Below are positions 1 to 64,000 of a stretch of DNA of 64,000 bases, piece after piece. Each line of letters begins with the position of its first letter. Position 1 is the stretch's first letter. The notes beneath the pieces were generated by a model. It was not told the DNA's origin. It saw only the letters and a program-made list of their open reading frames with translations, and searched no databases. Source of the DNA: an uncultured bacterium (GTDB taxonomy: Bacteria > Verrucomicrobiota > Lentisphaeria > Oligosphaerales > Oligosphaeraceae); contig CACYQT010000009.1 of assembly GCA_902776645.1 (NCBI GenBank), positions 1 to 64,000 of the forward strand, given 5' to 3'. Both the position numbers and the translations under genes were made by a program.

Positions 1-90
1 TCTTCTTTCGCTTCCTGTTTCAAAAACTCCGAATAGTTGCACATGTCTTCTGCCTCCCGTGTCTTGCTTAAACCATATTTCTCATGAAGC
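1..90 (-). pseudogene. 3' fragment of a PD-(D/E)XK transposase-like gene
   Basis: Bases 1-90 are identical to 289-378, an offset of 288 bp. They encode the stretch around HEKYGLSKTREAEDMCNYSE of the neighbouring full gene, read on the minus strand. The identity stops abruptly after base 90, where the sequence changes to unrelated DNA before the end of the full gene. This is therefore a partial duplicate. Its other side lies outside the window, so it is unknown whether it belongs to a second full gene or is a remnant. Confidence 0.7.
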
Positions 91-131
91 GGTCACGCAG
101 AATGTACGCCTCCCAAGGTTTTCACATCCCG

Positions 132-1127
132 TCAATCGACCATGACGGCGGCATGCTTCTCACGAAGCATCTCGCGTAATGTCTTCAATTGCTCCTCATC
201 AATTCGTAGATACTTCATTATCTGCCTGTCACTGATATGGTCTATTTCCAATTGTTCCAAAAATTTGAGTTTTTCTTCCTTTCTCGCGTCTTCTTTCGCT
301 TCCTGTTTCAAAAACTCCGAATAGTTGCACATGTCTTCTGCCTCCCGTGTCTTGCTTAAACCATATTTCTCATGAAGCTCGTCGAGCCGTTCCAGCGGGC
401 CGGCGATGTCTGTCAATAACAGCTGCAGATAGCGTATCTCGTCGTTCACAGGATACGCCGGATCGTTGTTGAAACGAACCGTGTAGCCTTCCAGCAGATC
501 GTAGTCCTCCTTGTCGGCGGCGACGCCGCCTTCGCCGAACACACGCTCCCCCGCGAGGAAGAAGCGGTCGATGGATGGCGCCTCCCCCTTCGCCAGCCTT
601 GGGCAGAACCATAGCGAGTAGCACTTGCTGATGCTCCCGTAGTCGCTTCCCGCGAATGTGACGCCCCGCTGTCTGGATACCGAACGGCATAGATAATATA
701 CCATGCGTGATTCAATTGGATAGCCAGGATCCCCTTTTTTCTGCACTTCAATGTCGATAACCACGCCGATAGACCGGCCCGGACGGTTTGGGGATGGCAG
801 CATGAGCACGACATCGTACATCGCCGTCCGCTCCGCCAGCTGTTTGTCCTCCACGTTGCCCGTCGGGACGCTCTCCGGCGGAGCCTCCCCCGGATGAACG
901 GGTATCTTTCCGATCTCCAGCCGCGATTGCGGAAGGTATTTGTCCATCACCTCCTGCATGGTGCAGCCTTTGTATTCGTCAATGAAATGCACCAGCAGCC
1001 AGGCGAGCACTTCCCGGTTGCTGAAGATTCTCTTGATGAGAGGATCCCCCGACGGGTCGTCCTGCCCTGTCAGGAGATTATGCCCTAATGAGCTGAATTG
1101 CAATTGGATATCTTGTTCCATAGCCAT
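132..1127 (-). CDS. PD-(D/E)XK nuclease family transposase (Rpn-like)
   Basis: Putative recombination-promoting nuclease/transposase of the PD-(D/E)XK superfamily. The core is visible as YDVVLMLP, then GVVIDIEVQKKGDPGYP, then FAGSDYGSISKCYSLW, giving the D...(D/E)xQ nuclease signature. The C-terminus is charged and helical (KQEAKEDARKEEKLKFLEQLE) and ends in a short helix-turn-helix-like segment, as in the family. The second family member at 45643-46590 shares the IE(V/I)QKK and FAGSDY blocks. The open frame extends up to 1223, but the extra 32 residues do not match that relative and no Shine-Dalgarno precedes either ATG, so the ATG at 1127 was chosen on family length (331 aa). A partial duplicate lies just downstream and a 10-bp iteron array just upstream. 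Whether the protein transposes DNA is inferred from the family name only. Confidence 0.75.
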   Translation of the reverse strand: MAMEQDIQLQFSSLGHNLLTGQDDPSGDPLIKRIFSNREVLAWLLVHFIDEYKGCTMQEVMDKYLPQSRLEIGKIPVHPGEAPPESVPTGNVEDKQLAERTAMYDVVLMLPSPNRPGRSIGVVIDIEVQKKGDPGYPIESRMVYYLCRSVSRQRGVTFAGSDYGSISKCYSLWFCPRLAKGEAPSIDRFFLAGERVFGEGGVAADKEDYDLLEGYTVRFNNDPAYPVNDEIRYLQLLLTDIAGPLERLDELHEKYGLSKTREAEDMCNYSEFLKQEAKEDARKEEKLKFLEQLEIDHISDRQIMKYLRIDEEQLKTLREMLREKHAAVMVD

Positions 1128-1249
1128 TTTTCTTATCGTCGCGTCGTCCTTCCTCCCCGCTTCGATTCCCCCGGCATCAACACAACATAGCACGGCAATG
1201 GCAAAAGTCAACAATATATCCATGAAAAATATTTATTATGATATATTTT

Positions 1250-1319
1250 ATGACTTTTAACGACTTTATATGATTTACGATGACTTGTTATGATTTTACA
1301 GGAAAGGCAATGACTCCTC
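1250..1319. repeat. 10-bp iteron array, consensus ATGAYTTTWN
   Basis: Five contiguous 10-bp units occupy 1250-1299: ATGACTTTTA, ACGACTTTAT, ATGATTTACG, ATGACTTGTT, ATGATTTTAC. A further in-phase unit, ATGACTCCTC, lies at 1310-1319 after one lost unit. The array is upstream of the PD-(D/E)XK gene. A similar three-unit array lies at 45526-45555 before the second such gene. The 10-bp spacing places each unit on the same face of the helix, which would suit cooperative protein binding. Confidence 0.7.
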
Positions 1320-1375
1320 ATGGGTTGAACTGATTATTTTCTAGACACTTACCGTTTCTCAACGGTCTTCACACG

Positions 1376-2269
1376 TCATAATTCCCCCACCATCTTCGCA
1401 AAGCGTTCACAACGTTCATGGGCGTCCGCAAGATACGCTTTCTGATTCGCTTCAGGCTGTGGCCCAGGCTTTTGCGTCTCCGGATCAATGAAAGTGAATG
1501 GCGTGTGGCGCATCGTGATTTCGTAGCTCAACGGACCGCGGTAACTCGAATCTTTGATAATGTCCGCCAAGGCCTGCCAATCAACCGTCCCCATGAACGG
1601 CGGCTGATGCAGGTCATGGACACCGTCGTTATCATTCAAATGCAACGCGCCCAGGCGGTTGCGGTTTTTCTTCAACAACGGGAGCTGCTTCTCTTCCGAT
1701 CCCGCGAGCACATTGCCATGGCCGGAATCATAGCAGAAATTGACGACGGACGCAGGATAGCGCGACAAAGCGGCCTCGATCGTCTCCCATGTATCGTTGA
1801 ACGTGTTCTCCAACGCGATGCGCACGCCTTCCTTCTCCAGCCACGGCACCAGTTCGTCCAGCGATTTCAGGACTTGCGCGAAGCACTTGCGCTGACGATC
1901 GTTATCTTCATCGGACCTTGTGACGGTGCAGGCGGGAATATGCATGATCACATGGCCCGGCCCGCCCAGTTCCTTCAGCATCAGGCAACGGTTTTTGACC
2001 AGTTCCACGCCGGCCAGACGCTGCGTCTCGTCAAACGACCACCAGCATTTTTCTTCTCCGGACGAACCATGCACATCCAGCAGCTTGACATTATTGGCCG
2101 CCATCAGCCGCCTGATCGCATCGATTTCACACGGCATGTAGGCAAAATCGCCCGTGAAATGATGGCACCAATGCAGATGCGTGAAACCCGCCTCGCCAAT
2201 CAGCCGCACCGGCTGTTCGGGAGAACCTGTGCTGCTGACGTAATCCGTTGTGATGGAAAGCTGTGTCAT
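1376..2269 (-). CDS. Sugar phosphate isomerase/epimerase (AP endonuclease 2-like TIM barrel)
   Basis: Cytoplasmic TIM-barrel protein of about 297 residues in the xylose isomerase-like/AP endonuclease 2 superfamily. Metal-site elements typical of the fold are seen in order: FTHLHWCHHF near the N-terminus, ALENTF (metal Glu), CYDSGHGN (Asp/His), and LHLNDNDGVHDLHQPP (His/Asp), then YEITMR near the end. These point to divalent-metal-dependent sugar isomerisation or epimerisation, but the substrate cannot be read. The ORF has ATGs at 2275 and 2269; AAGGG sits about 8 nt before the second, so MTQLSITTDY is taken as the start. The gene is divergent from the Ldh-type dehydrogenase at 2427, and the shared upstream region carries nested inverted repeats, so the two may form one catabolic unit. 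Confidence 0.8.
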   Translation of the reverse strand: MTQLSITTDYVSSTGSPEQPVRLIGEAGFTHLHWCHHFTGDFAYMPCEIDAIRRLMAANNVKLLDVHGSSGEEKCWWSFDETQRLAGVELVKNRCLMLKELGGPGHVIMHIPACTVTRSDEDNDRQRKCFAQVLKSLDELVPWLEKEGVRIALENTFNDTWETIEAALSRYPASVVNFCYDSGHGNVLAGSEEKQLPLLKKNRNRLGALHLNDNDGVHDLHQPPFMGTVDWQALADIIKDSSYRGPLSYEITMRHTPFTFIDPETQKPGPQPEANQKAYLADAHERCERFAKMVGEL

Positions 2270-2332
2270 GTCCATTGCCCTTTTTTGATGATTGTTTTTC
2301 GATATGACAAACTTCCTTTAATCTACATTCAT

Positions 2333-2385
2333 GGCAACGCTTTTCAATGCGTTTGCATTGCCACTGGACCATTTTGAAATATAGT
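2333..2385 (+). promoter_or_regulatory. Candidate promoter with nested inverted repeats (operator-like)
   Basis: Nested inverted repeats occupy 2333-2362: outer GGCAA/TTGCC, AACGC (2336-2340)/GCGTT (2349-2353) and AATGC-GTTT-GCATT (2346-2359). They overlap a possible -35 TTGCCA (2358-2363), which is 16 bp from a possible -10 TATAGT (2380-2385) reading toward the Ldh gene. The placement between divergent catabolic genes suits a repressor operator, but this is inferred from sequence alone. Confidence 0.4.
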
Positions 2386-2426
2386 ATTGACGAATGATCG
2401 CAATCACCAAGACAGAAGGCACTCCC

Positions 2427-3461
2427 ATGACACTGATTCCTGTTGAAGAACTTAAAAAACGCGTCGCGTCCATCGCAACAAAAGGCGGCATTCCCGCTGA
2501 AGATGCGAACATGCTGGCCGAAACACTGGTCGTAACGGACATGCGCGGCGTCCATTCCCACGGCGTCGTCCGTCTTGCGCGATATCTCGACTGCATCAAG
2601 GCAGGCGGAATCAAACCAGCCGTCATGCCTGTAACCATCAGCGAGACAGACACTTCCCTTCAAGTCAGCGCCAATGGCGGCCTCGGCATTCCCGCCGCCG
2701 TCCGGACCATGCGGCGGCTGCTGGAGAAAGCAAAAGAACAGCCCATCTGCATCGCCACCGTCAACCACAGCGACCATTACGGCGCGGCCGGATACTATTC
2801 CATGATGGCTGCCGACAAAGGTTATCTGGCTTTCTCCATGAGCAACACATGTCCGCTCATCGCGCCGACAGGCGGCCGCGCGGCCGCCATCGGCAACAAT
2901 CCCTTCGCCTATTCCGCCCCCGGACGCAAATATCGCGGGCTGCTGTTCGACATCTGCATGAGCAAAGTCGCGGCCGGCAAGCTCATTTTCGCCGCCGCCG
3001 AAAACAAGCCCATCCCCGAAGGATGGATTCTGACGCATGACGGCAAGCCCACGACGGACGCCAACGAAATCTGGCATGACGCCGTCATGCTGCCGTTCGC
3101 GGAGCACAAAGGCTACGGTCTAGCCGTTATGGTGGAGCTCATGACGGCCGTTCTGGGCATGTCGGGCATGATGTCGGGCGTCCATTCATGGAACACCAAG
3201 CCCGGCCGCGACGCCGACACGGGCCATACGTTCATTGTCATCAATCCCAAATTCATGGGCGGCGAAGAAGCCTTCCGCGAACGGGTCGACGCGATGATCG
3301 ACGAACTGAAACGCTGCCCGACGATGGACGGCGTTTCGGAAATCCTCTATCCGGGCGAGCTGGAATGGCGGCGTGAAGCGAAAGCCCTGCGGGATGGGCT
3401 GGATCTTCCGGAAGCCACCCTGAAGGAGCTCGAACGGGCGGAAAGCATGGTTTCACGGTAG
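2427..3461 (+). CDS. Ldh family (malate/L-lactate/ureidoglycolate-type) oxidoreductase
   Basis: NAD(P)-dependent 2-hydroxyacid dehydrogenase of the malate/L-lactate dehydrogenase (Ldh_2, YlbC/DpkA/AllD) family, 344 residues. Family features are DMRGVHSHGVVRLARYL, ATVNHSDHYGAAGYYS (active-site His region), AFSMSNTCPLIAPTGGRAAAIGNNPFAYSAP (cofactor region, positions 2838-2930), and LPFAEHKGYGLAVMVELM with ML..G near the C-terminal third. The frame is open from 2394, but an ATG at 2427 preceded by GAAGG about 6 nt away and lying downstream of a plausible -10 fits better. It is divergent from a TIM-barrel isomerase, suggesting a joint role in oxidised-sugar or hydroxyacid catabolism. The exact substrate is unknown because the family is broad. 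Confidence 0.85.
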   Translation: MTLIPVEELKKRVASIATKGGIPAEDANMLAETLVVTDMRGVHSHGVVRLARYLDCIKAGGIKPAVMPVTISETDTSLQVSANGGLGIPAAVRTMRRLLEKAKEQPICIATVNHSDHYGAAGYYSMMAADKGYLAFSMSNTCPLIAPTGGRAAAIGNNPFAYSAPGRKYRGLLFDICMSKVAAGKLIFAAAENKPIPEGWILTHDGKPTTDANEIWHDAVMLPFAEHKGYGLAVMVELMTAVLGMSGMMSGVHSWNTKPGRDADTGHTFIVINPKFMGGEEAFRERVDAMIDELKRCPTMDGVSEILYPGELEWRREAKALRDGLDLPEATLKELERAESMVSR

Positions 3462-3472
3462 TTTTCCCATGT

Positions 3473-3544
3473 CCAATATCGTCCGACGGCGGGGACGCCG
3501 ATGACACACCAACATCGTCCGACGGCGGGGATGACGACGGCACA
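3473..3544. repeat. Two tandem 36-bp GC-rich units with a short palindrome
   Basis: Units start at 3473 and 3509 and share the core ATCGTCCGACGGCGGGGA. The first holds the palindrome CGGCG-GGGA-CGCCG (3487-3500); in the second the right arm is altered. The array lies between the Ldh stop and the heparinase gene and resembles the other hairpin arrays in the window in arrangement, including the 36-bp period seen at 39144. Confidence 0.6.
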
Positions 3545-3662
3545 CCATGTTTTTTTCTTGAAAAAAGCATCATAAGTCCTTTTGTTGCCGTTTGACATGC
3601 TATATTTACTCCTATGTAGTTCCATGAACAACGTCTCCAATCCATTCACAAAAGGAGTAAAC

Positions 3663-6233
3663 ATGTTTGTCAAACACTGTCTGCCATTGGCCTGCATCGG
3701 CCTGCTGGCCTTGAACGTCGTCTCCGCCCAGGAGGAAGTTCCTCAGCCGGAAGTGCCTCCACGGCTGTTGATTGACACACAGGACGCCGCCATTTGGAAC
3801 GGCGGCTCCCCGGACACGACCATTGTCCGCGAAGGCATTCCCGCCACCATCCGATGGGAGCACGCCAAGGCCCCCGCCCTCCGTGCCACAAAATTTCCAA
3901 CTGATTGGACCGGACCGCACAACGCCATCGAATTCTGGCTCCATTCCAACAAGGAAAACCGCGCATCGTTCATGTTCATCATCGCCTCCGAAAATCCCAA
4001 CACGGACGGCATGGACTACTACCAGATGAAAATCACCCTGAATTTCTCCGGCTGGCGGAAATTCACGGTCCCATTGAAAAATTTCGGCATCGCCCGCGAA
4101 CCGCTTGGCTGGAATCAAATCACCGCCGTTTACTTCACCGCCGAAGGCTGGGGAAACACGCCCAATCCGGAATCCGTCGTCAACGTCGGTCCGTTCCGTC
4201 TGGTCTATATTTCGCCCACCCATGGGCCGCGTGTCAAAGACAAAGAATTCTTCAACTGCCTGAATCTTGACTATCCGGGCATGGAAGCCGTCAAGGCCGC
4301 CGTCACAAACAACGACCTCAAAGCCGCTAAAGCCGCTTTTGTCAAGCACTTGAAGACACGCGAAAAACCGCTTTGGTATTTCGACTGGCGGAAATTCAAC
4401 GATCCGTCCTCCCGCAATCCGAACTACAATCTGACCAACGCGGACAAATACGCCTCCAATCTGCTCGTCTCCTGCGGCATCTGGCATCAGTTCGGCGAAA
4501 AAGTCGAATGGGACATCAATCCGACGGAACTCAAATACAACGAATGGACATGGCAGCTCTCCCGCCATCCGTTCTGGACGGAGCTCGGACGGGCCTACTG
4601 GGCGACCGGCAATGAAAAATACGCCAAGGCGTTCGTCAGCCAGCTCCGCTCATGGATCATCGACAATCCCGTCCCGTTCGACGCGGGCAACGTCGCCTAT
4701 TCCCGCTGGCGCACCATCGAGACGGGTATCCGCACGTTCTCGTCATGGCCGAACTCCTTCTTCTATTTCCTTGCGTCGCCAAGCTTCGACGATGACTCTA
4801 TCATCTTGATGGTCAAGTCTTTCTACGAACACGCCATTCATCTGCGGATGTTCCCGCAGCGCAACAACTGGCTCTGCATGGAGATGAACGGCCTCTACCA
4901 CATCGGCACCCTCTTCCCCGAATTCAAGGAAGCCGCCGAATGGCGCCAATACGCGGGTGACCGCCTCTATTCCGAAATGAACATCCAAGTCTATCCCGAC
5001 GGCGCGCAGGTCGAACTCGCCCCCGGCTACCACGGTGTCTCGCTGGTAAACTTCCTCGGCACGTATAAGTTGGCTCAGCTCAACAATCAACCGCTTCCGG
5101 CCGACTATGTCTCACGCCTTGAAAAGATGTACGGCATGTATCTCAACGTGACCTCCCCCGCCGGCCAGACGCCCGCGCTCAACGACTCCGGCTGGGCGGG
5201 CACGAGAGGCCCCTGCAAAGAGGCCGCCGAACTCTTCCCGAACCGCAAGGATTTCCTCTATTGGGGCACCGAAGGCAAGGAAGGCACGGTTCCGTCGTTC
5301 ACGTCCAATTTCATGCCCTACGCAGGATGGTTCACCATGCGCACGGGATGGGATCCGGAAGCCCTCTGGCTCCACATGGAGGCGGGGCCCTTCGGAGCGG
5401 GCCACCAGCATGAAGACAAGCTCACCTTCGCCATCCACGCCTACGGAACACGACTGCTGACGGAAGGCGGAACATACGCCTACGATTCGTCGCAGTGGCG
5501 CCGCTACGTCCTCTCCGCCCGCGCCCACAACATCGTCCGCGTCGATGGCCTTGACCAGTGCCGCTGGAAAGACAACCGCTTTAATCTCACGGAGAAACCG
5601 CTGGACAACCGCTGGATCACGAACGAGCAGTACGATTTCGCGGAAGGCATCTACAACGAAGGCTTCGGCAGGGAGTTGCAACTGAAGGTCAGCCATAGCC
5701 GCGCCATCCTGTTCATCAAGCCGAACTACTGGCTGCTCTTCGACGTCATGTCGCCGGAGGATGATCAGGAGCATGAATACACGTCATGGTTCCATTTCAA
5801 CACGGACCAGACGCTGAAACTCGACGCCTTCAACGGCTACATCAGCGCCGATGAAAACACCGCCAATCTGCTCATCGCGCCGTTGAATCCCAACGGTTTG
5901 GATGCGCAGAACCTCTGCGGGCAAGAGCAGCCTGAAGTCCAGGGATGGCTTCCAGCCGGCGGCTACAGATGCCGCCCCATTGCGACGCCCACCTTCGTCC
6001 GCAAGGCGAAGGGCGTCCATGCGGAGCCATATCTGCTGTATCCCGTCCGCGCAGGCGAAGAGCTACCTGTCAAGCAAATCAAATCATTGGGCGGCAATAG
6101 CTTCGAAATCCTGTTCAAGGACGGTTCGAAGCATGCCGTCCAATTCACGCTCGGCAAACAGTATCTTGATTCATTGAAATGGTCGTCGTTTGACCAAAAC
6201 GGCAAATTGACATCCAGCATCGTCATTGAATAA
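3663..6233 (+). CDS. Secreted heparinase II/III family polysaccharide lyase
   Basis: Exported lyase-like protein of 856 residues. A signal peptide (MFVKHCLPLACIGLLALNVVSA) is followed by a beta-rich module of about 160 residues (IEFWLHSNKENRASFMFII onward) resembling a carbohydrate-binding domain. Next come an alpha-toroid region (KPLWYFDWRKF, FWTELGRAYWATGNEKYAKA, NNWLCMEMNGLYHIG) and a C-terminal heparinase II/III-like beta-sandwich (FGAGHQHEDKLTFAIHAYG, RAHNIVRVDG). In this family a Tyr/His pair performs beta-elimination on uronate-containing polysaccharides such as heparin/heparan sulfate or alginate. The substrate here is not determinable. The start at 3663 is fixed by AAAGGAG 5 nt upstream; the frame is open from 3582. 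A GH39 gene follows after 19 bp, so the two are probably one transcript. Confidence 0.85.
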   Translation: MFVKHCLPLACIGLLALNVVSAQEEVPQPEVPPRLLIDTQDAAIWNGGSPDTTIVREGIPATIRWEHAKAPALRATKFPTDWTGPHNAIEFWLHSNKENRASFMFIIASENPNTDGMDYYQMKITLNFSGWRKFTVPLKNFGIAREPLGWNQITAVYFTAEGWGNTPNPESVVNVGPFRLVYISPTHGPRVKDKEFFNCLNLDYPGMEAVKAAVTNNDLKAAKAAFVKHLKTREKPLWYFDWRKFNDPSSRNPNYNLTNADKYASNLLVSCGIWHQFGEKVEWDINPTELKYNEWTWQLSRHPFWTELGRAYWATGNEKYAKAFVSQLRSWIIDNPVPFDAGNVAYSRWRTIETGIRTFSSWPNSFFYFLASPSFDDDSIILMVKSFYEHAIHLRMFPQRNNWLCMEMNGLYHIGTLFPEFKEAAEWRQYAGDRLYSEMNIQVYPDGAQVELAPGYHGVSLVNFLGTYKLAQLNNQPLPADYVSRLEKMYGMYLNVTSPAGQTPALNDSGWAGTRGPCKEAAELFPNRKDFLYWGTEGKEGTVPSFTSNFMPYAGWFTMRTGWDPEALWLHMEAGPFGAGHQHEDKLTFAIHAYGTRLLTEGGTYAYDSSQWRRYVLSARAHNIVRVDGLDQCRWKDNRFNLTEKPLDNRWITNEQYDFAEGIYNEGFGRELQLKVSHSRAILFIKPNYWLLFDVMSPEDDQEHEYTSWFHFNTDQTLKLDAFNGYISADENTANLLIAPLNPNGLDAQNLCGQEQPEVQGWLPAGGYRCRPIATPTFVRKAKGVHAEPYLLYPVRAGEELPVKQIKSLGGNSFEILFKDGSKHAVQFTLGKQYLDSLKWSSFDQNGKLTSSIVIE

Positions 6234-6252
6234 TATATAAGGAACAATCACC

Positions 6253-7593
6253 ATGGCAGACAAAATCATCGCTGATTTCAGCGTCTCGACAGGAAAAGTC
6301 CGCAAGGAGCTTTACGGCTCGGGCCTTCACATCTTCACCGCCCATCGCCACATCCATGACAACACCGACGTGTTCAAAACGCTCCGTTTTCCAATCGTCC
6401 GCAACCATGACTGGGCGTTGAACAACCCCAACCAACGGATGATCGACGTGCATCACATCTTCCCGTTGATGCATCTTGATCCCGCAGACGAAAAAAACTA
6501 TGTTTTCGGCCCTTCGGACGAAGTCATCCGCCTCGTCTATGAAGCGGGTTCCAAAGTCTTCTATCGCCTGGGCACAAGCATCGAACACACGGAAGGCGTC
6601 CATTTCAACGCGAATCCGCCGGAAGATTTTGAAAAATATGCTGAAGTCTGCGCCGCCATCATCCGCCACTACACGAAAGGCTGGAACAACGGCTTCCATT
6701 ACGATATGAAATATTGGGAAATCTGGAACGAACCGGAAGGCCGCATCAACATGTGGACGGGAACGGATGAACAGTTCGCCAAATTCTTCGCCATTGTGCT
6801 CAAACGGTTGAAAACGGAATTCCCCGAACTGAAGATTGGCGGCCCCGCCCACTGCAGCTTCCGGGCGGATCTCATCGACATGCTGAAGGCCGAATGCGAC
6901 AAGCTGGACGTCAAACCTGACTTCTATTCCTACCACATGTACGCCAACAACTTGGATACGCCGAAATATCTCGCCACAGCCCCGCGCGAATATCTGGACA
7001 AAATCGGCTGGACGGAAACGGAAACCGTCCTCAACGAATGGCATTTCATCCGCGCTTGGAGCGGCGTCCATTCCAATATCACGGAGGAATCCTACCGCCG
7101 TTCCGTCGAAGGGAAAGACGGCCTGATGGGCATCAACTCCGCCGCCTTCAACATCGCCACATTCTGCATCTGGCAGGATTCAAAGCTCGATTCCGCATAC
7201 TATTACGGCTGCGGCACAGGCAGCTGGGGCATCACCTATCCTAGCACACGCTGGAACAAGAACTACTATTCGCTGCTGATGATGCGCGACATGGTCTATG
7301 ACTTCCCGAACAAAGCCGCCGTCTCCGGCGGCGGAGAAACGCAGCGCGCCCTCGCCGCCGTTTCAGAAGACGGCAAGCAGGCCGCCGTCCTCATCGGCGA
7401 CCTGTGCGGTTCCAGCATGGATATCACAGTGGAAATCAAAGGTTTCGGATTCGCTTCCTCCGCGACATGCACGATTCTCGACGACGCCCGTGAAAACGCA
7501 ACCGTCGAAATCAAACCGGACAAGAACGGCCTCTACCATCTGACGAAATCCGAGCCCGGATCCGCCGCTTTCATGCTGATTCTGAAGAAGTAG
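6253..7593 (+). CDS. GH39-like glycoside hydrolase (beta-xylosidase/iduronidase type)
   Basis: Cytoplasmic clan GH-A hydrolase of 446 residues without a signal peptide. The acid/base Glu is seen in YWEIWNEPEG (about E160) and the nucleophile in TVLNEWHF (about E262), the arrangement of GH39 (beta-xylosidase and alpha-L-iduronidase). The barrel is followed by a small beta domain (AVSGGGETQRALAAVSEDG to the end). AAGGA lies about 9 nt before the ATG. Placement directly behind the secreted heparinase II/III gene suggests that it acts on oligosaccharides released by the lyase; an iduronidase-like role would fit glycosaminoglycan breakdown, but this is inference. A strong hairpin follows the gene. 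Confidence 0.8.
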   Translation: MADKIIADFSVSTGKVRKELYGSGLHIFTAHRHIHDNTDVFKTLRFPIVRNHDWALNNPNQRMIDVHHIFPLMHLDPADEKNYVFGPSDEVIRLVYEAGSKVFYRLGTSIEHTEGVHFNANPPEDFEKYAEVCAAIIRHYTKGWNNGFHYDMKYWEIWNEPEGRINMWTGTDEQFAKFFAIVLKRLKTEFPELKIGGPAHCSFRADLIDMLKAECDKLDVKPDFYSYHMYANNLDTPKYLATAPREYLDKIGWTETETVLNEWHFIRAWSGVHSNITEESYRRSVEGKDGLMGINSAAFNIATFCIWQDSKLDSAYYYGCGTGSWGITYPSTRWNKNYYSLLMMRDMVYDFPNKAAVSGGGETQRALAAVSEDGKQAAVLIGDLCGSSMDITVEIKGFGFASSATCTILDDARENATVEIKPDKNGLYHLTKSEPGSAAFMLILKK

Positions 7594-7603
7594 AAAATAA
7601 TCA

Positions 7604-7634
7604 CTAGAATTTCCAGAGCTTCTGGAAATTCTAG
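7604..7634 (+). terminator. Perfect 14-bp hairpin after the GH39 gene
   Basis: CTAGAATTTCCAGA (7604-7617), loop GCT, TCTGGAAATTCTAG (7621-7634). It is followed by ATTTATTATC rather than a pure T run, so termination is probable but not certain. It ends 12 bp before the upstream alternative ATG of the next gene. Confidence 0.6.
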
Positions 7635-7730
7635 ATTTATTATCTCATGATTCGTCTTACAGCTTTCATTTTGTGCCTCGTATCTCTCATATCTCTTGCA
7701 GAAAACAAACCAATAGCAAAAGGAGAAACC

Positions 7731-9044
7731 ATGAAGTTCTTCAACACGGAAGGTCTTCCGGATTTCAAGGCGGGCGCCGCCCGCCATTGCATCACGCCGC
7801 CTGTAGGCGTCAGCCTCTACGGCTATTTCCATGACCGAATCGGAACATACGTGAAAGACGATCTGTTCTGCCATGCGATGGTCATTGAAGGCGACGGCGG
7901 GAAAATCGTTTTAATTTCCCTTGATTTGGGCTGCATTCCGCAGCCGCAGGTTTTGCAGGCCAAAAAACTGATCGAAGAAAAGACCAGCATATCTGGTTCC
8001 AATGTACTGATTTGCGCAACCCATACCCATACGGGCCCCGTCATGTCGCCATACAGTTTCCTCAAGTGCGACACGGAATGGCTCGCCGCCCTCCCTGGCA
8101 AAATCGCCGACACCGTAGCAGACGCGAACAGCAAGCTGCAGCCCGTCCTGCTCGTTCCCGCGACAACCATCGGGGAAGATCTCGGCTCCAACCGTCTTGC
8201 ACGGCAAGCCGATGGTTCGGAACGCTTTACACATAGCGGCATCGGCCCGGCCGGCCCCGTTGACAAACAGTTGCACGCCATCCGCGTCTGCAACATGGAC
8301 GGCGAAACCGTCGGCATGCTCGTCAATTTCGCGCAACATGCGGACAACATCGGCGGCGCCACCGCCGATTTCATCTCCGCAGACTGGCCTGGACAGGTCT
8401 GGCGGACCATCTCGCAAGTGTATGGCGACAATGTCGTTACCGTCTTTTTGAACGGTTGCTGCGGCGATTTGAACATGTCGTTCGACCACCCGTCGCGCCG
8501 CACACCGGGCAAACTGCCGCGCAACATCTCCATGGGGCGCGCCGTCGGCGGTCTCGCCATCGCCGCCACGGAACAGGCCGAACCGATGGAGCGCAACCAA
8601 ATCGCGGCCCGTGTCGATTTCCTTGATATTCCGTACTATACGCGCGACGCGGCGCTGGACGCCGAAGTCGAGGCCGAACGCGAAAAATCGAAGGCGACAG
8701 GCAAGCTGTCACCGATCGTCGTCATGCGGGACAACTGGCAGTTTGACGGCAAAATCGCCCACGTTCCCGTGCAAGTCATGCAGTGCGGCGACATCATTTT
8801 CGTCGGTCTGCCCGGTGAAATCTTCACCAGCTGGGGCCTTGAAATCAAACATTGGTCGCCCGCGAAATTCACGGTCGTCGTCGAACTCGCCAACGGCTAT
8901 TTCCAGTACATTCCGACGACCGACCAGGCGCAGCGCGGCGCCTATGGCGCGAAGCCGATCCTTTCCCGCTGCCTGGAGGCCGAAGCCGGCCGCAAGATGG
9001 CCGACCGTGTCCAAGTCATGATGCACGAGATCTTCAAGAAATAA
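7731..9044 (+). CDS. Neutral/alkaline ceramidase N-terminal domain hydrolase
   Basis: Protein of 437 residues matching the N-terminal domain of neutral/alkaline non-lysosomal ceramidases. The metal/amide-hydrolase motifs include CATHTHTGPV (compare SHTHSGPG), NFAQHADNIGG and FLNGCCGDLN, and the usual opening KAGAARHCITPP is present. PVC bacteria carry many such proteins in sugar-catabolic clusters, where lipid amide hydrolysis may not be the real activity. AAAAGGAG lies 6 nt before the ATG at 7731 and decides the start. An upstream in-frame ATG at 7647 would add a signal-peptide-like leader (IRLTAFILCLVSLISLA) but has no ribosome site. Location, cytoplasmic or exported, therefore depends on which start is used. 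Confidence 0.75.
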   Translation: MKFFNTEGLPDFKAGAARHCITPPVGVSLYGYFHDRIGTYVKDDLFCHAMVIEGDGGKIVLISLDLGCIPQPQVLQAKKLIEEKTSISGSNVLICATHTHTGPVMSPYSFLKCDTEWLAALPGKIADTVADANSKLQPVLLVPATTIGEDLGSNRLARQADGSERFTHSGIGPAGPVDKQLHAIRVCNMDGETVGMLVNFAQHADNIGGATADFISADWPGQVWRTISQVYGDNVVTVFLNGCCGDLNMSFDHPSRRTPGKLPRNISMGRAVGGLAIAATEQAEPMERNQIAARVDFLDIPYYTRDAALDAEVEAEREKSKATGKLSPIVVMRDNWQFDGKIAHVPVQVMQCGDIIFVGLPGEIFTSWGLEIKHWSPAKFTVVVELANGYFQYIPTTDQAQRGAYGAKPILSRCLEAEAGRKMADRVQVMMHEIFKK

Positions 9045-9063
9045 ACCGTCCTTTCTGAAACCA

Positions 9064-9101
9064 ACGAGGCGGCAGACGGATCTTCCCGTCTGCCGCCTCG
9101 T
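9064..9101. terminator. Bidirectional terminator between convergent genes
   Basis: ACGAGGCGGCAGACGG (9064-9079), six-base loop, perfect 16-bp complement to 9101, followed by GTTTTC. It separates the ceramidase-like gene from the convergent GH9 gene. Confidence 0.85.
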
Positions 9102-9120
9102 GTTTTCTCAACATTGATTT

Positions 9121-12100
9121 TCAGCGGTCTTTCAACAACAGTCCGAAAGCCGCCATCGTCTCGGCCTGATGAATCACCGTGCCTTCGTCCATGGCGATCG
9201 CCCAATGGCAGTCCACAAACGCATGCATGACGGCGAAGGAATTGTCATGGGGCGGATAAACGGTCGAACCATAATTATATGCCTGCCCGTTTTTGTTCGG
9301 GCCCTGCGCCTGCTGGCCAGGCATGCACATGCCGCTTGGATTATAGCGGCTGTTGTGCAACGGCGCACGAATCGTGCGTTCGCCAAGCCCGACGATCCAG
9401 CTGATATTCAACGGATTGGCGCCCAACGTATTGTCCACCGTTCGAACCATCCATTCAAAATACTCCTTGCGTTTTTCCGGATTCCGCGTCACGCCCCACG
9501 CATGCCAGACGGGAACCAGAAAATGCTCATAGGCGCCCGTGCCCCATGTAATCGGGGCGAAAGAATGCCGAATGAACTTGTAGGCCATTTTCTCCGAGCC
9601 TCTTATGTACATGTCAACTTCTTCTTCGATCGCACGGATGACGGCATCCTTCAATTTGCCTGACGCCATATTGTCCGGAATCATCGAATAGGCGAAAGCG
9701 GCCAATGACAAATCGTAGCTGTGGTCGTCCGTGATCATCTTCGCGGAAGCATCCTTGAGCCATGGCGTGAACTTCTGGAATTCTTCATGGTAGATTTCAT
9801 AAGCCGTCGTATGGTATAGTTGGGCGGCGGCATACGCGCGGCTGGAGATCGCATATTCTCCGAACTTCTTCATGTCCTTCGTGTCCGGCCTGTTGCGGCA
9901 GCCCCAGTCATACGCGCGTCTGGCACGTGCGATGTAATCATCCGCCAAATCTTTCTGTCCAAGGGACTTCAGGATGCGCGCCGCCTGCGCCATCGCGCCG
10001 GCGAAAAGGAACGATCCCTTGCAGTCCTTCGCCCACGCGAAATCACCCTTCGGATCCTGTTCGGCGGACTGGATGAAATTCGGATCGCCGTCCGATTCCG
10101 TCCCATTGAACACGCCGCCGTCGTCATCCTGCAAACCAATCCACACCTTCAACGCCCACAACGCCTCATCGACGATGTCCGGAATGCCGTTGTGGTTCTC
10201 CGGAATATTCAGCTGCCCGTCGCTGAATTTCCGCGGCGCAAGTTCATAGGCGTCCAACAGCGTCTGCGCGACATCGATATGGGAGCGCGGATTGTAGTCG
10301 CCCGCGTCATGATGGCCGCCAGAGGCGGCCAGGCGTTTCGGAATCATCGCCTGCTGGCGGGTGGCCAGAAGGCGGATCTCCTTCTCGTCCAAAACGTTGT
10401 TGTAAATCCGCAGTTCGTCGAAATATCCATTGGCGGCGCCGTTTCCGCCCAACGCCCCGAACATGAACTGCTTCCCCAACGTTCCTTTGTTTTTGAAACT
10501 GTTGATCCGTTCGCCGTCGATGTACAACAAGACCTCCCAATCGCGGCCGCCGCGATTATCCGCGGTAGTCAATGGTGAAACGACAATCCCCCAATGCCGC
10601 CAGACGTTGTCCCCCACTCGCTTATAAGTGGTCTTGCCGTTGTTCATGATCAGATTCGGAACGCCCCAGAAGCATTTCAGCTGAAGCCCAGCGTTCCGTT
10701 CCCCTAAAAGCGACAGGATGACGCCGTCGATCCTGTTTCCAGATACACGGTCGTCCTTCCGATACCAGAAGCTGAACGTAAGTCCTTTGTTTCCATCATA
10801 ATCGAGCTGTCCAGTAAAGCCGTTGTCCCAACCGCCGAGCGTCGTGTAGACCTTGTCGTTTTCGCCTCCTGTCACATCGCCGTCGACTGCGTATTTCGCC
10901 TCGCCGCGCGGCGTGAGTGCCATGCCGCCGTCGATGGCGTTTGTAGCATCGCCTTCAAACGGAAAATATGCGATCAAAGACGGTGAACGTTTAATTTTTG
11001 CTGCGTCCGGATTGCGTCCATGCGGATTTTTGACCATCACTTGATGCTTTGGATCAATGAATTCCCCCGAATTGATCCGCTGCTGCGTCGTTTCGATGAC
11101 GCCGTCCATATGACATGCGATGCGCCGCCACGGCGTGTACGGCGGACCCAGTTCGATGCCGCAACGCTGCTGGAAAAGGCCATGCGACGCCATCCGGAAC
11201 GCGGATTGATAAACATCGTCGTCAATCGTGAATTCCACGCTCCGCCCGACGCCGTCCACGGAGACAAAATACCGTCCAGGCTTCTTGAAGTCGTTGAAAT
11301 CCAGATAATAGACATTTTCAGCGGAGTGATTCACCTTGCCGTCCATTTCCATGCCGTTATGGCCGAGAACCGCTGTCCCGTGATATGCCTCTTCGCCGTT
11401 TTCAGCATTGACGAGACAAAACGCCGGCGGCTTTTCAAAGGCCAGCGCGAACGGCGCAAGCGTGGTTTTCCCATCCGTCTGGCCATGTTTTCCGAGAGCC
11501 GCATTGAAGAATTCATCCGCGTCGATGGCCACTCCTTTGTTTTCATCGCCCGCGCCGACGGCGTTTTTGTCCGGAAACGAACCAAGCCAACGGCCAAGAT
11601 AGGCGCGTTTCAGCGGCACATCCGCCAGATAACCGACTTGGTTCACCTTGATGGAATCGCTGAACGTACGACGTGAATCAAATGTAAAGCCTGTCTCATT
11701 CGCGCCGGAACAGACTTTCGGAGAGACACTTACCCTCACCTTCGCACCTTCCGCCAGCGGCCTGTCCAGTTGCAGGAAAATCTCATGCGTCATGATGGCC
11801 GGAAACGGCCATCCCGCCGGCAGATAAGCGTCGATCTTGCTCCGCCGCCCGAATTTCAGAATCTTGACAGGCCTCCCGTCCAACATGACGCCATAATTTT
11901 TCAGGACATTTCCCGCCTCGGGAGAAAACGCCGCGCCGAATTCCAGACGGATGATGCCGTTGCCGACAGGGCCTGCTCCGCGCAGGCCCATCACCGTCAA
12001 GGCCTGCCTATCTTCCGTTACGTCAAGTGGTTGGACAAACTGGCCGACATGGAATGTCAGCGTCGCCGCCGTGCAGGCCGACGACACCATCAACGCGTCG

Positions 12101-12519
12101 TCCCCATAACAGACCACGGAATACGTCTTGCCGTCCTCCATCGCCTTTGGCAATTGCAGTTCAACAAGATAGCGGTTGAAAACCTGCGCGCCGCCCTTCC
12201 CGCCGGAAGGCGACGTCAGCTCTTTCTCCTGCTTCTTGTTCAGCTGGACGGCCTTCAACGGCATGACAAAATTTTTGTAGGCGTAAAACGGATCATCCTC
12301 GCTGACAATGCGATAGGACTTCCGCGCCTCCAGAACACCGCTGTTGCAGGCATGACCGATTGTCAGGCGGATCCGCTGCGGATCAATAGCCTCCGCACGG
12401 CGCACGCCATAGACCCGCCAGACCATGGGCTTCCGATCCGTCATGGAGACGATTCGCGGATCGGACTCCAAGGCGATCGCACATAGGCACAGCAGACACA
12501 GCAGCAGCGACAGTCTCAT
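9121..12519 (-). CDS. Secreted GH9 (cellulase-type) hydrolase with inserted LamG domain
   Basis: Exported protein of 1132 residues. Order: signal peptide (1-18, MRLSLLLCLLCLCAIALES); an unassigned N-terminal region with a beta-rich repeat (to about 285); a CelD_N-type Ig domain (about 288-432, SIKVNQVGYLADVPLKRAYL); the first GH9 helices (HGLFQQRCGIELGPP, 446-460); a LamG/concanavalin-like domain (about 512-724, LIAYFPFEGDATNAI to YFDELRIYNN); and the remaining GH9 catalytic core with GGHHDAGDY (catalytic Asp pair D738/D741), LNIPENHNGIPDIVDEALWAL and C-terminal AMDEGTVIHQAETM, which supplies the likely acid Glu (E1112 or E1120). GH9 enzymes hydrolyse beta-1,4-glucans, and relatives act on exo-glucosamine-type ends. 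The LamG domain splits the catalytic domain. The gene is transcribed alone toward the shared terminator. Confidence 0.8.
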   Translation of the reverse strand: MRLSLLLCLLCLCAIALESDPRIVSMTDRKPMVWRVYGVRRAEAIDPQRIRLTIGHACNSGVLEARKSYRIVSEDDPFYAYKNFVMPLKAVQLNKKQEKELTSPSGGKGGAQVFNRYLVELQLPKAMEDGKTYSVVCYGDDALMVSSACTAATLTFHVGQFVQPLDVTEDRQALTVMGLRGAGPVGNGIIRLEFGAAFSPEAGNVLKNYGVMLDGRPVKILKFGRRSKIDAYLPAGWPFPAIMTHEIFLQLDRPLAEGAKVRVSVSPKVCSGANETGFTFDSRRTFSDSIKVNQVGYLADVPLKRAYLGRWLGSFPDKNAVGAGDENKGVAIDADEFFNAALGKHGQTDGKTTLAPFALAFEKPPAFCLVNAENGEEAYHGTAVLGHNGMEMDGKVNHSAENVYYLDFNDFKKPGRYFVSVDGVGRSVEFTIDDDVYQSAFRMASHGLFQQRCGIELGPPYTPWRRIACHMDGVIETTQQRINSGEFIDPKHQVMVKNPHGRNPDAAKIKRSPSLIAYFPFEGDATNAIDGGMALTPRGEAKYAVDGDVTGGENDKVYTTLGGWDNGFTGQLDYDGNKGLTFSFWYRKDDRVSGNRIDGVILSLLGERNAGLQLKCFWGVPNLIMNNGKTTYKRVGDNVWRHWGIVVSPLTTADNRGGRDWEVLLYIDGERINSFKNKGTLGKQFMFGALGGNGAANGYFDELRIYNNVLDEKEIRLLATRQQAMIPKRLAASGGHHDAGDYNPRSHIDVAQTLLDAYELAPRKFSDGQLNIPENHNGIPDIVDEALWALKVWIGLQDDDGGVFNGTESDGDPNFIQSAEQDPKGDFAWAKDCKGSFLFAGAMAQAARILKSLGQKDLADDYIARARRAYDWGCRNRPDTKDMKKFGEYAISSRAYAAAQLYHTTAYEIYHEEFQKFTPWLKDASAKMITDDHSYDLSLAAFAYSMIPDNMASGKLKDAVIRAIEEEVDMYIRGSEKMAYKFIRHSFAPITWGTGAYEHFLVPVWHAWGVTRNPEKRKEYFEWMVRTVDNTLGANPLNISWIVGLGERTIRAPLHNSRYNPSGMCMPGQQAQGPNKNGQAYNYGSTVYPPHDNSFAVMHAFVDCHWAIAMDEGTVIHQAETMAAFGLLLKDR

Positions 12520-12637
12520 AAAAGATCATCCTTTTTTGATTTGACATTGGGAAATAAAAACATAGTCACGGAATTCAACACTTCAACTTTTGCAACCGCC
12601 GTTTCCGAACTGTGTGTTTCTTATGAGTATTTTCAAT

Positions 12638-12769
12638 ACAAGAGGTAGCAAGGGCGTCACCGCCCTTGACAAGGCCAGTACACAAGAGGTAGCAAGGGCG
12701 TCACCGCCCTTGGCAAGGCCAATGCACAAGAGGTAGCAAGGGCGTCACCGCCCTTGACAAAGTCGAGAC
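12638..12769. repeat. Three tandem 44-bp units with GGTAGC-headed hairpin
   Basis: Units start at 12638, 12682 and 12726 and are nearly identical. Each contains GAGGTAGC followed by an 8-bp hairpin CAAGGGCG-TCAC-CGCCCTTG. The array lies upstream of both the GH9 gene (minus) and the EamA gene (plus), so it is not at a 3' end, unlike a terminator. It is related in sequence to the repeats at 51891-51993 and 59230-59255. Confidence 0.8.
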
Positions 12770-13026
12770 GGTCTTGCTATCTGGAATTACGCAATTGCCT
12801 ATTATATTATAGTAAAAGATGCACGAATGTCCAGCCGCAGGAGAATGGATTTGTATGAATTGGAGAGCTTTTGCACAAGTCTACAGGTAATTTTTGCTAA
12901 AAATGGCAAAAATCTTCAATCAAGGGACTTAGCCTCTTATGGGATATTCGGCATGGCTTATTATATTATATTCATGTCATTGTTGCCACCCGCGGCAGCT
13001 TTTTTTTCCAACATCATCGTCCCGTT
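12770..13026. other. AT-rich non-coding stretch before the EamA gene
   Basis: No convincing gene is seen. The 10-mer ATTATATTAT occurs twice, at 12801-12810 and 12960-12969; the second is placed about 57 bp before the EamA start and could be part of a promoter. A short frame from 12827 overlaps the EamA gene in another frame and is not credible as a gene. Confidence 0.4.
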
Positions 13027-13935
13027 ATGTCTGAATCATCCACCACCAAAGGAATTTTGCTTGCTGTTTTGTCATGCCTCCTATGGGGCAGCGTCTTCAT
13101 ATTCGCGCGATTTCTGCTTGGAAGCCCGTCGAAAATCGACCCATATTCGCTTGTGTTCTTCCGTTTCTCCACGGCTTCCGTCATGCTTTTGCTGTACGCG
13201 CGCTACAAAAAGCAGCCGCTTCTGCCGAGCTCATGGAAACAATTCTACGGCATGATCAAGACGGGAATCTTCCTCTACTGGCTCATGTCCATGCTGTTCT
13301 TCATCGGGCAGCGGAACGTCACGGCCATGACCGCCTCCCTCTTCATCGAATCCGGCCCGGCCATCATTCTCATCATTTGGAAAATCATCTCGCGCCAGAA
13401 GACGACAAAGATTGAAATCATCGCATGCGTCATTGGATTCATCGGCAGCATGCTTGTCCTCAACATCATCTCCCCCAACGGCTTGCATCTGACAGGCAAT
13501 CCATGGGGCATCCTTTGTGTCTTTCTATCGGCCGTCAGCTGGGTCATCGGCGGTTATCATGGGAAAGACCTCATGCGCGGCGGATCACGCATCACCGCCG
13601 TCGCATGGTGCATGCTGATCTGCGCCCTGCTGGACCTGCCGGTTCTCGCCGTCATGCACAAGTCATTGATCTTCCCGACGGCACCATCCACGTGGGCCGC
13701 GATTCTCGGCATGGCCATTTTCCCGACCTCCATCGCCTTCGTGGCATGGGGGGAGGCCATGGCGCGGCTTCCGTTGTGGCAGCTGAATCTCACCCAAAAC
13801 TTAACGCCCGTCTTCACGCTCGTCGGCTCCTATTTCATTCTCCATGAACCGCTGACGGCATGGAATGTACTCGGCATCGCCATCGTCCTCGGAGGACTTT
13901 CCGCCGCCGCGCTGAAATCAAAAAAGACAAGCTGA
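13027..13935 (+). CDS. DMT superfamily EamA-type transporter
   Basis: Inner-membrane protein of 302 residues with about ten hydrophobic segments arranged as two EamA repeats. The first begins GILLAVLSCLLWGSVFIFARF and contains FFIGQRNVTAMTASLFIESGPAIILIIW. The second contains LCVFLSAVSWVIGGYHGKDL and ends LNLTQNLTPVFTLVGSYFILHEPLTAWNVLGIAIVLGG, the usual C-terminal pattern. Such proteins export or import metabolites and amino acids; the substrate is unknown. No Shine-Dalgarno precedes the ATG, but the N-terminus fits the family. Confidence 0.85.
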   Translation: MSESSTTKGILLAVLSCLLWGSVFIFARFLLGSPSKIDPYSLVFFRFSTASVMLLLYARYKKQPLLPSSWKQFYGMIKTGIFLYWLMSMLFFIGQRNVTAMTASLFIESGPAIILIIWKIISRQKTTKIEIIACVIGFIGSMLVLNIISPNGLHLTGNPWGILCVFLSAVSWVIGGYHGKDLMRGGSRITAVAWCMLICALLDLPVLAVMHKSLIFPTAPSTWAAILGMAIFPTSIAFVAWGEAMARLPLWQLNLTQNLTPVFTLVGSYFILHEPLTAWNVLGIAIVLGGLSAAALKSKKTS

Positions 13936-14005
13936 CTTTTTCCATATACATTATATATTATAAAAAAATCATTATTCATAAACAACACATCACAAAGGAC
14001 CTTTC

Positions 14006-17000
14006 ATGAAACGACATTTTGCCAGTCTCCTGATTCTCATCCTTTCCGCCGCCCTCTTCGCGGCGGACGAACATGCCATGCTCGATCTTGCCAAAGTCCA
14101 GGAAATCGCCAAAGGCGCGACGCGCGAAAAGTTCCCGGACGCGGAAGACGTCATGATCGACGACATCATCTCCATCACCTACCAGAAGGACGGTTCCTCC
14201 GTAACATGGGATGACACATGCGTCAAGATCCTCACGGACAAGGGCGTACGCAACAACCGGACCCTCGGCGCGGGCTACAACATCAGCTACGCCAAGGCGT
14301 TTTTCACCACCGTCGAAATCATCAAGCCGAACGGGCAGATCATTCCAATCGATATCGAAAGCAACTCGAAGGAAATGGTCAGCTCCGGCCAGATGGACTC
14401 CAACATCTACAATCCCAACAGCAAGACGCTCCGCGTCGGCGTGCCAGGCCTTGAAGTCGGCGACATCCTCCACTACATCAAATGCACGCAGGTCTACAAC
14501 TCCCGCATGCCCGGCCTCTTCTGCCATACGGAATTGTTCGAGTACTCCAGCCCCATGATGAACTACACCGTCAAAATCGACGGACCGGCAGACCATCCGC
14601 TGCGCAGCATCGCCCTAAAGGACGAAATCCCCGGCACGGTCACGCATGAGAAGAAGGAAGAGAACGGCCGCATTCTCTACAAATGGACGGTGAAGGATGT
14701 TCCGCGCATGTTCTCCGAGCCGAACATGCCGTCGCTTTCGCGCGTCGTGCAGCGCCTTGGCGTCAGCACCGCCGCCAGCTGGAAGGAAGTCTCCCAGTGG
14801 TTCTGGAAAATCAACGCGCAGCATTTCATCGACGCTCCTGAAATCATCGCGAAAGTCAAGGAGCTCTGCAAAGACGCGAAAAACGAAGACCAGAAGATCC
14901 AGGCCATCTTCAAGTTCGTCTCGCAGGAAATCCGCTACATGGGCATCACGCTTGAAAAGGACGCCCCCGGCTACGAGCCGCACGACATCACCCTCACGTT
15001 CAACAACCGCCACGGCGTCTGCCGCGACAAGGCCGGCCTCCTCGTCGCCATGCTCCGCATGGCCGACATCGACGCATATCCCGTGCTCATCGACACCGGG
15101 CCGCTGAAGGACGCGGAATATCCGCTCCCCTACTTCAACCACGCCATCACCGCCGTGCGGCGCAAGAGCGGCGAATACATCTTCATGGATTCCACCAACG
15201 AAACCACGAAAGAGCTCTTCCCCGCCTATCTCTGCCACCGCAGCATCATCATCGGCACGCCTGAAGGCGAAGACCTCCGCATCTCCCCCATCACGCCCGC
15301 CGAAAAGAACATGATGGAAATCACCACCAATCTCTACATCGACGACAAAGGCGACCTCACCGGCGAAAGCTTCTTCAAGTTCAACGGCTACAACGACAAC
15401 AGCTACCGCGCCACCATGGCGCGACGCACGCCTGAAAAACAACGCGAATTCTTCGAGAGCATCGTCAAGAACATCGCCCCGGGCACACGGCTCATCGACA
15501 TGGAGCTCAAGCCCGCCGACGTCAGCGACACGAGCGTCCCGCTTTCGCTCCGCCTCACCTTTGCCGCCGATTCCATCATGATCGACAACGGCAAGGTCTC
15601 CATGCTCAAGATTCCGAGTTTCTTCTCATCCGTCGGCTCCGCCAACAGCATGCTCGGCAGCACGACGTTGGAAAAACGCAAGTACCCCATGATGGTCAGA
15701 GTCGCCTGCGGCATCCATGAAACCATCAACGCCACGTTCGATCCTGTCTGGGGCGGCCTCGCCTATCTTCCCTCCTATCCGAAAGTCGATTGCGACACGA
15801 TGCTGAAGACCTGCAAAGTCTCGTTCAAGAACGACACGCTCACGCAGGAAAGCACCTACGCCATCAAGACCGTCGAATTCTCGCCGGAGCAGTATCTGGA
15901 ATTGAAGAAGAACCGCCGCCGTTTCGGCGGAATCGGCAAAATGCCGATTTTCGACCGCTCCATCCCGCGCAAGAAGCCCGTCATCAAAAAAGAGCCGACC
16001 GTGAAGAAGGTCTCCGACCAGCCGGAATCGGATTTCGAACTGCTTGACTCGCAGGATGTCTATACGTTCACCGATCCCTACCATTGGCATACGAAAACAA
16101 CGGTCCGCCGCAAGATCCTCACCTACAAGGGAAAGAAGGATTTCTCCGAACTGAAGCTCAACTACGCCCCCGCGCGCGAATCCGTCAAGCTCAACTACGC
16201 CCGCGTCATCAACGGCGACAAAGTCCAGAACATCAGCGAACAGGAGCAGAACATCATGGACGCCTCATGGGTCGCCGGCGCCCCGAAATACGATCCCACG
16301 AAGATTCTCGTCTGCAGCCTGCCGGGCGTCGAAATCGGCAGTATCATCGAATATGAATACGAGTATGACGCCACGGGCACGTGGCCTTTCCAAGGCTCGT
16401 TCATCTTCCAGGACTACGCGCATGTCGCCCACAACAAACTGGTCATCAACGTTCCGGAAAATCTTCCTCTCTACGCTAAATTCCATTCCGGCGGCTGGCT
16501 GGTGAAGACGAAAGGGTTCGAGAATATCTTCAAATCCACTTCGGAGACAAAGAACGGCATCCGGAAGCTGACATGGGAAGCCTATGACCTTCCGGCAATC
16601 GCGCGTGAAAACGACCTGCCGTCGTTCTCCATGTTCACCCCCTGCGTCGAAATCGGTTTCGGCGACTGGAAACGACATGCCGACGAAGTCTTCTCGCAGA
16701 TGAAACGACACACGCTGCCGGGCGAGAAAGTCCGCGAACTCGCCGAAGAACTCCGCCAAAAGGACGATGTTGCGACCATCCGCGCCGTCCGAGACAAAGT
16801 CATGAAGAGCATCCGCATCGCGGGCCCGTATTTCAACTACCTCTCCTACAGCAACATGAGCAATGCGGAAGCCACCCTCCGCGACGGCTACGGCAATCCC
16901 TGCGACCGCGGCATTCTCATGTTCTCCATCCTCTCCTATCTCGGCTTCAAGCCTGAATTCGCCCTCGCGAATCCGACCGTCTTTGACAAGGCGATCGATC

Positions 17001-17932
17001 ATGACCGCGAACGCTTCCGCTACAATGGCTGGAACCGCGTTCTCGTCCATGTCCGCCACAAAGGACAGGACTACTGGCTCAACGACGCAGGCGAATACGC
17101 GGAACTGCCCTGCACGTCATATGACGATCGTTCCGTCCTGCTGGAAAACGGCAAGTTCGCGACCATCAACGTGCCGAAGGAATACAAGACCCGCACGACG
17201 TTCGACGGCCATGTCACGCTGAACGACGACGGCTCCGCCGACGTCACCGACACCTATTATTATTATGGTATGGACCACTCCTCCAAGAAGCGCTTCTTCA
17301 CGGAGCAGACGCCCGAGGCCAGACGCCGCTACCATCAGGAGCTCGTCTCCAATTTCTCGACGTCGGCCAACGCCGTCGGCGAACTGGTGACGGATTTCAC
17401 GTCATATCCAGGCAAGATGAGCTACACGGTCCATGTCGCGTACTACAGCACGAAGGCCGGCGACTACATGTACATCAAGAGCGGAAACCCGCTCTCCGGA
17501 TACATGAACCCGCGCGCCGACACACGAATCTCCCCCATCTACTGGGGCTCGCACCGCCAATTGGACAACCACATCCGCTTCGATCTTCCTCCCAAATTTG
17601 CCGACGTCGTGATGATTCCGAAGACCCTCAACTGGAAGACGCCTACCAAACACGGATGGCTTTCGCGTATCGTCAAAACGGACAAGAAAGGCTATGACCT
17701 GTACTACAAGGCGGACATGGATCCCGAAATCGTCCCCACCGCCTATTACAAGGAGCTGATGGACATGGCCCGCACGCTCCGCCATCCGTCGTTCACGACG
17801 CTCCTTCTCAAGAAAGTGGCCGAACCCGTCAAGAAAGAGGCCGAACAGCCCAAGAAAGAAGCTGAACAACCGAAGAAGGACGGCGAACAGCCCAAGAAGG
17901 AAGCCGCAACGCCCGAGAAGAAGGCCGCGTAA
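14006..17932 (+). CDS. Exported DUF3857/transglutaminase protein, internally duplicated
   Basis: Protein of 1308 residues with a signal peptide (MKRHFASLLILILSAALFAA). It holds two copies of the DUF3857-plus-transglutaminase arrangement. Copy one has DUF3857 at about 55-250 and a transglutaminase-like triad C339 (HGVCRDKAG), H379 (YFNHAI), D395 (FMDSTN). Copy two has DUF3857 at about 690-860 and GYGNPCDRGI (C966), VLVHV (H1015) and WLNDAGEYAE (D1027). Both triads look intact. The tail has short Lys/Glu/Ala/Pro repeats (EAEQPKK). Relatives are periplasmic or surface proteins of unknown role, possibly peptide or protein amide processing. AAAGGA 6 nt upstream fixes the start. A heptamer array and a hairpin follow the stop. 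Confidence 0.8.
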   Translation: MKRHFASLLILILSAALFAADEHAMLDLAKVQEIAKGATREKFPDAEDVMIDDIISITYQKDGSSVTWDDTCVKILTDKGVRNNRTLGAGYNISYAKAFFTTVEIIKPNGQIIPIDIESNSKEMVSSGQMDSNIYNPNSKTLRVGVPGLEVGDILHYIKCTQVYNSRMPGLFCHTELFEYSSPMMNYTVKIDGPADHPLRSIALKDEIPGTVTHEKKEENGRILYKWTVKDVPRMFSEPNMPSLSRVVQRLGVSTAASWKEVSQWFWKINAQHFIDAPEIIAKVKELCKDAKNEDQKIQAIFKFVSQEIRYMGITLEKDAPGYEPHDITLTFNNRHGVCRDKAGLLVAMLRMADIDAYPVLIDTGPLKDAEYPLPYFNHAITAVRRKSGEYIFMDSTNETTKELFPAYLCHRSIIIGTPEGEDLRISPITPAEKNMMEITTNLYIDDKGDLTGESFFKFNGYNDNSYRATMARRTPEKQREFFESIVKNIAPGTRLIDMELKPADVSDTSVPLSLRLTFAADSIMIDNGKVSMLKIPSFFSSVGSANSMLGSTTLEKRKYPMMVRVACGIHETINATFDPVWGGLAYLPSYPKVDCDTMLKTCKVSFKNDTLTQESTYAIKTVEFSPEQYLELKKNRRRFGGIGKMPIFDRSIPRKKPVIKKEPTVKKVSDQPESDFELLDSQDVYTFTDPYHWHTKTTVRRKILTYKGKKDFSELKLNYAPARESVKLNYARVINGDKVQNISEQEQNIMDASWVAGAPKYDPTKILVCSLPGVEIGSIIEYEYEYDATGTWPFQGSFIFQDYAHVAHNKLVINVPENLPLYAKFHSGGWLVKTKGFENIFKSTSETKNGIRKLTWEAYDLPAIARENDLPSFSMFTPCVEIGFGDWKRHADEVFSQMKRHTLPGEKVRELAEELRQKDDVATIRAVRDKVMKSIRIAGPYFNYLSYSNMSNAEATLRDGYGNPCDRGILMFSILSYLGFKPEFALANPTVFDKAIDHDRERFRYNGWNRVLVHVRHKGQDYWLNDAGEYAELPCTSYDDRSVLLENGKFATINVPKEYKTRTTFDGHVTLNDDGSADVTDTYYYYGMDHSSKKRFFTEQTPEARRRYHQELVSNFSTSANAVGELVTDFTSYPGKMSYTVHVAYYSTKAGDYMYIKSGNPLSGYMNPRADTRISPIYWGSHRQLDNHIRFDLPPKFADVVMIPKTLNWKTPTKHGWLSRIVKTDKKGYDLYYKADMDPEIVPTAYYKELMDMARTLRHPSFTTLLLKKVAEPVKKEAEQPKKEAEQPKKDGEQPKKEAATPEKKAA

Positions 17933-17943
17933 CGGCTGTATTT

Positions 17944-17967
17944 GCTTTTAGCTTTCAGCTTTCAGCT
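17944..17967. repeat. Heptamer array GCTTTTA/GCTTTCA
   Basis: Three 7-bp units (GCTTTTA, GCTTTCA, GCTTTCA) and a partial fourth, starting 12 bp after the stop of the DUF3857 gene. One of several heptamer arrays that lie at gene 3' ends in this window. Confidence 0.6.
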
Positions 17968-17994
17968 CCGCGTAGCGGCTAGGCCGCTACGCGG
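17968..17994. terminator. Perfect 12-bp hairpin between convergent genes
   Basis: CCGCGTAGCGGC (17968-17979), loop TAG, GCCGCTACGCGG (17983-17994). It overlaps the last codons and stop of the MATE gene, whose terminal IRVAA-stop is encoded by one arm. It has no long T run, but its position between converging genes fits a bidirectional terminator. Confidence 0.55.
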
Positions 17995-19352
17995 ATTTCC
18001 TTCCATTTTCCGCCACGCAGGCGGTAGTACCACATCGGCGGCAGGCTGACGATGAAAATCGTCGCGAACGACCAGATCGTCATCAGCCCCCAGTGGAAGA
18101 CATCAACCAAAATGATCGCAATGACCGTCAGGCCCGTCGCGACCGCCATCACCTTGAACACCCATTTCGTGTCGCCGACGGCGCCCAGGCCGGACATCAG
18201 CGCGATGTTGATGGAATCCGCGATCGTGTAGGTGGCCATCAGTTTCATCAGTTTCGAACCGACCGCCAGCACTTCCGAATAATGGACGCCGCCCAGATCG
18301 CTGTCGCTTTGGAACAGCATGAAATACTGTCTGGAAAACACCGCGAATGTGAACGCGATGAACGTCATCCAAATCTGGCAGAGGACAAGACCGTGGCCCA
18401 TGTAGGCGAGCGCGTTCTTGTAGTTGCGTTCGCCGTGGCTCTGCCCCGCCAGCGTGCTGATGGCGCGGCTGACGCCGAAAATCGGCACGAACGCCAACTG
18501 GTTCAGACGGAACGCGATCGTCGTCGCCGCCAGTTCGACCGTGCCCATGCGGCCGATGACCAATAGGAACAATGTCCAGAGAAACGCGTCCATGCACATC
18601 TGGAAGCCGCTCGGCAGCCCGAACCGCAGCAATTGCTTCGCGACGGTCCAGCGGAACCGCCAGTCGCTGCGGCTCTTGTAGCGTTCTGCGTTCTCATGGC
18701 CGAAGAACCACCAGAGCATCATCGACAGCGGAAACAAATTCGAAAGGACGGTCGCCCATGCCGCGCCGCCGACGCCCATCTCCGGGCAGCCCCATTTGCC
18801 GAAAATCATCGCGTAATCCATGACGACGTTCGCAATCTGCCCTGTCAGCTGCGCGATCATCAGCCGCATGTTGTCCGCCCGTCCGCTGAAGAAGCCCGAC
18901 AGCGAGCATTGCGCGAAGCTCAACGCGCCGCCGAACAACAGGATCTTCAGATATTCCGCCTCCAGAACCCGCAGTTCCTCCGCATGGCCGACGACTTTGA
19001 AAAACCAGTCCGTCCCAAGCCCGAGAAACGCCGTGATGACACCGCAGAACAACGCCAGATACAGGCCCTGCCAGTTGACGGAGCCGATCTTGCTATCCTG
19101 CCCCGCGCCCACTTGGTTCGCCGTGATCGTGCCCGTGTAGCTCACCGTCCCGATGATCAGGCTGGTCGTCAGCCATGACAGCATACCAGCCGTTCCGGAC
19201 GCCGCGATCGCCACAGGCGAATACCACGAAAGGAACATCGCATCCGTGAACTGCATCAAAACATAGCCGGACGACGACATCACCAACGGCGCGGACAATC
19301 TCAGCAGCCGGTTGTATTTCGCCTTCTGACCAAATAATTCCTTGAATTGCAT
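17979..19352 (-). CDS. MATE family efflux transporter
   Basis: Inner-membrane multidrug and toxic compound extrusion protein of 457 residues with about twelve membrane segments. Typical sequences are LSAPLVMSSSGYVLMQFTDAMFLSWYS near the N-terminus, LTGQIANVVMDYAMIFGKWGCPEMGVGGAAWATVLS in the middle and LRFGLPSGFQMCMDAFLW at the start of the second half. MATE pumps exchange cations or drugs for Na+ or H+; the substrate is unknown. Only a weak AGAGAAG precedes the ATG. The gene is convergent with the DUF3857 gene and divergent from the glutamine synthetase-family gene. Confidence 0.88.
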   Translation of the reverse strand: MQFKELFGQKAKYNRLLRLSAPLVMSSSGYVLMQFTDAMFLSWYSPVAIAASGTAGMLSWLTTSLIIGTVSYTGTITANQVGAGQDSKIGSVNWQGLYLALFCGVITAFLGLGTDWFFKVVGHAEELRVLEAEYLKILLFGGALSFAQCSLSGFFSGRADNMRLMIAQLTGQIANVVMDYAMIFGKWGCPEMGVGGAAWATVLSNLFPLSMMLWWFFGHENAERYKSRSDWRFRWTVAKQLLRFGLPSGFQMCMDAFLWTLFLLVIGRMGTVELAATTIAFRLNQLAFVPIFGVSRAISTLAGQSHGERNYKNALAYMGHGLVLCQIWMTFIAFTFAVFSRQYFMLFQSDSDLGGVHYSEVLAVGSKLMKLMATYTIADSINIALMSGLGAVGDTKWVFKVMAVATGLTVIAIILVDVFHWGLMTIWSFATIFIVSLPPMWYYRLRGGKWKEIRVAA

Positions 19353-19547
19353 CTTCTCTCAAACTTCCATTTATAAATAATGTCACATGTTTAATATACT
19401 CCACGGGCAGGCAATATCCAGAAGACGCACCAGAACCAACCATTTTACATTTTTTGACGTCACATTTTCTTGAACTTTCATCTTGATGGTTTAATGTTTA
19501 CGGATTTTGTAAATCTCAGTTACCAATCATCATTCAAGAGGACTCCA

Positions 19548-21053
19548 ATGCCCAGCGACAACATCGACATGAACTGCAACGCCCTGGTCAAACAACTCCA
19601 GAAGCCCAGTTCCCAATTCACCAAGCAAGACATCGTCACCTTCATCCGCAACAACGAGATTCAGCATGTCAATTTCATGTATCCCGCCGGAGACGGACGT
19701 CTGAAAACGCTGAATTTCATCATCAACAACGCCGAATATCTGGATGAAATCCTCACCTGCGGCGAACGCGTCGACGGTTCCAGCCTCTTCACCTTCATCG
19801 AGGCCAGCAGCAGCGACCTCTATGTCGTGCCGAAATTCAGCACGGCTTTCGTCGATCCCTTCGCGGAACTGCCCACGCTGTGCATGCTTTGCTCGTTCTA
19901 CAACAAAGACGGCGAGCCGTTGGCCAGTTCCCCCGAATTCACGCTCCACAAGGCCTGCGAGCAGTTCAAGAAAGAGACCGGCATGGAATTCCAGGCCATG
20001 GGCGAACTTGAATACTACGTCATCGCCCCCGAATCGCCGTTCTTCCCCGCCTCCGACCAGCGTGGCTACCACGAATCCGCCCCCTATGCGAAATTCAACG
20101 AATTCCGCCAGCGGTGCATGCTCTACGTCGCCCAGGCAGGCGGCCTCATCAAATACGGCCATTCGGAAGTCGGCAACTTCAATCTGGACGGCATGACCTA
20201 CGAGCAGAATGAAATCGAATTCCTCCCCTGCCCCGCGGAAGACGCCGCCAACCAGCTGACCATCGCCAAATGGATCATCCGCAATCTCGCCTTCGAATAC
20301 GGCTACAACGTCACGTTCGCGCCGAAAATCACGACAGGCAAGGCCGGTTCCGGCATGCACATCCACATGCGCATCATGAAGGATGGCGTCAACCAGATGC
20401 TGAAGGACGGCGTCATCTCCGAAACCGCCAGACGCTTCATCGCCGGCATGATGAAACTTGCGCCTTCCATCACGGCTTTCGGCAACATGAACCCCACGTC
20501 GTATTTCCGCCTCGTGCCCCATCAGGAGGCCCCCACGAACGTCTGCTGGGGCGACCGCAACCGCTCCTGCCTCGTCCGCGTCCCGCTCGGCTGGGCCAGC
20601 AAGAACGACCTCTGCAAGCAGACCAACCCGTTGGAAAACAACAGCGAATACGACACACGCCAGAAACAGACCGTCGAAATGCGTTCGCCGGACGCCTCCG
20701 CCAACGTCTATCTCCTCCTGGCCGGCCTCGCCGTCGCCGGACGCTACGGCCTCAGCCTGCCCGATGGGCTGGAAATCGCCGACAAGACGTATGTCAATGT
20801 CAACATCCATCGCAAGGAGAACGAAGCCCTGCTCAACAGTCTGGCGACACTGCCCGACAGCTGCGCCGCCTCCGCCGACTGCCTGCAGGCCCAACGCGCC
20901 GTCTATGAAAAGGATGGCGTCTTCAGCCCGGCCATGATCGACGGCATCATCGCACAGCTGAAAGCCTTCAACGACGCCACGCTCCGCGCCGACATGGGCG
21001 ACGATCTCGAAGCCATGGCGAAACTCGTCAAGACTTATTTCCACTGCGGCTGA
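19548..21053 (+). CDS. Glutamine synthetase family protein
   Basis: Protein of 501 residues with a beta-grasp N-domain and a glutamine synthetase catalytic domain. Metal and substrate motifs are GELEYYV (152-158), NEIEF (221-225), GSGMHIHM (267-274), NRSCLVRVP (338-346) and VEMRSPDAS (386-394). No adenylylation loop Tyr motif (NLYDLP) is seen. It could be a true ammonia-assimilating GS or a gamma-glutamyl-amine synthetase paralogue; both use ATP and glutamate. The frame is open from 19470, but AAGAGGA lies about 6 nt before the ATG at 19548, which is taken as the start. It stands alone with a strong terminator behind it. Confidence 0.85.
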   Translation: MPSDNIDMNCNALVKQLQKPSSQFTKQDIVTFIRNNEIQHVNFMYPAGDGRLKTLNFIINNAEYLDEILTCGERVDGSSLFTFIEASSSDLYVVPKFSTAFVDPFAELPTLCMLCSFYNKDGEPLASSPEFTLHKACEQFKKETGMEFQAMGELEYYVIAPESPFFPASDQRGYHESAPYAKFNEFRQRCMLYVAQAGGLIKYGHSEVGNFNLDGMTYEQNEIEFLPCPAEDAANQLTIAKWIIRNLAFEYGYNVTFAPKITTGKAGSGMHIHMRIMKDGVNQMLKDGVISETARRFIAGMMKLAPSITAFGNMNPTSYFRLVPHQEAPTNVCWGDRNRSCLVRVPLGWASKNDLCKQTNPLENNSEYDTRQKQTVEMRSPDASANVYLLLAGLAVAGRYGLSLPDGLEIADKTYVNVNIHRKENEALLNSLATLPDSCAASADCLQAQRAVYEKDGVFSPAMIDGIIAQLKAFNDATLRADMGDDLEAMAKLVKTYFHCG

Positions 21054-21065
21054 GCAGTCAATTAT

Positions 21066-21103
21066 CCGTCCGCCCAAGGCTCTTTTTCAGCTTGGGCGGA
21101 CGG
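21066..21103. terminator. Terminator between glutamine synthetase-family gene and XRE regulator
   Basis: CCGTCCGCCCAAG (21066-21078) pairs perfectly with CTTGGGCGGACGG (21091-21103) around a T-rich loop. It lies between converging genes. Confidence 0.8.
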
Positions 21104-21108
21104 GACGC

Positions 21109-21438
21109 TCACTGCTTTTCGATATTCCTGAAAAACGAATCCGGGTCCTCGCCCATCGCCGCCGCCAACTTCACTGCGGCACGGCGGCTCAATTTGCGAC
21201 GGCCAGTTTCATACGCGCTGATGACAACTTGGTGAATACCGCTCTTTTCCGCAAGTTGCTCCTGCGTCAATTCATGCTTCAGACGTGTTCCGGCCAGCAA
21301 ATCTCCAGGCGTGACATTTTTCCAATAATCCGTCTTGAAGACATCCACGTATTCTTCGTCGTTTTTTACAGCATGATGTTCTGCTGTAGAACGATTATGG
21401 AATTCCGTATTGTAAAATCTGTGTTCATTGGTATTCAT
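21109..21438 (-). CDS. XRE family helix-turn-helix regulator
   Basis: DNA-binding protein of 109 residues. After a polar N-terminal 45 residues comes a Cro/CI-type helix-turn-helix: LLAGTRLKHELTQEQLAEKS, then GIHQVVISAYETGRRKLSRRAAVKLAAAMG. This is the fold of HigA-like antitoxins, but no toxin gene is adjacent. AAAGGAG lies 5 nt before the ATG. It starts 21 bp after the mtaB stop on the same strand, so it may be the last gene of the proC-U32-mtaB transcript or have its own promoter. Its target is unknown; autoregulation is common in the family. Confidence 0.82.
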   Translation of the reverse strand: MNTNEHRFYNTEFHNRSTAEHHAVKNDEEYVDVFKTDYWKNVTPGDLLAGTRLKHELTQEQLAEKSGIHQVVISAYETGRRKLSRRAAVKLAAAMGEDPDSFFRNIEKQ

Positions 21439-21459
21439 AGTCTCTCCTTTATATACTTA

Positions 21460-22740
21460 TTATTCGATATTTCCCCTCAATTCACGTTTTCCCGTGGCCG
21501 ACTGGATGGCGACTGTCTGAATCGTGTTGTGCGCGATGGGCGACGGCGAATCGATCGTCACATGGAGGTAGTTGTCCGACCAGCCAGACGGCGGATTCTC
21601 CTCTTCCACCAAAACATCCAGCGTTTTTCCAACCTGCGATTTCGCAAAGGCTTCCGCTTTTTCGACAGCCAGTTCCAGCAATTCTCCGGAACGCTCTTCC
21701 GCGACATGTTTCGGCGGCCGCCCGGGCATGGTCGCCGCAGGCGTTCCGGGTCGCGGCGAATACGTGAAGACATGCATGAGGCCGAACGGCAGTCGCGACA
21801 TGAATGATTTGCATGCCGCGAACGTGGCGTCCGTCTCCCCCGGAAAGCCGACGATGACGTCCGTCCCCAGGCAGACGTCCGGAACTTTTTCCGCCGCAAG
21901 CATCGCGATGCGTTCGAATTCGGCGGCGTTGTAGTGACGGCCCATCTGTTTGAGAATCGTATCCTCCCCGTATTGGACGGGCAGGTGGAGGAAACGGCAG
22001 AGCCGTGGATTCCGCGCCATCAGATCGATGACCTGATGGACAACCGGCCCCGGCTCGGCGGAGCCAAGGCGGATGCGGAAGCCGTCGCCAAGCGAGAGAA
22101 TCTGTTCGATGACATCCGCGAGATTGCAGCCGCTATTATTATAAGTTGTTATATTGACACCCGTCAGGACGATTTCCCGATGGCCGCGGCGGATCAGTTC
22201 GGAAGCTTCGCGCAGAAGATCATGCAGATTTCTGGAACGGGCGGGGCCACGCGTGTGCGGGACGATGCAGTACGTGCAGAAGAAATCGCAGCCCTCCTGG
22301 ATCTTGAGGTTCGCCCGCGTCCGTTCGTCATAAAGCGAAACGCCCGGGCTGAGAAAGTCCTCACTGGCGTCGCCAGGCGCGGGAAACAATGGTTTCTGCT
22401 GGCGTATCAGCTTGTCGCCAAGCAACTTGCTAAGCGGGGCAGGCTTCGGGTTCGGCACGATCAAATCGACTTCCGGATACTTTTCCGCATCCGCGACCGT
22501 CGCTTCGCAACCCATCAGCACGACAAACGCGTCCGGCAGCCGTTTTCTGGCGGCGCGGACGGCCTGCCGCGATTTCTGCGAGGCGATGCCCGTCACGGCG
22601 CAACTGTTGATAATGACGATGTCCGACGGCTCGCCCCATGGCACGGACTGGTAGCCGTGGGCGGTCAAATCGCCCGCGACGGTGGCTGAATCAGCCTGGT
22701 TGAGACGGCATCCCAATGTATGGATGGAAAATGTTAGCAT
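21460..22740 (-). CDS. mtaB: tRNA t6A37 methylthiotransferase
   Basis: Radical SAM methylthiotransferase of about 426 residues, MtaB type, which converts t6A to ms2t6A at position 37 of ANN-reading tRNAs. The N-terminal MTTase domain has HTLGCRLNQADS and NSCAVTGIAS with VLMGCEA, supplying the three cluster Cys. The radical SAM CxxxCxxC is in EGCDFFCTYCIVPHTRG. HLPVQYGEDTILKQMGR and VIVGFPGETDATF follow, then a C-terminal TRAM-like segment (GKTLDVLVEEENPPSGWSDN). The open frame extends to 22851, but that part overlaps the U32 gene; the ATG at 22740 begins the conserved MLTFSIHTLGCR and leaves a 13-bp gap after U32. It is part of a proC-U32-mtaB operon. Confidence 0.9.
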   Translation of the reverse strand: MLTFSIHTLGCRLNQADSATVAGDLTAHGYQSVPWGEPSDIVIINSCAVTGIASQKSRQAVRAARKRLPDAFVVLMGCEATVADAEKYPEVDLIVPNPKPAPLSKLLGDKLIRQQKPLFPAPGDASEDFLSPGVSLYDERTRANLKIQEGCDFFCTYCIVPHTRGPARSRNLHDLLREASELIRRGHREIVLTGVNITTYNNSGCNLADVIEQILSLGDGFRIRLGSAEPGPVVHQVIDLMARNPRLCRFLHLPVQYGEDTILKQMGRHYNAAEFERIAMLAAEKVPDVCLGTDVIVGFPGETDATFAACKSFMSRLPFGLMHVFTYSPRPGTPAATMPGRPPKHVAEERSGELLELAVEKAEAFAKSQVGKTLDVLVEEENPPSGWSDNYLHVTIDSPSPIAHNTIQTVAIQSATGKRELRGNIE

Positions 22741-22753
22741 GGCGGCGGAATCG

Positions 22754-24844
22754 TTAGCGGAGTCGTCTGTCGTAGTTGAAAAGAGAGGTGGCGGAAGGGG
22801 CGTCCTGCAGATTCTCCGCACCTGTGAGATCGATAACCAGCTGGGATACACGGACTTTGGCGTTATGGAGCTTCCGCCAGTCCATCGGAACGGTGGAACG
22901 AAGCGCCGTGACGGAGCCTTCCGTCACAGGCCGCAACGTGACTTTGCGGCCGTCGGACAGCGTGTTGCCGCAGCCGAAACCGTCCGGCAGGACGGCGCGT
23001 GTGCGCATGAGGGCCGGATAGCTGAAAATCGTCAGGATGAGCGGCGTCTCCGCATTGTCGCAGAGGGCTTCCAATTGATCGGAATCGATTTCACAGGAGA
23101 CGGTCGCGGCCTGGCAGCCAAGGCTCGCCAAATGCTTGGCGGCCAAGGCGTTGAGAACAGCCAGCCCTTCGCCGGCGATCATCGTGGCGTTCGATTCCTT
23201 CGCCAGCTGCCATGTGTCCCATGAATTGACTTCGATCGTCATGACGGGCGCCACCAGCGACAGGAAGTCGCGGATGGCCGGAATGTCCGCCTCATAGATG
23301 ACGGACGGCAGCGCGATGGCGAAGATATCTTCATAATGCTCAATGAGTTGGATGGCGAGAGCCTTGATGTCGGTGTCCGCGCAGACTTGCGAATCGACGA
23401 TCAGTTTGCAGGAGCCGAGCATGGTCTTGCGGTTGGCGAAACACGCTTCCGCCTGCGACGGCGTGACGCGCAGGAGCGTCGCATGGTCTCCAAGCCGCAG
23501 TTTGTTTTCAACACATTTGCCATGAGGGGCTTCGAGAATTTCCCGAACCGCCTGCGGCAGGACAATGTCGCGAACGACGCCGTCCGTTTCCTTCTGGCTG
23601 CGGCGGATGAACGCAGTCGCCTCCTCCATGACGCGATTGCCCGCATTGCGCGGCAGAAGTCGGTCCGGCAGATTCTCCTGATTGTATTTGATGTCCGCCA
23701 GCCGTCCGTCCGTCGCAAGCAGTTTGGCGAGTTCGATGGCGATTTCCGCGACATCGATGGCGCGTTTCGGATTGGCGACGCGCTGCGGCGGCGTGCGAAG
23801 CGTCGTCTCGTGATTGTTATAGGTTAAATGCCAAATGGTTCCGTTTGTGTCGTCGTTGGAGACATGGACGCTGTTTCCATCGGTTGCGGCGGTCTCCGCC
23901 TGGCAGTCCGAACGGAAATCGGCGGTCTGTTCGCCTGCGGGACGGGCGGATTCCCCCGTGACGTCCGTGCGGATTCCATGGAAATACGCATTGGACATCC
24001 TGCGGCCCGCATACGCGCCGAGCTTGGCGGTCGATTGAGCCAATTCGTCGTTGGAAAGACTGCCGTTGAGAGCTTCGCGATAGAGACTTACGGTTTTCGA
24101 GACCCATGGGGCCGATTTGAGGCGACCTTCGATTTTCAGGGAATCGACGCCTATTTCAGCCAGTCTGGCCAAGTCGCCCGCGAGGCACATGTCATGCATG
24201 GAAAGCGGCGTGGACGTGACGCCATTCTGATTTGTCCAGCGGACGCGGCACGGGCTTGCGCATGCGCCGCGGTTGCCGCTGCGGCCGCCGACCCAGCTGG
24301 AAAGCAGGCAGCGCCCCGAACAGCTGAAGCAAAGAGCCCCTTGCACAAATACTTCGATTTCAACGCCGTGGCCGATGGCCGCCTTCATTTCTTCCTCCGA
24401 CAGCTCCCGCGCCAGAACGACACGCGTGATGCCGAAGGATTTCGCGGCTTCGACGCCGGCGGATGTCGTGACGGCGGCCTGCGTGCTGAAATGGAAGGCG
24501 AGTTTCGGGAAGGCGGGAATGAACGCCAGAATGGCCGGATCGCGAACAAGAACGGCATCGACTCCGGCCTGCTCCGCCAACGCGAGCGTCCGTGCGGCAA
24601 GGCCGAGTTCGCGTTGTGCAAGATCCACATTCAACGTCAGATAGGCCTTGGCATGAGCGTCATGAATGGATTGGACGACTGTCTGCAGCGCTTCCGGCGG
24701 AAAGTTTTTGGCACCAGTCCGGGCGTTCAGTTTCTTGAGGCCGAAATAGACGGCGTCCGCCCCCGCCGCCAAGGCGGCGGCGAGTTCGTCCGGACCGCCC
24801 GCGGGGGCCAGCAGTTCAGGCATTTTGCTCACGTCCGTCGCCAT
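22754..24844 (-). CDS. U32 family peptidase (RlhA/collagenase-like)
   Basis: Protein of 696 residues in the U32 family. It opens with ELLAPAGGPDELAAALAAGADAVYFGL, continues with FHFSTQAAVTTSAGVEAAK, and carries the signature EVFVQGALCFSCSGRCLLSS with NRGACASPCR, the four Cys expected to bind an Fe-S cluster. Bacterial U32 members include RlhA, which hydroxylates 23S rRNA, and TrhP for tRNA; others were called collagenases. The length and the long C-terminal part (about 350-696) resemble the YdcP/RlhA group. It starts 5 bp after proC and is followed 13 bp later by mtaB, so an RNA-modification role would fit the neighbours. That specific function is inference. Confidence 0.85.
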   Translation of the reverse strand: MATDVSKMPELLAPAGGPDELAAALAAGADAVYFGLKKLNARTGAKNFPPEALQTVVQSIHDAHAKAYLTLNVDLAQRELGLAARTLALAEQAGVDAVLVRDPAILAFIPAFPKLAFHFSTQAAVTTSAGVEAAKSFGITRVVLARELSEEEMKAAIGHGVEIEVFVQGALCFSCSGRCLLSSWVGGRSGNRGACASPCRVRWTNQNGVTSTPLSMHDMCLAGDLARLAEIGVDSLKIEGRLKSAPWVSKTVSLYREALNGSLSNDELAQSTAKLGAYAGRRMSNAYFHGIRTDVTGESARPAGEQTADFRSDCQAETAATDGNSVHVSNDDTNGTIWHLTYNNHETTLRTPPQRVANPKRAIDVAEIAIELAKLLATDGRLADIKYNQENLPDRLLPRNAGNRVMEEATAFIRRSQKETDGVVRDIVLPQAVREILEAPHGKCVENKLRLGDHATLLRVTPSQAEACFANRKTMLGSCKLIVDSQVCADTDIKALAIQLIEHYEDIFAIALPSVIYEADIPAIRDFLSLVAPVMTIEVNSWDTWQLAKESNATMIAGEGLAVLNALAAKHLASLGCQAATVSCEIDSDQLEALCDNAETPLILTIFSYPALMRTRAVLPDGFGCGNTLSDGRKVTLRPVTEGSVTALRSTVPMDWRKLHNAKVRVSQLVIDLTGAENLQDAPSATSLFNYDRRLR

Positions 24845-24849
24845 GGCAG

Positions 24850-25650
24850 TTATTTCCCTTGTCCGAGTTCGATGGAGCGGCGTCTCGCCGCATCGACGAC
24901 ATCGTCCATGAGCTTGCGGAAATTGGCGGCGGCCATGACGTCCAGCCCGGCGGCCGTCGTGCCTTTCTTGGAAGTGACGGCGTCCCGCAGTTCATCCGGT
25001 GTGCCGAGCTTGCGGCAGAGCATCTCCGCAGATCCTGCAAGTGTCTGGACGGTAAGTTCAAGCGACAATTCAGGGGACAGCCCGGCATGGACGCCCGCGT
25101 CCGCCATCGCCTTCACCATTTCGAAGAAATAGGCGGGGCCGGAGCCGCTGAGCGCCGTGACGGCGTCCAGCTGGTCTTCCGTGACCTGCCGCGCAATGCC
25201 CAGCGAGCCGAGAATCGTCTCGGCGATTTTCGCGCAGGCCGCATCCGCTTGCGCCCCAAGGGCGAAGCAACTGGCGCCCTTGCCAACCATCAGCGGCGTG
25301 TTCGGCATGACGCGGATGATTTTCTCCGTGTGGAACCACGATGACAGCTTGGCGAGCGGAATGCCCGCGCAGATGGAGATGACAAGCGTCCCTTCGCGCA
25401 ACGGCGGCAGCGCGGCGACAGCCTCGGGAGCAACCTGCGGCTTGACGGCCAGAAGAATTGTCTCCGCCTCCTTCACATGAACCGCCGCGTTTTCAACGCA
25501 CTGGATTCCAGTCGTTTTCGTAAACGCCTCCCGCGCAGGTGCGAAAACATCGATCGCGAGAAGCTCCGAAGCGGGATGGATGTTGTGTTTGACGATGCCT
25601 GCCGCGAGCGCGGTGGCCATTTTACCTGCGCCGATGAAGAGGATTTTCAT
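24850..25650 (-). CDS. proC: Pyrroline-5-carboxylate reductase
   Basis: Last enzyme of proline synthesis, reducing 1-pyrroline-5-carboxylate with NAD(P)H in the cytoplasm; 266 residues, the usual length. The Rossmann start MKILFIGAGKMATALAAGI, the VKPQVAPEAV segment, the RVMPNTP motif and the dimer/catalytic region SGSGPAYFFEMVKAMADAG with KGTTAAGLDVM near the end are all present. It is the first gene of a three- or four-gene minus-strand operon. The tRNA terminator lies just upstream, so its promoter must be in the short stretch near 25651-25679. Confidence 0.93.
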   Translation of the reverse strand: MKILFIGAGKMATALAAGIVKHNIHPASELLAIDVFAPAREAFTKTTGIQCVENAAVHVKEAETILLAVKPQVAPEAVAALPPLREGTLVISICAGIPLAKLSSWFHTEKIIRVMPNTPLMVGKGASCFALGAQADAACAKIAETILGSLGIARQVTEDQLDAVTALSGSGPAYFFEMVKAMADAGVHAGLSPELSLELTVQTLAGSAEMLCRKLGTPDELRDAVTSKKGTTAAGLDVMAAANFRKLMDDVVDAARRRSIELGQGK

Positions 25651-25679
25651 GATAAGTGCCTTGTTTGGTAGGGCTTGCG

Positions 25680-25717
25680 AAAAAAAGCCCCGCCAAACTT
25701 CAGCATTTGACGGGGCT
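25680..25717 (-). terminator. Intrinsic terminator of the tRNA-Asn genes
   Basis: Read on the minus strand: AGCCCCGTCAAA, an 8-base loop, TTTGGCGGGGCT, then six T. The stem (25686-25697 with 25706-25717) has one G-T pair. It lies 5 bp beyond the CCA end of the second-transcribed tRNA. Confidence 0.88.
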
Positions 25718-25722
25718 CAAAT

Positions 25723-25797
25723 TGGCTCCGACAGCAGGGCTTGAACCTGCGACCTAGTGGTTAACAGCCACCCGCTCTACCACTGAGCTATGTCGGA
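25723..25797 (-). tRNA. tRNA-Asn (GTT), copy 2 in transcription order
   Basis: A 75-nt cloverleaf including encoded CCA. Acceptor TCCGACA pairs perfectly with TGTCGGA, the D arm is GCTC/GAGC, the anticodon loop CTGTTAA gives anticodon GTT, and the T arm is GCAGG-TTCAAGC-CCTGC. It is identical to the second copy 14 bp away. Confidence 0.96.
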
Positions 25798-25811
25798 ATG
25801 GTAAATCTAAT

Positions 25812-25886
25812 TGGCTCCGACAGCAGGGCTTGAACCTGCGACCTAGTGGTTAACAGCCACCCGCTCTACCACTGAGCTATGTCGGA
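25812..25886 (-). tRNA. tRNA-Asn (GTT), copy 1 in transcription order
   Basis: Same 75-nt sequence as the copy at 25723-25797, with anticodon GTT and encoded CCA. The two genes are in tandem and appear co-transcribed from the candidate promoter at 25914-25941 to the terminator at 25680-25717. asnS, the enzyme that charges this tRNA, lies about 31 kb away. Confidence 0.96.
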
Positions 25887-25913
25887 GTAACGTTCTCAAA
25901 AAGAACATTATTT

Positions 25914-25941
25914 AATGTATAGCGCCTTTGGGATTTTTCAA
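25914..25941 (-). promoter_or_regulatory. Candidate sigma-70-type promoter for the tRNA-Asn pair
   Basis: On the minus strand, TTGAAA (25936-25941) is 16 bp from TACATT (25914-25919), placed 27 bp before the first tRNA. The -10 is imperfect. Confidence 0.4.
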
Positions 25942-25996
25942 GCAGACAGAAAAGTTTTTTGTAAAATGGCTCTAACGGGACACTGATGCACTTCCA

Positions 25997-26485
25997 TCAA
26001 TCCTTCAATCCGACTTCCACTGGCTCCGGATGGAGGACGCGCACCAGATCGGCGGGATCCATTTCCACGCAGAAGCCGCGATGCCCGCCGTTGATGTAGA
26101 TTTTCGGCAGTTCCAAAATGCTTTTTTCGACGTAAATCGGCATCTGGCGGCGGGTTCCGAAGGGCGACGTGCCGCCACAGTGATAGCCGGAATTGTGCTC
26201 CGCCTGGGCGGGTTCGCAGGGCGCGACGGATTTGACGCCCAGATGGCGGGCGAGATTCTTCGTGGAGACGCTCCAGTCGCCGTGCATCAGGATGACGAAC
26301 GGCTTTTTGGCGTCGGTTTCGAAGATAAGCGTCTTGACGGTAAGATGTTCGTCGATTCCCATGACTTCCGCGAGATGGGAGGTTCCGCCTTTGTCAACGT
26401 AATCATAGAGATGCTCTACATAGGGGACCTTGTTGGCTTTGAGCATGCGTGTCGCGCATGTGACAGGGACTTTGGTGAGAAGCAT
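25997..26485 (-). CDS. ybaK: Cys-tRNA(Pro)/Cys-tRNA(Cys) deacylase (YbaK/EbsC)
   Basis: Cytoplasmic trans-editing hydrolase of 162 residues that removes Cys from mischarged tRNA-Pro. Family features are the opening VPVTCATRMLKANKVPYVEHLYDY, the catalytic-Lys region TVKTLIFETDAKKPFVILM, and the hallmark GGTSPFGTRRQMPIYVE followed by YINGGHRGFCVEM. Length is normal. AAAAGGA precedes the ATG by 7 nt. The dus-like gene lies upstream on the same strand, separated by 38 bp that contain short CTAGGATT repeats. Confidence 0.9.
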   Translation of the reverse strand: MLLTKVPVTCATRMLKANKVPYVEHLYDYVDKGGTSHLAEVMGIDEHLTVKTLIFETDAKKPFVILMHGDWSVSTKNLARHLGVKSVAPCEPAQAEHNSGYHCGGTSPFGTRRQMPIYVEKSILELPKIYINGGHRGFCVEMDPADLVRVLHPEPVEVGLKD

Positions 26486-26523
26486 AATAAATTCCTTTTC
26501 TAGTCTTCTAGGATTCTAGGATT

Positions 26524-27519
26524 CTAGAAGGCAATTTCCAGTTTTTCTTGCAGCCATTCGCTGGAAGCTTTTACGGTTTTGCAAGTCGCAAGCTGTTTGA
26601 ACACATCGCTTTCCTCCCCGAACATGGAACGGGCCAAGCGGAGGATGAAGCCGTTGTTCGCCTTCGGGAGGCGGCCCGACTGCGTGGCGATGTCCAGCAG
26701 GAAACACAGCTTGTCGTCCGTCGAAACGGGGGGCTGTCCGAGAATGGCGGCTTCAATGTCGCGGAGGAGGGACGGTCGCGACAGCAGGCCGCGGGCGGCG
26801 GCGATGCCGTCCACGGGGCAGAGTTCCGCGAGGCGGACGGCGTCCTGCGGCGACTGAATGTCTCCGCAGGCAATCAGGACGGAATCCGGAAGGCATTCCC
26901 TTGCAAGGAGAAAGCGCTCCCATCCGTTTTGGACGGGGCGGTACATTTCGCGGACAGTCCGATAGTGCAGGAACACGATATCGGGGGCGGCGGGGCGGAC
27001 GGCCGCGGCGATTCGCGGAAACTCGTCCGGACTGTCGAAACCGATCCGCAACTTGACGCTGAACGGCCGTTCGCCGACGGCTTCGCGGATGGCGCCCAGC
27101 GTCCGCGCGATCCATTCCGGATCGCGAAGCCTTGCGCCGCCGCTGTGGTTTCCGATGACGGTCGGGCTCGGGCATGCACAGTTGAGATCCGCGCATACAG
27201 CTCCTGCCGCCAGCATGCGTCCAGCCGTTCCCGCAAGAAAATCCGTGTTCGTCCCCATCATCTGGGCGATGACGGGAAGTCGTTGATTCATATACGGTTC
27301 AAGATGGTCGTTGATGCGGGCCTGCCGCGGGATTCCCGTGGAGATGCGGATAAACGGCGCATGCCAGCAGCGGACGTATCCGCGGGCGGTCATGGCGGCG
27401 AGGAAGGAGCCTTCCGTCACGCCGTCCATGGGGCCGGGCAGGATACGGCTCGGCAACATGCCTCCGCCGCGAAGCGGAAGCGGTGTAGCCCAGAGCTTGC
27501 AAATATCGGAAGATGCCAT
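26524..27519 (-). CDS. tRNA-dihydrouridine synthase family protein
   Basis: FMN enzyme of 331 residues reducing uridine to dihydrouridine in tRNA. The barrel opens with ILPGPMDGVTEGSFLAAM; the active-site Cys lies in LNCACPSPTV; VKLRIGFDSPDEF and SVLIACGDIQSPQDAV are flavin-site segments. The MDGVTEG opening resembles DusC-type enzymes, but the subclass is not certain. A second ATG (27459, MLPSRILPGPM) gives a shorter start nearer the conserved domain, and no Shine-Dalgarno helps decide. It is followed by ybaK and preceded by a dehydrogenase gene 31 bp away, all on the minus strand. Confidence 0.85.
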   Translation of the reverse strand: MASSDICKLWATPLPLRGGGMLPSRILPGPMDGVTEGSFLAAMTARGYVRCWHAPFIRISTGIPRQARINDHLEPYMNQRLPVIAQMMGTNTDFLAGTAGRMLAAGAVCADLNCACPSPTVIGNHSGGARLRDPEWIARTLGAIREAVGERPFSVKLRIGFDSPDEFPRIAAAVRPAAPDIVFLHYRTVREMYRPVQNGWERFLLARECLPDSVLIACGDIQSPQDAVRLAELCPVDGIAAARGLLSRPSLLRDIEAAILGQPPVSTDDKLCFLLDIATQSGRLPKANNGFILRLARSMFGEESDVFKQLATCKTVKASSEWLQEKLEIAF

Positions 27520-27550
27520 TTAACAGACGGTTGCAAAGAGCTACGGCGCG

Positions 27551-28612
27551 TCAGTGGTCCATCAGCAGGATGGTGCCGAGCGTCGCGTTCGGATTCTCGA
27601 TGTGGGCGCCGACGACGACATCGATATCGCGCAACGGGACGCGATGCGTCGTCAGCTTCTTGACGTCGATCTTCCCTTCGGAGATGAAGCGGAGGGCAAG
27701 TTCCATGTTGGAACGCGTCGTCCAGCGGACAAAGACATCCGGATAGGACGTCTCGCCGATTTCCCATGCGGCGTCATGGTAGCCTGGGCCGGTCCGTGCG
27801 CAGCTGCGGAGGTCGAGATTGCCAAGCCCTGCGCCCCAAGTACTTGTGGCGGGAAGACCGCCGACCAGGCCGATCCGTCCCATGTGATGCGTGTCCGGCG
27901 TGACTTTCATGAGATTCGCGACGTTCTTGATCACCTGCGTGCCGTCTTCGCCGAAGGCCATGACGGCCATGTCGAAGCCGCGCCCATGGGTGAAATCCGC
28001 GCAGGCCTTTTCGCAGCCCGCCGCGTCCTTCGCGCAGATGGTGGCGTCGATGCCCCATTTGGCGGCGATGTCCAGACGGAAATCATGGACGTCGCATCCC
28101 ATGACGTATGCTCCCGCGAGCTGCCCGATCCGCGCGGCGAACTGGCCGACGATCCCCATGCCGACGACGAGCAGATATTCGCCGATTTCCGGCTGCAGCC
28201 GACGGATGGCGTTCAGCGATGTCACGACCAGATGGACGTAGGCGCCCTCTTCCCATGAGACGTTGTCCGGCATGAGGCAGCAGAGCTTCTGCGGGACGAC
28301 GGCGTAATTCGCATGCTGCGCGAAGCCCGCCCCCATGCAGGAGACGCGATCGCCGATCTTGAAATCCGTGACACCTTCGCCCAGAGCGATGACTTCGCCC
28401 GCGTTCTGGTAGCCGAACGGCATCACCTTCGTCGGCTTCAAACTCTTGTCAATGCGTGTTTTCTTCGCTTGCCCAAGCTCCGTTCCGGGGCTGATGAGCG
28501 ACGCATGCACTTTGACGAGCACATGGCCTTTTTTCAGCTCAGGCATGGGCTGGGAGATGACACAGCCGTGCCCCGTGTCGTCCAATGCGCCAATCAATCG
28601 TTGGTTCAACAT
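27551..28612 (-). CDS. Zinc-type alcohol dehydrogenase-like oxidoreductase
   Basis: Medium-chain dehydrogenase/reductase of 353 residues. An N-terminal GroES-like domain (VLVKVHASLISPGTEL, FGYQNAGEVIALGEGV, FKIGDRVSCMGAGFAQHANY) is followed by a Rossmann domain (GEYLLVVGMGIVGQFAARIGQLAGA). The structural zinc Cys cluster of classical ADHs is absent, and the catalytic Cys/His pattern is weak, as in the sugar and bacteriochlorophyllide-type subgroup common in PVC clusters. AAGGAGTGAAC immediately before the ATG at 28612 fixes the start; the frame stays open to 29089, but that part overlaps tmk on the other strand. NAD(P)-dependent oxidation of a sugar or polyol is the likely role. Confidence 0.8.
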   Translation of the reverse strand: MLNQRLIGALDDTGHGCVISQPMPELKKGHVLVKVHASLISPGTELGQAKKTRIDKSLKPTKVMPFGYQNAGEVIALGEGVTDFKIGDRVSCMGAGFAQHANYAVVPQKLCCLMPDNVSWEEGAYVHLVVTSLNAIRRLQPEIGEYLLVVGMGIVGQFAARIGQLAGAYVMGCDVHDFRLDIAAKWGIDATICAKDAAGCEKACADFTHGRGFDMAVMAFGEDGTQVIKNVANLMKVTPDTHHMGRIGLVGGLPATSTWGAGLGNLDLRSCARTGPGYHDAAWEIGETSYPDVFVRWTTRSNMELALRFISEGKIDVKKLTTHRVPLRDIDVVVGAHIENPNATLGTILLMDH

Positions 28613-28775
28613 GTTCACTCCTTGTGATGGTGGATGGTGGTTGAAATCGAATCCTTCCTTATACTTTACATTAAAAAAGGGCGAGTTCAAGGGCGGAAAC
28701 AGTGCGGAATTGTGTCGGGACGGCATTGAGTTGAAGAAAAACTCAAGTATATTAGTGATAGGAGATTTGACGACC

Positions 28776-29453
28776 ATGAAATCAGATGAAGAAACAACCA
28801 TGCCGAAGAAGACGATTGAAAATGGACTGTTTGTAACGTTCGAAGGGCCGGAAGGCTCCGGAAAAACGACGCAGATCAAGATGCTGGCGGAACGGCTGAC
28901 CGAACAGGAATACGAAGTCGTCGTCACGCGGGAGCCTGGCGGCACGATTCTCGGCGAACATATCCGCAAGTTGCTCATAGAGTTCGATGAAGAGGATATC
29001 GCGGATGAGGCGGAGCTGCTGTTGTTCGGCGCATCCCGCGCGCAGCACATGCGCCGCAAGATCCTGCCCTGCCTGAAACGCGGCGGCATCGTCTTGTGCG
29101 ACCGTTTCGTCGATTCGACGACCGCCTACCAGGGGTATGCGCGCAAACTGGACTTCGGCTTCATCCAGAATCTGCATGCGTTTTCGCTGTGCGGCCGCTG
29201 GCCGGATCTGACGTTCGTTCTGGACATCGACGTCGATACCAGCTACCAGCGGATGCACAAGCGGTATGCCAACTCCGCCCCCGTCAACGACCGCATCGAG
29301 GCCGAGAGCCGTGCGTTCCATACCGCTGTGCGGGAAGGATTTCTGGATATCGCGAAGAAAAATCCGGGCCGTGTGAAAGTCATTGACGCGAATCGGCTTC
29401 CGGAAATCATCGCGGCGGATCTCTGGTGGGAGGTCTATCATGCCATTGTCTGA
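28776..29453 (+). CDS. tmk: Thymidylate kinase
   Basis: Cytoplasmic kinase phosphorylating dTMP to dTDP, 225 residues. The P-loop is FEGPEGSGKTTQ, followed by VVTREPGGTILGEHIRKLL, the DR motif in VLCDRFVDSTTAYQGYAR and PDLTFVLDIDVDTSYQRM. The ATG at 28776 has TAGGAG about 11 nt upstream; a second ATG at 28800 (MPKKTIENG) lacks a good site but sits closer to the conserved domain, so the start is uncertain by eight residues. Its 3' end overlaps holB by 14 bp, the common tmk-holB pairing. Confidence 0.92.
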   Translation: MKSDEETTMPKKTIENGLFVTFEGPEGSGKTTQIKMLAERLTEQEYEVVVTREPGGTILGEHIRKLLIEFDEEDIADEAELLLFGASRAQHMRRKILPCLKRGGIVLCDRFVDSTTAYQGYARKLDFGFIQNLHAFSLCGRWPDLTFVLDIDVDTSYQRMHKRYANSAPVNDRIEAESRAFHTAVREGFLDIAKKNPGRVKVIDANRLPEIIAADLWWEVYHAIV

Positions 29454-30486
29454 TTTCAAGGAGTCTTTTCCGTTGCTTTGCAGCCGTTTGGAACAGGCGA
29501 AACGGAACGGTCGCACAGGTCAGGCGTATCTGTTTCTTGGAGACGATCCCGTCTTTCTGGAAAAATTCGCCCTGGCATGGGCGCAAACGGCGGCCTGCAC
29601 GGGAGATACGCCGACGGGAGAGTCCTGCGGCCATTGCCATCCATGCGACCTTTTCCAACGGAACTGCTATCCGGAATGCCTCTTTCTGCGGCCGCAGTCG
29701 AAATCGCGGCAGATCACGGTCGAAGCGATGCGGCAGTTTGAATACGACATCAATCTCGCGGCGACGCCCGGCCTGCTGAAAATCGGCATCATCGTGGAGG
29801 CGGAATGCCTTGGCGAAGAAGCCCAAAACGCGTTCCTGAAGACACTTGAAGAGCCGCCGCCGAACACGTTGCTGCTGCTGCTGACGGTGAATTCGCGAAA
29901 ACTGCTGCCGACCATCCGCTCGCGCTGCCAGACGATTTCGCTGTTGCGGAACCGCCAGAACTACGATCTGGCCGCGCAAAAAGGACTTTTCACGGTCCTG
30001 TCGAAACTGAAACGCGGTGCGGGGGCGGGAATCGGCCTGAAGACCAGCGCGCGAATCACGGCGATGTTCGCGGAACTGCACAAGGATGCCGAAGCGTTGG
30101 CGGAAGAGACGAAGGACCATCGGTGGGACGACACGGAGGACGCGCGCATCAAGAAGCAGCTCGAAGAGGAATACATCGCAAAGATCGAAGCGGAATACGT
30201 CCGCTTGCGCGAATCGATGCTCAGCGCGTTGACGGCGTGGTTCCTGCAGCGCTTTCTCATCTGCCAAGGCGTCAGAAAAGAACTGTTGCCGCATGCTGAA
30301 ATGCTTGAGGCCGAAGAAGATATCTTCACCGCTCCGCCCAAGCCGGAAGAAGCGGAAGAGGACATCCGCCTGGCGGAGGAGCTGACATCCTGCATCAAGG
30401 CGAACGTCGATGAACGGCTTGCGTTGGATGCCTTCTGCCTGACGGTTTCGGAGAAAAAGCCAAAACCTGCCTTCGGCAGAGCCTAA
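29440..30486 (+). CDS. holB: DNA polymerase III delta' subunit (clamp loader)
   Basis: Clamp-loader AAA+ subunit of 348 residues. TGQAYLFLGDDPVFLEKFA occupies the P-loop place without the GKT residues, as expected for the non-ATPase delta' role. The zinc module is CGHCHPCDLFQRNCYPEC, followed by ECLGEEAQNAFLKTLEEPPP and the sensor/SRC motif TIRSRCQTI. GGGAGG lies 6 nt before the ATG, inside the end of tmk. The C-terminal third is highly charged. The stop codon TAA falls inside the first unit of a heptamer array. Confidence 0.9.
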   Translation: MPLSDFKESFPLLCSRLEQAKRNGRTGQAYLFLGDDPVFLEKFALAWAQTAACTGDTPTGESCGHCHPCDLFQRNCYPECLFLRPQSKSRQITVEAMRQFEYDINLAATPGLLKIGIIVEAECLGEEAQNAFLKTLEEPPPNTLLLLLTVNSRKLLPTIRSRCQTISLLRNRQNYDLAAQKGLFTVLSKLKRGAGAGIGLKTSARITAMFAELHKDAEALAEETKDHRWDDTEDARIKKQLEEEYIAKIEAEYVRLRESMLSALTAWFLQRFLICQGVRKELLPHAEMLEAEEDIFTAPPKPEEAEEDIRLAEELTSCIKANVDERLALDAFCLTVSEKKPKPAFGRA

Positions 30487-30508
30487 AGCTTAAAGCCTAA
30501 AGCCTAAA
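30481..30508. repeat. Heptamer array GCYTAAA x4
   Basis: Units GCCTAAA, GCTTAAA, GCCTAAA, GCCTAAA run without gap. The first unit supplies the holB stop codon (TAA at 30484-30486). Confidence 0.7.
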
Positions 30509-30579
30509 GCGAATTGCAACTCATTGCCAATACAGAACTTCCAGAATATTCAGAACATCCAGTCTATCCAGAAGAAAAT

Positions 30580-30819
30580 ATGCCAATCTACGAATACTCC
30601 TGCAAAGAATGCGACCATAAATTCAGCCATCTTCACAAACGTCTCGGCGAAGCGGCGCCGAACTGTCCGAAATGCGGTTCCGCCAATGTGAAGAAACTGT
30701 TCTCAACATTCAGCGCCGCAACGGCTTCCGCCTCGTCCTCCTGCGCGGCGGCGGATGCCTGCCCCCATGCTCAGGAAGGGCATCATTGCTGCCCGGGCTG
30801 CTGCCACCATCACGGTTGA
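30580..30819 (+). CDS. FmdB family zinc ribbon protein
   Basis: Small protein of 79 residues with the FmdB/CxxC_CXXC_SSSS ribbon: MPIYEYSCKECDHKFSH and NCPKCGSANVKKLFSTFS, giving two CxxC knuckles. The tail is rich in Cys and His (CPGCCHHHG) and may also bind metal. Members act as small regulatory or metal-binding proteins; the role is unknown. The frame is open from 30514, but MPIYEY is the invariant family start. The macrodomain gene follows after 18 bp. Confidence 0.85.
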   Translation: MPIYEYSCKECDHKFSHLHKRLGEAAPNCPKCGSANVKKLFSTFSAATASASSSCAAADACPHAQEGHHCCPGCCHHHG

Positions 30820-30837
30820 CCACCATAAGGAAACACC

Positions 30838-31329
30838 ATGGAAATCGAAATCATCCTCGGCGACATCACCAAGCTCGACACGGATGCCATCGTCAACGCC
30901 GCGAATTGCACGCTGCTTGGCGGCGGCGGTGTGGATGGCGCGATTCATCGCGCCGCCGGCCCTGCCTTGCTTAAAGAATGCATCAAAATCGGCGGCGGCA
31001 AGACGGGCGAAGCCTATCTGACTGGTGCCGGGAAACTTCCATGCAAATACGTCATCCACACGCCTGGCCCTGTCTGGCGCGGCGGCAACCATAACGAACC
31101 GCAACTGTTGGAGTCGTGCTACGTCAACAGCCTCAAACGAGCCGCCGAAAAACAGTGCGTCTCCATCGCGTTTCCATGCATTTCCACGGGCGTCTACGGC
31201 TATCCGCATGAAGCGGCGGCGAAAATCTGCCTGGACGTCCTGCGAAACTACCAAGGCGACTATCCGAAAAAAGCCATCGTCTGCTGCTTTTTGGAAGAAG
31301 ACAAACGCATCTACGACAGTCTGTTGTGA
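30838..31329 (+). CDS. Macrodomain protein (O-acetyl-ADP-ribose deacetylase type)
   Basis: Cytoplasmic protein of 163 residues binding ADP-ribose and its derivatives. The MacroD/YmdB pattern is complete: VNAANCTLLGGGGVDGAIH with the catalytic Asn and Asp, RAAGPALL, GEAYLTGAGKLPCKYVIHT and FPCISTGVYGYP. It likely removes O-acetyl from OAADPr or hydrolyses mono-ADP-ribose. AAGGA lies 7-8 nt before the ATG. It follows the FmdB-type gene in the same direction. Confidence 0.92.
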   Translation: MEIEIILGDITKLDTDAIVNAANCTLLGGGGVDGAIHRAAGPALLKECIKIGGGKTGEAYLTGAGKLPCKYVIHTPGPVWRGGNHNEPQLLESCYVNSLKRAAEKQCVSIAFPCISTGVYGYPHEAAAKICLDVLRNYQGDYPKKAIVCCFLEEDKRIYDSLL

Positions 31330-31503
31330 ATCCATCTTCTCGCGTTTTCATGAAGGCCATGCGATTATGTGACCATGACGCATTTTCGAGCTCAATTCGG
31401 TGACTTGACGGTTTTTCATTCGGTGGGTTGACGACTTGACGATTCGTCACATATCATTGCCAAACATGCGCAATATGAAATTGCAACAATAGGAGAATAC
31501 CTC

Positions 31504-32331
31504 ATGGTTACTTTTTCCAACTCATTGACGGTCAATCCAGAAAATGAAAAAGCAAGAAAGCAATTGGAAAAACTATCGGAGGAATATTCTTCGCTTTTGC
31601 TGGATTACGCCCAGATGACCGGTCCGTTGAAGAAGAATCTGGAAACAGAGTACATGATGAAAATCGGACGCAAGGAATATGAACTCTACTCCTTGAATGT
31701 CAGTATCTTGCAAATACGCCGAAAAATCGCCATTCACCAGGCGGCCGTTAACGACGGAAGTTCTATCTCCGAAGAGGAAATAGAGCAAATCATCGCAAAG
31801 GAGTTCGCCGAATACAAGGGAGTGCTGGAAGAGCACCAAAAAGCTATCCAAAAGGCTGAAGAACATTTTGGCACTCCGAAAATGACAGATAAAGAGCATG
31901 AAAAATTGCTAAAACTTTACAAAGGATTGGTGAAAAAGCTTCATCCGGACATTCACCCGAACCTGCCGCCTGCCGCCGCCAATCTTCTCAAATCTGTTAT
32001 CGACGCTTATAAGTCTGCTGATCTCGCGGAGCTTGAATTGCTGAACGACATGGCTAATGACATTCTAAAAGGAAAAGATGTCGATCTTGAAATCCACAAT
32101 TCGCTTGAATTGATGCAGAAGCAAATTGCAAACCTGAAACAGAAAATCTTAGATTTGAAAAACAAAATGAAGACGTTTGAGGAAAAACCACCGTTCTGCT
32201 ATAAAAAATTACTTTATGACTCATCGGCTGTTCTTGCCAAACGGAAGGAACTGGAACAACAAATAGACGAGTATAAATCTGCATTGAGCCAACTGCAAGA
32301 ATTTTATGACGGATTGAGGAGTCAGGCATGA
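31504..32331 (+). CDS. Coiled-coil protein with J-like HPD motif
   Basis: Unrecognised protein of 275 residues, mostly helical. Residues 10-125 are predicted coiled-coil-like; LLKLYKGLVKKLHPDIHPNL (about 135-154) resembles helix II and the HPD tripeptide (147-149) of DnaJ J domains, and NLLKSVIDAYKSADLAEL resembles helix III. A second coiled-coil stretch runs 195-275. The first J helix is not obvious, so this is a J-like rather than a proven J domain. AGGAG lies 8-9 nt before the ATG. It overlaps the HIRAN gene by ATGA (4 bp), so translation is probably coupled. The pair looks more AT-rich than its neighbours, hinting at transfer. Confidence 0.7.
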   Translation: MVTFSNSLTVNPENEKARKQLEKLSEEYSSLLLDYAQMTGPLKKNLETEYMMKIGRKEYELYSLNVSILQIRRKIAIHQAAVNDGSSISEEEIEQIIAKEFAEYKGVLEEHQKAIQKAEEHFGTPKMTDKEHEKLLKLYKGLVKKLHPDIHPNLPPAAANLLKSVIDAYKSADLAELELLNDMANDILKGKDVDLEIHNSLELMQKQIANLKQKILDLKNKMKTFEEKPPFCYKKLLYDSSAVLAKRKELEQQIDEYKSALSQLQEFYDGLRSQA

Positions 32332-32750
32332 CAGAAAAAACGACAAGCGGTGGAGGAATGATTCCTGTAGAGACTTGGGAGAAAATCGTTTCCGCATTCA
32401 GTGGTAGCGGTGGTGGTCTTGTTCCGTTGCCCCATATCCATGAGATTTTCTTGATCGACTGCCGCATTGCGGGAACGACACATGTGGAGGGAATCGACGA
32501 CAAGACAGCGAATATCGACAAAGGCACGTTATTGATGTTTCAACGTGAAAAGGACAATCAATATGACGCCCTCGCCATCCAGATTCTCAACGACAAAAAG
32601 GAGAGAATCGGTTATGTTCCCAAAGCGAAGAATGAAGTCCTTGCCAGACTTATGGATGCAGGAAAACTGATTTTTGGTCGAGTGGAGGAAAAAGAAAAAG
32701 TCGATGACTGGATCAAAATCAGCATCAAAGTATTCATGAAAGATGTCTGA
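32328..32750 (+). CDS. HIRAN domain protein
   Basis: Protein of 140 residues. The N-terminal 35 residues are Gly/Ser-rich; residues about 38-135 form a HIRAN domain: IFLIDCRIAGTTHVEGIDD, GTLLMFQREKDNQYDALAIQ, ERIGYVPKAKNEVLARLMDAG. HIRAN domains bind DNA ends or 3' single-stranded DNA in eukaryotic HLTF and Rad5, and stand-alone forms occur in bacteria with unknown roles. Its ATG overlaps the stop of the J-like gene, implying that the two proteins work together. Confidence 0.85.
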   Translation: MTEKTTSGGGMIPVETWEKIVSAFSGSGGGLVPLPHIHEIFLIDCRIAGTTHVEGIDDKTANIDKGTLLMFQREKDNQYDALAIQILNDKKERIGYVPKAKNEVLARLMDAGKLIFGRVEEKEKVDDWIKISIKVFMKDV

Positions 32751-32887
32751 AAAGACCAATAGATCATAAATAACTTTATATTGATTTAGTTGTTAATCTC
32801 AAACTTGTCACAGGGTAAAAGACATAGAGTTTTCCAATCGCTTTGAATAGCGTCATGCTATCCATCAAGACCAACCATCATGGCTTG

Positions 32888-35800
32888 CTATTCTCGGCCA
32901 GAATAGACTTTGACTTGTATGGAACTCGCCGCGGAACCGACGCCTTCGACTTTTATGTGATTCCCTTTGCCTTTGATGCGAAGGCTCGTCTTGACCTCAA
33001 ATGATTCAACTTGTTTTCCCGCTCCGTCATAGACGCTGCATTTGCCATCGGGACTAATCAGCACATGTTCCTTGTCGCGAAGATTGACGGGAAGCTCTAT
33101 ACGGCTTCCGTTGAATTCAACCTTCACATTTCCGAGTCTCATGTCTTGTTTTTCACTGCCAACTATCTGCGGGATGTTGTCGCCTTTATGCAACCCACGC
33201 ATGTCCGCCAGCGCGACAGAGCATTCGTTGTATATCGGTAGTCCGTTGTAGAGAACGATGAAGCATTTGACTTTCTTGAAGTCGAAACCATGCATTGCGT
33301 CAGAGAGCGGCAGGCAAAGCGTCCGCCATCCCGTGAAATCAATCGTCTGGATCCAGTCGATGTATTTGCCGTTTTCGTCCCAGAATTGAATCCGTAGCTT
33401 TTCGCCACCGCCATCGCCGTTCAAATTCAGCAGTATCCTGTCATAGGCGGAAAGATCAAGGCCATTCGCGAATGTAATCCCCTTCGATGTCCAATCGCCG
33501 CCGGCGGAATTCAACGATTTGAAAAGCACGCCTTTTCCATTGATATTACGTCCTTTCGGAGCCGCCTCCATGGAGGCGAGAGCGCCATTGGCATGAGTAC
33601 CCGATGCATCGCGCAGAAGTCCACTTCCGCTGACGAATTTACCATATATATTTTCCGCGCCTTCCGCGAAGGCGGCGGGATCGGCAAAATCCATAATGGA
33701 TTCACCAACATTCGCCCCAACCGTCATAGGAGCGTCACCGACAACATGCGTCAACACGATTACGGCAGGCGCGGATTCATCCGCGCCATATCTCGCGAAA
33801 TCGAAATTCTTCTCAAACGCAGTTTCTCCAATGGAAACGAACGACGGCGGCAGCACAGGCATCAGCTCCATATTGCCGAGCATTGTGCGAAGCGCATCTC
33901 TGTCGCCACGAAGCATCCTGTAATCCGTCGGCTCTGGCTCAGCAGGTTCTTTGTACTTGAATGTGAAGATCGTTTCACCTCTGAAAATACATGTCAACTC
34001 GCAACGCGCATCACCATTGCCACCATCCGCCTTCAGATCAACACGGTTCATGCCTTTTGCAAACTGTGGCGGAACGGGCCCCTTGCGGCTCATGATAAGA
34101 CCGCCGTTGCGTTCGAAGACGTTGATCGTCCCGTCCGCATGCCATTCCGCATAGTCGTTTGCTTCCAACAAGATAGGTAGCGTCACATCCGTTCCATCAA
34201 CGCTGACGATCGGATGCTTTAGCGAAACATTATATTCTTTCAATGCCTCAACTGGGCCGACGAGCACATGACTGTCCCTCTTCGGCGGCATGTCGTTCAG
34301 CAACAGGCTGACTCCCGTGACTTCACCATAAGGATATGGACGATAGAGCGGAGCATGCGCCTGGTATGGCCATTTGTAATCGAAATAGCGTTCATCCTCC
34401 GCCCTGTCGAGAATAAAGCATTTCCATCCCGTGAAATCCAAAACGATATAGTTCTCCCGAACACTGCCTCTGGCCGTTGTGCTGTTGAGCTGCACATTCA
34501 GGACACCGCCCTGCCCGTCCGCCTTCACCCACACGCACAGAGGACGCTTATCCAATAGCGAGATAGGCTTGTCGAACTCATAGCTGAAATGGCAGCTCTG
34601 AGAGCGTTCATTGGATTTGTTGTCAAACGAAAGATCGATTGCGGCAGTGCCTTCAGGCGTCTTTTCAGAGGAGACAGCTATCGCACCCTCTGTCGAAAGC
34701 TTCTTGAAGGGAATGCCTTCCGTACAATCCGCAATCACAAGATTGTCGTCGGCAGCATGCTTTGCAATTGACGGGAGCGCACGGATACGCAGAATTGGTG
34801 ACTGTGCGTCGTATGGATTTTCGAACGTTTGCCCAAGCGGCGCAACAAGCGTGCCATCTGCATGAAGCACAAATGGCCCGGAATAGCTCTGACGGACAAT
34901 TTTCCACGAATCGCCATCAGGCAGCAATGCATGGCGCATCTTCCTGTCATAGAGTTCTTTGCAGATATTTTGCGGAAGCAGGCGTTCCTGTTTGATTTTA
35001 TCACACAACCTTATATAACGAAGCATCTCATTCATGCGTTTGTTGGCGTAGTACTGCCCATAGTCCACTTGGACAGAAATCGGACTGCTGGTGGCCGCCG
35101 CTTTGAGACAGAGAAGCTCCAATTCATCAGGCGTCGCCGCGTTCGTGCTTGGTGACCAGACATGCGCCCTATACCAGCCAACGTCGCCCGTAAACATGTT
35201 ATAGGAATGTAGAACGGGAATATAGCCTTTGAAGCGCATGGTATAGACATCGCGACCATAGTACATCGGATCGAACGCGGGGGCGCCGCGCACAATCGAA
35301 TGCCACGAATTATGCGTATAGAGATTGTTGCCTCCCGCAAAGACAGGCTTGTGGAGACGCGCTTGCAACGCATTGACGAAACGGCCCGTATTGCGCCATT
35401 TTGGCGACTGCGGAATCCACTCCTCGCCAGCGTCGAAATAGACCATGTCGGCGGAAGTTTCGTTGAGAACATAGGCCTGCCGCTCGATAATTTCGTCAAA
35501 AAGCGTGCTTTCGATGTCCGGAGCATAGATGCATCCTCCCCATATCGGCCAGCAGTTCACGATAAGACCTATCTTCTGGCCCGCTTTGCAGGTCTGGCGG
35601 TTGGTTCCTCTGAAGCCGCGTTCGCAATTCTGGAAGGTATTGTCGGTATGGGATTTGTAGCGGACAATCTCACCGTTGACATAGAGGTCGCCATCCGTCT
35701 CAGGCCAGTCTTTCAGCGGCCCTTCGACTTCTATGGTGGTTGCCTGGTCGTCGAGATCTTTCGTAAGGATTGCGAATTGTTTCTGGAGAAGGCGGCTATC

Positions 35801-37303
35801 CGCAACTGGCGTGATATGTTTGTCACGCATACCGAGCCGTCCGCCCCATCCGATCATGCCCTGCATGGAGTGCAGACCGAAGAGGAGTCCTGCCGCATGG
35901 ATTTTATCCGCCACGGCTTTGAGGCTTTTCATGCCGTTTGGATATGTGCTCTTGTGTGGCTCGTAAGTAGGCGAGCTGTCGTACCATCCATCGGTCATTT
36001 CAATGCAACCGAATCCGCCTTTTGCAAAATCGATGACCTCTTCGACGTTCTCTTCGGTGACCCGCCCCGCCATCATGTAGGAAGCAGTCCGGGCTGGATG
36101 TTTCCGAAGCCAGATACCATCTCTCGTAAAATGCGGAAGCCCCTGCTCGATTTCAATGTTCTCCGCGCAATCCTCCGCCTCAGCGGACGGCAATGCGGCG
36201 AAAGCCACCTTTGCGCCAAGCAGTCTAAATTCGCGGTAGGCCCTGCCCTGGAAGAACATACCGCCGCCATTTTCTTTTTTGGTCTGGATATAGGCATCAA
36301 TGCCGTTGCCCGTCGCCGATGACGCATGCGTATCATCATTGCAAGAGAACAGGAACGCGCAGAAATCCCCCTTGTGGGCGATATTCATAAGACCGCCGTG
36401 CCGTTCGGTGAGATTGAGGCAGATATTGAAGAAAGTCACCTCTGAAACATCGCCTAGATTTTCTCGTATCAGGCTTATTGTAAAATACTTGGGATATGTT
36501 TTGATGAACAGGTCCATGAATCGCCGTTCTTCATCGAAGGAGACATGCATGTACTCGCCGTCGAAGGTGACATAGTCAGGCAGCAAATCCCCCATGGACT
36601 TTGAGACGGCCTTGAACATAGTGGTCGTCACACCAAGCATGTCGTTGCCGTTGCGGAGATCGATGAGTTCCGTAGTCGCTCCCGAACCATGAAAAACCAA
36701 CTGCATGCTTTCATTTGCAATGACATAGGATTTTGCCAACTGCTCCTGATACTTGTCCTTTTCGATTTTCATGTCTCCTACCTCGATTTTTGATAGCCGG
36801 GCGGCAACTAAGCATAAAACTATGTGGGATACATCTTTGATATCGGTGTCAAGAATCGTGTTGAATGCCATCCATTCAGACTGTCTGGTTACATTGAGCA
36901 ACCGTCTCACGATATACCCGCCGGTCTTCAGATAAATATAAGCACCTATGTATCCGCTACTTCCACGAATTTTTCCGCTTATCCGATAACGAATGCCCGG
37001 CCCAGGGACGATGGCGTTGCCGAGCATCAGGCTCGCCTCGCCCTGTCCGACGCCATTTTCGGTGACGCGGACATACGGCATTCCGTCCTCCTCCATCATT
37101 TCCAGCCTGCCAACAAGATAAACATTCAGGCTCCATTTGGACGGCATCTTACCGCCTGGCACTTCCCAGACTCCATATCCCTTGTCTTCATGCGCGGGTA
37201 TCAAAACATCCGTAAGCGTCCTAAAATCACAGGCTTCCTCCAAAATTCCCTGCGCAACTACTGTAGAAACAATAGCTAAAAATATAGAAACCGACAGTTT
37301 CAT
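32888..37303 (-). CDS. Very large secreted glycosidase-like multidomain protein
   Basis: Exported protein of 1471 residues. A signal peptide (KLSVSIFLAIVSTVVAQG) is followed by a jelly-roll/CBM-like module (about 20-190), a beta-sandwich region (about 200-390), and a TIM-barrel-like core (about 395-830) with DGIWLRKHPARTASYMM, GCIEMTDGWYDSSPTYEP, GLLFGLHSMQGMIGWGG and ADMVYFDAGEEW. The order resembles alpha-galactosidase/GH31-GH36-type barrels, with DAGEEW as a candidate catalytic Asp region. The C-terminal 600 residues hold at least two carbohydrate-binding-like sandwiches (LCVWVKADGQGGVLNVQLN; ILLNLNGDGGGEKLRIQFW). No exact family is recognised. AGGGAA about 6 nt upstream fixes the ATG at 37303. 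Confidence 0.6.
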   Translation of the reverse strand: MKLSVSIFLAIVSTVVAQGILEEACDFRTLTDVLIPAHEDKGYGVWEVPGGKMPSKWSLNVYLVGRLEMMEEDGMPYVRVTENGVGQGEASLMLGNAIVPGPGIRYRISGKIRGSSGYIGAYIYLKTGGYIVRRLLNVTRQSEWMAFNTILDTDIKDVSHIVLCLVAARLSKIEVGDMKIEKDKYQEQLAKSYVIANESMQLVFHGSGATTELIDLRNGNDMLGVTTTMFKAVSKSMGDLLPDYVTFDGEYMHVSFDEERRFMDLFIKTYPKYFTISLIRENLGDVSEVTFFNICLNLTERHGGLMNIAHKGDFCAFLFSCNDDTHASSATGNGIDAYIQTKKENGGGMFFQGRAYREFRLLGAKVAFAALPSAEAEDCAENIEIEQGLPHFTRDGIWLRKHPARTASYMMAGRVTEENVEEVIDFAKGGFGCIEMTDGWYDSSPTYEPHKSTYPNGMKSLKAVADKIHAAGLLFGLHSMQGMIGWGGRLGMRDKHITPVADSRLLQKQFAILTKDLDDQATTIEVEGPLKDWPETDGDLYVNGEIVRYKSHTDNTFQNCERGFRGTNRQTCKAGQKIGLIVNCWPIWGGCIYAPDIESTLFDEIIERQAYVLNETSADMVYFDAGEEWIPQSPKWRNTGRFVNALQARLHKPVFAGGNNLYTHNSWHSIVRGAPAFDPMYYGRDVYTMRFKGYIPVLHSYNMFTGDVGWYRAHVWSPSTNAATPDELELLCLKAAATSSPISVQVDYGQYYANKRMNEMLRYIRLCDKIKQERLLPQNICKELYDRKMRHALLPDGDSWKIVRQSYSGPFVLHADGTLVAPLGQTFENPYDAQSPILRIRALPSIAKHAADDNLVIADCTEGIPFKKLSTEGAIAVSSEKTPEGTAAIDLSFDNKSNERSQSCHFSYEFDKPISLLDKRPLCVWVKADGQGGVLNVQLNSTTARGSVRENYIVLDFTGWKCFILDRAEDERYFDYKWPYQAHAPLYRPYPYGEVTGVSLLLNDMPPKRDSHVLVGPVEALKEYNVSLKHPIVSVDGTDVTLPILLEANDYAEWHADGTINVFERNGGLIMSRKGPVPPQFAKGMNRVDLKADGGNGDARCELTCIFRGETIFTFKYKEPAEPEPTDYRMLRGDRDALRTMLGNMELMPVLPPSFVSIGETAFEKNFDFARYGADESAPAVIVLTHVVGDAPMTVGANVGESIMDFADPAAFAEGAENIYGKFVSGSGLLRDASGTHANGALASMEAAPKGRNINGKGVLFKSLNSAGGDWTSKGITFANGLDLSAYDRILLNLNGDGGGEKLRIQFWDENGKYIDWIQTIDFTGWRTLCLPLSDAMHGFDFKKVKCFIVLYNGLPIYNECSVALADMRGLHKGDNIPQIVGSEKQDMRLGNVKVEFNGSRIELPVNLRDKEHVLISPDGKCSVYDGAGKQVESFEVKTSLRIKGKGNHIKVEGVGSAASSIQVKVYSGRE

Positions 37304-37381
37304 CTCTATTCCCTTGCCCCACATTTAGACATTTCCATGCTTAACAATAAAAGCGATGGAAAGACGGCTATGACGCGGCAG

Positions 37382-38086
37382 CTATTTGGCGGTCTTGAGC
37401 ACATCGGCGACCGTATAGCGGCCAGTGTCTTTGTTTTCAATCAGTTTTATTTGGAAATCAAGGATTTTCGGCAGGATGCTCTCCTTCGCGTAGAGGGCGG
37501 CGACTTCCGCCACTTTTTTGGCCTTGGAGAATTCACCGATGCGGCGGAGCGCGTCGATGTAGGCGAGATAGTTGTCGCCGGTCGTCCGCGCGATGGCGTC
37601 GCGTTCCATGTAGAGCTCCATCTGCTTGATGGCGAGCTTCCTGTATTCGTCCGATTTCTTCTTGTTCTTCAGGTCGTCCATGACCCATGCGGCTTTCATG
37701 TAGAGCATGAAGGAGGCAAAGGACGGGGCGTTGTCGGCGATTTCGATTTCGGCGGCACGGGCGAAGAGCGCGGCGAGATTGTCGGAAGCAAGCGGTTTGT
37801 CAAGCACTTCTGCGATTTTCTCACGTTTCCGTTCTTTGCCGATGTCCGGCCAGCAGTAATTGCATTTACGGCATAACTGTATCTGGTATTTCAATGTATC
37901 GCGCTTTTCGGGGGCGGGACGAAGATCAAGATCCATGGCGCCGCCACTCAAGAGTCTTTGAACGACAGTGACATGGACAGGCTGGCCGCACACGCCGCAG
38001 ATTTTCGTGTCCTCCTTTAGCGTGAGGGCGTGCATGGTGGCGGATATGATGAATAGGCATGTAAAAAGCAAAGATTGACGTTTCAT
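37382..38086 (-). CDS. DUF2225-like exported zinc-knuckle protein
   Basis: Protein of 234 residues with a signal-peptide-like start (MKRQSLLFTCLFIISATMHA). It has two Cys knuckles, CGVCGQPV and CRKCNYCWPD, spaced as in DUF2225 proteins, followed by a helical, TPR-like C-terminal half (AALFARAAEIEIADNAP, YRKLAIKQMELYMERDAI). DUF2225 has no assigned function. AGGAG lies 7 nt before the ATG at 38086; the frame is open to 38134. It is a lone gene, divergent from the phosphoesterase. Confidence 0.6.
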   Translation of the reverse strand: MKRQSLLFTCLFIISATMHALTLKEDTKICGVCGQPVHVTVVQRLLSGGAMDLDLRPAPEKRDTLKYQIQLCRKCNYCWPDIGKERKREKIAEVLDKPLASDNLAALFARAAEIEIADNAPSFASFMLYMKAAWVMDDLKNKKKSDEYRKLAIKQMELYMERDAIARTTGDNYLAYIDALRRIGEFSKAKKVAEVAALYAKESILPKILDFQIKLIENKDTGRYTVADVLKTAK

Positions 38087-38187
38087 GGGCGTCTCCTGTG
38101 GATTATGTCGTTTTTGACTGGATTTCATGACCATGAATAATTATATTGGTTGAATGTCATTTGACCAGTCGCCGCAAGAGAGAAAAT

Positions 38188-39066
38188 ATGGAAAGACGTG
38201 TTTTTTTGAAAATAATGACCGGAAGCGCATTGCTCCCGTGGAGGATGTTCGGGCAGGAGACGCCTGTCGCGGAAAGACAAAAACGCGACCGCAACAAAGT
38301 CGTGATCTTGTCGGACGCGCATGTGGGCGTAAGTTCCGGCCAATGGCAGCGCGACGGACTGGCGGCCCGTATCGCGACAATTCTGCAGATGGATCCGCTG
38401 CCCGGCTATGTGCTGATATTGGGCGACATGGCCTACGAACATGGCGACGTGGCGGACTACGAACTTTTCAAAGCGATGATGGAACCATTAGACAAGGCGG
38501 ACATCCCATGGTATCCCATGATGGGCAACCATGACGACCGTGACGCGTTCTTCTCCGTCTTCCCTGAACGGAAAAGCAATCTGGTGGCCGATCGGTTCGT
38601 GACGGTCGTCAGGACGCCGCGATCGGATTTCGTCCTGCTGGATTCGCTGAAAGACGGCAGAATCAGCGGGACAATTGACGAAAAGCAGCGGACATGGCTG
38701 AAATCGTTCTTGTCCAGACAGAAGAAATCGACGTTCATCTGCGCCCATCATTCGATTCATGACACGAAATTGCAGACACTTCTGGAAAAAACTCCATGCG
38801 TCGCCGGCTATTTCCACGGCCATCTGCACAGCTGGATCGAGACACGGACGAAAAAAGGTTTGTATTGCATATCCATCCCGTCAACAGGCCAATGGGGCGA
38901 CATCGGATATGCGGTTCTGACGCAGAACAGTCTGCGCGCGAAGCTGGATTCAACCATCGTCGACTACTATTATCCGATGCCGAAGGAGCCGCCGAAACCG
39001 GAATGGCTGGAACGGATCGGGCGGAAAAACGGCAACGAAGTGGTGATTCCGTTAGGGAAGGCATGA
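38188..39066 (+). CDS. Calcineurin-like metallophosphoesterase, probably Tat-exported
   Basis: Metallophosphoesterase of 292 residues. The five metal-ligand motifs are present: DAHVG, GDMAYEHGD, GNHDD, CAHHS and GHLHS. The N-terminus MERRVFLKIMTGSALLPW carries a twin-arginine RRxFLK signal followed by a short hydrophobic stretch, implying export in folded form. The family includes CpdA-like cyclic nucleotide and acid phosphatases; the substrate is unknown. A weak AGAGAAA precedes the ATG. A heptamer array starts 15 bp after the stop, followed by hairpin repeats. Confidence 0.82.
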   Translation: MERRVFLKIMTGSALLPWRMFGQETPVAERQKRDRNKVVILSDAHVGVSSGQWQRDGLAARIATILQMDPLPGYVLILGDMAYEHGDVADYELFKAMMEPLDKADIPWYPMMGNHDDRDAFFSVFPERKSNLVADRFVTVVRTPRSDFVLLDSLKDGRISGTIDEKQRTWLKSFLSRQKKSTFICAHHSIHDTKLQTLLEKTPCVAGYFHGHLHSWIETRTKKGLYCISIPSTGQWGDIGYAVLTQNSLRAKLDSTIVDYYYPMPKEPPKPEWLERIGRKNGNEVVIPLGKA

Positions 39067-39080
39067 GGCCGCTTCGCGGA

Positions 39081-39115
39081 GCTAAAGGCTTAAAGCTGAA
39101 AGCTTAAAGCTTAAT
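39081..39115. repeat. Heptamer array GCTTAAA x5
   Basis: Units GCTAAAG, GCTTAAA, GCTGAAA, GCTTAAA, GCTTAAT follow the phosphoesterase stop. The block is contained in a 336-bp gene-free stretch. Confidence 0.65.
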
Positions 39116-39143
39116 ACAATAGTTGGTTAGTGGTTAGTGGGTA

Positions 39144-39251
39144 GTCGGGAGGGTCCCGCTCCTGCGGGATCGGTGGTTCGTCGGGAGGGTCCCGCTCCTG
39201 CGGGATCGGTGGTTCGTCGGGAGGGTCCCGCTCCTGCGGGATCGGTGGTTA
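39144..39251. repeat. Three tandem 36-bp hairpin repeats
   Basis: Units start at 39144, 39180 and 39216 with period 36. Each contains TCCCGC-TCCT-GCGGGA, a 6-bp stem. GGTTAGTGG sequences flank the array on both sides (39125-39143 and 39245-39260). The remaining gene-free DNA to 39402 shows nothing further that is recognisable. Confidence 0.8.
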
Positions 39252-39402
39252 GTGGTTAATTGGTAGTAGCGAATGCTTAACATCTTAAGCGATAGATATC
39301 ATACAAAAGCAGTCTTTTACGATTCAGTGGTTTTGAAATTCACAGTTTATGATGACAGTAATAAACCATCACCAAAACAAGAAAATGAATAACAATCGTT
39401 CA

Positions 39403-42400
39403 ATGAAAACATGGAAATATTATTGTCTGGCGTGTCTTTGGGTCATGTTGGCCATGGCGCATGGTTATCAGTTCTCCGTCTGGCAGTCGCCTGAATTGCC
39501 AAAAGGCAAGATCGAGCAGGACGGCAAGCGGTTCAAACTGTCCATGACGAAAACGGCCGGAACGCGGAACTACACAATCGCCATCGGCAACACGCCGGAT
39601 GTGCAAGTCCCTTCACAATACAAACTTGCATTCAAGATTCGCGGCGGGAAGCTCAATCGGAACACACGGATCGGCGTCCATATTCTGACGGATCCGGGAG
39701 ACGGCAAGAAATGGATAACGCATCGTGCAGGCGAATTTTCCGGCGATTCGCAGGACTGGCGGACGGTCGTCATGGGATTGGACAGCGATTTCCATCTGGC
39801 GGACGCGATGTGGAAGGTCGTGCAGGTGAAATTCCATCTGCACGGCGACAAGAATCCGAACAGCTATTCGGAAATAGAAGTGAAGGACATCCGTTTTGTC
39901 AGCGCAGAAGAGCTTGGGCCAGAAGGCGTTAACTATATAGTGAAAATGAACCAGCGGTTGAAGACGGCAATGCAGCATCCAATTTATTCATCGTCCGCTC
40001 AACTGCTTCAGAAGCCTGTGGCGGTTTATTTTGATCTGGACAATGAAGACATGGAGGCGTTCATCCCGCCAAAGAACACGGAGAAAGTCTATCATGAGCG
40101 AAATTTGGACGGCGGGTTCCGCGGGTTGCTCATGCGCGGGATGGACAACCGTTATCGCGGGCAAGGCACGGTGGGGCTTGAGGTCCTGTTGCCGAATGAG
40201 GCGCATCTGATGGAACTTGTTGAAAAAGCGGAGGATGCGGATGTCATCGTCTATTCGCGCGCAAAGGCGGACAGTTCCGTGAAACATGTTCTGCCGGACA
40301 AGAAAATGATCGTGTTCGGGCCTGTCGCGGATGATGATGTGAAGGCTGTTCTGCCCGTCGAACTGACCTATTTGGACGCGCATGACTATGCGGCGCGAAA
40401 GCATGTGAAGCTTGCCAAAAAGCATCCGATTTTTGAAAAGGAAAAATTGAACAGCACCGCATTCGGTGTGTATTACGATCTGAAGCTAAAATCCGGAGCA
40501 AAACGCATTCTGGATTTCGAAGACGGAAAGCCATGCCTCGTGGAACGAAAAGGTGTCATCTACGCGGCGACAGGCCTTGGAACGCAACTGCTTCCGGATT
40601 CGTTCTACTACGACCGTTTTCTGCTGAAGGCGATTCTCTATCTGACTGGACGCGAAAAGAGCTTTGCGCGAATGGACGCGAACAAGGCGGCATTGGAGGA
40701 ATATGAGCAACAGGAAGTTGAAAAATATGTGGAGCACACAAAGATCTCCACGCCGGAAAGTTTATCGGGCACATGGCGCATGGGCATGTCCCACAGGAAC
40801 TTCGGTCGTTTTGGATACGGCGTTGGCGAGGGATTGCTATGCTGTTCGCTGCGAAAGGATTTGGGAGTGGAAAATGGCGCGCAGGCGTTTCGTCTGGACG
40901 TGCCGTCGCCGATGATAAAGGCGGAAGCGGGGCCGTCCACGCTGGAAGTGGAGAATGTCAGCTGGACAGGCAAGCGGATGAAATTGACAAACAGCGGTTA
41001 TGAATATTATCAGGAAGTGTCGTTGCTGTCGCCATTTGTGCGATATGATTTTCTACCGCGGACGATGGATTTGTCATTGGAGAATGTGGCGGAATACGCC
41101 GTGTTCCAGACAGGTTTGGACAACGATTTTCGTCAAGTCCGTTTGGCGGACAAGCCTGACTTCTATGTCCATAATCGTGACGGAAATCTGAAACAACCGT
41201 GGGTATTGCTGTATCGTCCTGGAGAGCAATGCCCTGTGCTGATGGTGTTCGATTCGTCGCCGACGCAGATGACGGCGCGCGTGGAGGATGGAAGCGTGAC
41301 GGGAATCCGTTTCACATGCGGCCATGGGCAGGGCTTTCTGCTATGCGGATGGCCGTTCGGGAGCCGTCCCGTCGATACATCGAACTGGATCCATGGCTTG
41401 CCTGAACAAGTTGTCATCAGGCTTGATTTGATGGCGCAGATGGCGTTGAGCTATCCGTCCGCCTGCGGTGAAATCTACAAGGTTGATCGCGATGCGAAAA
41501 AAGTCCGGATCATACAAAGAACGCATCACCGTTGGCAGCGGAATGAATGGGACATTCCGAAATTCGAATACGGAGTCATGCCGCCGCTGATGGCCTTCGC
41601 GGACGAAGAAGGCATTTTGGTTTCGAGGAATCTGGTGGACAACGATTCGCCGGCGGAGGGCGTTCTCGTCAATCTCCAGACCCCGACGCGTTTCGGCCCG
41701 ATGAAGGCCGTGCTCGGCCGTCCGACGTTGACGTATTCCATTGATTTGCCGAATGTTGAGGCCGACATCATGACGCCCGGCTACAAGGCGGACGACGGTT
41801 GGCTCAAGGAGGCGAACGACGCGTTCGCAGGCGGCGTGAAATGGTCGTGGGGCGGTGGCGCCAAATATGAAATCATGCGTTATGACTCGCCGAACGCCTA
41901 TCGTGGCGGCGACAACATGAATCCTTTCGGATGGCATTACGGGTTGTCGACGGCGTTGCAAGGCTATTTCATGCTGAACAAGGAGAACCGAGCCAAATTG
42001 CGCGAACGTGTGAACCATCGCTACATTGAGGCATTGGAACAGTATCAGTACAAGGCATTTGCGCGGCATCGCATTGAACCGTTCTCCGGACTGGCGTATC
42101 CTGTCATGTTCCGCAGCATCTACCCGCTCGGCGTGAATTACGCGGAAGGCGAAGGGACGAAATTCAACTACGGCGACTGCAACGAGGCAAGCATTCTGGA
42201 GACATGGGTAGGAGAGCTTTTGGCGAACCGCTTCGGTATGAAGTCGCTGATCCAGGCCAATTGGCCGTTCTATAAATATAATGTATTGCATCAGAAGGTG
42301 ATGGACGACTGGGCCTACCATGCTGGATCCTGCCGTGAAAACGGCGCGGGAGCATGGATCGACATGCTGAACGGCGAATACGCGGGCATGGTCTGCCATG

Positions 42401-43155
42401 CGCGGCTGGCCGCCATGATGGGCGACATCGCGGAGGAGGACGACGCCATCTACCGCGCGGCCAAACGGATTGTTCCGACGCTGATCCGCCTCCGCTACCA
42501 TAAATATCTCGGCGAGCCCGATGACATGACGGATGCGAAACGCACGATTTCGCTGATAACAGGTTTCGGCGAATACGGTGCGAAGACATATCCCAAACCG
42601 TTGCAAGTCAACAGCAACGTATTGGCGGCGATGGATTTGTTCGACTTCTCGCAGGGGGCGCCCGGCAGCCTTTTCCGTCTGTACATGAAATACGCCTTGG
42701 CGGAAGTCCAGTCGTACATGGAAATGGCGGCGCTGCCGGCGTTGGTCGGAAAGGACGGCTTCCGGTCGAATGGACGCTATATCCAGCCGATTGCGTATTT
42801 CATGACGCCCGCCATGAAACTGGAGGAATGGACGAATGACGTCATCGAGCTCAAACGGAAATCATGGACATTGGATTGGCCGGGCATGACGGCGGCATAT
42901 CCGCTGGCGTTGGCGATGTGGCGGAAGACGGCAGCCCCGATGGTGACCGTCTGCAAGGAGGCTGATGTGAAGGAGATGATGTTCGACGTGGAGAAACGAC
43001 GTCTGGACATGAAGGTTGACGCGACGGAAATGACGGAAATGGAGCTGTCCGCGCCGAAATCATTGAAAGTCAATGGGAAGCATGTGGGCGTCCTCGAGGA
43101 GACGATACGGCTGCCGTTGAAAAAAGGAGAAAATCACGTCGAGGCGTTGTATTAG
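39403..43155 (+). CDS. Very large secreted glycosidase-like protein
   Basis: Exported protein of about 1250 residues. A signal peptide (MKTWKYYCLACLWVMLAMAHG) leads into a CBM-like beta-sandwich (RNYTIAIGNTPDVQV to YSEIEVKDIRF), then a mixed region with VAVYFDLDNEDMEAF and a glutamine amidotransferase-like fold (DADVIVYSRAKADS). A long beta-rich middle follows, with an apparently alpha-helical toroid near the C-terminus (FGWHYGLSTALQGYFMLNK, EGEGTKFNYGDCNEASILETWVGELL, GAWIDMLNGEYAGMVCHARLAAMMGD). The general order is that of polysaccharide-active enzymes, but no GH or PL family is recognised. The ORF is open from 39349 with ATGs at 39349, 39385 and 39403; none has a good Shine-Dalgarno, and the start was set by the signal peptide. 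Confidence 0.6.
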   Translation: MKTWKYYCLACLWVMLAMAHGYQFSVWQSPELPKGKIEQDGKRFKLSMTKTAGTRNYTIAIGNTPDVQVPSQYKLAFKIRGGKLNRNTRIGVHILTDPGDGKKWITHRAGEFSGDSQDWRTVVMGLDSDFHLADAMWKVVQVKFHLHGDKNPNSYSEIEVKDIRFVSAEELGPEGVNYIVKMNQRLKTAMQHPIYSSSAQLLQKPVAVYFDLDNEDMEAFIPPKNTEKVYHERNLDGGFRGLLMRGMDNRYRGQGTVGLEVLLPNEAHLMELVEKAEDADVIVYSRAKADSSVKHVLPDKKMIVFGPVADDDVKAVLPVELTYLDAHDYAARKHVKLAKKHPIFEKEKLNSTAFGVYYDLKLKSGAKRILDFEDGKPCLVERKGVIYAATGLGTQLLPDSFYYDRFLLKAILYLTGREKSFARMDANKAALEEYEQQEVEKYVEHTKISTPESLSGTWRMGMSHRNFGRFGYGVGEGLLCCSLRKDLGVENGAQAFRLDVPSPMIKAEAGPSTLEVENVSWTGKRMKLTNSGYEYYQEVSLLSPFVRYDFLPRTMDLSLENVAEYAVFQTGLDNDFRQVRLADKPDFYVHNRDGNLKQPWVLLYRPGEQCPVLMVFDSSPTQMTARVEDGSVTGIRFTCGHGQGFLLCGWPFGSRPVDTSNWIHGLPEQVVIRLDLMAQMALSYPSACGEIYKVDRDAKKVRIIQRTHHRWQRNEWDIPKFEYGVMPPLMAFADEEGILVSRNLVDNDSPAEGVLVNLQTPTRFGPMKAVLGRPTLTYSIDLPNVEADIMTPGYKADDGWLKEANDAFAGGVKWSWGGGAKYEIMRYDSPNAYRGGDNMNPFGWHYGLSTALQGYFMLNKENRAKLRERVNHRYIEALEQYQYKAFARHRIEPFSGLAYPVMFRSIYPLGVNYAEGEGTKFNYGDCNEASILETWVGELLANRFGMKSLIQANWPFYKYNVLHQKVMDDWAYHAGSCRENGAGAWIDMLNGEYAGMVCHARLAAMMGDIAEEDDAIYRAAKRIVPTLIRLRYHKYLGEPDDMTDAKRTISLITGFGEYGAKTYPKPLQVNSNVLAAMDLFDFSQGAPGSLFRLYMKYALAEVQSYMEMAALPALVGKDGFRSNGRYIQPIAYFMTPAMKLEEWTNDVIELKRKSWTLDWPGMTAAYPLALAMWRKTAAPMVTVCKEADVKEMMFDVEKRRLDMKVDATEMTEMELSAPKSLKVNGKHVGVLEETIRLPLKKGENHVEALY

Positions 43156-43229
43156 TTTTTTCAAGTTGTTGCGCTACATTACATCAATGTGTTTTTCTGG
43201 CCACGAACAATCAAACAAAAGGAGCAACC

Positions 43230-43520
43230 ATGGGATTCTATGCTGATTTCTGGAAAAATTTCGTGAACTTTTCAGGGAAGACCGGTGTGAAGGACTTCTG
43301 GCTGACGGTGTTGGTCAATTTCATCATCAGCTCTGTGTTAGGTGTCATTTTTCCTGCCATCGCCGGACTCTTCGGTTTGGTGTGTCTGATTCCTTGCATC
43401 GCGATGTGCATTCGCCGTCTGCGTGACGGAGGTTTCAACCCATTGTTGATTCTATTGATACTGATTCCAGTCCTTGGCTGGCTGGCTTTGTTGGTTCTGT
43501 ACTGCATGCCGAGCAAGTGA
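43230..43520 (+). CDS. DUF805 family membrane protein
   Basis: Small inner-membrane protein of 96 residues. It has the DUF805 opening FWKNFVNFSGKTGVKDFW, two or three hydrophobic segments, the CIRRLRDGGFNP motif (compare RRLHDTG) and a C-terminal hydrophobic helix LLILLILIPVLGWLALLVLY. Function unknown. AAAAGGAG lies 6 nt before the ATG. The Gfo/Idh/MocA gene follows after 17 bp. Confidence 0.88.
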   Translation: MGFYADFWKNFVNFSGKTGVKDFWLTVLVNFIISSVLGVIFPAIAGLFGLVCLIPCIAMCIRRLRDGGFNPLLILLILIPVLGWLALLVLYCMPSK

Positions 43521-43537
43521 CACGATAGGAGTTCACC

Positions 43538-44632
43538 ATGAAAGCGGGAATCATCGGCTGCGGCAACATCTGCGCGTCCTATCTGAAGAATGGACGCGCC
43601 TTTGAGCATCTGCAGATCACGAAATGCACGGACCGCCATCCCGAACGCGCCCAGGCGAAGGCGGACGAGTTCGGAATCCAGGCCGTGCCGCTGGATGACC
43701 TTTTCACCGATCCGGACATCGACATCATCCTGAATCTGACAACGCCCAAGTCCCACACGGACATTGAGTTGCGTGCCTTGGAAAACGGCAAGCACGTCTA
43801 TTCCGAAAAACCTCTCGGGCTGGATCTGGCATCCGGCCTGAAGGTCATGGAGACGGCGAAAAAGAAAGGATTGCATGTCGGTTGCGCTCCGGACACGTTC
43901 ATGGGCGGCGGCCATCAGTTTGGACGCATGCTGCTGGACGACGGGATGATCGGACGCGTCGTCGCAGGCAATGCTTTCATGCTGAACCACGGCCATGAGC
44001 ATTGGCATCCCGCGCCCGGCTTCTACTACCAGCAGGGCGGCGGCCCGTTGTTCGACATGGGGCCGTACTACATCACGGCGCTCATCAATTTGCTTGGCCC
44101 TGTGAAACGCGTCGTCGGCATGTCCACCCGTTCGTCGAACACGCGTATCGGCCGCGGCATAAACGCTGGCAAGAAATTCCCGGTCGAAATCGATACGCAC
44201 ATCACGGCGATTCTCGAATTCGCCTGCGGCTCCGTCATCAATCTGACGACGAGTTTCGACATCTGGCAGCACAGCGATTTGTACTACATTGAACTGTACG
44301 GCACGCAGGGCGCGTTGCATTTCCCTGATCCCAACAAGTTTACGGGCGATGTCAGCCTCTGCCAGGCGGGCATCACGAACGGATGGGTCATCAAGGAGAA
44401 CAGGATTTTCATCTACAACGACAACATGCGCTGCATCGGCCTGGCGGACATGGCGACAGGCATTGAGACGGGACGACCCTACCGCTGTTCCGGCGAACTG
44501 GCCTGCCATGTTCTCGACGTCATGTGCGGCATCACCCGCGCGGCGGAAGAGCATGTCTGCGTCGAGATGACGACGACATGCGAGAAGCCCGCCCCCATGG
44601 GCCGTGATCTGCGTTACGGGCAGCTGGATTGA
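43538..44632 (+). CDS. Gfo/Idh/MocA family oxidoreductase
   Basis: NAD(P)-dependent sugar or inositol dehydrogenase-like protein, 364 residues, cytoplasmic. The Rossmann opening is GIIGCGNICASYLKNG; the EKP motif is in HVYSEKPLGLD, with the catalytic-type Lys; GGGPLFDMGPYYITALINLLGP is the conserved helix of the second domain. The substrate is unknown. AGGAG is 7 nt before the ATG. The ThuA gene follows 67 bp later, a common pair in PVC and related genomes. Confidence 0.88.
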   Translation: MKAGIIGCGNICASYLKNGRAFEHLQITKCTDRHPERAQAKADEFGIQAVPLDDLFTDPDIDIILNLTTPKSHTDIELRALENGKHVYSEKPLGLDLASGLKVMETAKKKGLHVGCAPDTFMGGGHQFGRMLLDDGMIGRVVAGNAFMLNHGHEHWHPAPGFYYQQGGGPLFDMGPYYITALINLLGPVKRVVGMSTRSSNTRIGRGINAGKKFPVEIDTHITAILEFACGSVINLTTSFDIWQHSDLYYIELYGTQGALHFPDPNKFTGDVSLCQAGITNGWVIKENRIFIYNDNMRCIGLADMATGIETGRPYRCSGELACHVLDVMCGITRAAEEHVCVEMTTTCEKPAPMGRDLRYGQLD

Positions 44633-44645
44633 AGGCTTAAGCCTT
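44632..44645. terminator. Short AAGGC-TTAA-GCCTT palindrome
   Basis: A perfect 5-bp stem with TTAA loop, followed by TT. It overlaps the last base of the Gfo/Idh/MocA stop codon. It resembles one unit of the heptamer arrays (GGCTTAAG) rather than a strong terminator. Confidence 0.35.
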
Positions 44646-44699
44646 TTGCTTGTATCCCTTGCATCCCCCCTTTGCTTAGGCTAAAAAAGGAATCAACTT

Positions 44700-45356
44700 A
44701 TGGAAAAGAAGATATTGGTTTTTCGCGGCGGATGGGACGGGCATGACCCTGTGCAGACTTCCGACCGCGTCGTCGCGCAATTGAAGGCGCTCGGCATCGA
44801 ATCGGATATTTTCAACAATCAGGAATGTCTTCTGCAGGAAGGACTTGCGGATAAATACGCCGCCATCATCCCTGTGTGGACGATGGGCAAGCTGGAAGCC
44901 GAGCCCGGCAAGGCGCTGTTGGCGGCCGTCCGCGACGGCGTCGGCGTCGGCGGCTGGCATGGCGGCATGTGCGACGCGTTCCGCGACAACACGGAATACC
45001 AGTTCATGTGCGGCGGCCAGTGGGTCGCCCATCCTGGAAACGCGATCGACTACATGGTGAACTTCAAATCGGACGATCCGATTGTGAAAGGCGTTGCGGA
45101 CTTCGACATGCACAGCGAACAGTACTACATGCACGTTGATCCAGGCAACGAAGTGCTTGCCACGACGACATTTGACGGCCGTGTCTGCCCATGGATCGAC
45201 GGGACGGTCATGCCCGTCATCTGGAAACGCCGTTATGGCAAGGGACGCGTCTTCTACTGCTCGCTCGGCCACAACGAGGCGGATTTCATCCGCCGTCCGC
45301 AGATTGCGGAGATCATCGCCCGCGGCGTCGCCTGGGCGGCCTGCGCAATTGGCTGA
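44700..45356 (+). CDS. ThuA domain protein (trehalose utilisation-like)
   Basis: Class I glutamine amidotransferase-like protein of 218 residues. ThuA features are VFRGGWDGHDPVQ at the start, DKYAAIIPVWTMG, GVGVGGWHGGMCDAFR (Gly-rich turn with the usual nucleophile position changed), GGQWVAHPGN and GRVFYCSLGHNEADF. ThuA from rhizobia acts in trehalose/sucrose catabolism with ThuB, which is a Gfo/Idh/MocA protein like the gene just upstream; the pair may oxidise a disaccharide. The role is inferred. AAGGA lies about 9 nt before the ATG. Confidence 0.88.
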   Translation: MEKKILVFRGGWDGHDPVQTSDRVVAQLKALGIESDIFNNQECLLQEGLADKYAAIIPVWTMGKLEAEPGKALLAAVRDGVGVGGWHGGMCDAFRDNTEYQFMCGGQWVAHPGNAIDYMVNFKSDDPIVKGVADFDMHSEQYYMHVDPGNEVLATTTFDGRVCPWIDGTVMPVIWKRRYGKGRVFYCSLGHNEADFIRRPQIAEIIARGVAWAACAIG

Positions 45357-45385
45357 AAGAACAGTTTTCATATCATTTCCAACAC

Positions 45386-45430
45386 AAAGAACGAGGCCGA
45401 CGGAACCATTCCCGCCGGCCTCGTTCTTTT
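45386..45430 (+). terminator. Strong intrinsic terminator after ThuA
   Basis: AAAGAACGAGGCCG (45386-45399) pairs perfectly with CGGCCTCGTTCTTT (45416-45429), followed by T and GTC. The A-rich and T-rich ends make it potentially bidirectional. Confidence 0.85.
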
Positions 45431-45525
45431 GTCATGATGATATGGCGGTGCGGGGGAAAGAGTTGCAATATGCGGATGGTTTGTCAAACAGGATAGACTT
45501 CCAGCCAAAAGTAATAATGGTTATT

Positions 45526-45555
45526 ATGACTTTTTATGATTTTATATGATTTTGA
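45526..45555. repeat. 10-bp iteron array before the second PD-(D/E)XK gene
   Basis: Three contiguous units, ATGACTTTTT, ATGATTTTAT, ATGATTTTGA, lie 87 bp before the gene start. They match the iterons at 1250-1319 in sequence and period; relative to its gene the array is in the opposite orientation to the first. Confidence 0.7.
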
Positions 45556-45642
45556 ATTTTAATATATTATAAACTTGTATATTTGATTTTTAGTATTATA
45601 TTTCAGGCCTGTTGGATCTCATCGTCGTCAAGGAGCGGAACC

Positions 45643-46590
45643 ATGCCTGAACATTTGGACAACCATGACATTTTGGACGAAAACACCCAAAAGGACAGCA
45701 TCGCCAAATTCTTGTTAACACATAAGCAGATCGTGGCCATGATCTTAAGGGAATACTTCCCGGAATTCAAGGGATGGCCTTTGGATTTCATCAAGGACAA
45801 ATGTCTTGACGGACTGGAGGACACGGATTATTTGATTGGCGACCGGACACATGGAAGCGCGGGCACCGACATGGACGTCTGCATCCATGCCCGCCTTCCA
45901 AAGGATCTTGATTCGCAAATCGGCATCATCATCAATATTGAAATTCAGAAAAAATTCAATCCAGGCTATGATATTATCAAAAGAGGTATATATTATGCTT
46001 GTAGTTTAATAACAATGGAAAAAGAGACGGTGTTCGCAGGCAGCGACTACAATGGCCTGAAGAAGGTTTATTCAGTATGGATATGCCTTGATGCGCCTTT
46101 GAAGACAGCGAATCAAGTCATCCGATACGGGATGGCGGAGCTGTGCCAAACGGATGAAACGCAAGGTGTCCACAAGGCAGGAGCGGCTTACGATCTTCTG
46201 GAAATCATGATGATTTGCCTGAATGACGGATGCCAGAAAAGCGGTGGTCCGGTCATCGACATGCTGAGGACGCTGTTTTCACTGGCCCTGTCCAAAGAAC
46301 GGAAACGGAAGATACTGGAGGAAGAATTCTCAATTACATTCAAACAGGAGGAACAAGAGATGTTGACAGTAGCCGATTACATTGAATACGTGGCGGAAAA
46401 ATGTGAAGAGCGTGGCATAAAGCTCGGTGAAGAGCGTGCGGAGAAGCGTGCGGAGGACAAGATCAAGAATGTCGTCGCGAACATGCTGCGTCAAGGCATG
46501 AGTGAAAAGGAAATACAGATATTACTTGGCGTCTCCACTGATGAAGTCCGCAAGCTGATCCATGACGTCCAGACGAATGCGCAAAGTTGA
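45643..46590 (+). CDS. PD-(D/E)XK nuclease family transposase (Rpn-like), second copy
   Basis: Protein of 315 residues, related to but clearly diverged from the 132-1127 protein. It has DTDYLIGDRTHGSAGTDMDV, GIIINIEIQKKFNPGYDIIKRGIYYA (nuclease core) and VFAGSDYNGLKKVYSVWIC. The C-terminal part is helical and charged (GIKLGEERAEKRAEDKIKN) and ends in MLRQGMSEKEIQILLGVSTDEVRKLI, a helix-turn-helix-like segment common in this family. AAGGAG 8 nt upstream fixes the start at 45643. It is oriented toward, and 12 bp from, the 3' end of the next gene. Confidence 0.85.
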   Translation: MPEHLDNHDILDENTQKDSIAKFLLTHKQIVAMILREYFPEFKGWPLDFIKDKCLDGLEDTDYLIGDRTHGSAGTDMDVCIHARLPKDLDSQIGIIINIEIQKKFNPGYDIIKRGIYYACSLITMEKETVFAGSDYNGLKKVYSVWICLDAPLKTANQVIRYGMAELCQTDETQGVHKAGAAYDLLEIMMICLNDGCQKSGGPVIDMLRTLFSLALSKERKRKILEEEFSITFKQEEQEMLTVADYIEYVAEKCEERGIKLGEERAEKRAEDKIKNVVANMLRQGMSEKEIQILLGVSTDEVRKLIHDVQTNAQS

Positions 46591-46602
46591 ACAAGTATCG
46601 GT

Positions 46603-49476
46603 TCACTTTCGCGTGTAGGTGACGCGCAGCCACGTAATGGAGCCGCCCCATCCCTGCGTCGAATCCGTATTGCGGATGCGGATGTACATCTTCTTGCCTT
46701 GCAAGCCATAAGCAGCTGCCTTCACCGTCAGGACGCGGCGGTTGCTGCCATCCCGCAGATGCTCCACCTTGCCGTTCTGCGAATAGTCGGCGATGACGTT
46801 CCAGTCCTTCGCGTCACTGGAAATCTCAATGTAGTAGTTCTGCAGGATGTTCATGTCGACGGTGTAGTCCTGCGTTCCTTCCGTGTCGAACACATAGACC
46901 AGCTGCCCCATCATGTCGCAGAAACGGAGGCTCGCGTTTGACGCAGCCGTGTTCTTCAGCAGGAAGTCGCCGTCCTGATTCGATTTGTTCGTCTCGACCG
47001 TCCGGCTGATCGTCTTCACGCCGTTTTTGTCGGAGACTACGAAAGCCGCGTCGTCGAACTTGCCGGTCGCCGTGGACGGCGCTTTGTAGACAATGTCCCG
47101 CTCAATGATTTGCGCCTCCGCGTCCGGTTTGGATTCGACGGGCTTGTCACCCCATGTCACGTTGACGACCGTCGGTTTCGCGTTGCCCGCCATCTGCAGA
47201 AGAACGGATGACGAACCGCCGTTCCACGTCATTTCGACATCGACCGGATTTCCATTGCAAAGTGCCGTCACTTCATCGGGATAGAAACCTTTCGGCGCCA
47301 TGATCCGCGTCGAAACGACGGTGTCAGAGGCCGCCGTGAACGTGAATTGCGTCAGAACACCGTCCTCCGCGAGGCTTCCGGCCACGATTTCGCCGCCGCT
47401 GAAGGCCATGCGCGGGACGTTCAATTTCAACGTGGAGACGTCGAACAACAGGCGGCTGTTCTGCGCCTTCACCAACGGATTCTTCACGACGGCCAGATGC
47501 GGATCGAACAAATCAACATACGTTCCACGCAACGTGTCGTCTTTCCACAGCGCATGTGTCGCGACGATTCCGCCACGCCGCGTCGTCATGAGATTCGTCT
47601 CCACATACTGAAGGCCCGCGGCTTCGACAGCGCGCGCCATCAAGACGCGCATCAGCCCGCAACCGTCCTCCGTGCTGTAGTACGTGCTCGGCAGGCCGAC
47701 GGCCAGAAGGCGGCCTTTTCCGACCGACGTCTCGAAGCCGACCGTCCGCGCGCCGCTCTTCAGCAACGCGCCGTCCTTTACGCCATACGAAACCATGAAC
47801 TTGCGGTCGTTTTTCTCAGGCTGCATGCGACTGAACTTTCCGGCCAGGCCGCCGACGCATTCCACCGACGTCCCATCATCGAAATCGGCGGTTTCCACAG
47901 CCGCATCCACGCCGAGTTTCGCCAGCAGATCCGCCACGGGGGAGCCCTTTTCCGCCCAGAAGCGGTCCGGCATCCGCCAGTAGTCGTTCTTGCCGGAAAG
48001 CAGCATGAGAATACCGCCGTTTTTCGTCCATTGCGCAATCGCGTCGTTCACCCTGCCCTGCATCGGAAGCATGTTGTCGTAGCTGACGATCAGCACTTTC
48101 ACATCCGACAAATCATCCGCCGTAAACAACTGTTCCATGGATTTGATACCGGCGGGAATACCGTTCGCCGCCAGCGGCATCATGATGCCGAACAGGCCGA
48201 CGGACGTCGCAGGGGACCATGCCTTCTTCTTCAGCCATGACATCGTGTCCGACACCGCATACGCGATTCCGGGCGTGCCCGCCACCAGTTCGATTGGCTT
48301 CCCGCCGACGTCGTTCAACGCGTTGAAGCACTGCTGCAGAATCGTCCTGTACTGCGGCGTCACGTTCAAAAACGCGCGATAGACCCATGGACACAGCTCG
48401 AAACGGTGGATTTCAGGCCGCATCAGCGACGCGACGATGGTCTGCAGATAGGCGTAGCGATTTTTCATCTCCGTCGACGGACCATCGGACATCGGATCCG
48501 CCAACGCGAAGAAATTCGTCCCTTCCGTCGAATCGACGTATGACGTAAAGTCCACGTATGCCGAAAGATATTCATCCCTGACGGCCTCCCCCTTGTACAG
48601 GAACGGAGTCCGGATCGTATCGCTCCACGTCTGGCCGATGATGCCGTCGACCTTGCCAGTCGCCATGTAGTGGTTGAGCCCCGCCGTGATTCCCCAGGCG
48701 TTGTAGTTCACGGTGGAATGCGTCGCGATGTACATCTTCGTGCCAGGGGCGAGTTTTTCAATCCGCTCGTACATCACGCCGATGATGCGTTCGAACAGCC
48801 ACGTCTTCAGCTCCATGCTTTTCAGCATCGCCTCCGGGCTGGACTGCGGATCCTGCCAATCCTCCTTGAAATACTCCTTCCATTCCGCCTTGAAGCCGTC
48901 CGAATAACCGGACTGGTTCCACATCTCCGGCTCCTCGAAGGCGATGGTCACAGGGCGGAACATGATGATCGCCCTTTTCACGATATCCCACGTATATTCA
49001 ATGAATTCCTTCGTGGGAACCATGTAGTAGGAGCCTTTCGCACCGTGCAGCATGCGCGAGCCGTCCTTCTTCGTCTGGATGGCGTCCGGATGCGCGTCCG
49101 CCCAGCGGAGCCCCGCGCGGTTGATGGCCAGCATCATGTCGATGCTATAGATGTCGTCCCGATCCGCCCATGACTTCACCGTCTTCTCGTTGAGGCTGTA
49201 GATCATGATGGAATCGCAGTTGAAGGCGACTCCGTCCACGTATCCGTTCGCCACCTGGATGGAGCTCCTGCAGCCCTTTATGTCCCACGGCGCGAAACGC
49301 TGGACGTACTTTCCGTCCTCCAACGAAATGACCGGGCGATTGTATTTCGCGGGCGTCACCGTCTTGACAGCGTTCTTCCGCAATTCGAGCGGCCCCTCCT
49401 GCCCATTCGACGCAACCGCGCCGAAAATCGCCAGCGACATCATCAAACCGATAACACGACCGTGTGAAATTGACAT
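46603..49476 (-). CDS. Secreted GH42-like glycosidase candidate
   Basis: Exported protein of 957 residues. The signal peptide is MSISHGRVIGLMMSLAIFGAVAS. The N-terminal half resembles a TIM barrel with RPVTIAFEEPEMWNQSG (E181-E184, candidate acid/base) and GTKMYIATHSTVNYNAW. A flavodoxin/amidotransferase-like domain follows (SDVKVLIVSYDNMLPMQGR, KNGGILMLLSGKNDYW, GKGRLLAVGLPS), as in the trimerisation domain of GH42-type enzymes, then beta-sandwiches and a discoidin-like C-terminus (NYYIEISSDAKDWNVIADYS). The family assignment is tentative. AAGGGGG 6-7 nt before the ATG supports the start. The adjoining PD-(D/E)XK gene converges on it. Confidence 0.6.
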   Translation of the reverse strand: MSISHGRVIGLMMSLAIFGAVASNGQEGPLELRKNAVKTVTPAKYNRPVISLEDGKYVQRFAPWDIKGCRSSIQVANGYVDGVAFNCDSIMIYSLNEKTVKSWADRDDIYSIDMMLAINRAGLRWADAHPDAIQTKKDGSRMLHGAKGSYYMVPTKEFIEYTWDIVKRAIIMFRPVTIAFEEPEMWNQSGYSDGFKAEWKEYFKEDWQDPQSSPEAMLKSMELKTWLFERIIGVMYERIEKLAPGTKMYIATHSTVNYNAWGITAGLNHYMATGKVDGIIGQTWSDTIRTPFLYKGEAVRDEYLSAYVDFTSYVDSTEGTNFFALADPMSDGPSTEMKNRYAYLQTIVASLMRPEIHRFELCPWVYRAFLNVTPQYRTILQQCFNALNDVGGKPIELVAGTPGIAYAVSDTMSWLKKKAWSPATSVGLFGIMMPLAANGIPAGIKSMEQLFTADDLSDVKVLIVSYDNMLPMQGRVNDAIAQWTKNGGILMLLSGKNDYWRMPDRFWAEKGSPVADLLAKLGVDAAVETADFDDGTSVECVGGLAGKFSRMQPEKNDRKFMVSYGVKDGALLKSGARTVGFETSVGKGRLLAVGLPSTYYSTEDGCGLMRVLMARAVEAAGLQYVETNLMTTRRGGIVATHALWKDDTLRGTYVDLFDPHLAVVKNPLVKAQNSRLLFDVSTLKLNVPRMAFSGGEIVAGSLAEDGVLTQFTFTAASDTVVSTRIMAPKGFYPDEVTALCNGNPVDVEMTWNGGSSSVLLQMAGNAKPTVVNVTWGDKPVESKPDAEAQIIERDIVYKAPSTATGKFDDAAFVVSDKNGVKTISRTVETNKSNQDGDFLLKNTAASNASLRFCDMMGQLVYVFDTEGTQDYTVDMNILQNYYIEISSDAKDWNVIADYSQNGKVEHLRDGSNRRVLTVKAAAYGLQGKKMYIRIRNTDSTQGWGGSITWLRVTYTRK

Positions 49477-49536
49477 GGAACCCCCTTGGGCTGTTTGGGT
49501 TATCTTCTCAAATCATTTCCGCCTGCCCGGCGGGCG

Positions 49537-50616
49537 TCAGAACATGATCTTTCCGGGCGAGACCGACAAACGGCCGCCGCGCTCCTCCAGACGGCGGTAG
49601 ATCGCGTCCATCTCCGCATCGCGCAACGGCGGCAGCAGATGATGGGCCAGCTCGATTTCCACCTTGCCGACCACGTCGCCGAGCATGTCGCACAGCGAAT
49701 ACGCCTCCACGTGCACGGCGCTCGGGCGTTCGCCCATCCGGACGATCACTTCATTGAACGTCGTCAGCAGCGAATCGCGGAACTTCTGCAATTTCACCCC
49801 CGGCTCGTCAATCCGCGCCGCCAGCAAATCGCCTGATTCATAGTCGCTTATCGTGAAAAGAAACGTGGCCGGAATCTCGTCTGAATCATCCGTCGTGAAC
49901 GGCGAAACCAGAAGATCCATGCGCAGTTGGCGCGTGCCCAGCGGCAGTTCCTTCAACGTGGCGATCTCCGCGCGTTTCAGTTTCGGATACTTCTTCGGAA
50001 GCTTTTCGTCCAAATCCATGTTGACCCGCGCGTCTTCCCACACGAGACCGCCGTCGGATTCGACAGGCTTCCGAAGATAATAGTCATCCTCCTGCCCTTC
50101 CGCTACTTCCAGACTCAGCGTGCCTTCCTTGATCTTCTGCACGACTTCATACGTCTGGCGGATGACGTGCGACAGGAAACGCAGATCCTCCACGCTTGGA
50201 TGGTTCGGCTGGAAGCCCGGACGGCATTCGCGGAACACAGGATAGCCTTCGACGCCTTCCAGGCTGACGTCCTCCAGAACCTCCTTGTCCTTGTCATCCA
50301 GTTCGTCCTCCGTGACATACGTGAAGAACAGCGCCGGCACTTCGTAGTTCAGATCGCTGACGAACGCCTCTTCCGGACTGTTGTTCAGATCCCAAAGAAT
50401 CTCCAAGCCGCGGGAACCACGGTATGCCGTCAGCATGAACGGCTCCTGGTCCACGCCGCCGCTTACCTGCACGAAGACCATTTCGTCGCTGTCCGGATTC
50501 TGGACGGCGAACACATCCGTGCTTTCCAACGACATCCACGGTTTCGCCTCCAAGAGGTCGCTGGCGTTCCGCACAAGCGTCGGATATATCGAACTTTCAA
50601 ATTGTGTCAATGGCAT
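49537..50616 (-). CDS. Uncharacterised DUF7309/DUF6930-like protein
   Basis: Cytoplasmic, acidic protein of 359 residues with no signal peptide. The N-terminal half (ASDLLEAKPWMSLESTDVFAVQ, AYRGSRGLEILWDLNN) resembles DUF7309, and the C-terminal part (PSAVHVEAYSLCDMLGDVVGK, HLLPPLRDAEMDAIYRRLEE) resembles DUF6930. Both have no known function. GGAGG lies upstream; two adjacent ATGs exist, and the second (50616) has better spacing. The gene precedes the GH42-like gene on the minus strand, with no sign of a shared role. Confidence 0.5.
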   Translation of the reverse strand: MPLTQFESSIYPTLVRNASDLLEAKPWMSLESTDVFAVQNPDSDEMVFVQVSGGVDQEPFMLTAYRGSRGLEILWDLNNSPEEAFVSDLNYEVPALFFTYVTEDELDDKDKEVLEDVSLEGVEGYPVFRECRPGFQPNHPSVEDLRFLSHVIRQTYEVVQKIKEGTLSLEVAEGQEDDYYLRKPVESDGGLVWEDARVNMDLDEKLPKKYPKLKRAEIATLKELPLGTRQLRMDLLVSPFTTDDSDEIPATFLFTISDYESGDLLAARIDEPGVKLQKFRDSLLTTFNEVIVRMGERPSAVHVEAYSLCDMLGDVVGKVEIELAHHLLPPLRDAEMDAIYRRLEERGGRLSVSPGKIMF

Positions 50617-50667
50617 CATTCCCTCCGATTCATGATTAATAAATTATGGTAATAGTATGCTTCATTT

Positions 50668-51852
50668 TCAATTGGCCGCCCGTCGGCCCATCCCCTCCAA
50701 CGCAATGTCCAGAATACGCCGCGCCACATCTTCCTTCGACATCTGCGGCAATTCGACGACGCTTCCGTCCCGTTTGAAAACCGTCACTTGATTCGTGCCG
50801 ACGGCGAACCCGCTGCCGGGCTTCGTCACGTCGTTCGCGCACAGCATGTCGCAGTTCTTCGATTCCAGCTTCGCCTGCGCATATGCTTGAACATGATCGC
50901 TTTCCGCCGCGAATCCGACGAGAAACGGATGGCGGCCGGTCGCATGCCCGATCGAATCCAGAATGTCCGGCGTGCGTTTCATCTTCAAACTGAAAACGCC
51001 GTCCGTGTTTTTCTGTTTCTTGATCTTCACGTTCGAATATTCAATCGGCGTGAAATCCGCCACGGCGGCGCACAGGATGGCCAGATCCATTTCGGCGACA
51101 CACGCCATGACGGCGTCGTACATCGCCTGCGCGTTCCGTACAGGGCAGGCATGGATGCCGCCATGCGGCGGAACAGGCCATGACATCGGTCCGTGGACGA
51201 TCGTCACATCCGCGCCGCGCCATGCCGCCATGCGGGCCAGCGCCACGCCCATGCGGCCCGTCGAACGGTTTGTCACAAACCGCACGGGATCAAAATCCTC
51301 CGCCGTCGGGCCCGCCGTGATCAGCACGCGCTTTCCCGCGAAGTCCCGTTTCGTCAACGCCGTCATCGCCGCCTCCAGGCAACGCGCGGGCGACGCGACA
51401 TCCAGCAGGCCCAACGAGCCCATGTCCGTCGTCTCGCCGTCCGCCATGAGCCATTGCACGGCACCGCCGCCGTGCGACGACAACGTCTTGCGGATGTCGG
51501 CGCCATCCTCTTGCGGAAGGAAGGCCGGAACAATCACCACGGGGCCTTTCACGCGCTTCCAGGCAGCCTGCCAATTGTCTTCGCAAAGCGTCTTCGCGAG
51601 CTTCTCGGAGACTGGCGCCGCGAGAACGGCGTCGCTGTCGTCCAATATCTTTTCGGGGATGTCCGGAAAGCGTACAAGCGGCGTGCCGCTGAGCATCGTC
51701 GTGAAATAGTCGCCGACGAGCAGGCGGGCGGATTCCGTCAACGCCACACGCACCGCCACGCCCTGCCTGAGCAGCGACGTGACAAGCGGCGCCGTGTGCG
51801 TCATCACGCCCGGCCCGTCGACAATCAGCAATATGCGTTTCAACGACAACAT
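50668..51852 (-). CDS. coaBC: CoaBC-type phosphopantothenoylcysteine synthase with divergent N-domain
   Basis: Protein of 394 residues with the coenzyme A biosynthesis architecture. The C-terminal half is a convincing CoaB ligase: VLITAGPTAEDFDPVRFVTN, STGRMGVALA, AILCAAVADFTP, FLVGFAAESD and NDVTKPGSGF. The N-terminal flavoprotein-like half (KRILLIVDGPGVMTHTAPLV, VRVALTESARLLVGDYF) keeps the fold, but the usual decarboxylase motifs are not found: PAxxNTxxK appears as PVSEKLAK, PxMNxxMW as PAFLPQED, and the Gly-Cys-rich active-site loop as DMGSLGLLD. It may lack decarboxylase activity, in which case another protein must supply it. No Shine-Dalgarno is seen; the ATG is chosen by length. Confidence 0.82.
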   Translation of the reverse strand: MLSLKRILLIVDGPGVMTHTAPLVTSLLRQGVAVRVALTESARLLVGDYFTTMLSGTPLVRFPDIPEKILDDSDAVLAAPVSEKLAKTLCEDNWQAAWKRVKGPVVIVPAFLPQEDGADIRKTLSSHGGGAVQWLMADGETTDMGSLGLLDVASPARCLEAAMTALTKRDFAGKRVLITAGPTAEDFDPVRFVTNRSTGRMGVALARMAAWRGADVTIVHGPMSWPVPPHGGIHACPVRNAQAMYDAVMACVAEMDLAILCAAVADFTPIEYSNVKIKKQKNTDGVFSLKMKRTPDILDSIGHATGRHPFLVGFAAESDHVQAYAQAKLESKNCDMLCANDVTKPGSGFAVGTNQVTVFKRDGSVVELPQMSKEDVARRILDIALEGMGRRAAN

Positions 51853-51890
51853 CTTATAAACTACAAGTTACTTTTTTTGTATTCTCTCGG

Positions 51891-51993
51891 CAACGGCGGG
51901 ACGCCGTCGTTACCTTCAACGGCGGGACGCCGTCGTTACCTTCAACGGCGGGACGCCGTCGTTACCTTCAACGGCGGGACGCCGTCGCTACAA
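51891..51993. repeat. Four tandem 26-bp hairpin repeats
   Basis: Units start at 51891, 51917, 51943 and 51969. Each holds ACGGCG-GGA-CGCCGT. On the minus strand each unit starts GGTAAC (GTAGC in the last), the same head as the 12638 repeat. The last unit overlaps the stop codon (TAG) of the TIM-barrel gene. Confidence 0.85.
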
Positions 51994-52857
51994 CGACGCC
52001 TCGATTCTCTTCAGATACTGGATGCCATCGGAGAATTTCTCCTCCGGAGCGACGTTCGCGCGGAAGTCCTCAATCGTGATATACCCTTTGTAATCAATCT
52101 TTTTCAGCCACTTCATGGCCGTCGGGAAATGGAACAGGCCTTCGCACATGCGGCAGCCTTCCCACTTCCACTGGACTGTGCCGTTTTCGTCTGGCTCGCC
52201 CGCGAACGGACGATGCGCGCCGAAATGGCAATGGGCCAGATAGTCGCCAAGGAACGGAATCGCGATCGCCACCGTCTCGAAGCCGTCGCGAACCATGTTC
52301 TGCGGATCGTAGATGATGCCGACTTCGCTCGGCGAGAAGTTGCTCGCGATGCGATACGCCAACGAGGCGCTCGGATGGATCGTTCCGCCGTGCATTTCGA
52401 TGATCACCTTCACGCCAGTTCCACGGCAGAGGTCGATGCAGCGCGCGAAGCCCGCGACCGTCTCGCCGTAGATGGCCTTGTAATTCTCGCCGTCCTTTCC
52501 GCCGAATCCGGCGGCCGCGCCAAGGCGGATCAACGGGGCGCCGACCGCCACCGCGCCTTCCAGGGCATGCTTGAACTGCTCGATGTCCAGACAGGACATG
52601 TTCGTCGCCAAGCCGGCGATGCCCATGCCCGTATCATCCAGAACGCGACGCAGTTCGGGGGCTTTTTCCGCGAGATTCTCGGGCGTCACGTCGTTCACAT
52701 GATAGCCCCAGCAGCTCGGCTCGGCTTTGGCGCGCACTTCATCCGACACGCGGCGGGCGCGCAATTCAATGCCGTCATAGCCCAGACGTTTCAGAAATTC
52801 GCATTGCTCGGCCATGGACATGGCCGGCAGGCAAACGGATGTCACGCTGTATTTCAT
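51988..52857 (-). CDS. Sugar phosphate isomerase/epimerase (TIM barrel)
   Basis: Cytoplasmic xylose isomerase-like TIM barrel of 289 residues. Elements: LKRLGYDGIELRARRVSDE (first strand), LIRLGAAAGFGGKDGENY, VKVIIEMHGGTIHPS (metal Glu), GIIYDPQNMVRDG (Asp), HCHFGAHRPF (His) and YITIEDFRANVAPEEK (Glu). It probably isomerises a sugar or sugar acid. AGGAG is 5-6 nt before the ATG. Its TAG stop lies in the last copy of the tandem repeat. It differs clearly in sequence from the 1376-2269 barrel. Confidence 0.85.
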   Translation of the reverse strand: MKYSVTSVCLPAMSMAEQCEFLKRLGYDGIELRARRVSDEVRAKAEPSCWGYHVNDVTPENLAEKAPELRRVLDDTGMGIAGLATNMSCLDIEQFKHALEGAVAVGAPLIRLGAAAGFGGKDGENYKAIYGETVAGFARCIDLCRGTGVKVIIEMHGGTIHPSASLAYRIASNFSPSEVGIIYDPQNMVRDGFETVAIAIPFLGDYLAHCHFGAHRPFAGEPDENGTVQWKWEGCRMCEGLFHFPTAMKWLKKIDYKGYITIEDFRANVAPEEKFSDGIQYLKRIEASL

Positions 52858-52897
52858 CTCTGCTCCTATATCCTATTGTAAGCTACAAATCATCGCC

Positions 52898-55204
52898 TCA
52901 CTGCTGGCGGAGGACGTTTTCAACGACAACGATCGGAACCGTCCAACCTTCAACCTGACGGGCCTTTCCAACGACCGTCACGTCGCGGTTCTCCCAAACC
53001 TGCAGATTCATCCGCGGGCTTTGCAGGAAGCAAACCGCGACCAGCTGTCCATTGACCTGCCTGCACAACGCATGGGACGCACTCCGCGTCGCGTTCTGGC
53101 GCAAGGAGATAAGACGGCCGGACATCGTCGTCGGCTGGGGGAGGTTCGGCTGCGGATGCTTCGCCATTTCCGCAAGCTCCCTTTCCTCTGCCAGGCGTCT
53201 TTCCTCCGCCTTCGCCTTCTCAGCGGCCTTGCGCTTCTCTTCGGCGGCTTTCTCTTCGGCGGCCAGGCGGCGCGCCTCGGCGGCTTTCGCCTTCTCCTCC
53301 TCAAGCTTCTCCGCCGCGGCCCTCGTCCTCGCCTCGGCCTCCGTCTGCGCCTTCACGGCCTCCTTCTTCGCGGTCTCCGCGTTCTGACGCGCCTTGTCCG
53401 CCTTCGCCTTCTCTTCGGCAAGCTTTCTCGTCTCGGCCTCGGCCTCCTTCACGGACGCGGCGACTTTTGCCTTTTCGGCGGCCGCCTTCTCGGCCAGTTC
53501 CTTCACGGCCTTCGCATCCTCGCGAACCTTCTTCAAATCAGCCTCCGCAGCCTCCTTCGCCGCTTTCGCGTCTTCACGAGCCTTCTTCAAATCGGCCTCC
53601 GCGGCCATCTTCGCGGCCGTCGTCGCCTCCAACGCCTCGCGCTGCTTCTGCAGCTTCTCCATTTCCTTCTTTTCACGCGCGGCGGCGGAAGCCTGCGCGG
53701 CCTCCGCTTCCTTCGCGGCTTTTTCCGCCGCGATACGCGCCGCTTCGGCGGTCGCCCGCGCGCGTTCCGCAGCCGTCTTCTCTTCCGTCAGCTTCTTGAC
53801 GGCGGCCTGTTCCTGCTTGGCTTTGGTTTCAGCCTCAAGTTTCTCCGCCGCAGCCTTTTCGGCCAGTTCCTTGGCGGCTATCGCATCTTCACGCGCCTTC
53901 TTCATGGCCGCTTCGGCCTCCGCGCGCTCCGCCGCCAAGGCGTCGCGCTGCTTGCGCAGTTTTTCCAGTTCCTCGCGGCTCTTCGCCGTCGCGGCCTCCA
54001 ATTCCTTCCGTTCGCGTTCGCTCGCGGCTTCAAGTTCCTTTTTCTCACGTTCCGCGGCCGTCGCCTTCTCCTGCAACTTGACGCGTTGCGCATCCAACGT
54101 CGCCACAGCGGCCTGCAGGCCGGAGACCTTCTCCTCCGCGCTCTTCTTCGCATCCTCCAACGCCGCGCTTTCCTGCTTCAGCGTCGTCAGTTCGCGCTCC
54201 GCGTCCGAACGGGCCATCATCATTTCCTTGATGCTCGACTCAAGCTGGGCAAGACGCTTTTCGTTGATTTTCATGTTCTCTTCGGCCTTGGCGACCTGCT
54301 CGCGGGCACTTTCGGCACGCTTCATCAATTCCGCTTTTTCGTCCTCCAATTTCTTGGACGACACGGCGGCCTCCATCTTCAGCTTCGTCAGCTCCTCGCG
54401 GGCCTTCTTGATCTCCGCGTTGCGTTCATCGATGGCCTTCTGCCATTGCGCCTTCTCGTTCTTCATCTCCGACGCCGTGCGAACCGCCGCGTCGCGTTCT
54501 TTCTCTAGACGCGCAAGTTCCGTGGCCGCACGCGCTTCCGCCTGCTCACGCTCCGAACGGAGCTGCTCCGCCTTCTGGGAGGCCGTCTGGGCCTCCTTCT
54601 CAAGACGGGCCGATTCGTCGCGAAGCTCCTTCAACGTATCGGTCACCTTCGCCTGGTTTTCGCGAAGCCCCGTGGCCTCCTTCTCCAGCGTCGCCAGACG
54701 CATGACCGCCACTTCCGGCTTGTCGACAGGAACCGCCAGTTCGCCTTCCAGCATCTGGATATAGACTTTGCTCACCCACGCCGTCAGGCCAAGAGGCGCC
54801 TTCACCGGCCAGAAATTGTCCACCATCTTGTTGCGGATCTTCAGATGGTCGCCGATCTGAGCCTTCCCCAACGCCGTGAAGACGACGCCCGGCCCCGCAT
54901 AGATCAGGACTTCCTTATGGACGATGCCATCCGCGTCGACGCCGTCAGACGGAACCCAGCCCGTCACTTCCTCCGGCACTTCGACGCGATACCAGCCTTC
55001 GCTTTCACCGACGATTTTCACAGTGTCGCCTTCCTGGAACTTGCCAAGGCTCTCATAGTGCGTGCCGGGCCGTGCGCGGATCACGACGGCATGCGCGTTC
55101 ACACGCCCTTTCCGCAGCATCCCCATGCCACTCTGCCCATGCACGCCCACGGCGAAAACGCCCAGCATGGCGAACACCATCATTATCCGTTTCCAATGCG
55201 TCAT
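52898..55204 (-). CDS. Exported protein with tandem SH3b domains and long coiled coil
   Basis: Protein of 768 residues. A signal peptide (KRIMMVFAMLGVFAVGVHG) is followed by two bacterial SH3 repeats at about 35-90 (VIRARPGTHYESLGKFQEGD, VPEEVTGWVPSDG) and 92-155 (VLIYAGPGVVFTALGKAQIG, APLGLTAWVSKVYIQML). About 530 residues of Ala/Glu/Lys-rich coiled coil follow, with many EKAAAEK-type heptads, and a small C-terminal beta domain (GRLISLRQNATRSASHALC, LQVWENRDVTVVG). It may be an envelope or peptidoglycan-linked spacer protein. GGAGG 6-7 nt upstream fixes the start; the frame is open to 55429 without support. Confidence 0.75.
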   Translation of the reverse strand: MTHWKRIMMVFAMLGVFAVGVHGQSGMGMLRKGRVNAHAVVIRARPGTHYESLGKFQEGDTVKIVGESEGWYRVEVPEEVTGWVPSDGVDADGIVHKEVLIYAGPGVVFTALGKAQIGDHLKIRNKMVDNFWPVKAPLGLTAWVSKVYIQMLEGELAVPVDKPEVAVMRLATLEKEATGLRENQAKVTDTLKELRDESARLEKEAQTASQKAEQLRSEREQAEARAATELARLEKERDAAVRTASEMKNEKAQWQKAIDERNAEIKKAREELTKLKMEAAVSSKKLEDEKAELMKRAESAREQVAKAEENMKINEKRLAQLESSIKEMMMARSDAERELTTLKQESAALEDAKKSAEEKVSGLQAAVATLDAQRVKLQEKATAAEREKKELEAASERERKELEAATAKSREELEKLRKQRDALAAERAEAEAAMKKAREDAIAAKELAEKAAAEKLEAETKAKQEQAAVKKLTEEKTAAERARATAEAARIAAEKAAKEAEAAQASAAAREKKEMEKLQKQREALEATTAAKMAAEADLKKAREDAKAAKEAAEADLKKVREDAKAVKELAEKAAAEKAKVAASVKEAEAETRKLAEEKAKADKARQNAETAKKEAVKAQTEAEARTRAAAEKLEEEKAKAAEARRLAAEEKAAEEKRKAAEKAKAEERRLAEERELAEMAKHPQPNLPQPTTMSGRLISLRQNATRSASHALCRQVNGQLVAVCFLQSPRMNLQVWENRDVTVVGKARQVEGWTVPIVVVENVLRQQ

Positions 55205-55257
55205 CACGTTCCTCCAGTTCTTGCTTCCTTTCACGACCACATGCAATGCATGTCCAT

Positions 55258-56799
55258 TTATTTCTTCTGGTCTCCAATGCTGTCTTTTCCGATCCAGCAG
55301 TACGTGCACAGGCACTCGCGTGTCAGTTCCGTGTTGCCGGATTCCTTCGCCACGGCCAGAACCGCGTCCAGCAAATCCTCCAGCTTCTGGTATTTCAGGG
55401 AATCCAGTTTCAGATCCTTGCAAATCCACTCGACCATCTTCTTATAGCGTTCCGACGTCTCGTCCATGTATTCGTCCAGATGGGCGTTGCAGTCGCCTTC
55501 CAGCGCCTCGATCGCCCTGCGCGCCGCCAGTTCCATCAGGCTCTTCGCGCGGGAGAAATTCAAATACGGGCAGTTGAACAGGATCGGCGGGCAGGCGGAA
55601 CGGACATGGACCTCCTTCACGCTGATGTCCTCCTGACGCAGACGCATGAACGTATTGCCAAGCTGCGTGCCGCGGACGATCGAATCCTCGCAGAACAAAA
55701 GCTTCTTGTCCTTGATGAAATGCGGAATCGATATCAGTTTCATCTTCGCGACTTTGGCGCGGTCGGACTGGTCCGGCGGGATGAAGCTGCGCGGCCACGT
55801 CGGCGTGTATTTCACAAACGAACGCTTGTACGGCAGGGCGGCCTCCTGCGCATAGCCCAACGCATGCGCCGTGCCGGAATCAGGCACGCCCGCCACGGCG
55901 TCGAACTGACGGTCGCCTTCATCCTGCCGCGCCAACGCCGCGCCGCATTCGTAGCGGACGGCCTCCACGTTCACGCCTTCGTACGACGAGGCCGGGAAAC
56001 CGTAATAGACCCACATGAACGTGCAGAAATGCATCGGCCCCGTCGGCGGCAAAACGTCCTTGACGCCGTCCGGCGTGATCAGCACGACTTCGCCCGGCCC
56101 GAGCCAGCGGTCGATCTTGTATTCCAGATTATGGAACGCGCAGGTCTCGAAGGTCGCCGCATATGATTTCTTCTCCTTCTCGATTTCGCGTTCGCAATGG
56201 ACGCCGTTGTCATCCGTGCAGACTTCCGTTTCCTTGACCTTCTCGACCTTGGAACCGATGACAAGAGGCGTGCGGCCATAGCGGTCGCGGGCGGCGTAGA
56301 TGCCGTCCTTCGTCAGGACGAGCATGGAGCAGGAGCCCTGCACTTTGTCCTGCACGCAGCGGAAACCCTCTTCATACGATCCGGACATGCTGATCAGGGA
56401 GGCGACCATCTCCGTCGGATTCACTTTGTCGCCAGTCATTTCCGAAAAATGCGTCCGCTGGCTGCGGAACGCGCTTTTCTCAAGCTGATCCATATTCGAT
56501 ACGACGCCGACCATCACGATGCCGAACGTTCCGATATGGCTGAACGTCATCAACGGCTGGTCGCCCGTATCGCTGATCGACCCGATGCCCATGTTGCCCT
56601 GCAGATGTTCGAGGTCGTATTGGAACTTGCTGCGGAACGGAGAGTTGCGGATATCGTGGATAAAACGCGTAAAGCCATTCTTGCCGTCATGCACCAGCAG
56701 GCCGCCGCGCTGGTTGCCCAAATGCGAATGGTAGTCCGTCCCGTAGAACAAATCCTCCGCGCACCGGCCCGACGACACAACACCGAAAAAACCACCCAT
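55258..56799 (-). CDS. PurF-like amidophosphoribosyltransferase paralogue lacking the catalytic Cys
   Basis: Protein of 513 residues with the glutaminase-plus-PRTase architecture of PurF. It opens MGGFFGVVSSGRCAEDLFYG instead of MCGI..G, so the nucleophilic Cys that normally becomes residue 1 is Gly. GSCSMLVLTKDGIYAARDRYG and the region near RTPLVIGSK keep the Ntn-domain pattern. The PRPP-binding motif is LFCEDSIVRGTQLG, close to the canonical DDSIVRGTT. An insertion with charged residues (KEKKSYAATFETCAFHN) lies in the middle. It cannot be assumed to use glutamine and may use ammonia, or may not be in purine synthesis at all. AAAGGA lies about 10 nt before the ATG. Confidence 0.8.
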   Translation of the reverse strand: MGGFFGVVSSGRCAEDLFYGTDYHSHLGNQRGGLLVHDGKNGFTRFIHDIRNSPFRSKFQYDLEHLQGNMGIGSISDTGDQPLMTFSHIGTFGIVMVGVVSNMDQLEKSAFRSQRTHFSEMTGDKVNPTEMVASLISMSGSYEEGFRCVQDKVQGSCSMLVLTKDGIYAARDRYGRTPLVIGSKVEKVKETEVCTDDNGVHCEREIEKEKKSYAATFETCAFHNLEYKIDRWLGPGEVVLITPDGVKDVLPPTGPMHFCTFMWVYYGFPASSYEGVNVEAVRYECGAALARQDEGDRQFDAVAGVPDSGTAHALGYAQEAALPYKRSFVKYTPTWPRSFIPPDQSDRAKVAKMKLISIPHFIKDKKLLFCEDSIVRGTQLGNTFMRLRQEDISVKEVHVRSACPPILFNCPYLNFSRAKSLMELAARRAIEALEGDCNAHLDEYMDETSERYKKMVEWICKDLKLDSLKYQKLEDLLDAVLAVAKESGNTELTRECLCTYCWIGKDSIGDQKK

Positions 56800-56888
56800 G
56801 TCAATGTTTTCCTTTTGATTTTACGATCTTTGGCGATTCAGGACAAGTCCTGATCATTCCGATTCGTACCGGAAACCTTTCATTCATC

Positions 56889-56920
56889 GGCATGGCGGCG
56901 GATTTCCGCGCCGCCATGCC
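56889..56920 (-). terminator. Perfect 12-bp hairpin after asnS
   Basis: GGCATGGCGGCG (56889-56900), 8-base loop, CGCCGCCATGCC (56909-56920). It lies 18 bp beyond the asnS stop. There is no T run on the minus strand. Confidence 0.5.
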
Positions 56921-56938
56921 TGACTGGTCGCGACTACG

Positions 56939-58336
56939 TCAGAATTCCGCGCTCTGGGGAGTGCGCGGATAGGGGATCACGTCGCGGATGTTGCCCATGC
57001 CCGTGCAGAAACGGACCATCCGTTCAAAACCAAGGCCGAAGCCCGCATGCGGAACCGAGCCGAAACGGCGCAGGTCGCAGTACCACCAGTAGTCCTTCGG
57101 ATCCATGCCCGTCTCGCGGATGCGCCGCTCCAAGACGTCGAGCCGCTCCTCACGCTGGCTGCCGCCGATGATTTCGCCGACGTTCGGCAGGAGGACGTCC
57201 ATCGCCGCGACGGTCTTCTGGTCGTCGTTCAGACGCATGTAGAAGGCCTTGATGTCACGCGGGTAATCCATGACGATGACGGGACCGTGGAAGGTCTCCT
57301 CCGCCAGATAGCGCTCATGCTCCGACTGGAGGTCGACGCCCCAGCTCGGCTTGAATTCGAACTTGTCCGCCGCCTTTTCAAGGATCTTGATGGCCTCCGT
57401 GTAGGTGATGCGGGTGAACTTCGCGTCCGAAAGGCGCGTCAGATTGTCCAGCAGGCCCTTTTCGATGCGGTCGTTGAAGAATTTCAGCTCTTCAGGGCAT
57501 TTCGCGAGAACGGAGCAGATCAGATGGCGGAGGAAATCTTCCGCGAGATCCGCATCGTCATGCAGATCCGCGAAGGCGACTTCCGGCTCGATCATCCAGA
57601 ATTCCGCCAGATGGCGCGTCGTGTTCGAGTTCTCCGCGCGGAACGTCGGCCCGAAGGTATAGACGCTGCCCAGCGCGCAGGCGTAGGTTTCCGCCTCCAG
57701 CTGGCCGCTGACCGTCAGATTCGCGGGACGGCCGAAGAAATCCTGCGAAAAATCAACGCGCCCCGTCTCCTTGACGCGCGGCGGATTTTCGATATCCAGC
57801 GTCGTCACCTGGAACATCTCGCCCGCGCCTTCGCAGTCGCTGGCGGTGATCAGAGGAGCATTGAAATAGTAGAAGCCGCGGCCTTGGAAGAACTCATGCG
57901 TCGCGAACGCCAGCGTGTTGCGCACACGGGCCACCGCGCCGAACGTGTTTGTGCGGGGCCGCAGATGCGCCACTTCGCGCAGACGCTCGAAGGAGATGCG
58001 CGTCTTGCCGAGCGGATATTCCATCGGGTCGCAGAAGCCGAGCACCTTCACGTCCGTCGCCTTGAGATCGACGGCCTGCCCTTTCCCTTCGGAGGCGACC
58101 AGCGTGCCCGTGACTTTCACGGACGCGCCCGGATGAAGCTTCACGATTTCCGAATCGTAATTCGGAAGGCTTGTCGGCGCAACCACTTGCAGATTCCCCT
58201 GGCAGCTGCCGTCGTTCAATTCGATGAACGAAAAGCCCGCCTTCGAATCACGCCGGGTCCGCACCCAGCCAGCCACTGTCATCTCACTGCCAAAATCACG
58301 GCAGGACAACGCGTCCCGCACTACTGTCCGCTTCAT
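56939..58336 (-). CDS. asnS: Asparagine-tRNA ligase
   Basis: Class II aminoacyl-tRNA synthetase charging tRNA-Asn, 465 residues, as usual for bacterial AsnS. The N-terminal OB fold has [20 protein letters not shown]. Motif 1/2 regions include [35 protein letters not shown] and [28 protein letters not shown]. Motif 3 is [21 protein letters not shown]. The ATG at 58336 has GGAG about 8 nt upstream; an in-frame TTG at 58351 lies on that site and is not the start. Two identical tRNA-Asn genes occur at 25.7-25.9 kb. Confidence 0.95.
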
Positions 58337-58405
58337 CTCTGTTCGCTCCAATTAAACGTTTTTCAATATGATTTTCCAATCCTCCCCCAAGCCATTCGCG
58401 TCCGG

Positions 58406-59191
58406 TTATTTGTATTTCGGATTGGACACGACGTCCGCGCCCAGGGCGTCCCGCAGCGGGTCGATGTCCGTCGCGGAATAACCGAGATACGAACGGCGTG
58501 TGAAGCCCTCCGCAAATTCGAACTTGCCGGAACGCTGTCCGAGCTCGCGCATGAACTCCTCCATCGTCTTCTGGTAGGCGTCCATCCCCTGGCTCACGTC
58601 CAGCCATTCCTTCTGCGACTTGTGGCAGCTGAGGAGGTCCCATTTCATTTTCATCATGGGGGCCACGTTCACGTACATTTCCGGCTCGATCTTCCGGCCA
58701 TACGGATCCATCAGCCCATGCGGAATCGCATGGTACAATGTCACGTCGTCCTGGAAGACTTCCCGTGGCGGGTCGCATTTCGCGTTCAGCATCCCGCGGC
58801 AGAAGGCCGCCGTCACCGCCACGCGGCACGTGTTCACATGGTCTTCCATGTAGTCGTCCATCGACTGTGTCAGAATGATTTTCGGCTTCACGTCACGGAT
58901 GACGCTCAGGACCTTGCTGATGATGTCCCACGTATGGAACACTTCCAGATCGTTGCAGATCGACGGATGATAGACCGCGCCGCTGATCGCGCAGCTGGCC
59001 AGGCATTCGTTGCGACGTTTGTTGATGATCGTCTCGCTGTCGTCGACCGCCGTTCCGCAATTGCCGTTCGCCACCGTCATGTAATGGATGTCCCAGCCTT
59101 TCTGCTGCAACATCAGAAGCGTTCCCATGAACATGAACTCGATGTCGTCGGGATGCGCCACGATCGCCATCACTGCTGGTTTGTCGCTCAT
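58406..59191 (-). CDS. PIG-L family N-deacetylase
   Basis: Zinc-dependent N-acetylglucosaminyl-type deacetylase of 261 residues, cytoplasmic. The metal motif AIVAHPDDIEF (His/Asp-Asp) and the third ligand in DHVNTCRVA are both visible. Family members remove acetyl groups from GlcNAc-containing compounds. A NagB-like gene lies upstream on the same strand, separated by a repeat-rich gap, so the two could act on the same amino sugar; this is inference. AAGGA lies about 10 nt before the ATG. Confidence 0.88.
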   Translation of the reverse strand: MSDKPAVMAIVAHPDDIEFMFMGTLLMLQQKGWDIHYMTVANGNCGTAVDDSETIINKRRNECLASCAISGAVYHPSICNDLEVFHTWDIISKVLSVIRDVKPKIILTQSMDDYMEDHVNTCRVAVTAAFCRGMLNAKCDPPREVFQDDVTLYHAIPHGLMDPYGRKIEPEMYVNVAPMMKMKWDLLSCHKSQKEWLDVSQGMDAYQKTMEEFMRELGQRSGKFEFAEGFTRRSYLGYSATDIDPLRDALGADVVSNPKYK

Positions 59192-59229
59192 TGGTTTCTA
59201 TCCTTATTGGTTCTATTGTAGTTTTTTAC

Positions 59230-59276
59230 CCCCGCCCTGAAGGGCGGGGTTACCTCAACTATCGCCTTCCAGGCGA
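59230..59276. repeat. GGTAAC-headed hairpin plus a second small hairpin
   Basis: CCCCGCCCT-GA-AGGGCGGGG (59230-59249) is followed by TTACC, which reads GGTAA on the minus strand, as in the 12638 and 51891 repeats. A second hairpin, TCGCCT-TCC-AGGCGA, lies at 59262-59276. Present as single copies. Confidence 0.6.
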
Positions 59277-59287
59277 ATGAGACCTTT

Positions 59288-59365
59288 GCTTTAAGCTTTA
59301 AGCTTTTAACTTTTAGCTTTCAATCGCCTTTGCTTTAAGCTTTAAGCTTTTAGCTTTAAGCTATT
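59288..59365. repeat. Heptamer array GCTTTAA, two blocks
   Basis: Two blocks of GCTTTAA/GCTTTTA units (59288-59320 region and 59332-59362) directly adjoin the NagB-like stop codon. This is the longest such array in the window. Confidence 0.7.
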
Positions 59366-60297
59366 TAGTGCATTTCAACTTCGCACTTGCCGATGCCGGG
59401 GCGGAAGAAGTTGAACTGGACGTTCGGATGGTCCGCCAGCAGGCTCATCGGAACCGCCGCGTCCGCGATCTTCTTCGAGATCATGAACGTCGAAAGGCGC
59501 ATACCGAACGCGTTGTCGTGGCAGCCGGCCTGCCAGATGGAGATCTTGTCGGCCTTCCACGTCTCCTTCGGTCCGACCGTCGCCGCCTGCGTCGGGACCA
59601 GCGCGATGTTGCCGCCGCCGGACGTACGGGCGTTCTGCATGACCGTCATCGGATGCAGGTCGACGATGCGCGTCGTCAGCTGACGATACTGCTCGGGGGT
59701 CGGCGGATTGTCGACGTAGGCGCCTTTGCGCGGCAGCGGGTCATTGAAGGCCCAGTGCTTCGTGTCGCCCTGACCGCCCTGCATCAGCACGCAGTGGAAG
59801 TCGTCGAACGTCTTGCTGTAGGCCGCCAGATCGCCCGTCGGGAAGTGGAGGTTCTTCTCCGGCATGCGGAGTTCGGGGCGGATGCGGTTGAAGCAGAGCT
59901 CCTTGTCGCATTTCGCGAAGGAGAGCGGATGGTCCGTCGGGACGGCCTTGCCGTTTTCGACCCATTCGTCCATGCCCCAGAAATGGGCGTCCAGTTTGGC
60001 GAGATTCATGTCCATGGCGTTGACGATGCGCGCCACGAGAGGCAGCTGCTCCGTCGGGCCAATCGGGCCGCAGACGCCGCACGGATGGGCGGGGGAGGAC
60101 TGCTTCCAGGCTTCGATATATTCCAGAGCTTCAGCCAGATAGAACTCCTCGATCGTATCATACATCACGACTTTGAAGCCCGGGCGGCTCAGTTGGGCCA
60201 TGTCTTCAACCGTCAGACGGGCGACATCCGCCACCAGCTCGTCGCTGATCGTCGTATAATCCCACCAGTCGGGAGCCACAACACTCTTCTTTCTCAT
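59365..60297 (-). CDS. NagB-like glucosamine-6-phosphate deaminase/isomerase
   Basis: Protein of 310 residues in the NagB/RpiA/SOL superfamily. Characteristic blocks are [40 protein letters not shown] (compare the catalytic DEY/DEW of NagB), [18 protein letters not shown] (the GGxGxDGHxAFN pattern altered to [12 protein letters not shown]) and [16 protein letters not shown]. The DGH triad of typical NagB is DTKHW, so the substrate may differ. GGAGG with 8-nt spacing decides for the ATG at 60297 over those at 60339 and 60312. A palindromic AT-rich site lies about 80 bp upstream. Confidence 0.8.
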
Positions 60298-60364
60298 TTG
60301 AAAATCCTCCATGTTTGGAACTTGAGTTTTCGCCGGCATGAAGACGCTTCATGCTTTACCATAA

Positions 60365-60395
60365 ATTATAATAAACATACAATACATTTATTGTA
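60365..60395 (-). promoter_or_regulatory. AT-rich palindrome and -10-like box upstream of NagB-like gene
   Basis: TACAATA-CATT-TATTGTA (60378-60395) is a perfect 7-bp inverted repeat. TATAAT on the minus strand (60365-60370) lies just downstream of it in the transcription direction. This arrangement suits a regulator binding at the -35 region. Confidence 0.4.
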
Positions 60396-60493
60396 ATCCA
60401 TTTTCATGGTCTTGCAAACTTTTACGACCTGTATTATCGTCGGCGCTCCCATAAAATTTCGCGAAACGCCGCCGACCGCCCTGCCGGACGGTC

Positions 60494-62203
60494 TTATTTC
60501 TTCAGACTGTCCGTCAGCTTCCGGTAGTATTCCGCCGTTGCGTCACAGCCCAACGCCTTCAGAATCGCCGCCAGATGTTCGCTGATCTCGCCATCGGGAT
60601 CCTGCGACAACCCATCATTTTCCAAAACTTTGCACATTTCCTCCAACGCCTCGCCATGGCGCCCCTGCCGATAGCGGATCCACGCCATGCTGTCCAGATA
60701 CGCCGGATTGTCCGGCTCCTGCGACAATGCCTTGGCGACAAGCTTCTCCGCCAGATCCAGCTCGCGGTTGAAATCCGCCAGCAAATATCCGTAGAAGTTG
60801 CAGCCATGGGCGTCTTCCGGATCCATTTCGTACAACGCCTTCACATATTGGAGCGCCTCGTCCTTTTTGTCAAGTCCAAGGCAGGTCATGACCAATCCGT
60901 CGTAGAAAGGCGCGCGCGGCCGCCACTGGTCGCGCAGATCGCCTTTCTCGTCAATCTTCAGCAGCGCCATGTATTCATCATACGCCTTTTGATGTTCGCC
61001 ATGCTGGGCCAGCAGCCGCGCCTTCAATTCGCAGCCAACCGGCGGCAGCCCGCGCAGCGGCGCCAACGCCGCAAGCCCCTTCATGCTTTGACCATTCGCC
61101 AAGCAGATGTGGGCGAGCATCAGGCGATAACGCAGATTGCCAGGCTCTTTCTGTGAAAGCATCTCGAACATTTCACAGGCCCGATCATAATCCTTCAATT
61201 CCAGATACGCATCCGCCGCGGTTTCCAGCAGACGATGATTCCAGTCCTGCCCGAATTGGATTCCCTCCAAAGCCTCCTTCAACTCGTCGTCCCGTTTAAG
61301 TTCACGCAACGCACGCACATAATCCATGAACCACCAGACCATTTTGTCCATGGACCTTCCTTCGTCGTCGCTCAAATCCTCCAAAAACTCAACCTGTTCC
61401 TCCCAGCAGCCAAAACTGCTAAAGACAGAAGACAATGCGAAGGCCGGCATCGCCTCCAAATCCCCTGGCCAATTCGCCGCCTCGCGAGCATGCCAGAGGC
61501 TTTTGCGGCGGTATCGCGAGCTAGCCAGATTGGACATAAACCGCTTGAAACGGCCAATGCCTTCCGCTTGACCGGACTCCTTCTCACTATTGTGGCAGTC
61601 CCGCCAATAGCAGGCCGCCGCCACATGCGCATTTGTCAAGTTCTCTTTCTCACAAACATGCAACGCATGACGCAAGTTCTTCTCGATAAACGATGAACGT
61701 CCACCAACCTGCGCCAATTCCACATATCGCAGCGTCAGCACGCCGGAACGCCAGCCGCATCTCTCCAACGAGAACAGCACTGTCTCCAACGCCTTTCTGT
61801 CCTGCCCGGACTGGATCAGCAAATCCAGATAGAGCATCGTCAGGCGGACGCTTTCCGGATGCTCCTCCCATATCGGCTTCAAATCGGCCGCATGCCGTTC
61901 CGGCTGGCGGGCCAGATCCCGCCCGAGACACCACTGCTCAAGCAAATACTCTGATTCAGGCGCGAAATTCAACGCATCGCCGATATACCGATGGTAGTTC
62001 TTCAAACCGAACGATTCGTCGGCACGGCACAATTGCGCCCTGATATAGCTTGCCCATGACTTGTATTCCCGCTCCTCAGACAACGAAAGGCGCGGGTCTA
62101 TCTCTAGACTCGCGCCTACGTCTTTGACGGCTTCAGCACAGGCGGCTCCAACCATCAGCACCGCAAACATACAGGCAACTCGAATGTCAAAAAACTTTTT
62201 GCT
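60494..62203 (-). CDS. Exported TPR-repeat protein
   Basis: Protein of 569 residues with a signal peptide (KKFFDIRVACMFAVLMVGAACA) and at least eight TPR-like helix pairs, for example LGLDKKDEALQYVKALYEMDPEDAHG, ELDLAEKLVAKALSQEPDNPAYLDSMAW and YDRACEMFEMLSQKEPGNLRYRLMLA. TPRs mediate protein contacts; partners are unknown. The ATG at 62203 is preferred because it starts the signal peptide and AGAGG lies about 10 nt upstream; the frame is open to 62245. It lies 79 bp downstream of the small ribosomal protein gene on the same strand. Confidence 0.82.
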   Translation of the reverse strand, partial: SKKFFDIRVACMFAVLMVGAACAEAVKDVGASLEIDPRLSLSEEREYKSWASYIRAQLCRADESFGLKNYHRYIGDALNFAPESEYLLEQWCLGRDLARQPERHAADLKPIWEEHPESVRLTMLYLDLLIQSGQDRKALETVLFSLERCGWRSGVLTLRYVELAQVGGRSSFIEKNLRHALHVCEKENLTNAHVAAACYWRDCHNSEKESGQAEGIGRFKRFMSNLASSRYRRKSLWHAREAANWPGDLEAMPAFALSSVFSSFGCWEEQVEFLEDLSDDEGRSMDKMVWWFMDYVRALRELKRDDELKEALEGIQFGQDWNHRLLETAADAYLELKDYDRACEMFEMLSQKEPGNLRYRLMLAHICLANGQSMKGLAALAPLRGLPPVGCELKARLLAQHGEHQKAYDEYMALLKIDEKGDLRDQWRPRAPFYDGLVMTCLGLDKKDEALQYVKALYEMDPEDAHGCNFYGYLLADFNRELDLAEKLVAKALSQEPDNPAYLDSMAWIRYRQGRHGEALEEMCKVLENDGLSQDPDGEISEHLAAILKALGCDATAEYYRKLTDSLKK

Positions 62204-62282
62204 CATGTGTCTGTACCTCTGCCGCGCCCATGCCGCTAGAACCACGCCGCGCCCTATCCGGGAACCACAAGATGCACTTTTG

Positions 62283-62372
62283 TCACTTCTTCTTGTGACG
62301 CAAGGCCTTCAGCTGCTTCCTTCTCTTGTGCTTCGCGATCTTCTTACGGCGTTTCTTCTTGACTGATCCCAT
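62283..62372 (-). CDS. AURKAIP1/COX24 domain small ribosomal protein (bS22/mS38-like)
   Basis: Very short gene encoding 29 residues: MGSVKKKRRKKIAKHKRRKQ then LKALRHKKK. This matches the AURKAIP1/COX24 domain pattern of small bacterial proteins (MGSV.KKRRK....K.H.K..R..RH), homologous to mitochondrial mS38 and mycobacterial bS22, which bind near the decoding helix of 16S rRNA. AAGGA lies about 10 nt before the ATG. It is strongly basic, as expected of a ribosomal extension protein. It is upstream of the TPR gene and may have its own promoter near 62410. Confidence 0.85.
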   Translation of the reverse strand: MGSVKKKRRKKIAKHKRRKQLKALRHKKK

Positions 62373-62409
62373 GGTTGCTCGTCCTTGTTAAAGGCTTCAC
62401 TTGATACAA

Positions 62410-62447
62410 TTATAGTTATGGAAAAACAAATCGTTCTTTAACTATAA
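62410..62447 (-). promoter_or_regulatory. 9-bp inverted repeat with -10-like TATAAT
   Basis: TTATAGTTA (62410-62418) and TAACTATAA (62439-62447) are perfect inverted copies. On the minus strand AACTATAAT at 62409-62417 resembles a -10 box placed 37 bp before the small ribosomal protein gene. A good -35 is not seen. Confidence 0.35.
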
Positions 62448-62580
62448 GGCATCATTCCGCTTTTGCAAGTCACCACGACAATTTTCATCAACGCCGCCGG
62501 TCCGCCACAGGCGGTCGCATCAGGGCCACGGCGAAACGGCCGGAATGAAGGCACTGCTCCCGCCAGGAGGTCATGGGCGT

Positions 62581-63564
<984 letters not shown>

Positions 63565-63630
63565 TAGATACCTGCCTGGTTTGCTAATGTGCGATAAAGA
63601 AGTAATAGAAGTGTAAAAAATTTTGCCGTT

Positions 63631-63662
63631 CCTATCCGGCACTTAGGGCTGTGTCGGATAGG
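63631..63662 (-). terminator. Hairpin and T run after the serine recombinase
   Basis: CCTATCCGGCAC (63631-63642) and GTGTCGGATAGG (63651-63662) pair with one mismatch around an 8-base loop. On the minus strand the hairpin is followed 8 nt later by AAAATTTTTTAC. It is placed 7 bp after the recombinase stop, which fits a terminator. Confidence 0.6.
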
Positions 63663-63669
63663 TCAGGCG

Positions 63670-64000
63670 TTAGGCTTCCGGCAAGTCTATCTTGCCGACA
63701 AAGCTGTAATAAATCTCAATGTCCTGCCTGCGGGTGCCGTTCTCGTCATAGCTGCACTCATGCACGACGATTTTCTCAATCATTTCCAATTCTTCAAAAG
63801 CAAGGTGCTTTCTCACAATCCCCATGAATTTCTCGGCGTTGACGGTGGCGGCCTGCGACTTGGAAAGTTCCTCCTGCAAAGCGGCAGCCCGGTCTTTCAG
63901 TTCCCGCTGCTCCTGCTCATAGTCCGCCGACAGCTCCATGAAACGCTCGTCGCTGATTTTGCCGCTTACATTGTCCTCATACAGCCGCTTGATAATGCGG
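63670..64000 (-). CDS. Serine site-specific recombinase, C-terminal part (truncated by window)
   Basis: The frame is open through the window edge. The visible 109 residues, including IIKRLYEDNVSGKISDERFM, the coiled-coil DYEQEQRELKDRAAALQEEL, then EKFMGIVRKHLAFEELEMI and EKIVVHECSY..DIEIYYSFVGKIDLPEA, match the C-terminus (DUF4368-type) of large serine recombinases of integrative elements. Compared with usual relatives (EL-TPxxLxxxxEKI), about six residues seem missing between EEL and EMIEKI, so the copy may be altered. This indicates the edge of a mobile element beyond base 64000. Confidence 0.8.
   Translation of the reverse strand, partial: RIIKRLYEDNVSGKISDERFMELSADYEQEQRELKDRAAALQEELSKSQAATVNAEKFMGIVRKHLAFEELEMIEKIVVHECSYDENGTRRQDIEIYYSFVGKIDLPEA

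Follow-up and report, generated by a model that had tools for sequence, protein, structure and literature searches.

A J-like coiled-coil protein and a stand-alone HIRAN protein, encoded by overlapping reading frames in a 64,000-nucleotide stretch of DNA from an uncultured bacterium (the whole stretch analysed, hereafter the window), together constitute a rare, mobile unit of two genes, with copies in three bacterial phyla or more. The two domains, their conserved pairing and co-divergence, the overlap of their frames and the accessory status of the pair are established here, and the pair retains both the J motif and a part of the HIRAN DNA pocket. Both open reading frames were confirmed where an earlier note on this DNA had placed them, including the ATGA overlap that it had described (Table 1). 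Ribosome-binding-like sequences precede each gene, and a promoter-like sequence lies ahead of the J gene; promoter-like sites as a class, four found against 2.6 ± 1.6 in shuffles, were not clearly above chance.

Table 1 Positions of the gene pair and its parts in the window.
Feature	Position	Strand	Basis or remark
J-like coiled-coil protein gene	31504..32331	+	275 aa ORF
HIRAN protein gene	32328..32750	+	140 aa ORF
ATGA shared by HIRAN start and J stop	32328..32331	+	sequence
Ribosome-binding-like AGGAGA ahead of J gene	31491..31496	+	sequence
Ribosome-binding-like GAGGAG ahead of HIRAN gene, inside the end of J gene	32316..32321	+	sequence
Sigma-70 promoter-like TTGACG-18-TATCAT, 10/12	31428..31457	+	46 nt before J start codon
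J-like region, residues 129-191 (counterparts of J helices II and III, then a helix IV-like segment lacking KRxxYD)	31888..32076	+	
HPD tripeptide, residues 147-149	31942..31950	+	conserved in homologues
HIRAN domain proper, residues 42-137	32451..32738	+	Pfam PF08797; Foldseek to 3k2y and HLTF
N77-x-Y79-D80 motif, counterpart of HLTF N91/Y93/D94	32556..32567	+	
Accessory segment carrying the pair	31404..32878	.	missing from same site in same-genus genome

The first protein had been proposed to carry an HPD tripeptide in a J-domain-like hairpin within a coiled coil, a proposal now supported by a family profile and by the predicted helix layout. Searched alone against Pfam DnaJ (PF00226), the 275-aa protein gave a sub-threshold match (18.5 bits, cut-off 27.8) beginning at profile position 12 of 63, while the same model was matched by all nine diverse homologues in the first family alignment, with a best value of 2.5e-8. 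A family profile made from 16 homologues, with no DnaJ among them, matched more than 30 DnaJ structures (best E=4.4e-6), including the DnaJ chain of 5nro, in an alignment covering helix II, the HPD and helix III, so the profile identifies the hairpin as a J domain. In DnaJ, the positions Tyr25, Lys26 and Asn37 around the HPD face DnaK. Across 31 J homologues with a mean identity of 29%, HP was present in every sequence and D in 30, the single exception reading HPS; the Tyr25 position held Y or F in 31/31, the Lys26 position a basic residue (K/R/H) in 28/31, and the Asn37 position N or H in 31/31. The HPD and its neighbouring positions are thus among the most conserved residues of a highly divergent protein, which argues for selection on J function, and the conservation of the HPD itself points to the use of Hsp70. 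Genes for DnaK and for two ordinary J proteins are present at other sites in the host genome.

An AlphaFold2 model of the J protein (pLDDT 83, 8-sequence alignment) placed the HPD loop between helices at residues 129-146 and 156-170, followed by a helix at 174-191, with the hairpin embedded in long coiled-coil helices. A whole-chain Foldseek search of this model against the PDB returned nothing significant (best E 0.07, all long-helix proteins) and was uninformative, so the J homology rests on the sequence profiles and the helix layout. A complete four-helix J domain was not found, as the protein has no canonical DnaJ-like helix I and no KRxxYD end, and we therefore term it J-like rather than a full J-domain protein. 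These absences, together with the HPS member and the window protein's score below the Pfam cut-off, would suit a J-like decoy or pure scaffold, in which a J-derived hairpin no longer drives Hsp70 and the coiled coil simply holds HIRAN at its target; we regard this as unlikely, given that the HPD and its DnaK-facing neighbours are among the most conserved residues at about 29% identity. A more distant coiled-coil protein in another genome (G1036, locus L164) has the same hairpin with no HIRAN nearby, indicating that the architecture of coiled coil and hairpin is wider than the pair.

HIRAN-type domains are known in humans to grip DNA ends. The assignment of such a domain to the second frame was borne out by Pfam HIRAN (PF08797; E=3.2e-16, 59.4 bits, cut-off 24.7) and by the predicted fold. 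The AlphaFold2 model of the 140-aa protein (pLDDT 75, 8-sequence alignment) adopts the HIRAN beta-barrel fold as judged by Foldseek, matching Lactobacillus lp_0118 (3k2y) with an E of 1.8e-9 and a TMt of 0.91, human HLTF HIRAN, DNA-bound forms included, with a TMt of about 0.65, and the HLTF HIRAN-DNA complex 6kcs with an E of 4.5e-7. In addition, the J-linked HIRANs share an N-terminal PF-x-EIFL segment that lies beyond the Pfam domain.

Prokaryotic HIRAN domains have been described as uncharacterised (PMC11090510). In HLTF, Y72 and Y93 border a dinucleotide cavity and stack on bases (PMC4666394), and the N90A/N91A mutation disrupts HIRAN function (PMC11237066). The equivalents of HLTF N91 and D94 were invariant in all 29 J-linked HIRANs, and the Y93 position was F, H or Y in each of them, whereas the R71 and Y72 equivalents were not conserved across the set, so that DNA-end binding by the J-linked HIRAN is plausible from its sequence rather than established. 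The loss of R71 and Y72 would also fit a pair that serves a specialised chaperone task and plays no part at DNA, in which HIRAN is protein-binding or regulatory and the client is a protein, as for AtcJ in Shewanella, a dedicated short bacterial J protein (PMC6715715). The upstream neighbours of the pair vary (Sel1-repeat proteins, an AAA+ ATPase, LeuRS), and a DNA link is accordingly not obvious in every case; however, the invariant N91 and D94 equivalents and the recurrence of restriction genes nearby speak against this reading, to which we give a low probability.

The earlier note had suggested searching genomes for co-occurring neighbours, and the two genes proved to be conserved together. 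With the hairpin matched as a J domain by profile and the genes kept together, neither of the two outcomes that the note had named as refuting its reading was observed. A HIRAN-only search, covering 289 genomes of the window's phylum, 396 of the phylum of a Bacteroidales genome, 399 of that of a Lachnospiraceae genome, and viral contigs, found 24 strong non-seed HIRAN homologues in the three phyla and the viral contigs. The J gene lay directly upstream in 22 of these 24, mostly overlapping or within about 100 bp, compared with none of 26 weaker genomic HIRANs (within 1.5 kb). Searching the 399-genome sample with the J profile recovered the seven genomes in which the HIRAN search had found the pair, along with one weak match, and this strength of pairing in both directions rules out a chance association of J and HIRAN. 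The J and HIRAN trees largely agree, and their distance matrices correlate with a Mantel r of 0.89 (0/2000 permutations as high); gene overlap and co-divergence together point to a J-HIRAN complex. Within the three phyla in which it turned up, some 2-3% of genomes carry the pair. In a sample of 389 genomes from the phylum to which an alphaproteobacterial MAG belongs, no strong HIRAN of the pair type occurred, the best match scoring 74 bits.

Some genes depart from this arrangement. Two strong HIRANs, L087 (G946) and L094 (G617), have no detectable J gene in about 15 kb, and a Kapaibacterium J homologue (L010:3547-4467) has no pair-type HIRAN anywhere in its genome by profile, so the J protein can occur alone. 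In L099 (G513), the HIRAN gene of the pair contains an in-frame TAA, and the module looks decayed there. On an IMG/VR contig (L040:7217-7939), the gene upstream of HIRAN encodes a J protein reduced to its C-terminal part, with no HPD, and adjoins phage genes and a recombinase. Plasmid and phage collections yielded nothing when searched with the J protein and only HIRAN domains of 29-38% identity when searched with a HIRAN homologue, the plasmid match having no J protein annotated upstream.

The pair had appeared more AT-rich than its flanking genes, and its GC content of 0.427 is indeed the lowest in the window (mean 0.557, sd 0.041), in which no other stretch of 1,247 bp is as low. The J gene was missing from all four same-genus genomes searched. 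In one of them (G002), sequence aligning to window positions 29363-31332 (88%) and 32879-34259 (85%) is separated by only 113 bp in place of 31333-32878, and in another (G004), the shared left flank extends to 31403 and then jumps to 37383, with the pair missing from both. From this patchiness and the composition, insertion is inferred to be likelier than loss. In the 1.7 kb examined for mobile-element borders, there was no insertion sequence and only a short imperfect 17-nt direct repeat. The macro-domain gene upstream of the pair in the window was rejected as part of the unit, as it is present without the pair in G002 and G004. Elsewhere, the window contains a pair of identical tRNA-Asn genes that form an exact tandem duplication of 89 bp (25720-25886), a gene on the minus strand (52898-55429) for an 843-aa Ala/Glu/Lys-rich coiled-coil protein with an N-terminal part that appears SH3-like, within which the strong AT skew at 53-54 kb falls, and a run of about 24 CGT triplets (62832-62902).

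The components of the pair are known, while the two-gene system appears undescribed. Like DnaJ and other J-domain proteins (PF00226), the J-like protein has the helix II-HPD-helix III arrangement with conserved positions around the HPD, but its hairpin lies inside a long coiled coil without a canonical helix I, G/F or zinc regions. It resembles the short specialised AtcJ (PMC6715715) in apparently having a dedicated task and partner; unlike in DnaJ and AtcJ, that partner is a HIRAN protein, and the pair is accessory and mobile. The HIRANs of HLTF/Rad5 and lp_0118 have the same fold and share the core R-N-x-[FHY]-D-A-I motif. They differ from the HIRAN of the pair, which is a stand-alone protein of 130-140 aa with a conserved PF-x-EIFL segment at its N terminus, has lost R71/Y72 of HLTF, and is paired with a neighbouring J protein rather than fused to a helicase. 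McrBC-type restriction, coiled coils and Hsp70-type chaperones also come together in McrBC-linked systems such as CoCoNuT (PMC11090510); these carry their Hsp70-like domain as a fusion with McrB or McrC, whereas the J protein of the pair is separate and most copies of the pair are not with McrBC. No NCBIfam model scored above its cut-off for either protein, and no description of a HIRAN and J-domain pairing was found in the open-licence literature, so that the suggestion of an undescribed two-gene module apparently holds.

HipL kinases and HipI-HipN operons (PMC8262856) likewise combine a prokaryotic HIRAN, a one- or two-gene layout and proposed DNA binding, but their partner is a HipA-family kinase or a HipS domain, with no J protein. 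Identity with HipL or a HipN-type antitoxin was rejected, as the 140-aa protein contains HIRAN only and its partner is a coiled coil with a J-like hairpin, and so was identity with the PADLOC candidate PDC-M03B (230-255 aa model), as the match (2.4e-13) covers positions 126-228 of 250 in the model, the HIRAN part only. HIRAN domains in HipA-family kinases and putative antitoxins (PMC8262856) and in PDC-M03B, and the mobile, patchy and overlapping two-gene layout, would nevertheless be compatible with abortive defence or a toxin-antitoxin-like arrangement, the partner protein being controlled by HIRAN as a DNA sensor, as proposed for HipN. We consider this very doubtful, because the J protein has no recognised enzymatic or pore-forming domain, no kinase is present, the PADLOC match is confined to HIRAN, and orphan HIRAN and orphan J genes exist.

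Restriction genes recur among the neighbours of the pair, with McrBC-type genes at two loci. At L082, McrB (AAA_5), McrC (PF10117), J and HIRAN are arranged head to tail, and at L038, an LlaJI-type endonuclease (PF09563) and an AAA partner lie upstream of the pair on the same strand; as both loci belong to one clade of the J tree, these associations may represent one event. L013 and L036 both have Mrr genes nearby, with a type I R-M system as well at L036, Vsr and Dcm genes (by sequence appearance) are found near L041, and other loci have helicases, a YhcG-type nuclease or an Eco57I-type methylase nearby. Judged by one ruler, 13/31 pair loci had defence-type neighbours compared with 2/19 control stretches, a comparison whose queries were drawn from the near set, in which several loci are close kin and whose controls hold type I R-M genes too. 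The association with restriction genes is no more than suggestive, and the enrichment, too weak after the control, was rejected as proof of function.

Many copies, the window's included, lie among housekeeping genes, and the L008 copy adjoins LeuRS. A Sel1-repeat-type protein is encoded directly upstream of J in one Bacillota clade (L009, L039, L085 and L086), its gene overlapping J in two of the four, and one closely related Bacteroidota group has a HAD/phosphate-binding context; no third gene recurred universally across the loci. In two genomes, small proteins that resemble each other in sequence (KWNP-S-Y start) and possibly have an EVE/PUA-like domain are encoded just upstream of J (L013:2611-3138 and L015:941-1504), the L013 one having no Pfam match. 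At L009, an HTH-HipA-like gene pair lies two genes ahead of the module (5276-6903, by sequence appearance only), and a repetitive ORF upstream of the pair at L016:1687-1932 (GTSPRAWGK / HPHGRGEK) resembles a translated CRISPR array. A restriction-control role, in which DnaK protects self by disarming or recycling a restriction nuclease that sits on cut DNA of the host itself, would explain the apparent operons with McrBC (L082) and the LlaJI-type system (L038) and the Mrr or type I R-M genes near L013 and L036, but is highly improbable, as most copies, including that of the window, have no restriction gene beside them.

Taking these observations together, we tentatively favour, at somewhat less than even confidence, the reading that the J-like protein is a putative co-chaperone of DnaK, brought by HIRAN to DNA ends or single-stranded DNA. 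On this view the pair would be a self-sufficient accessory module, spread horizontally, whose product is a specialised co-chaperone of Hsp70 (DnaK). The J-like hairpin of the coiled-coil protein would recruit host DnaK and trigger its ATPase, while the co-translated HIRAN protein would bind the coiled coil and direct the J-HIRAN assembly to 3' ends or single-stranded DNA. DnaK might then remodel or remove DNA-bound proteins, such as a complex engaged in replication or cleavage; the most likely setting would be conflict with foreign DNA and restriction, or the repair that follows them. The missing helix I and KRxxYD, the HPS member, the lost R71/Y72, the housekeeping contexts and the orphan genes all count against this co-chaperone reading. 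A new class of mobile immunity or repair module, whose dedicated J protein and HIRAN sensor would take host Hsp70 to DNA ends, where it dismantles nucleoprotein complexes that are foreign or stalled, would amount to chaperone action targeted at DNA ends; it seems rather unlikely on present evidence.

J proteins decide where Hsp70 acts, and a J protein tied, through overlapping genes and shared inheritance, to a domain of the DNA-end-binding type would directly link protein remodelling and DNA ends in bacteria. The pair offers a compact two-gene system for testing a prokaryotic HIRAN, with the HPD and N-x-[FHY]-D motifs as ready-made mutational switches, and its frequent restriction-gene neighbours make a role in conflict with phages or plasmids directly testable.
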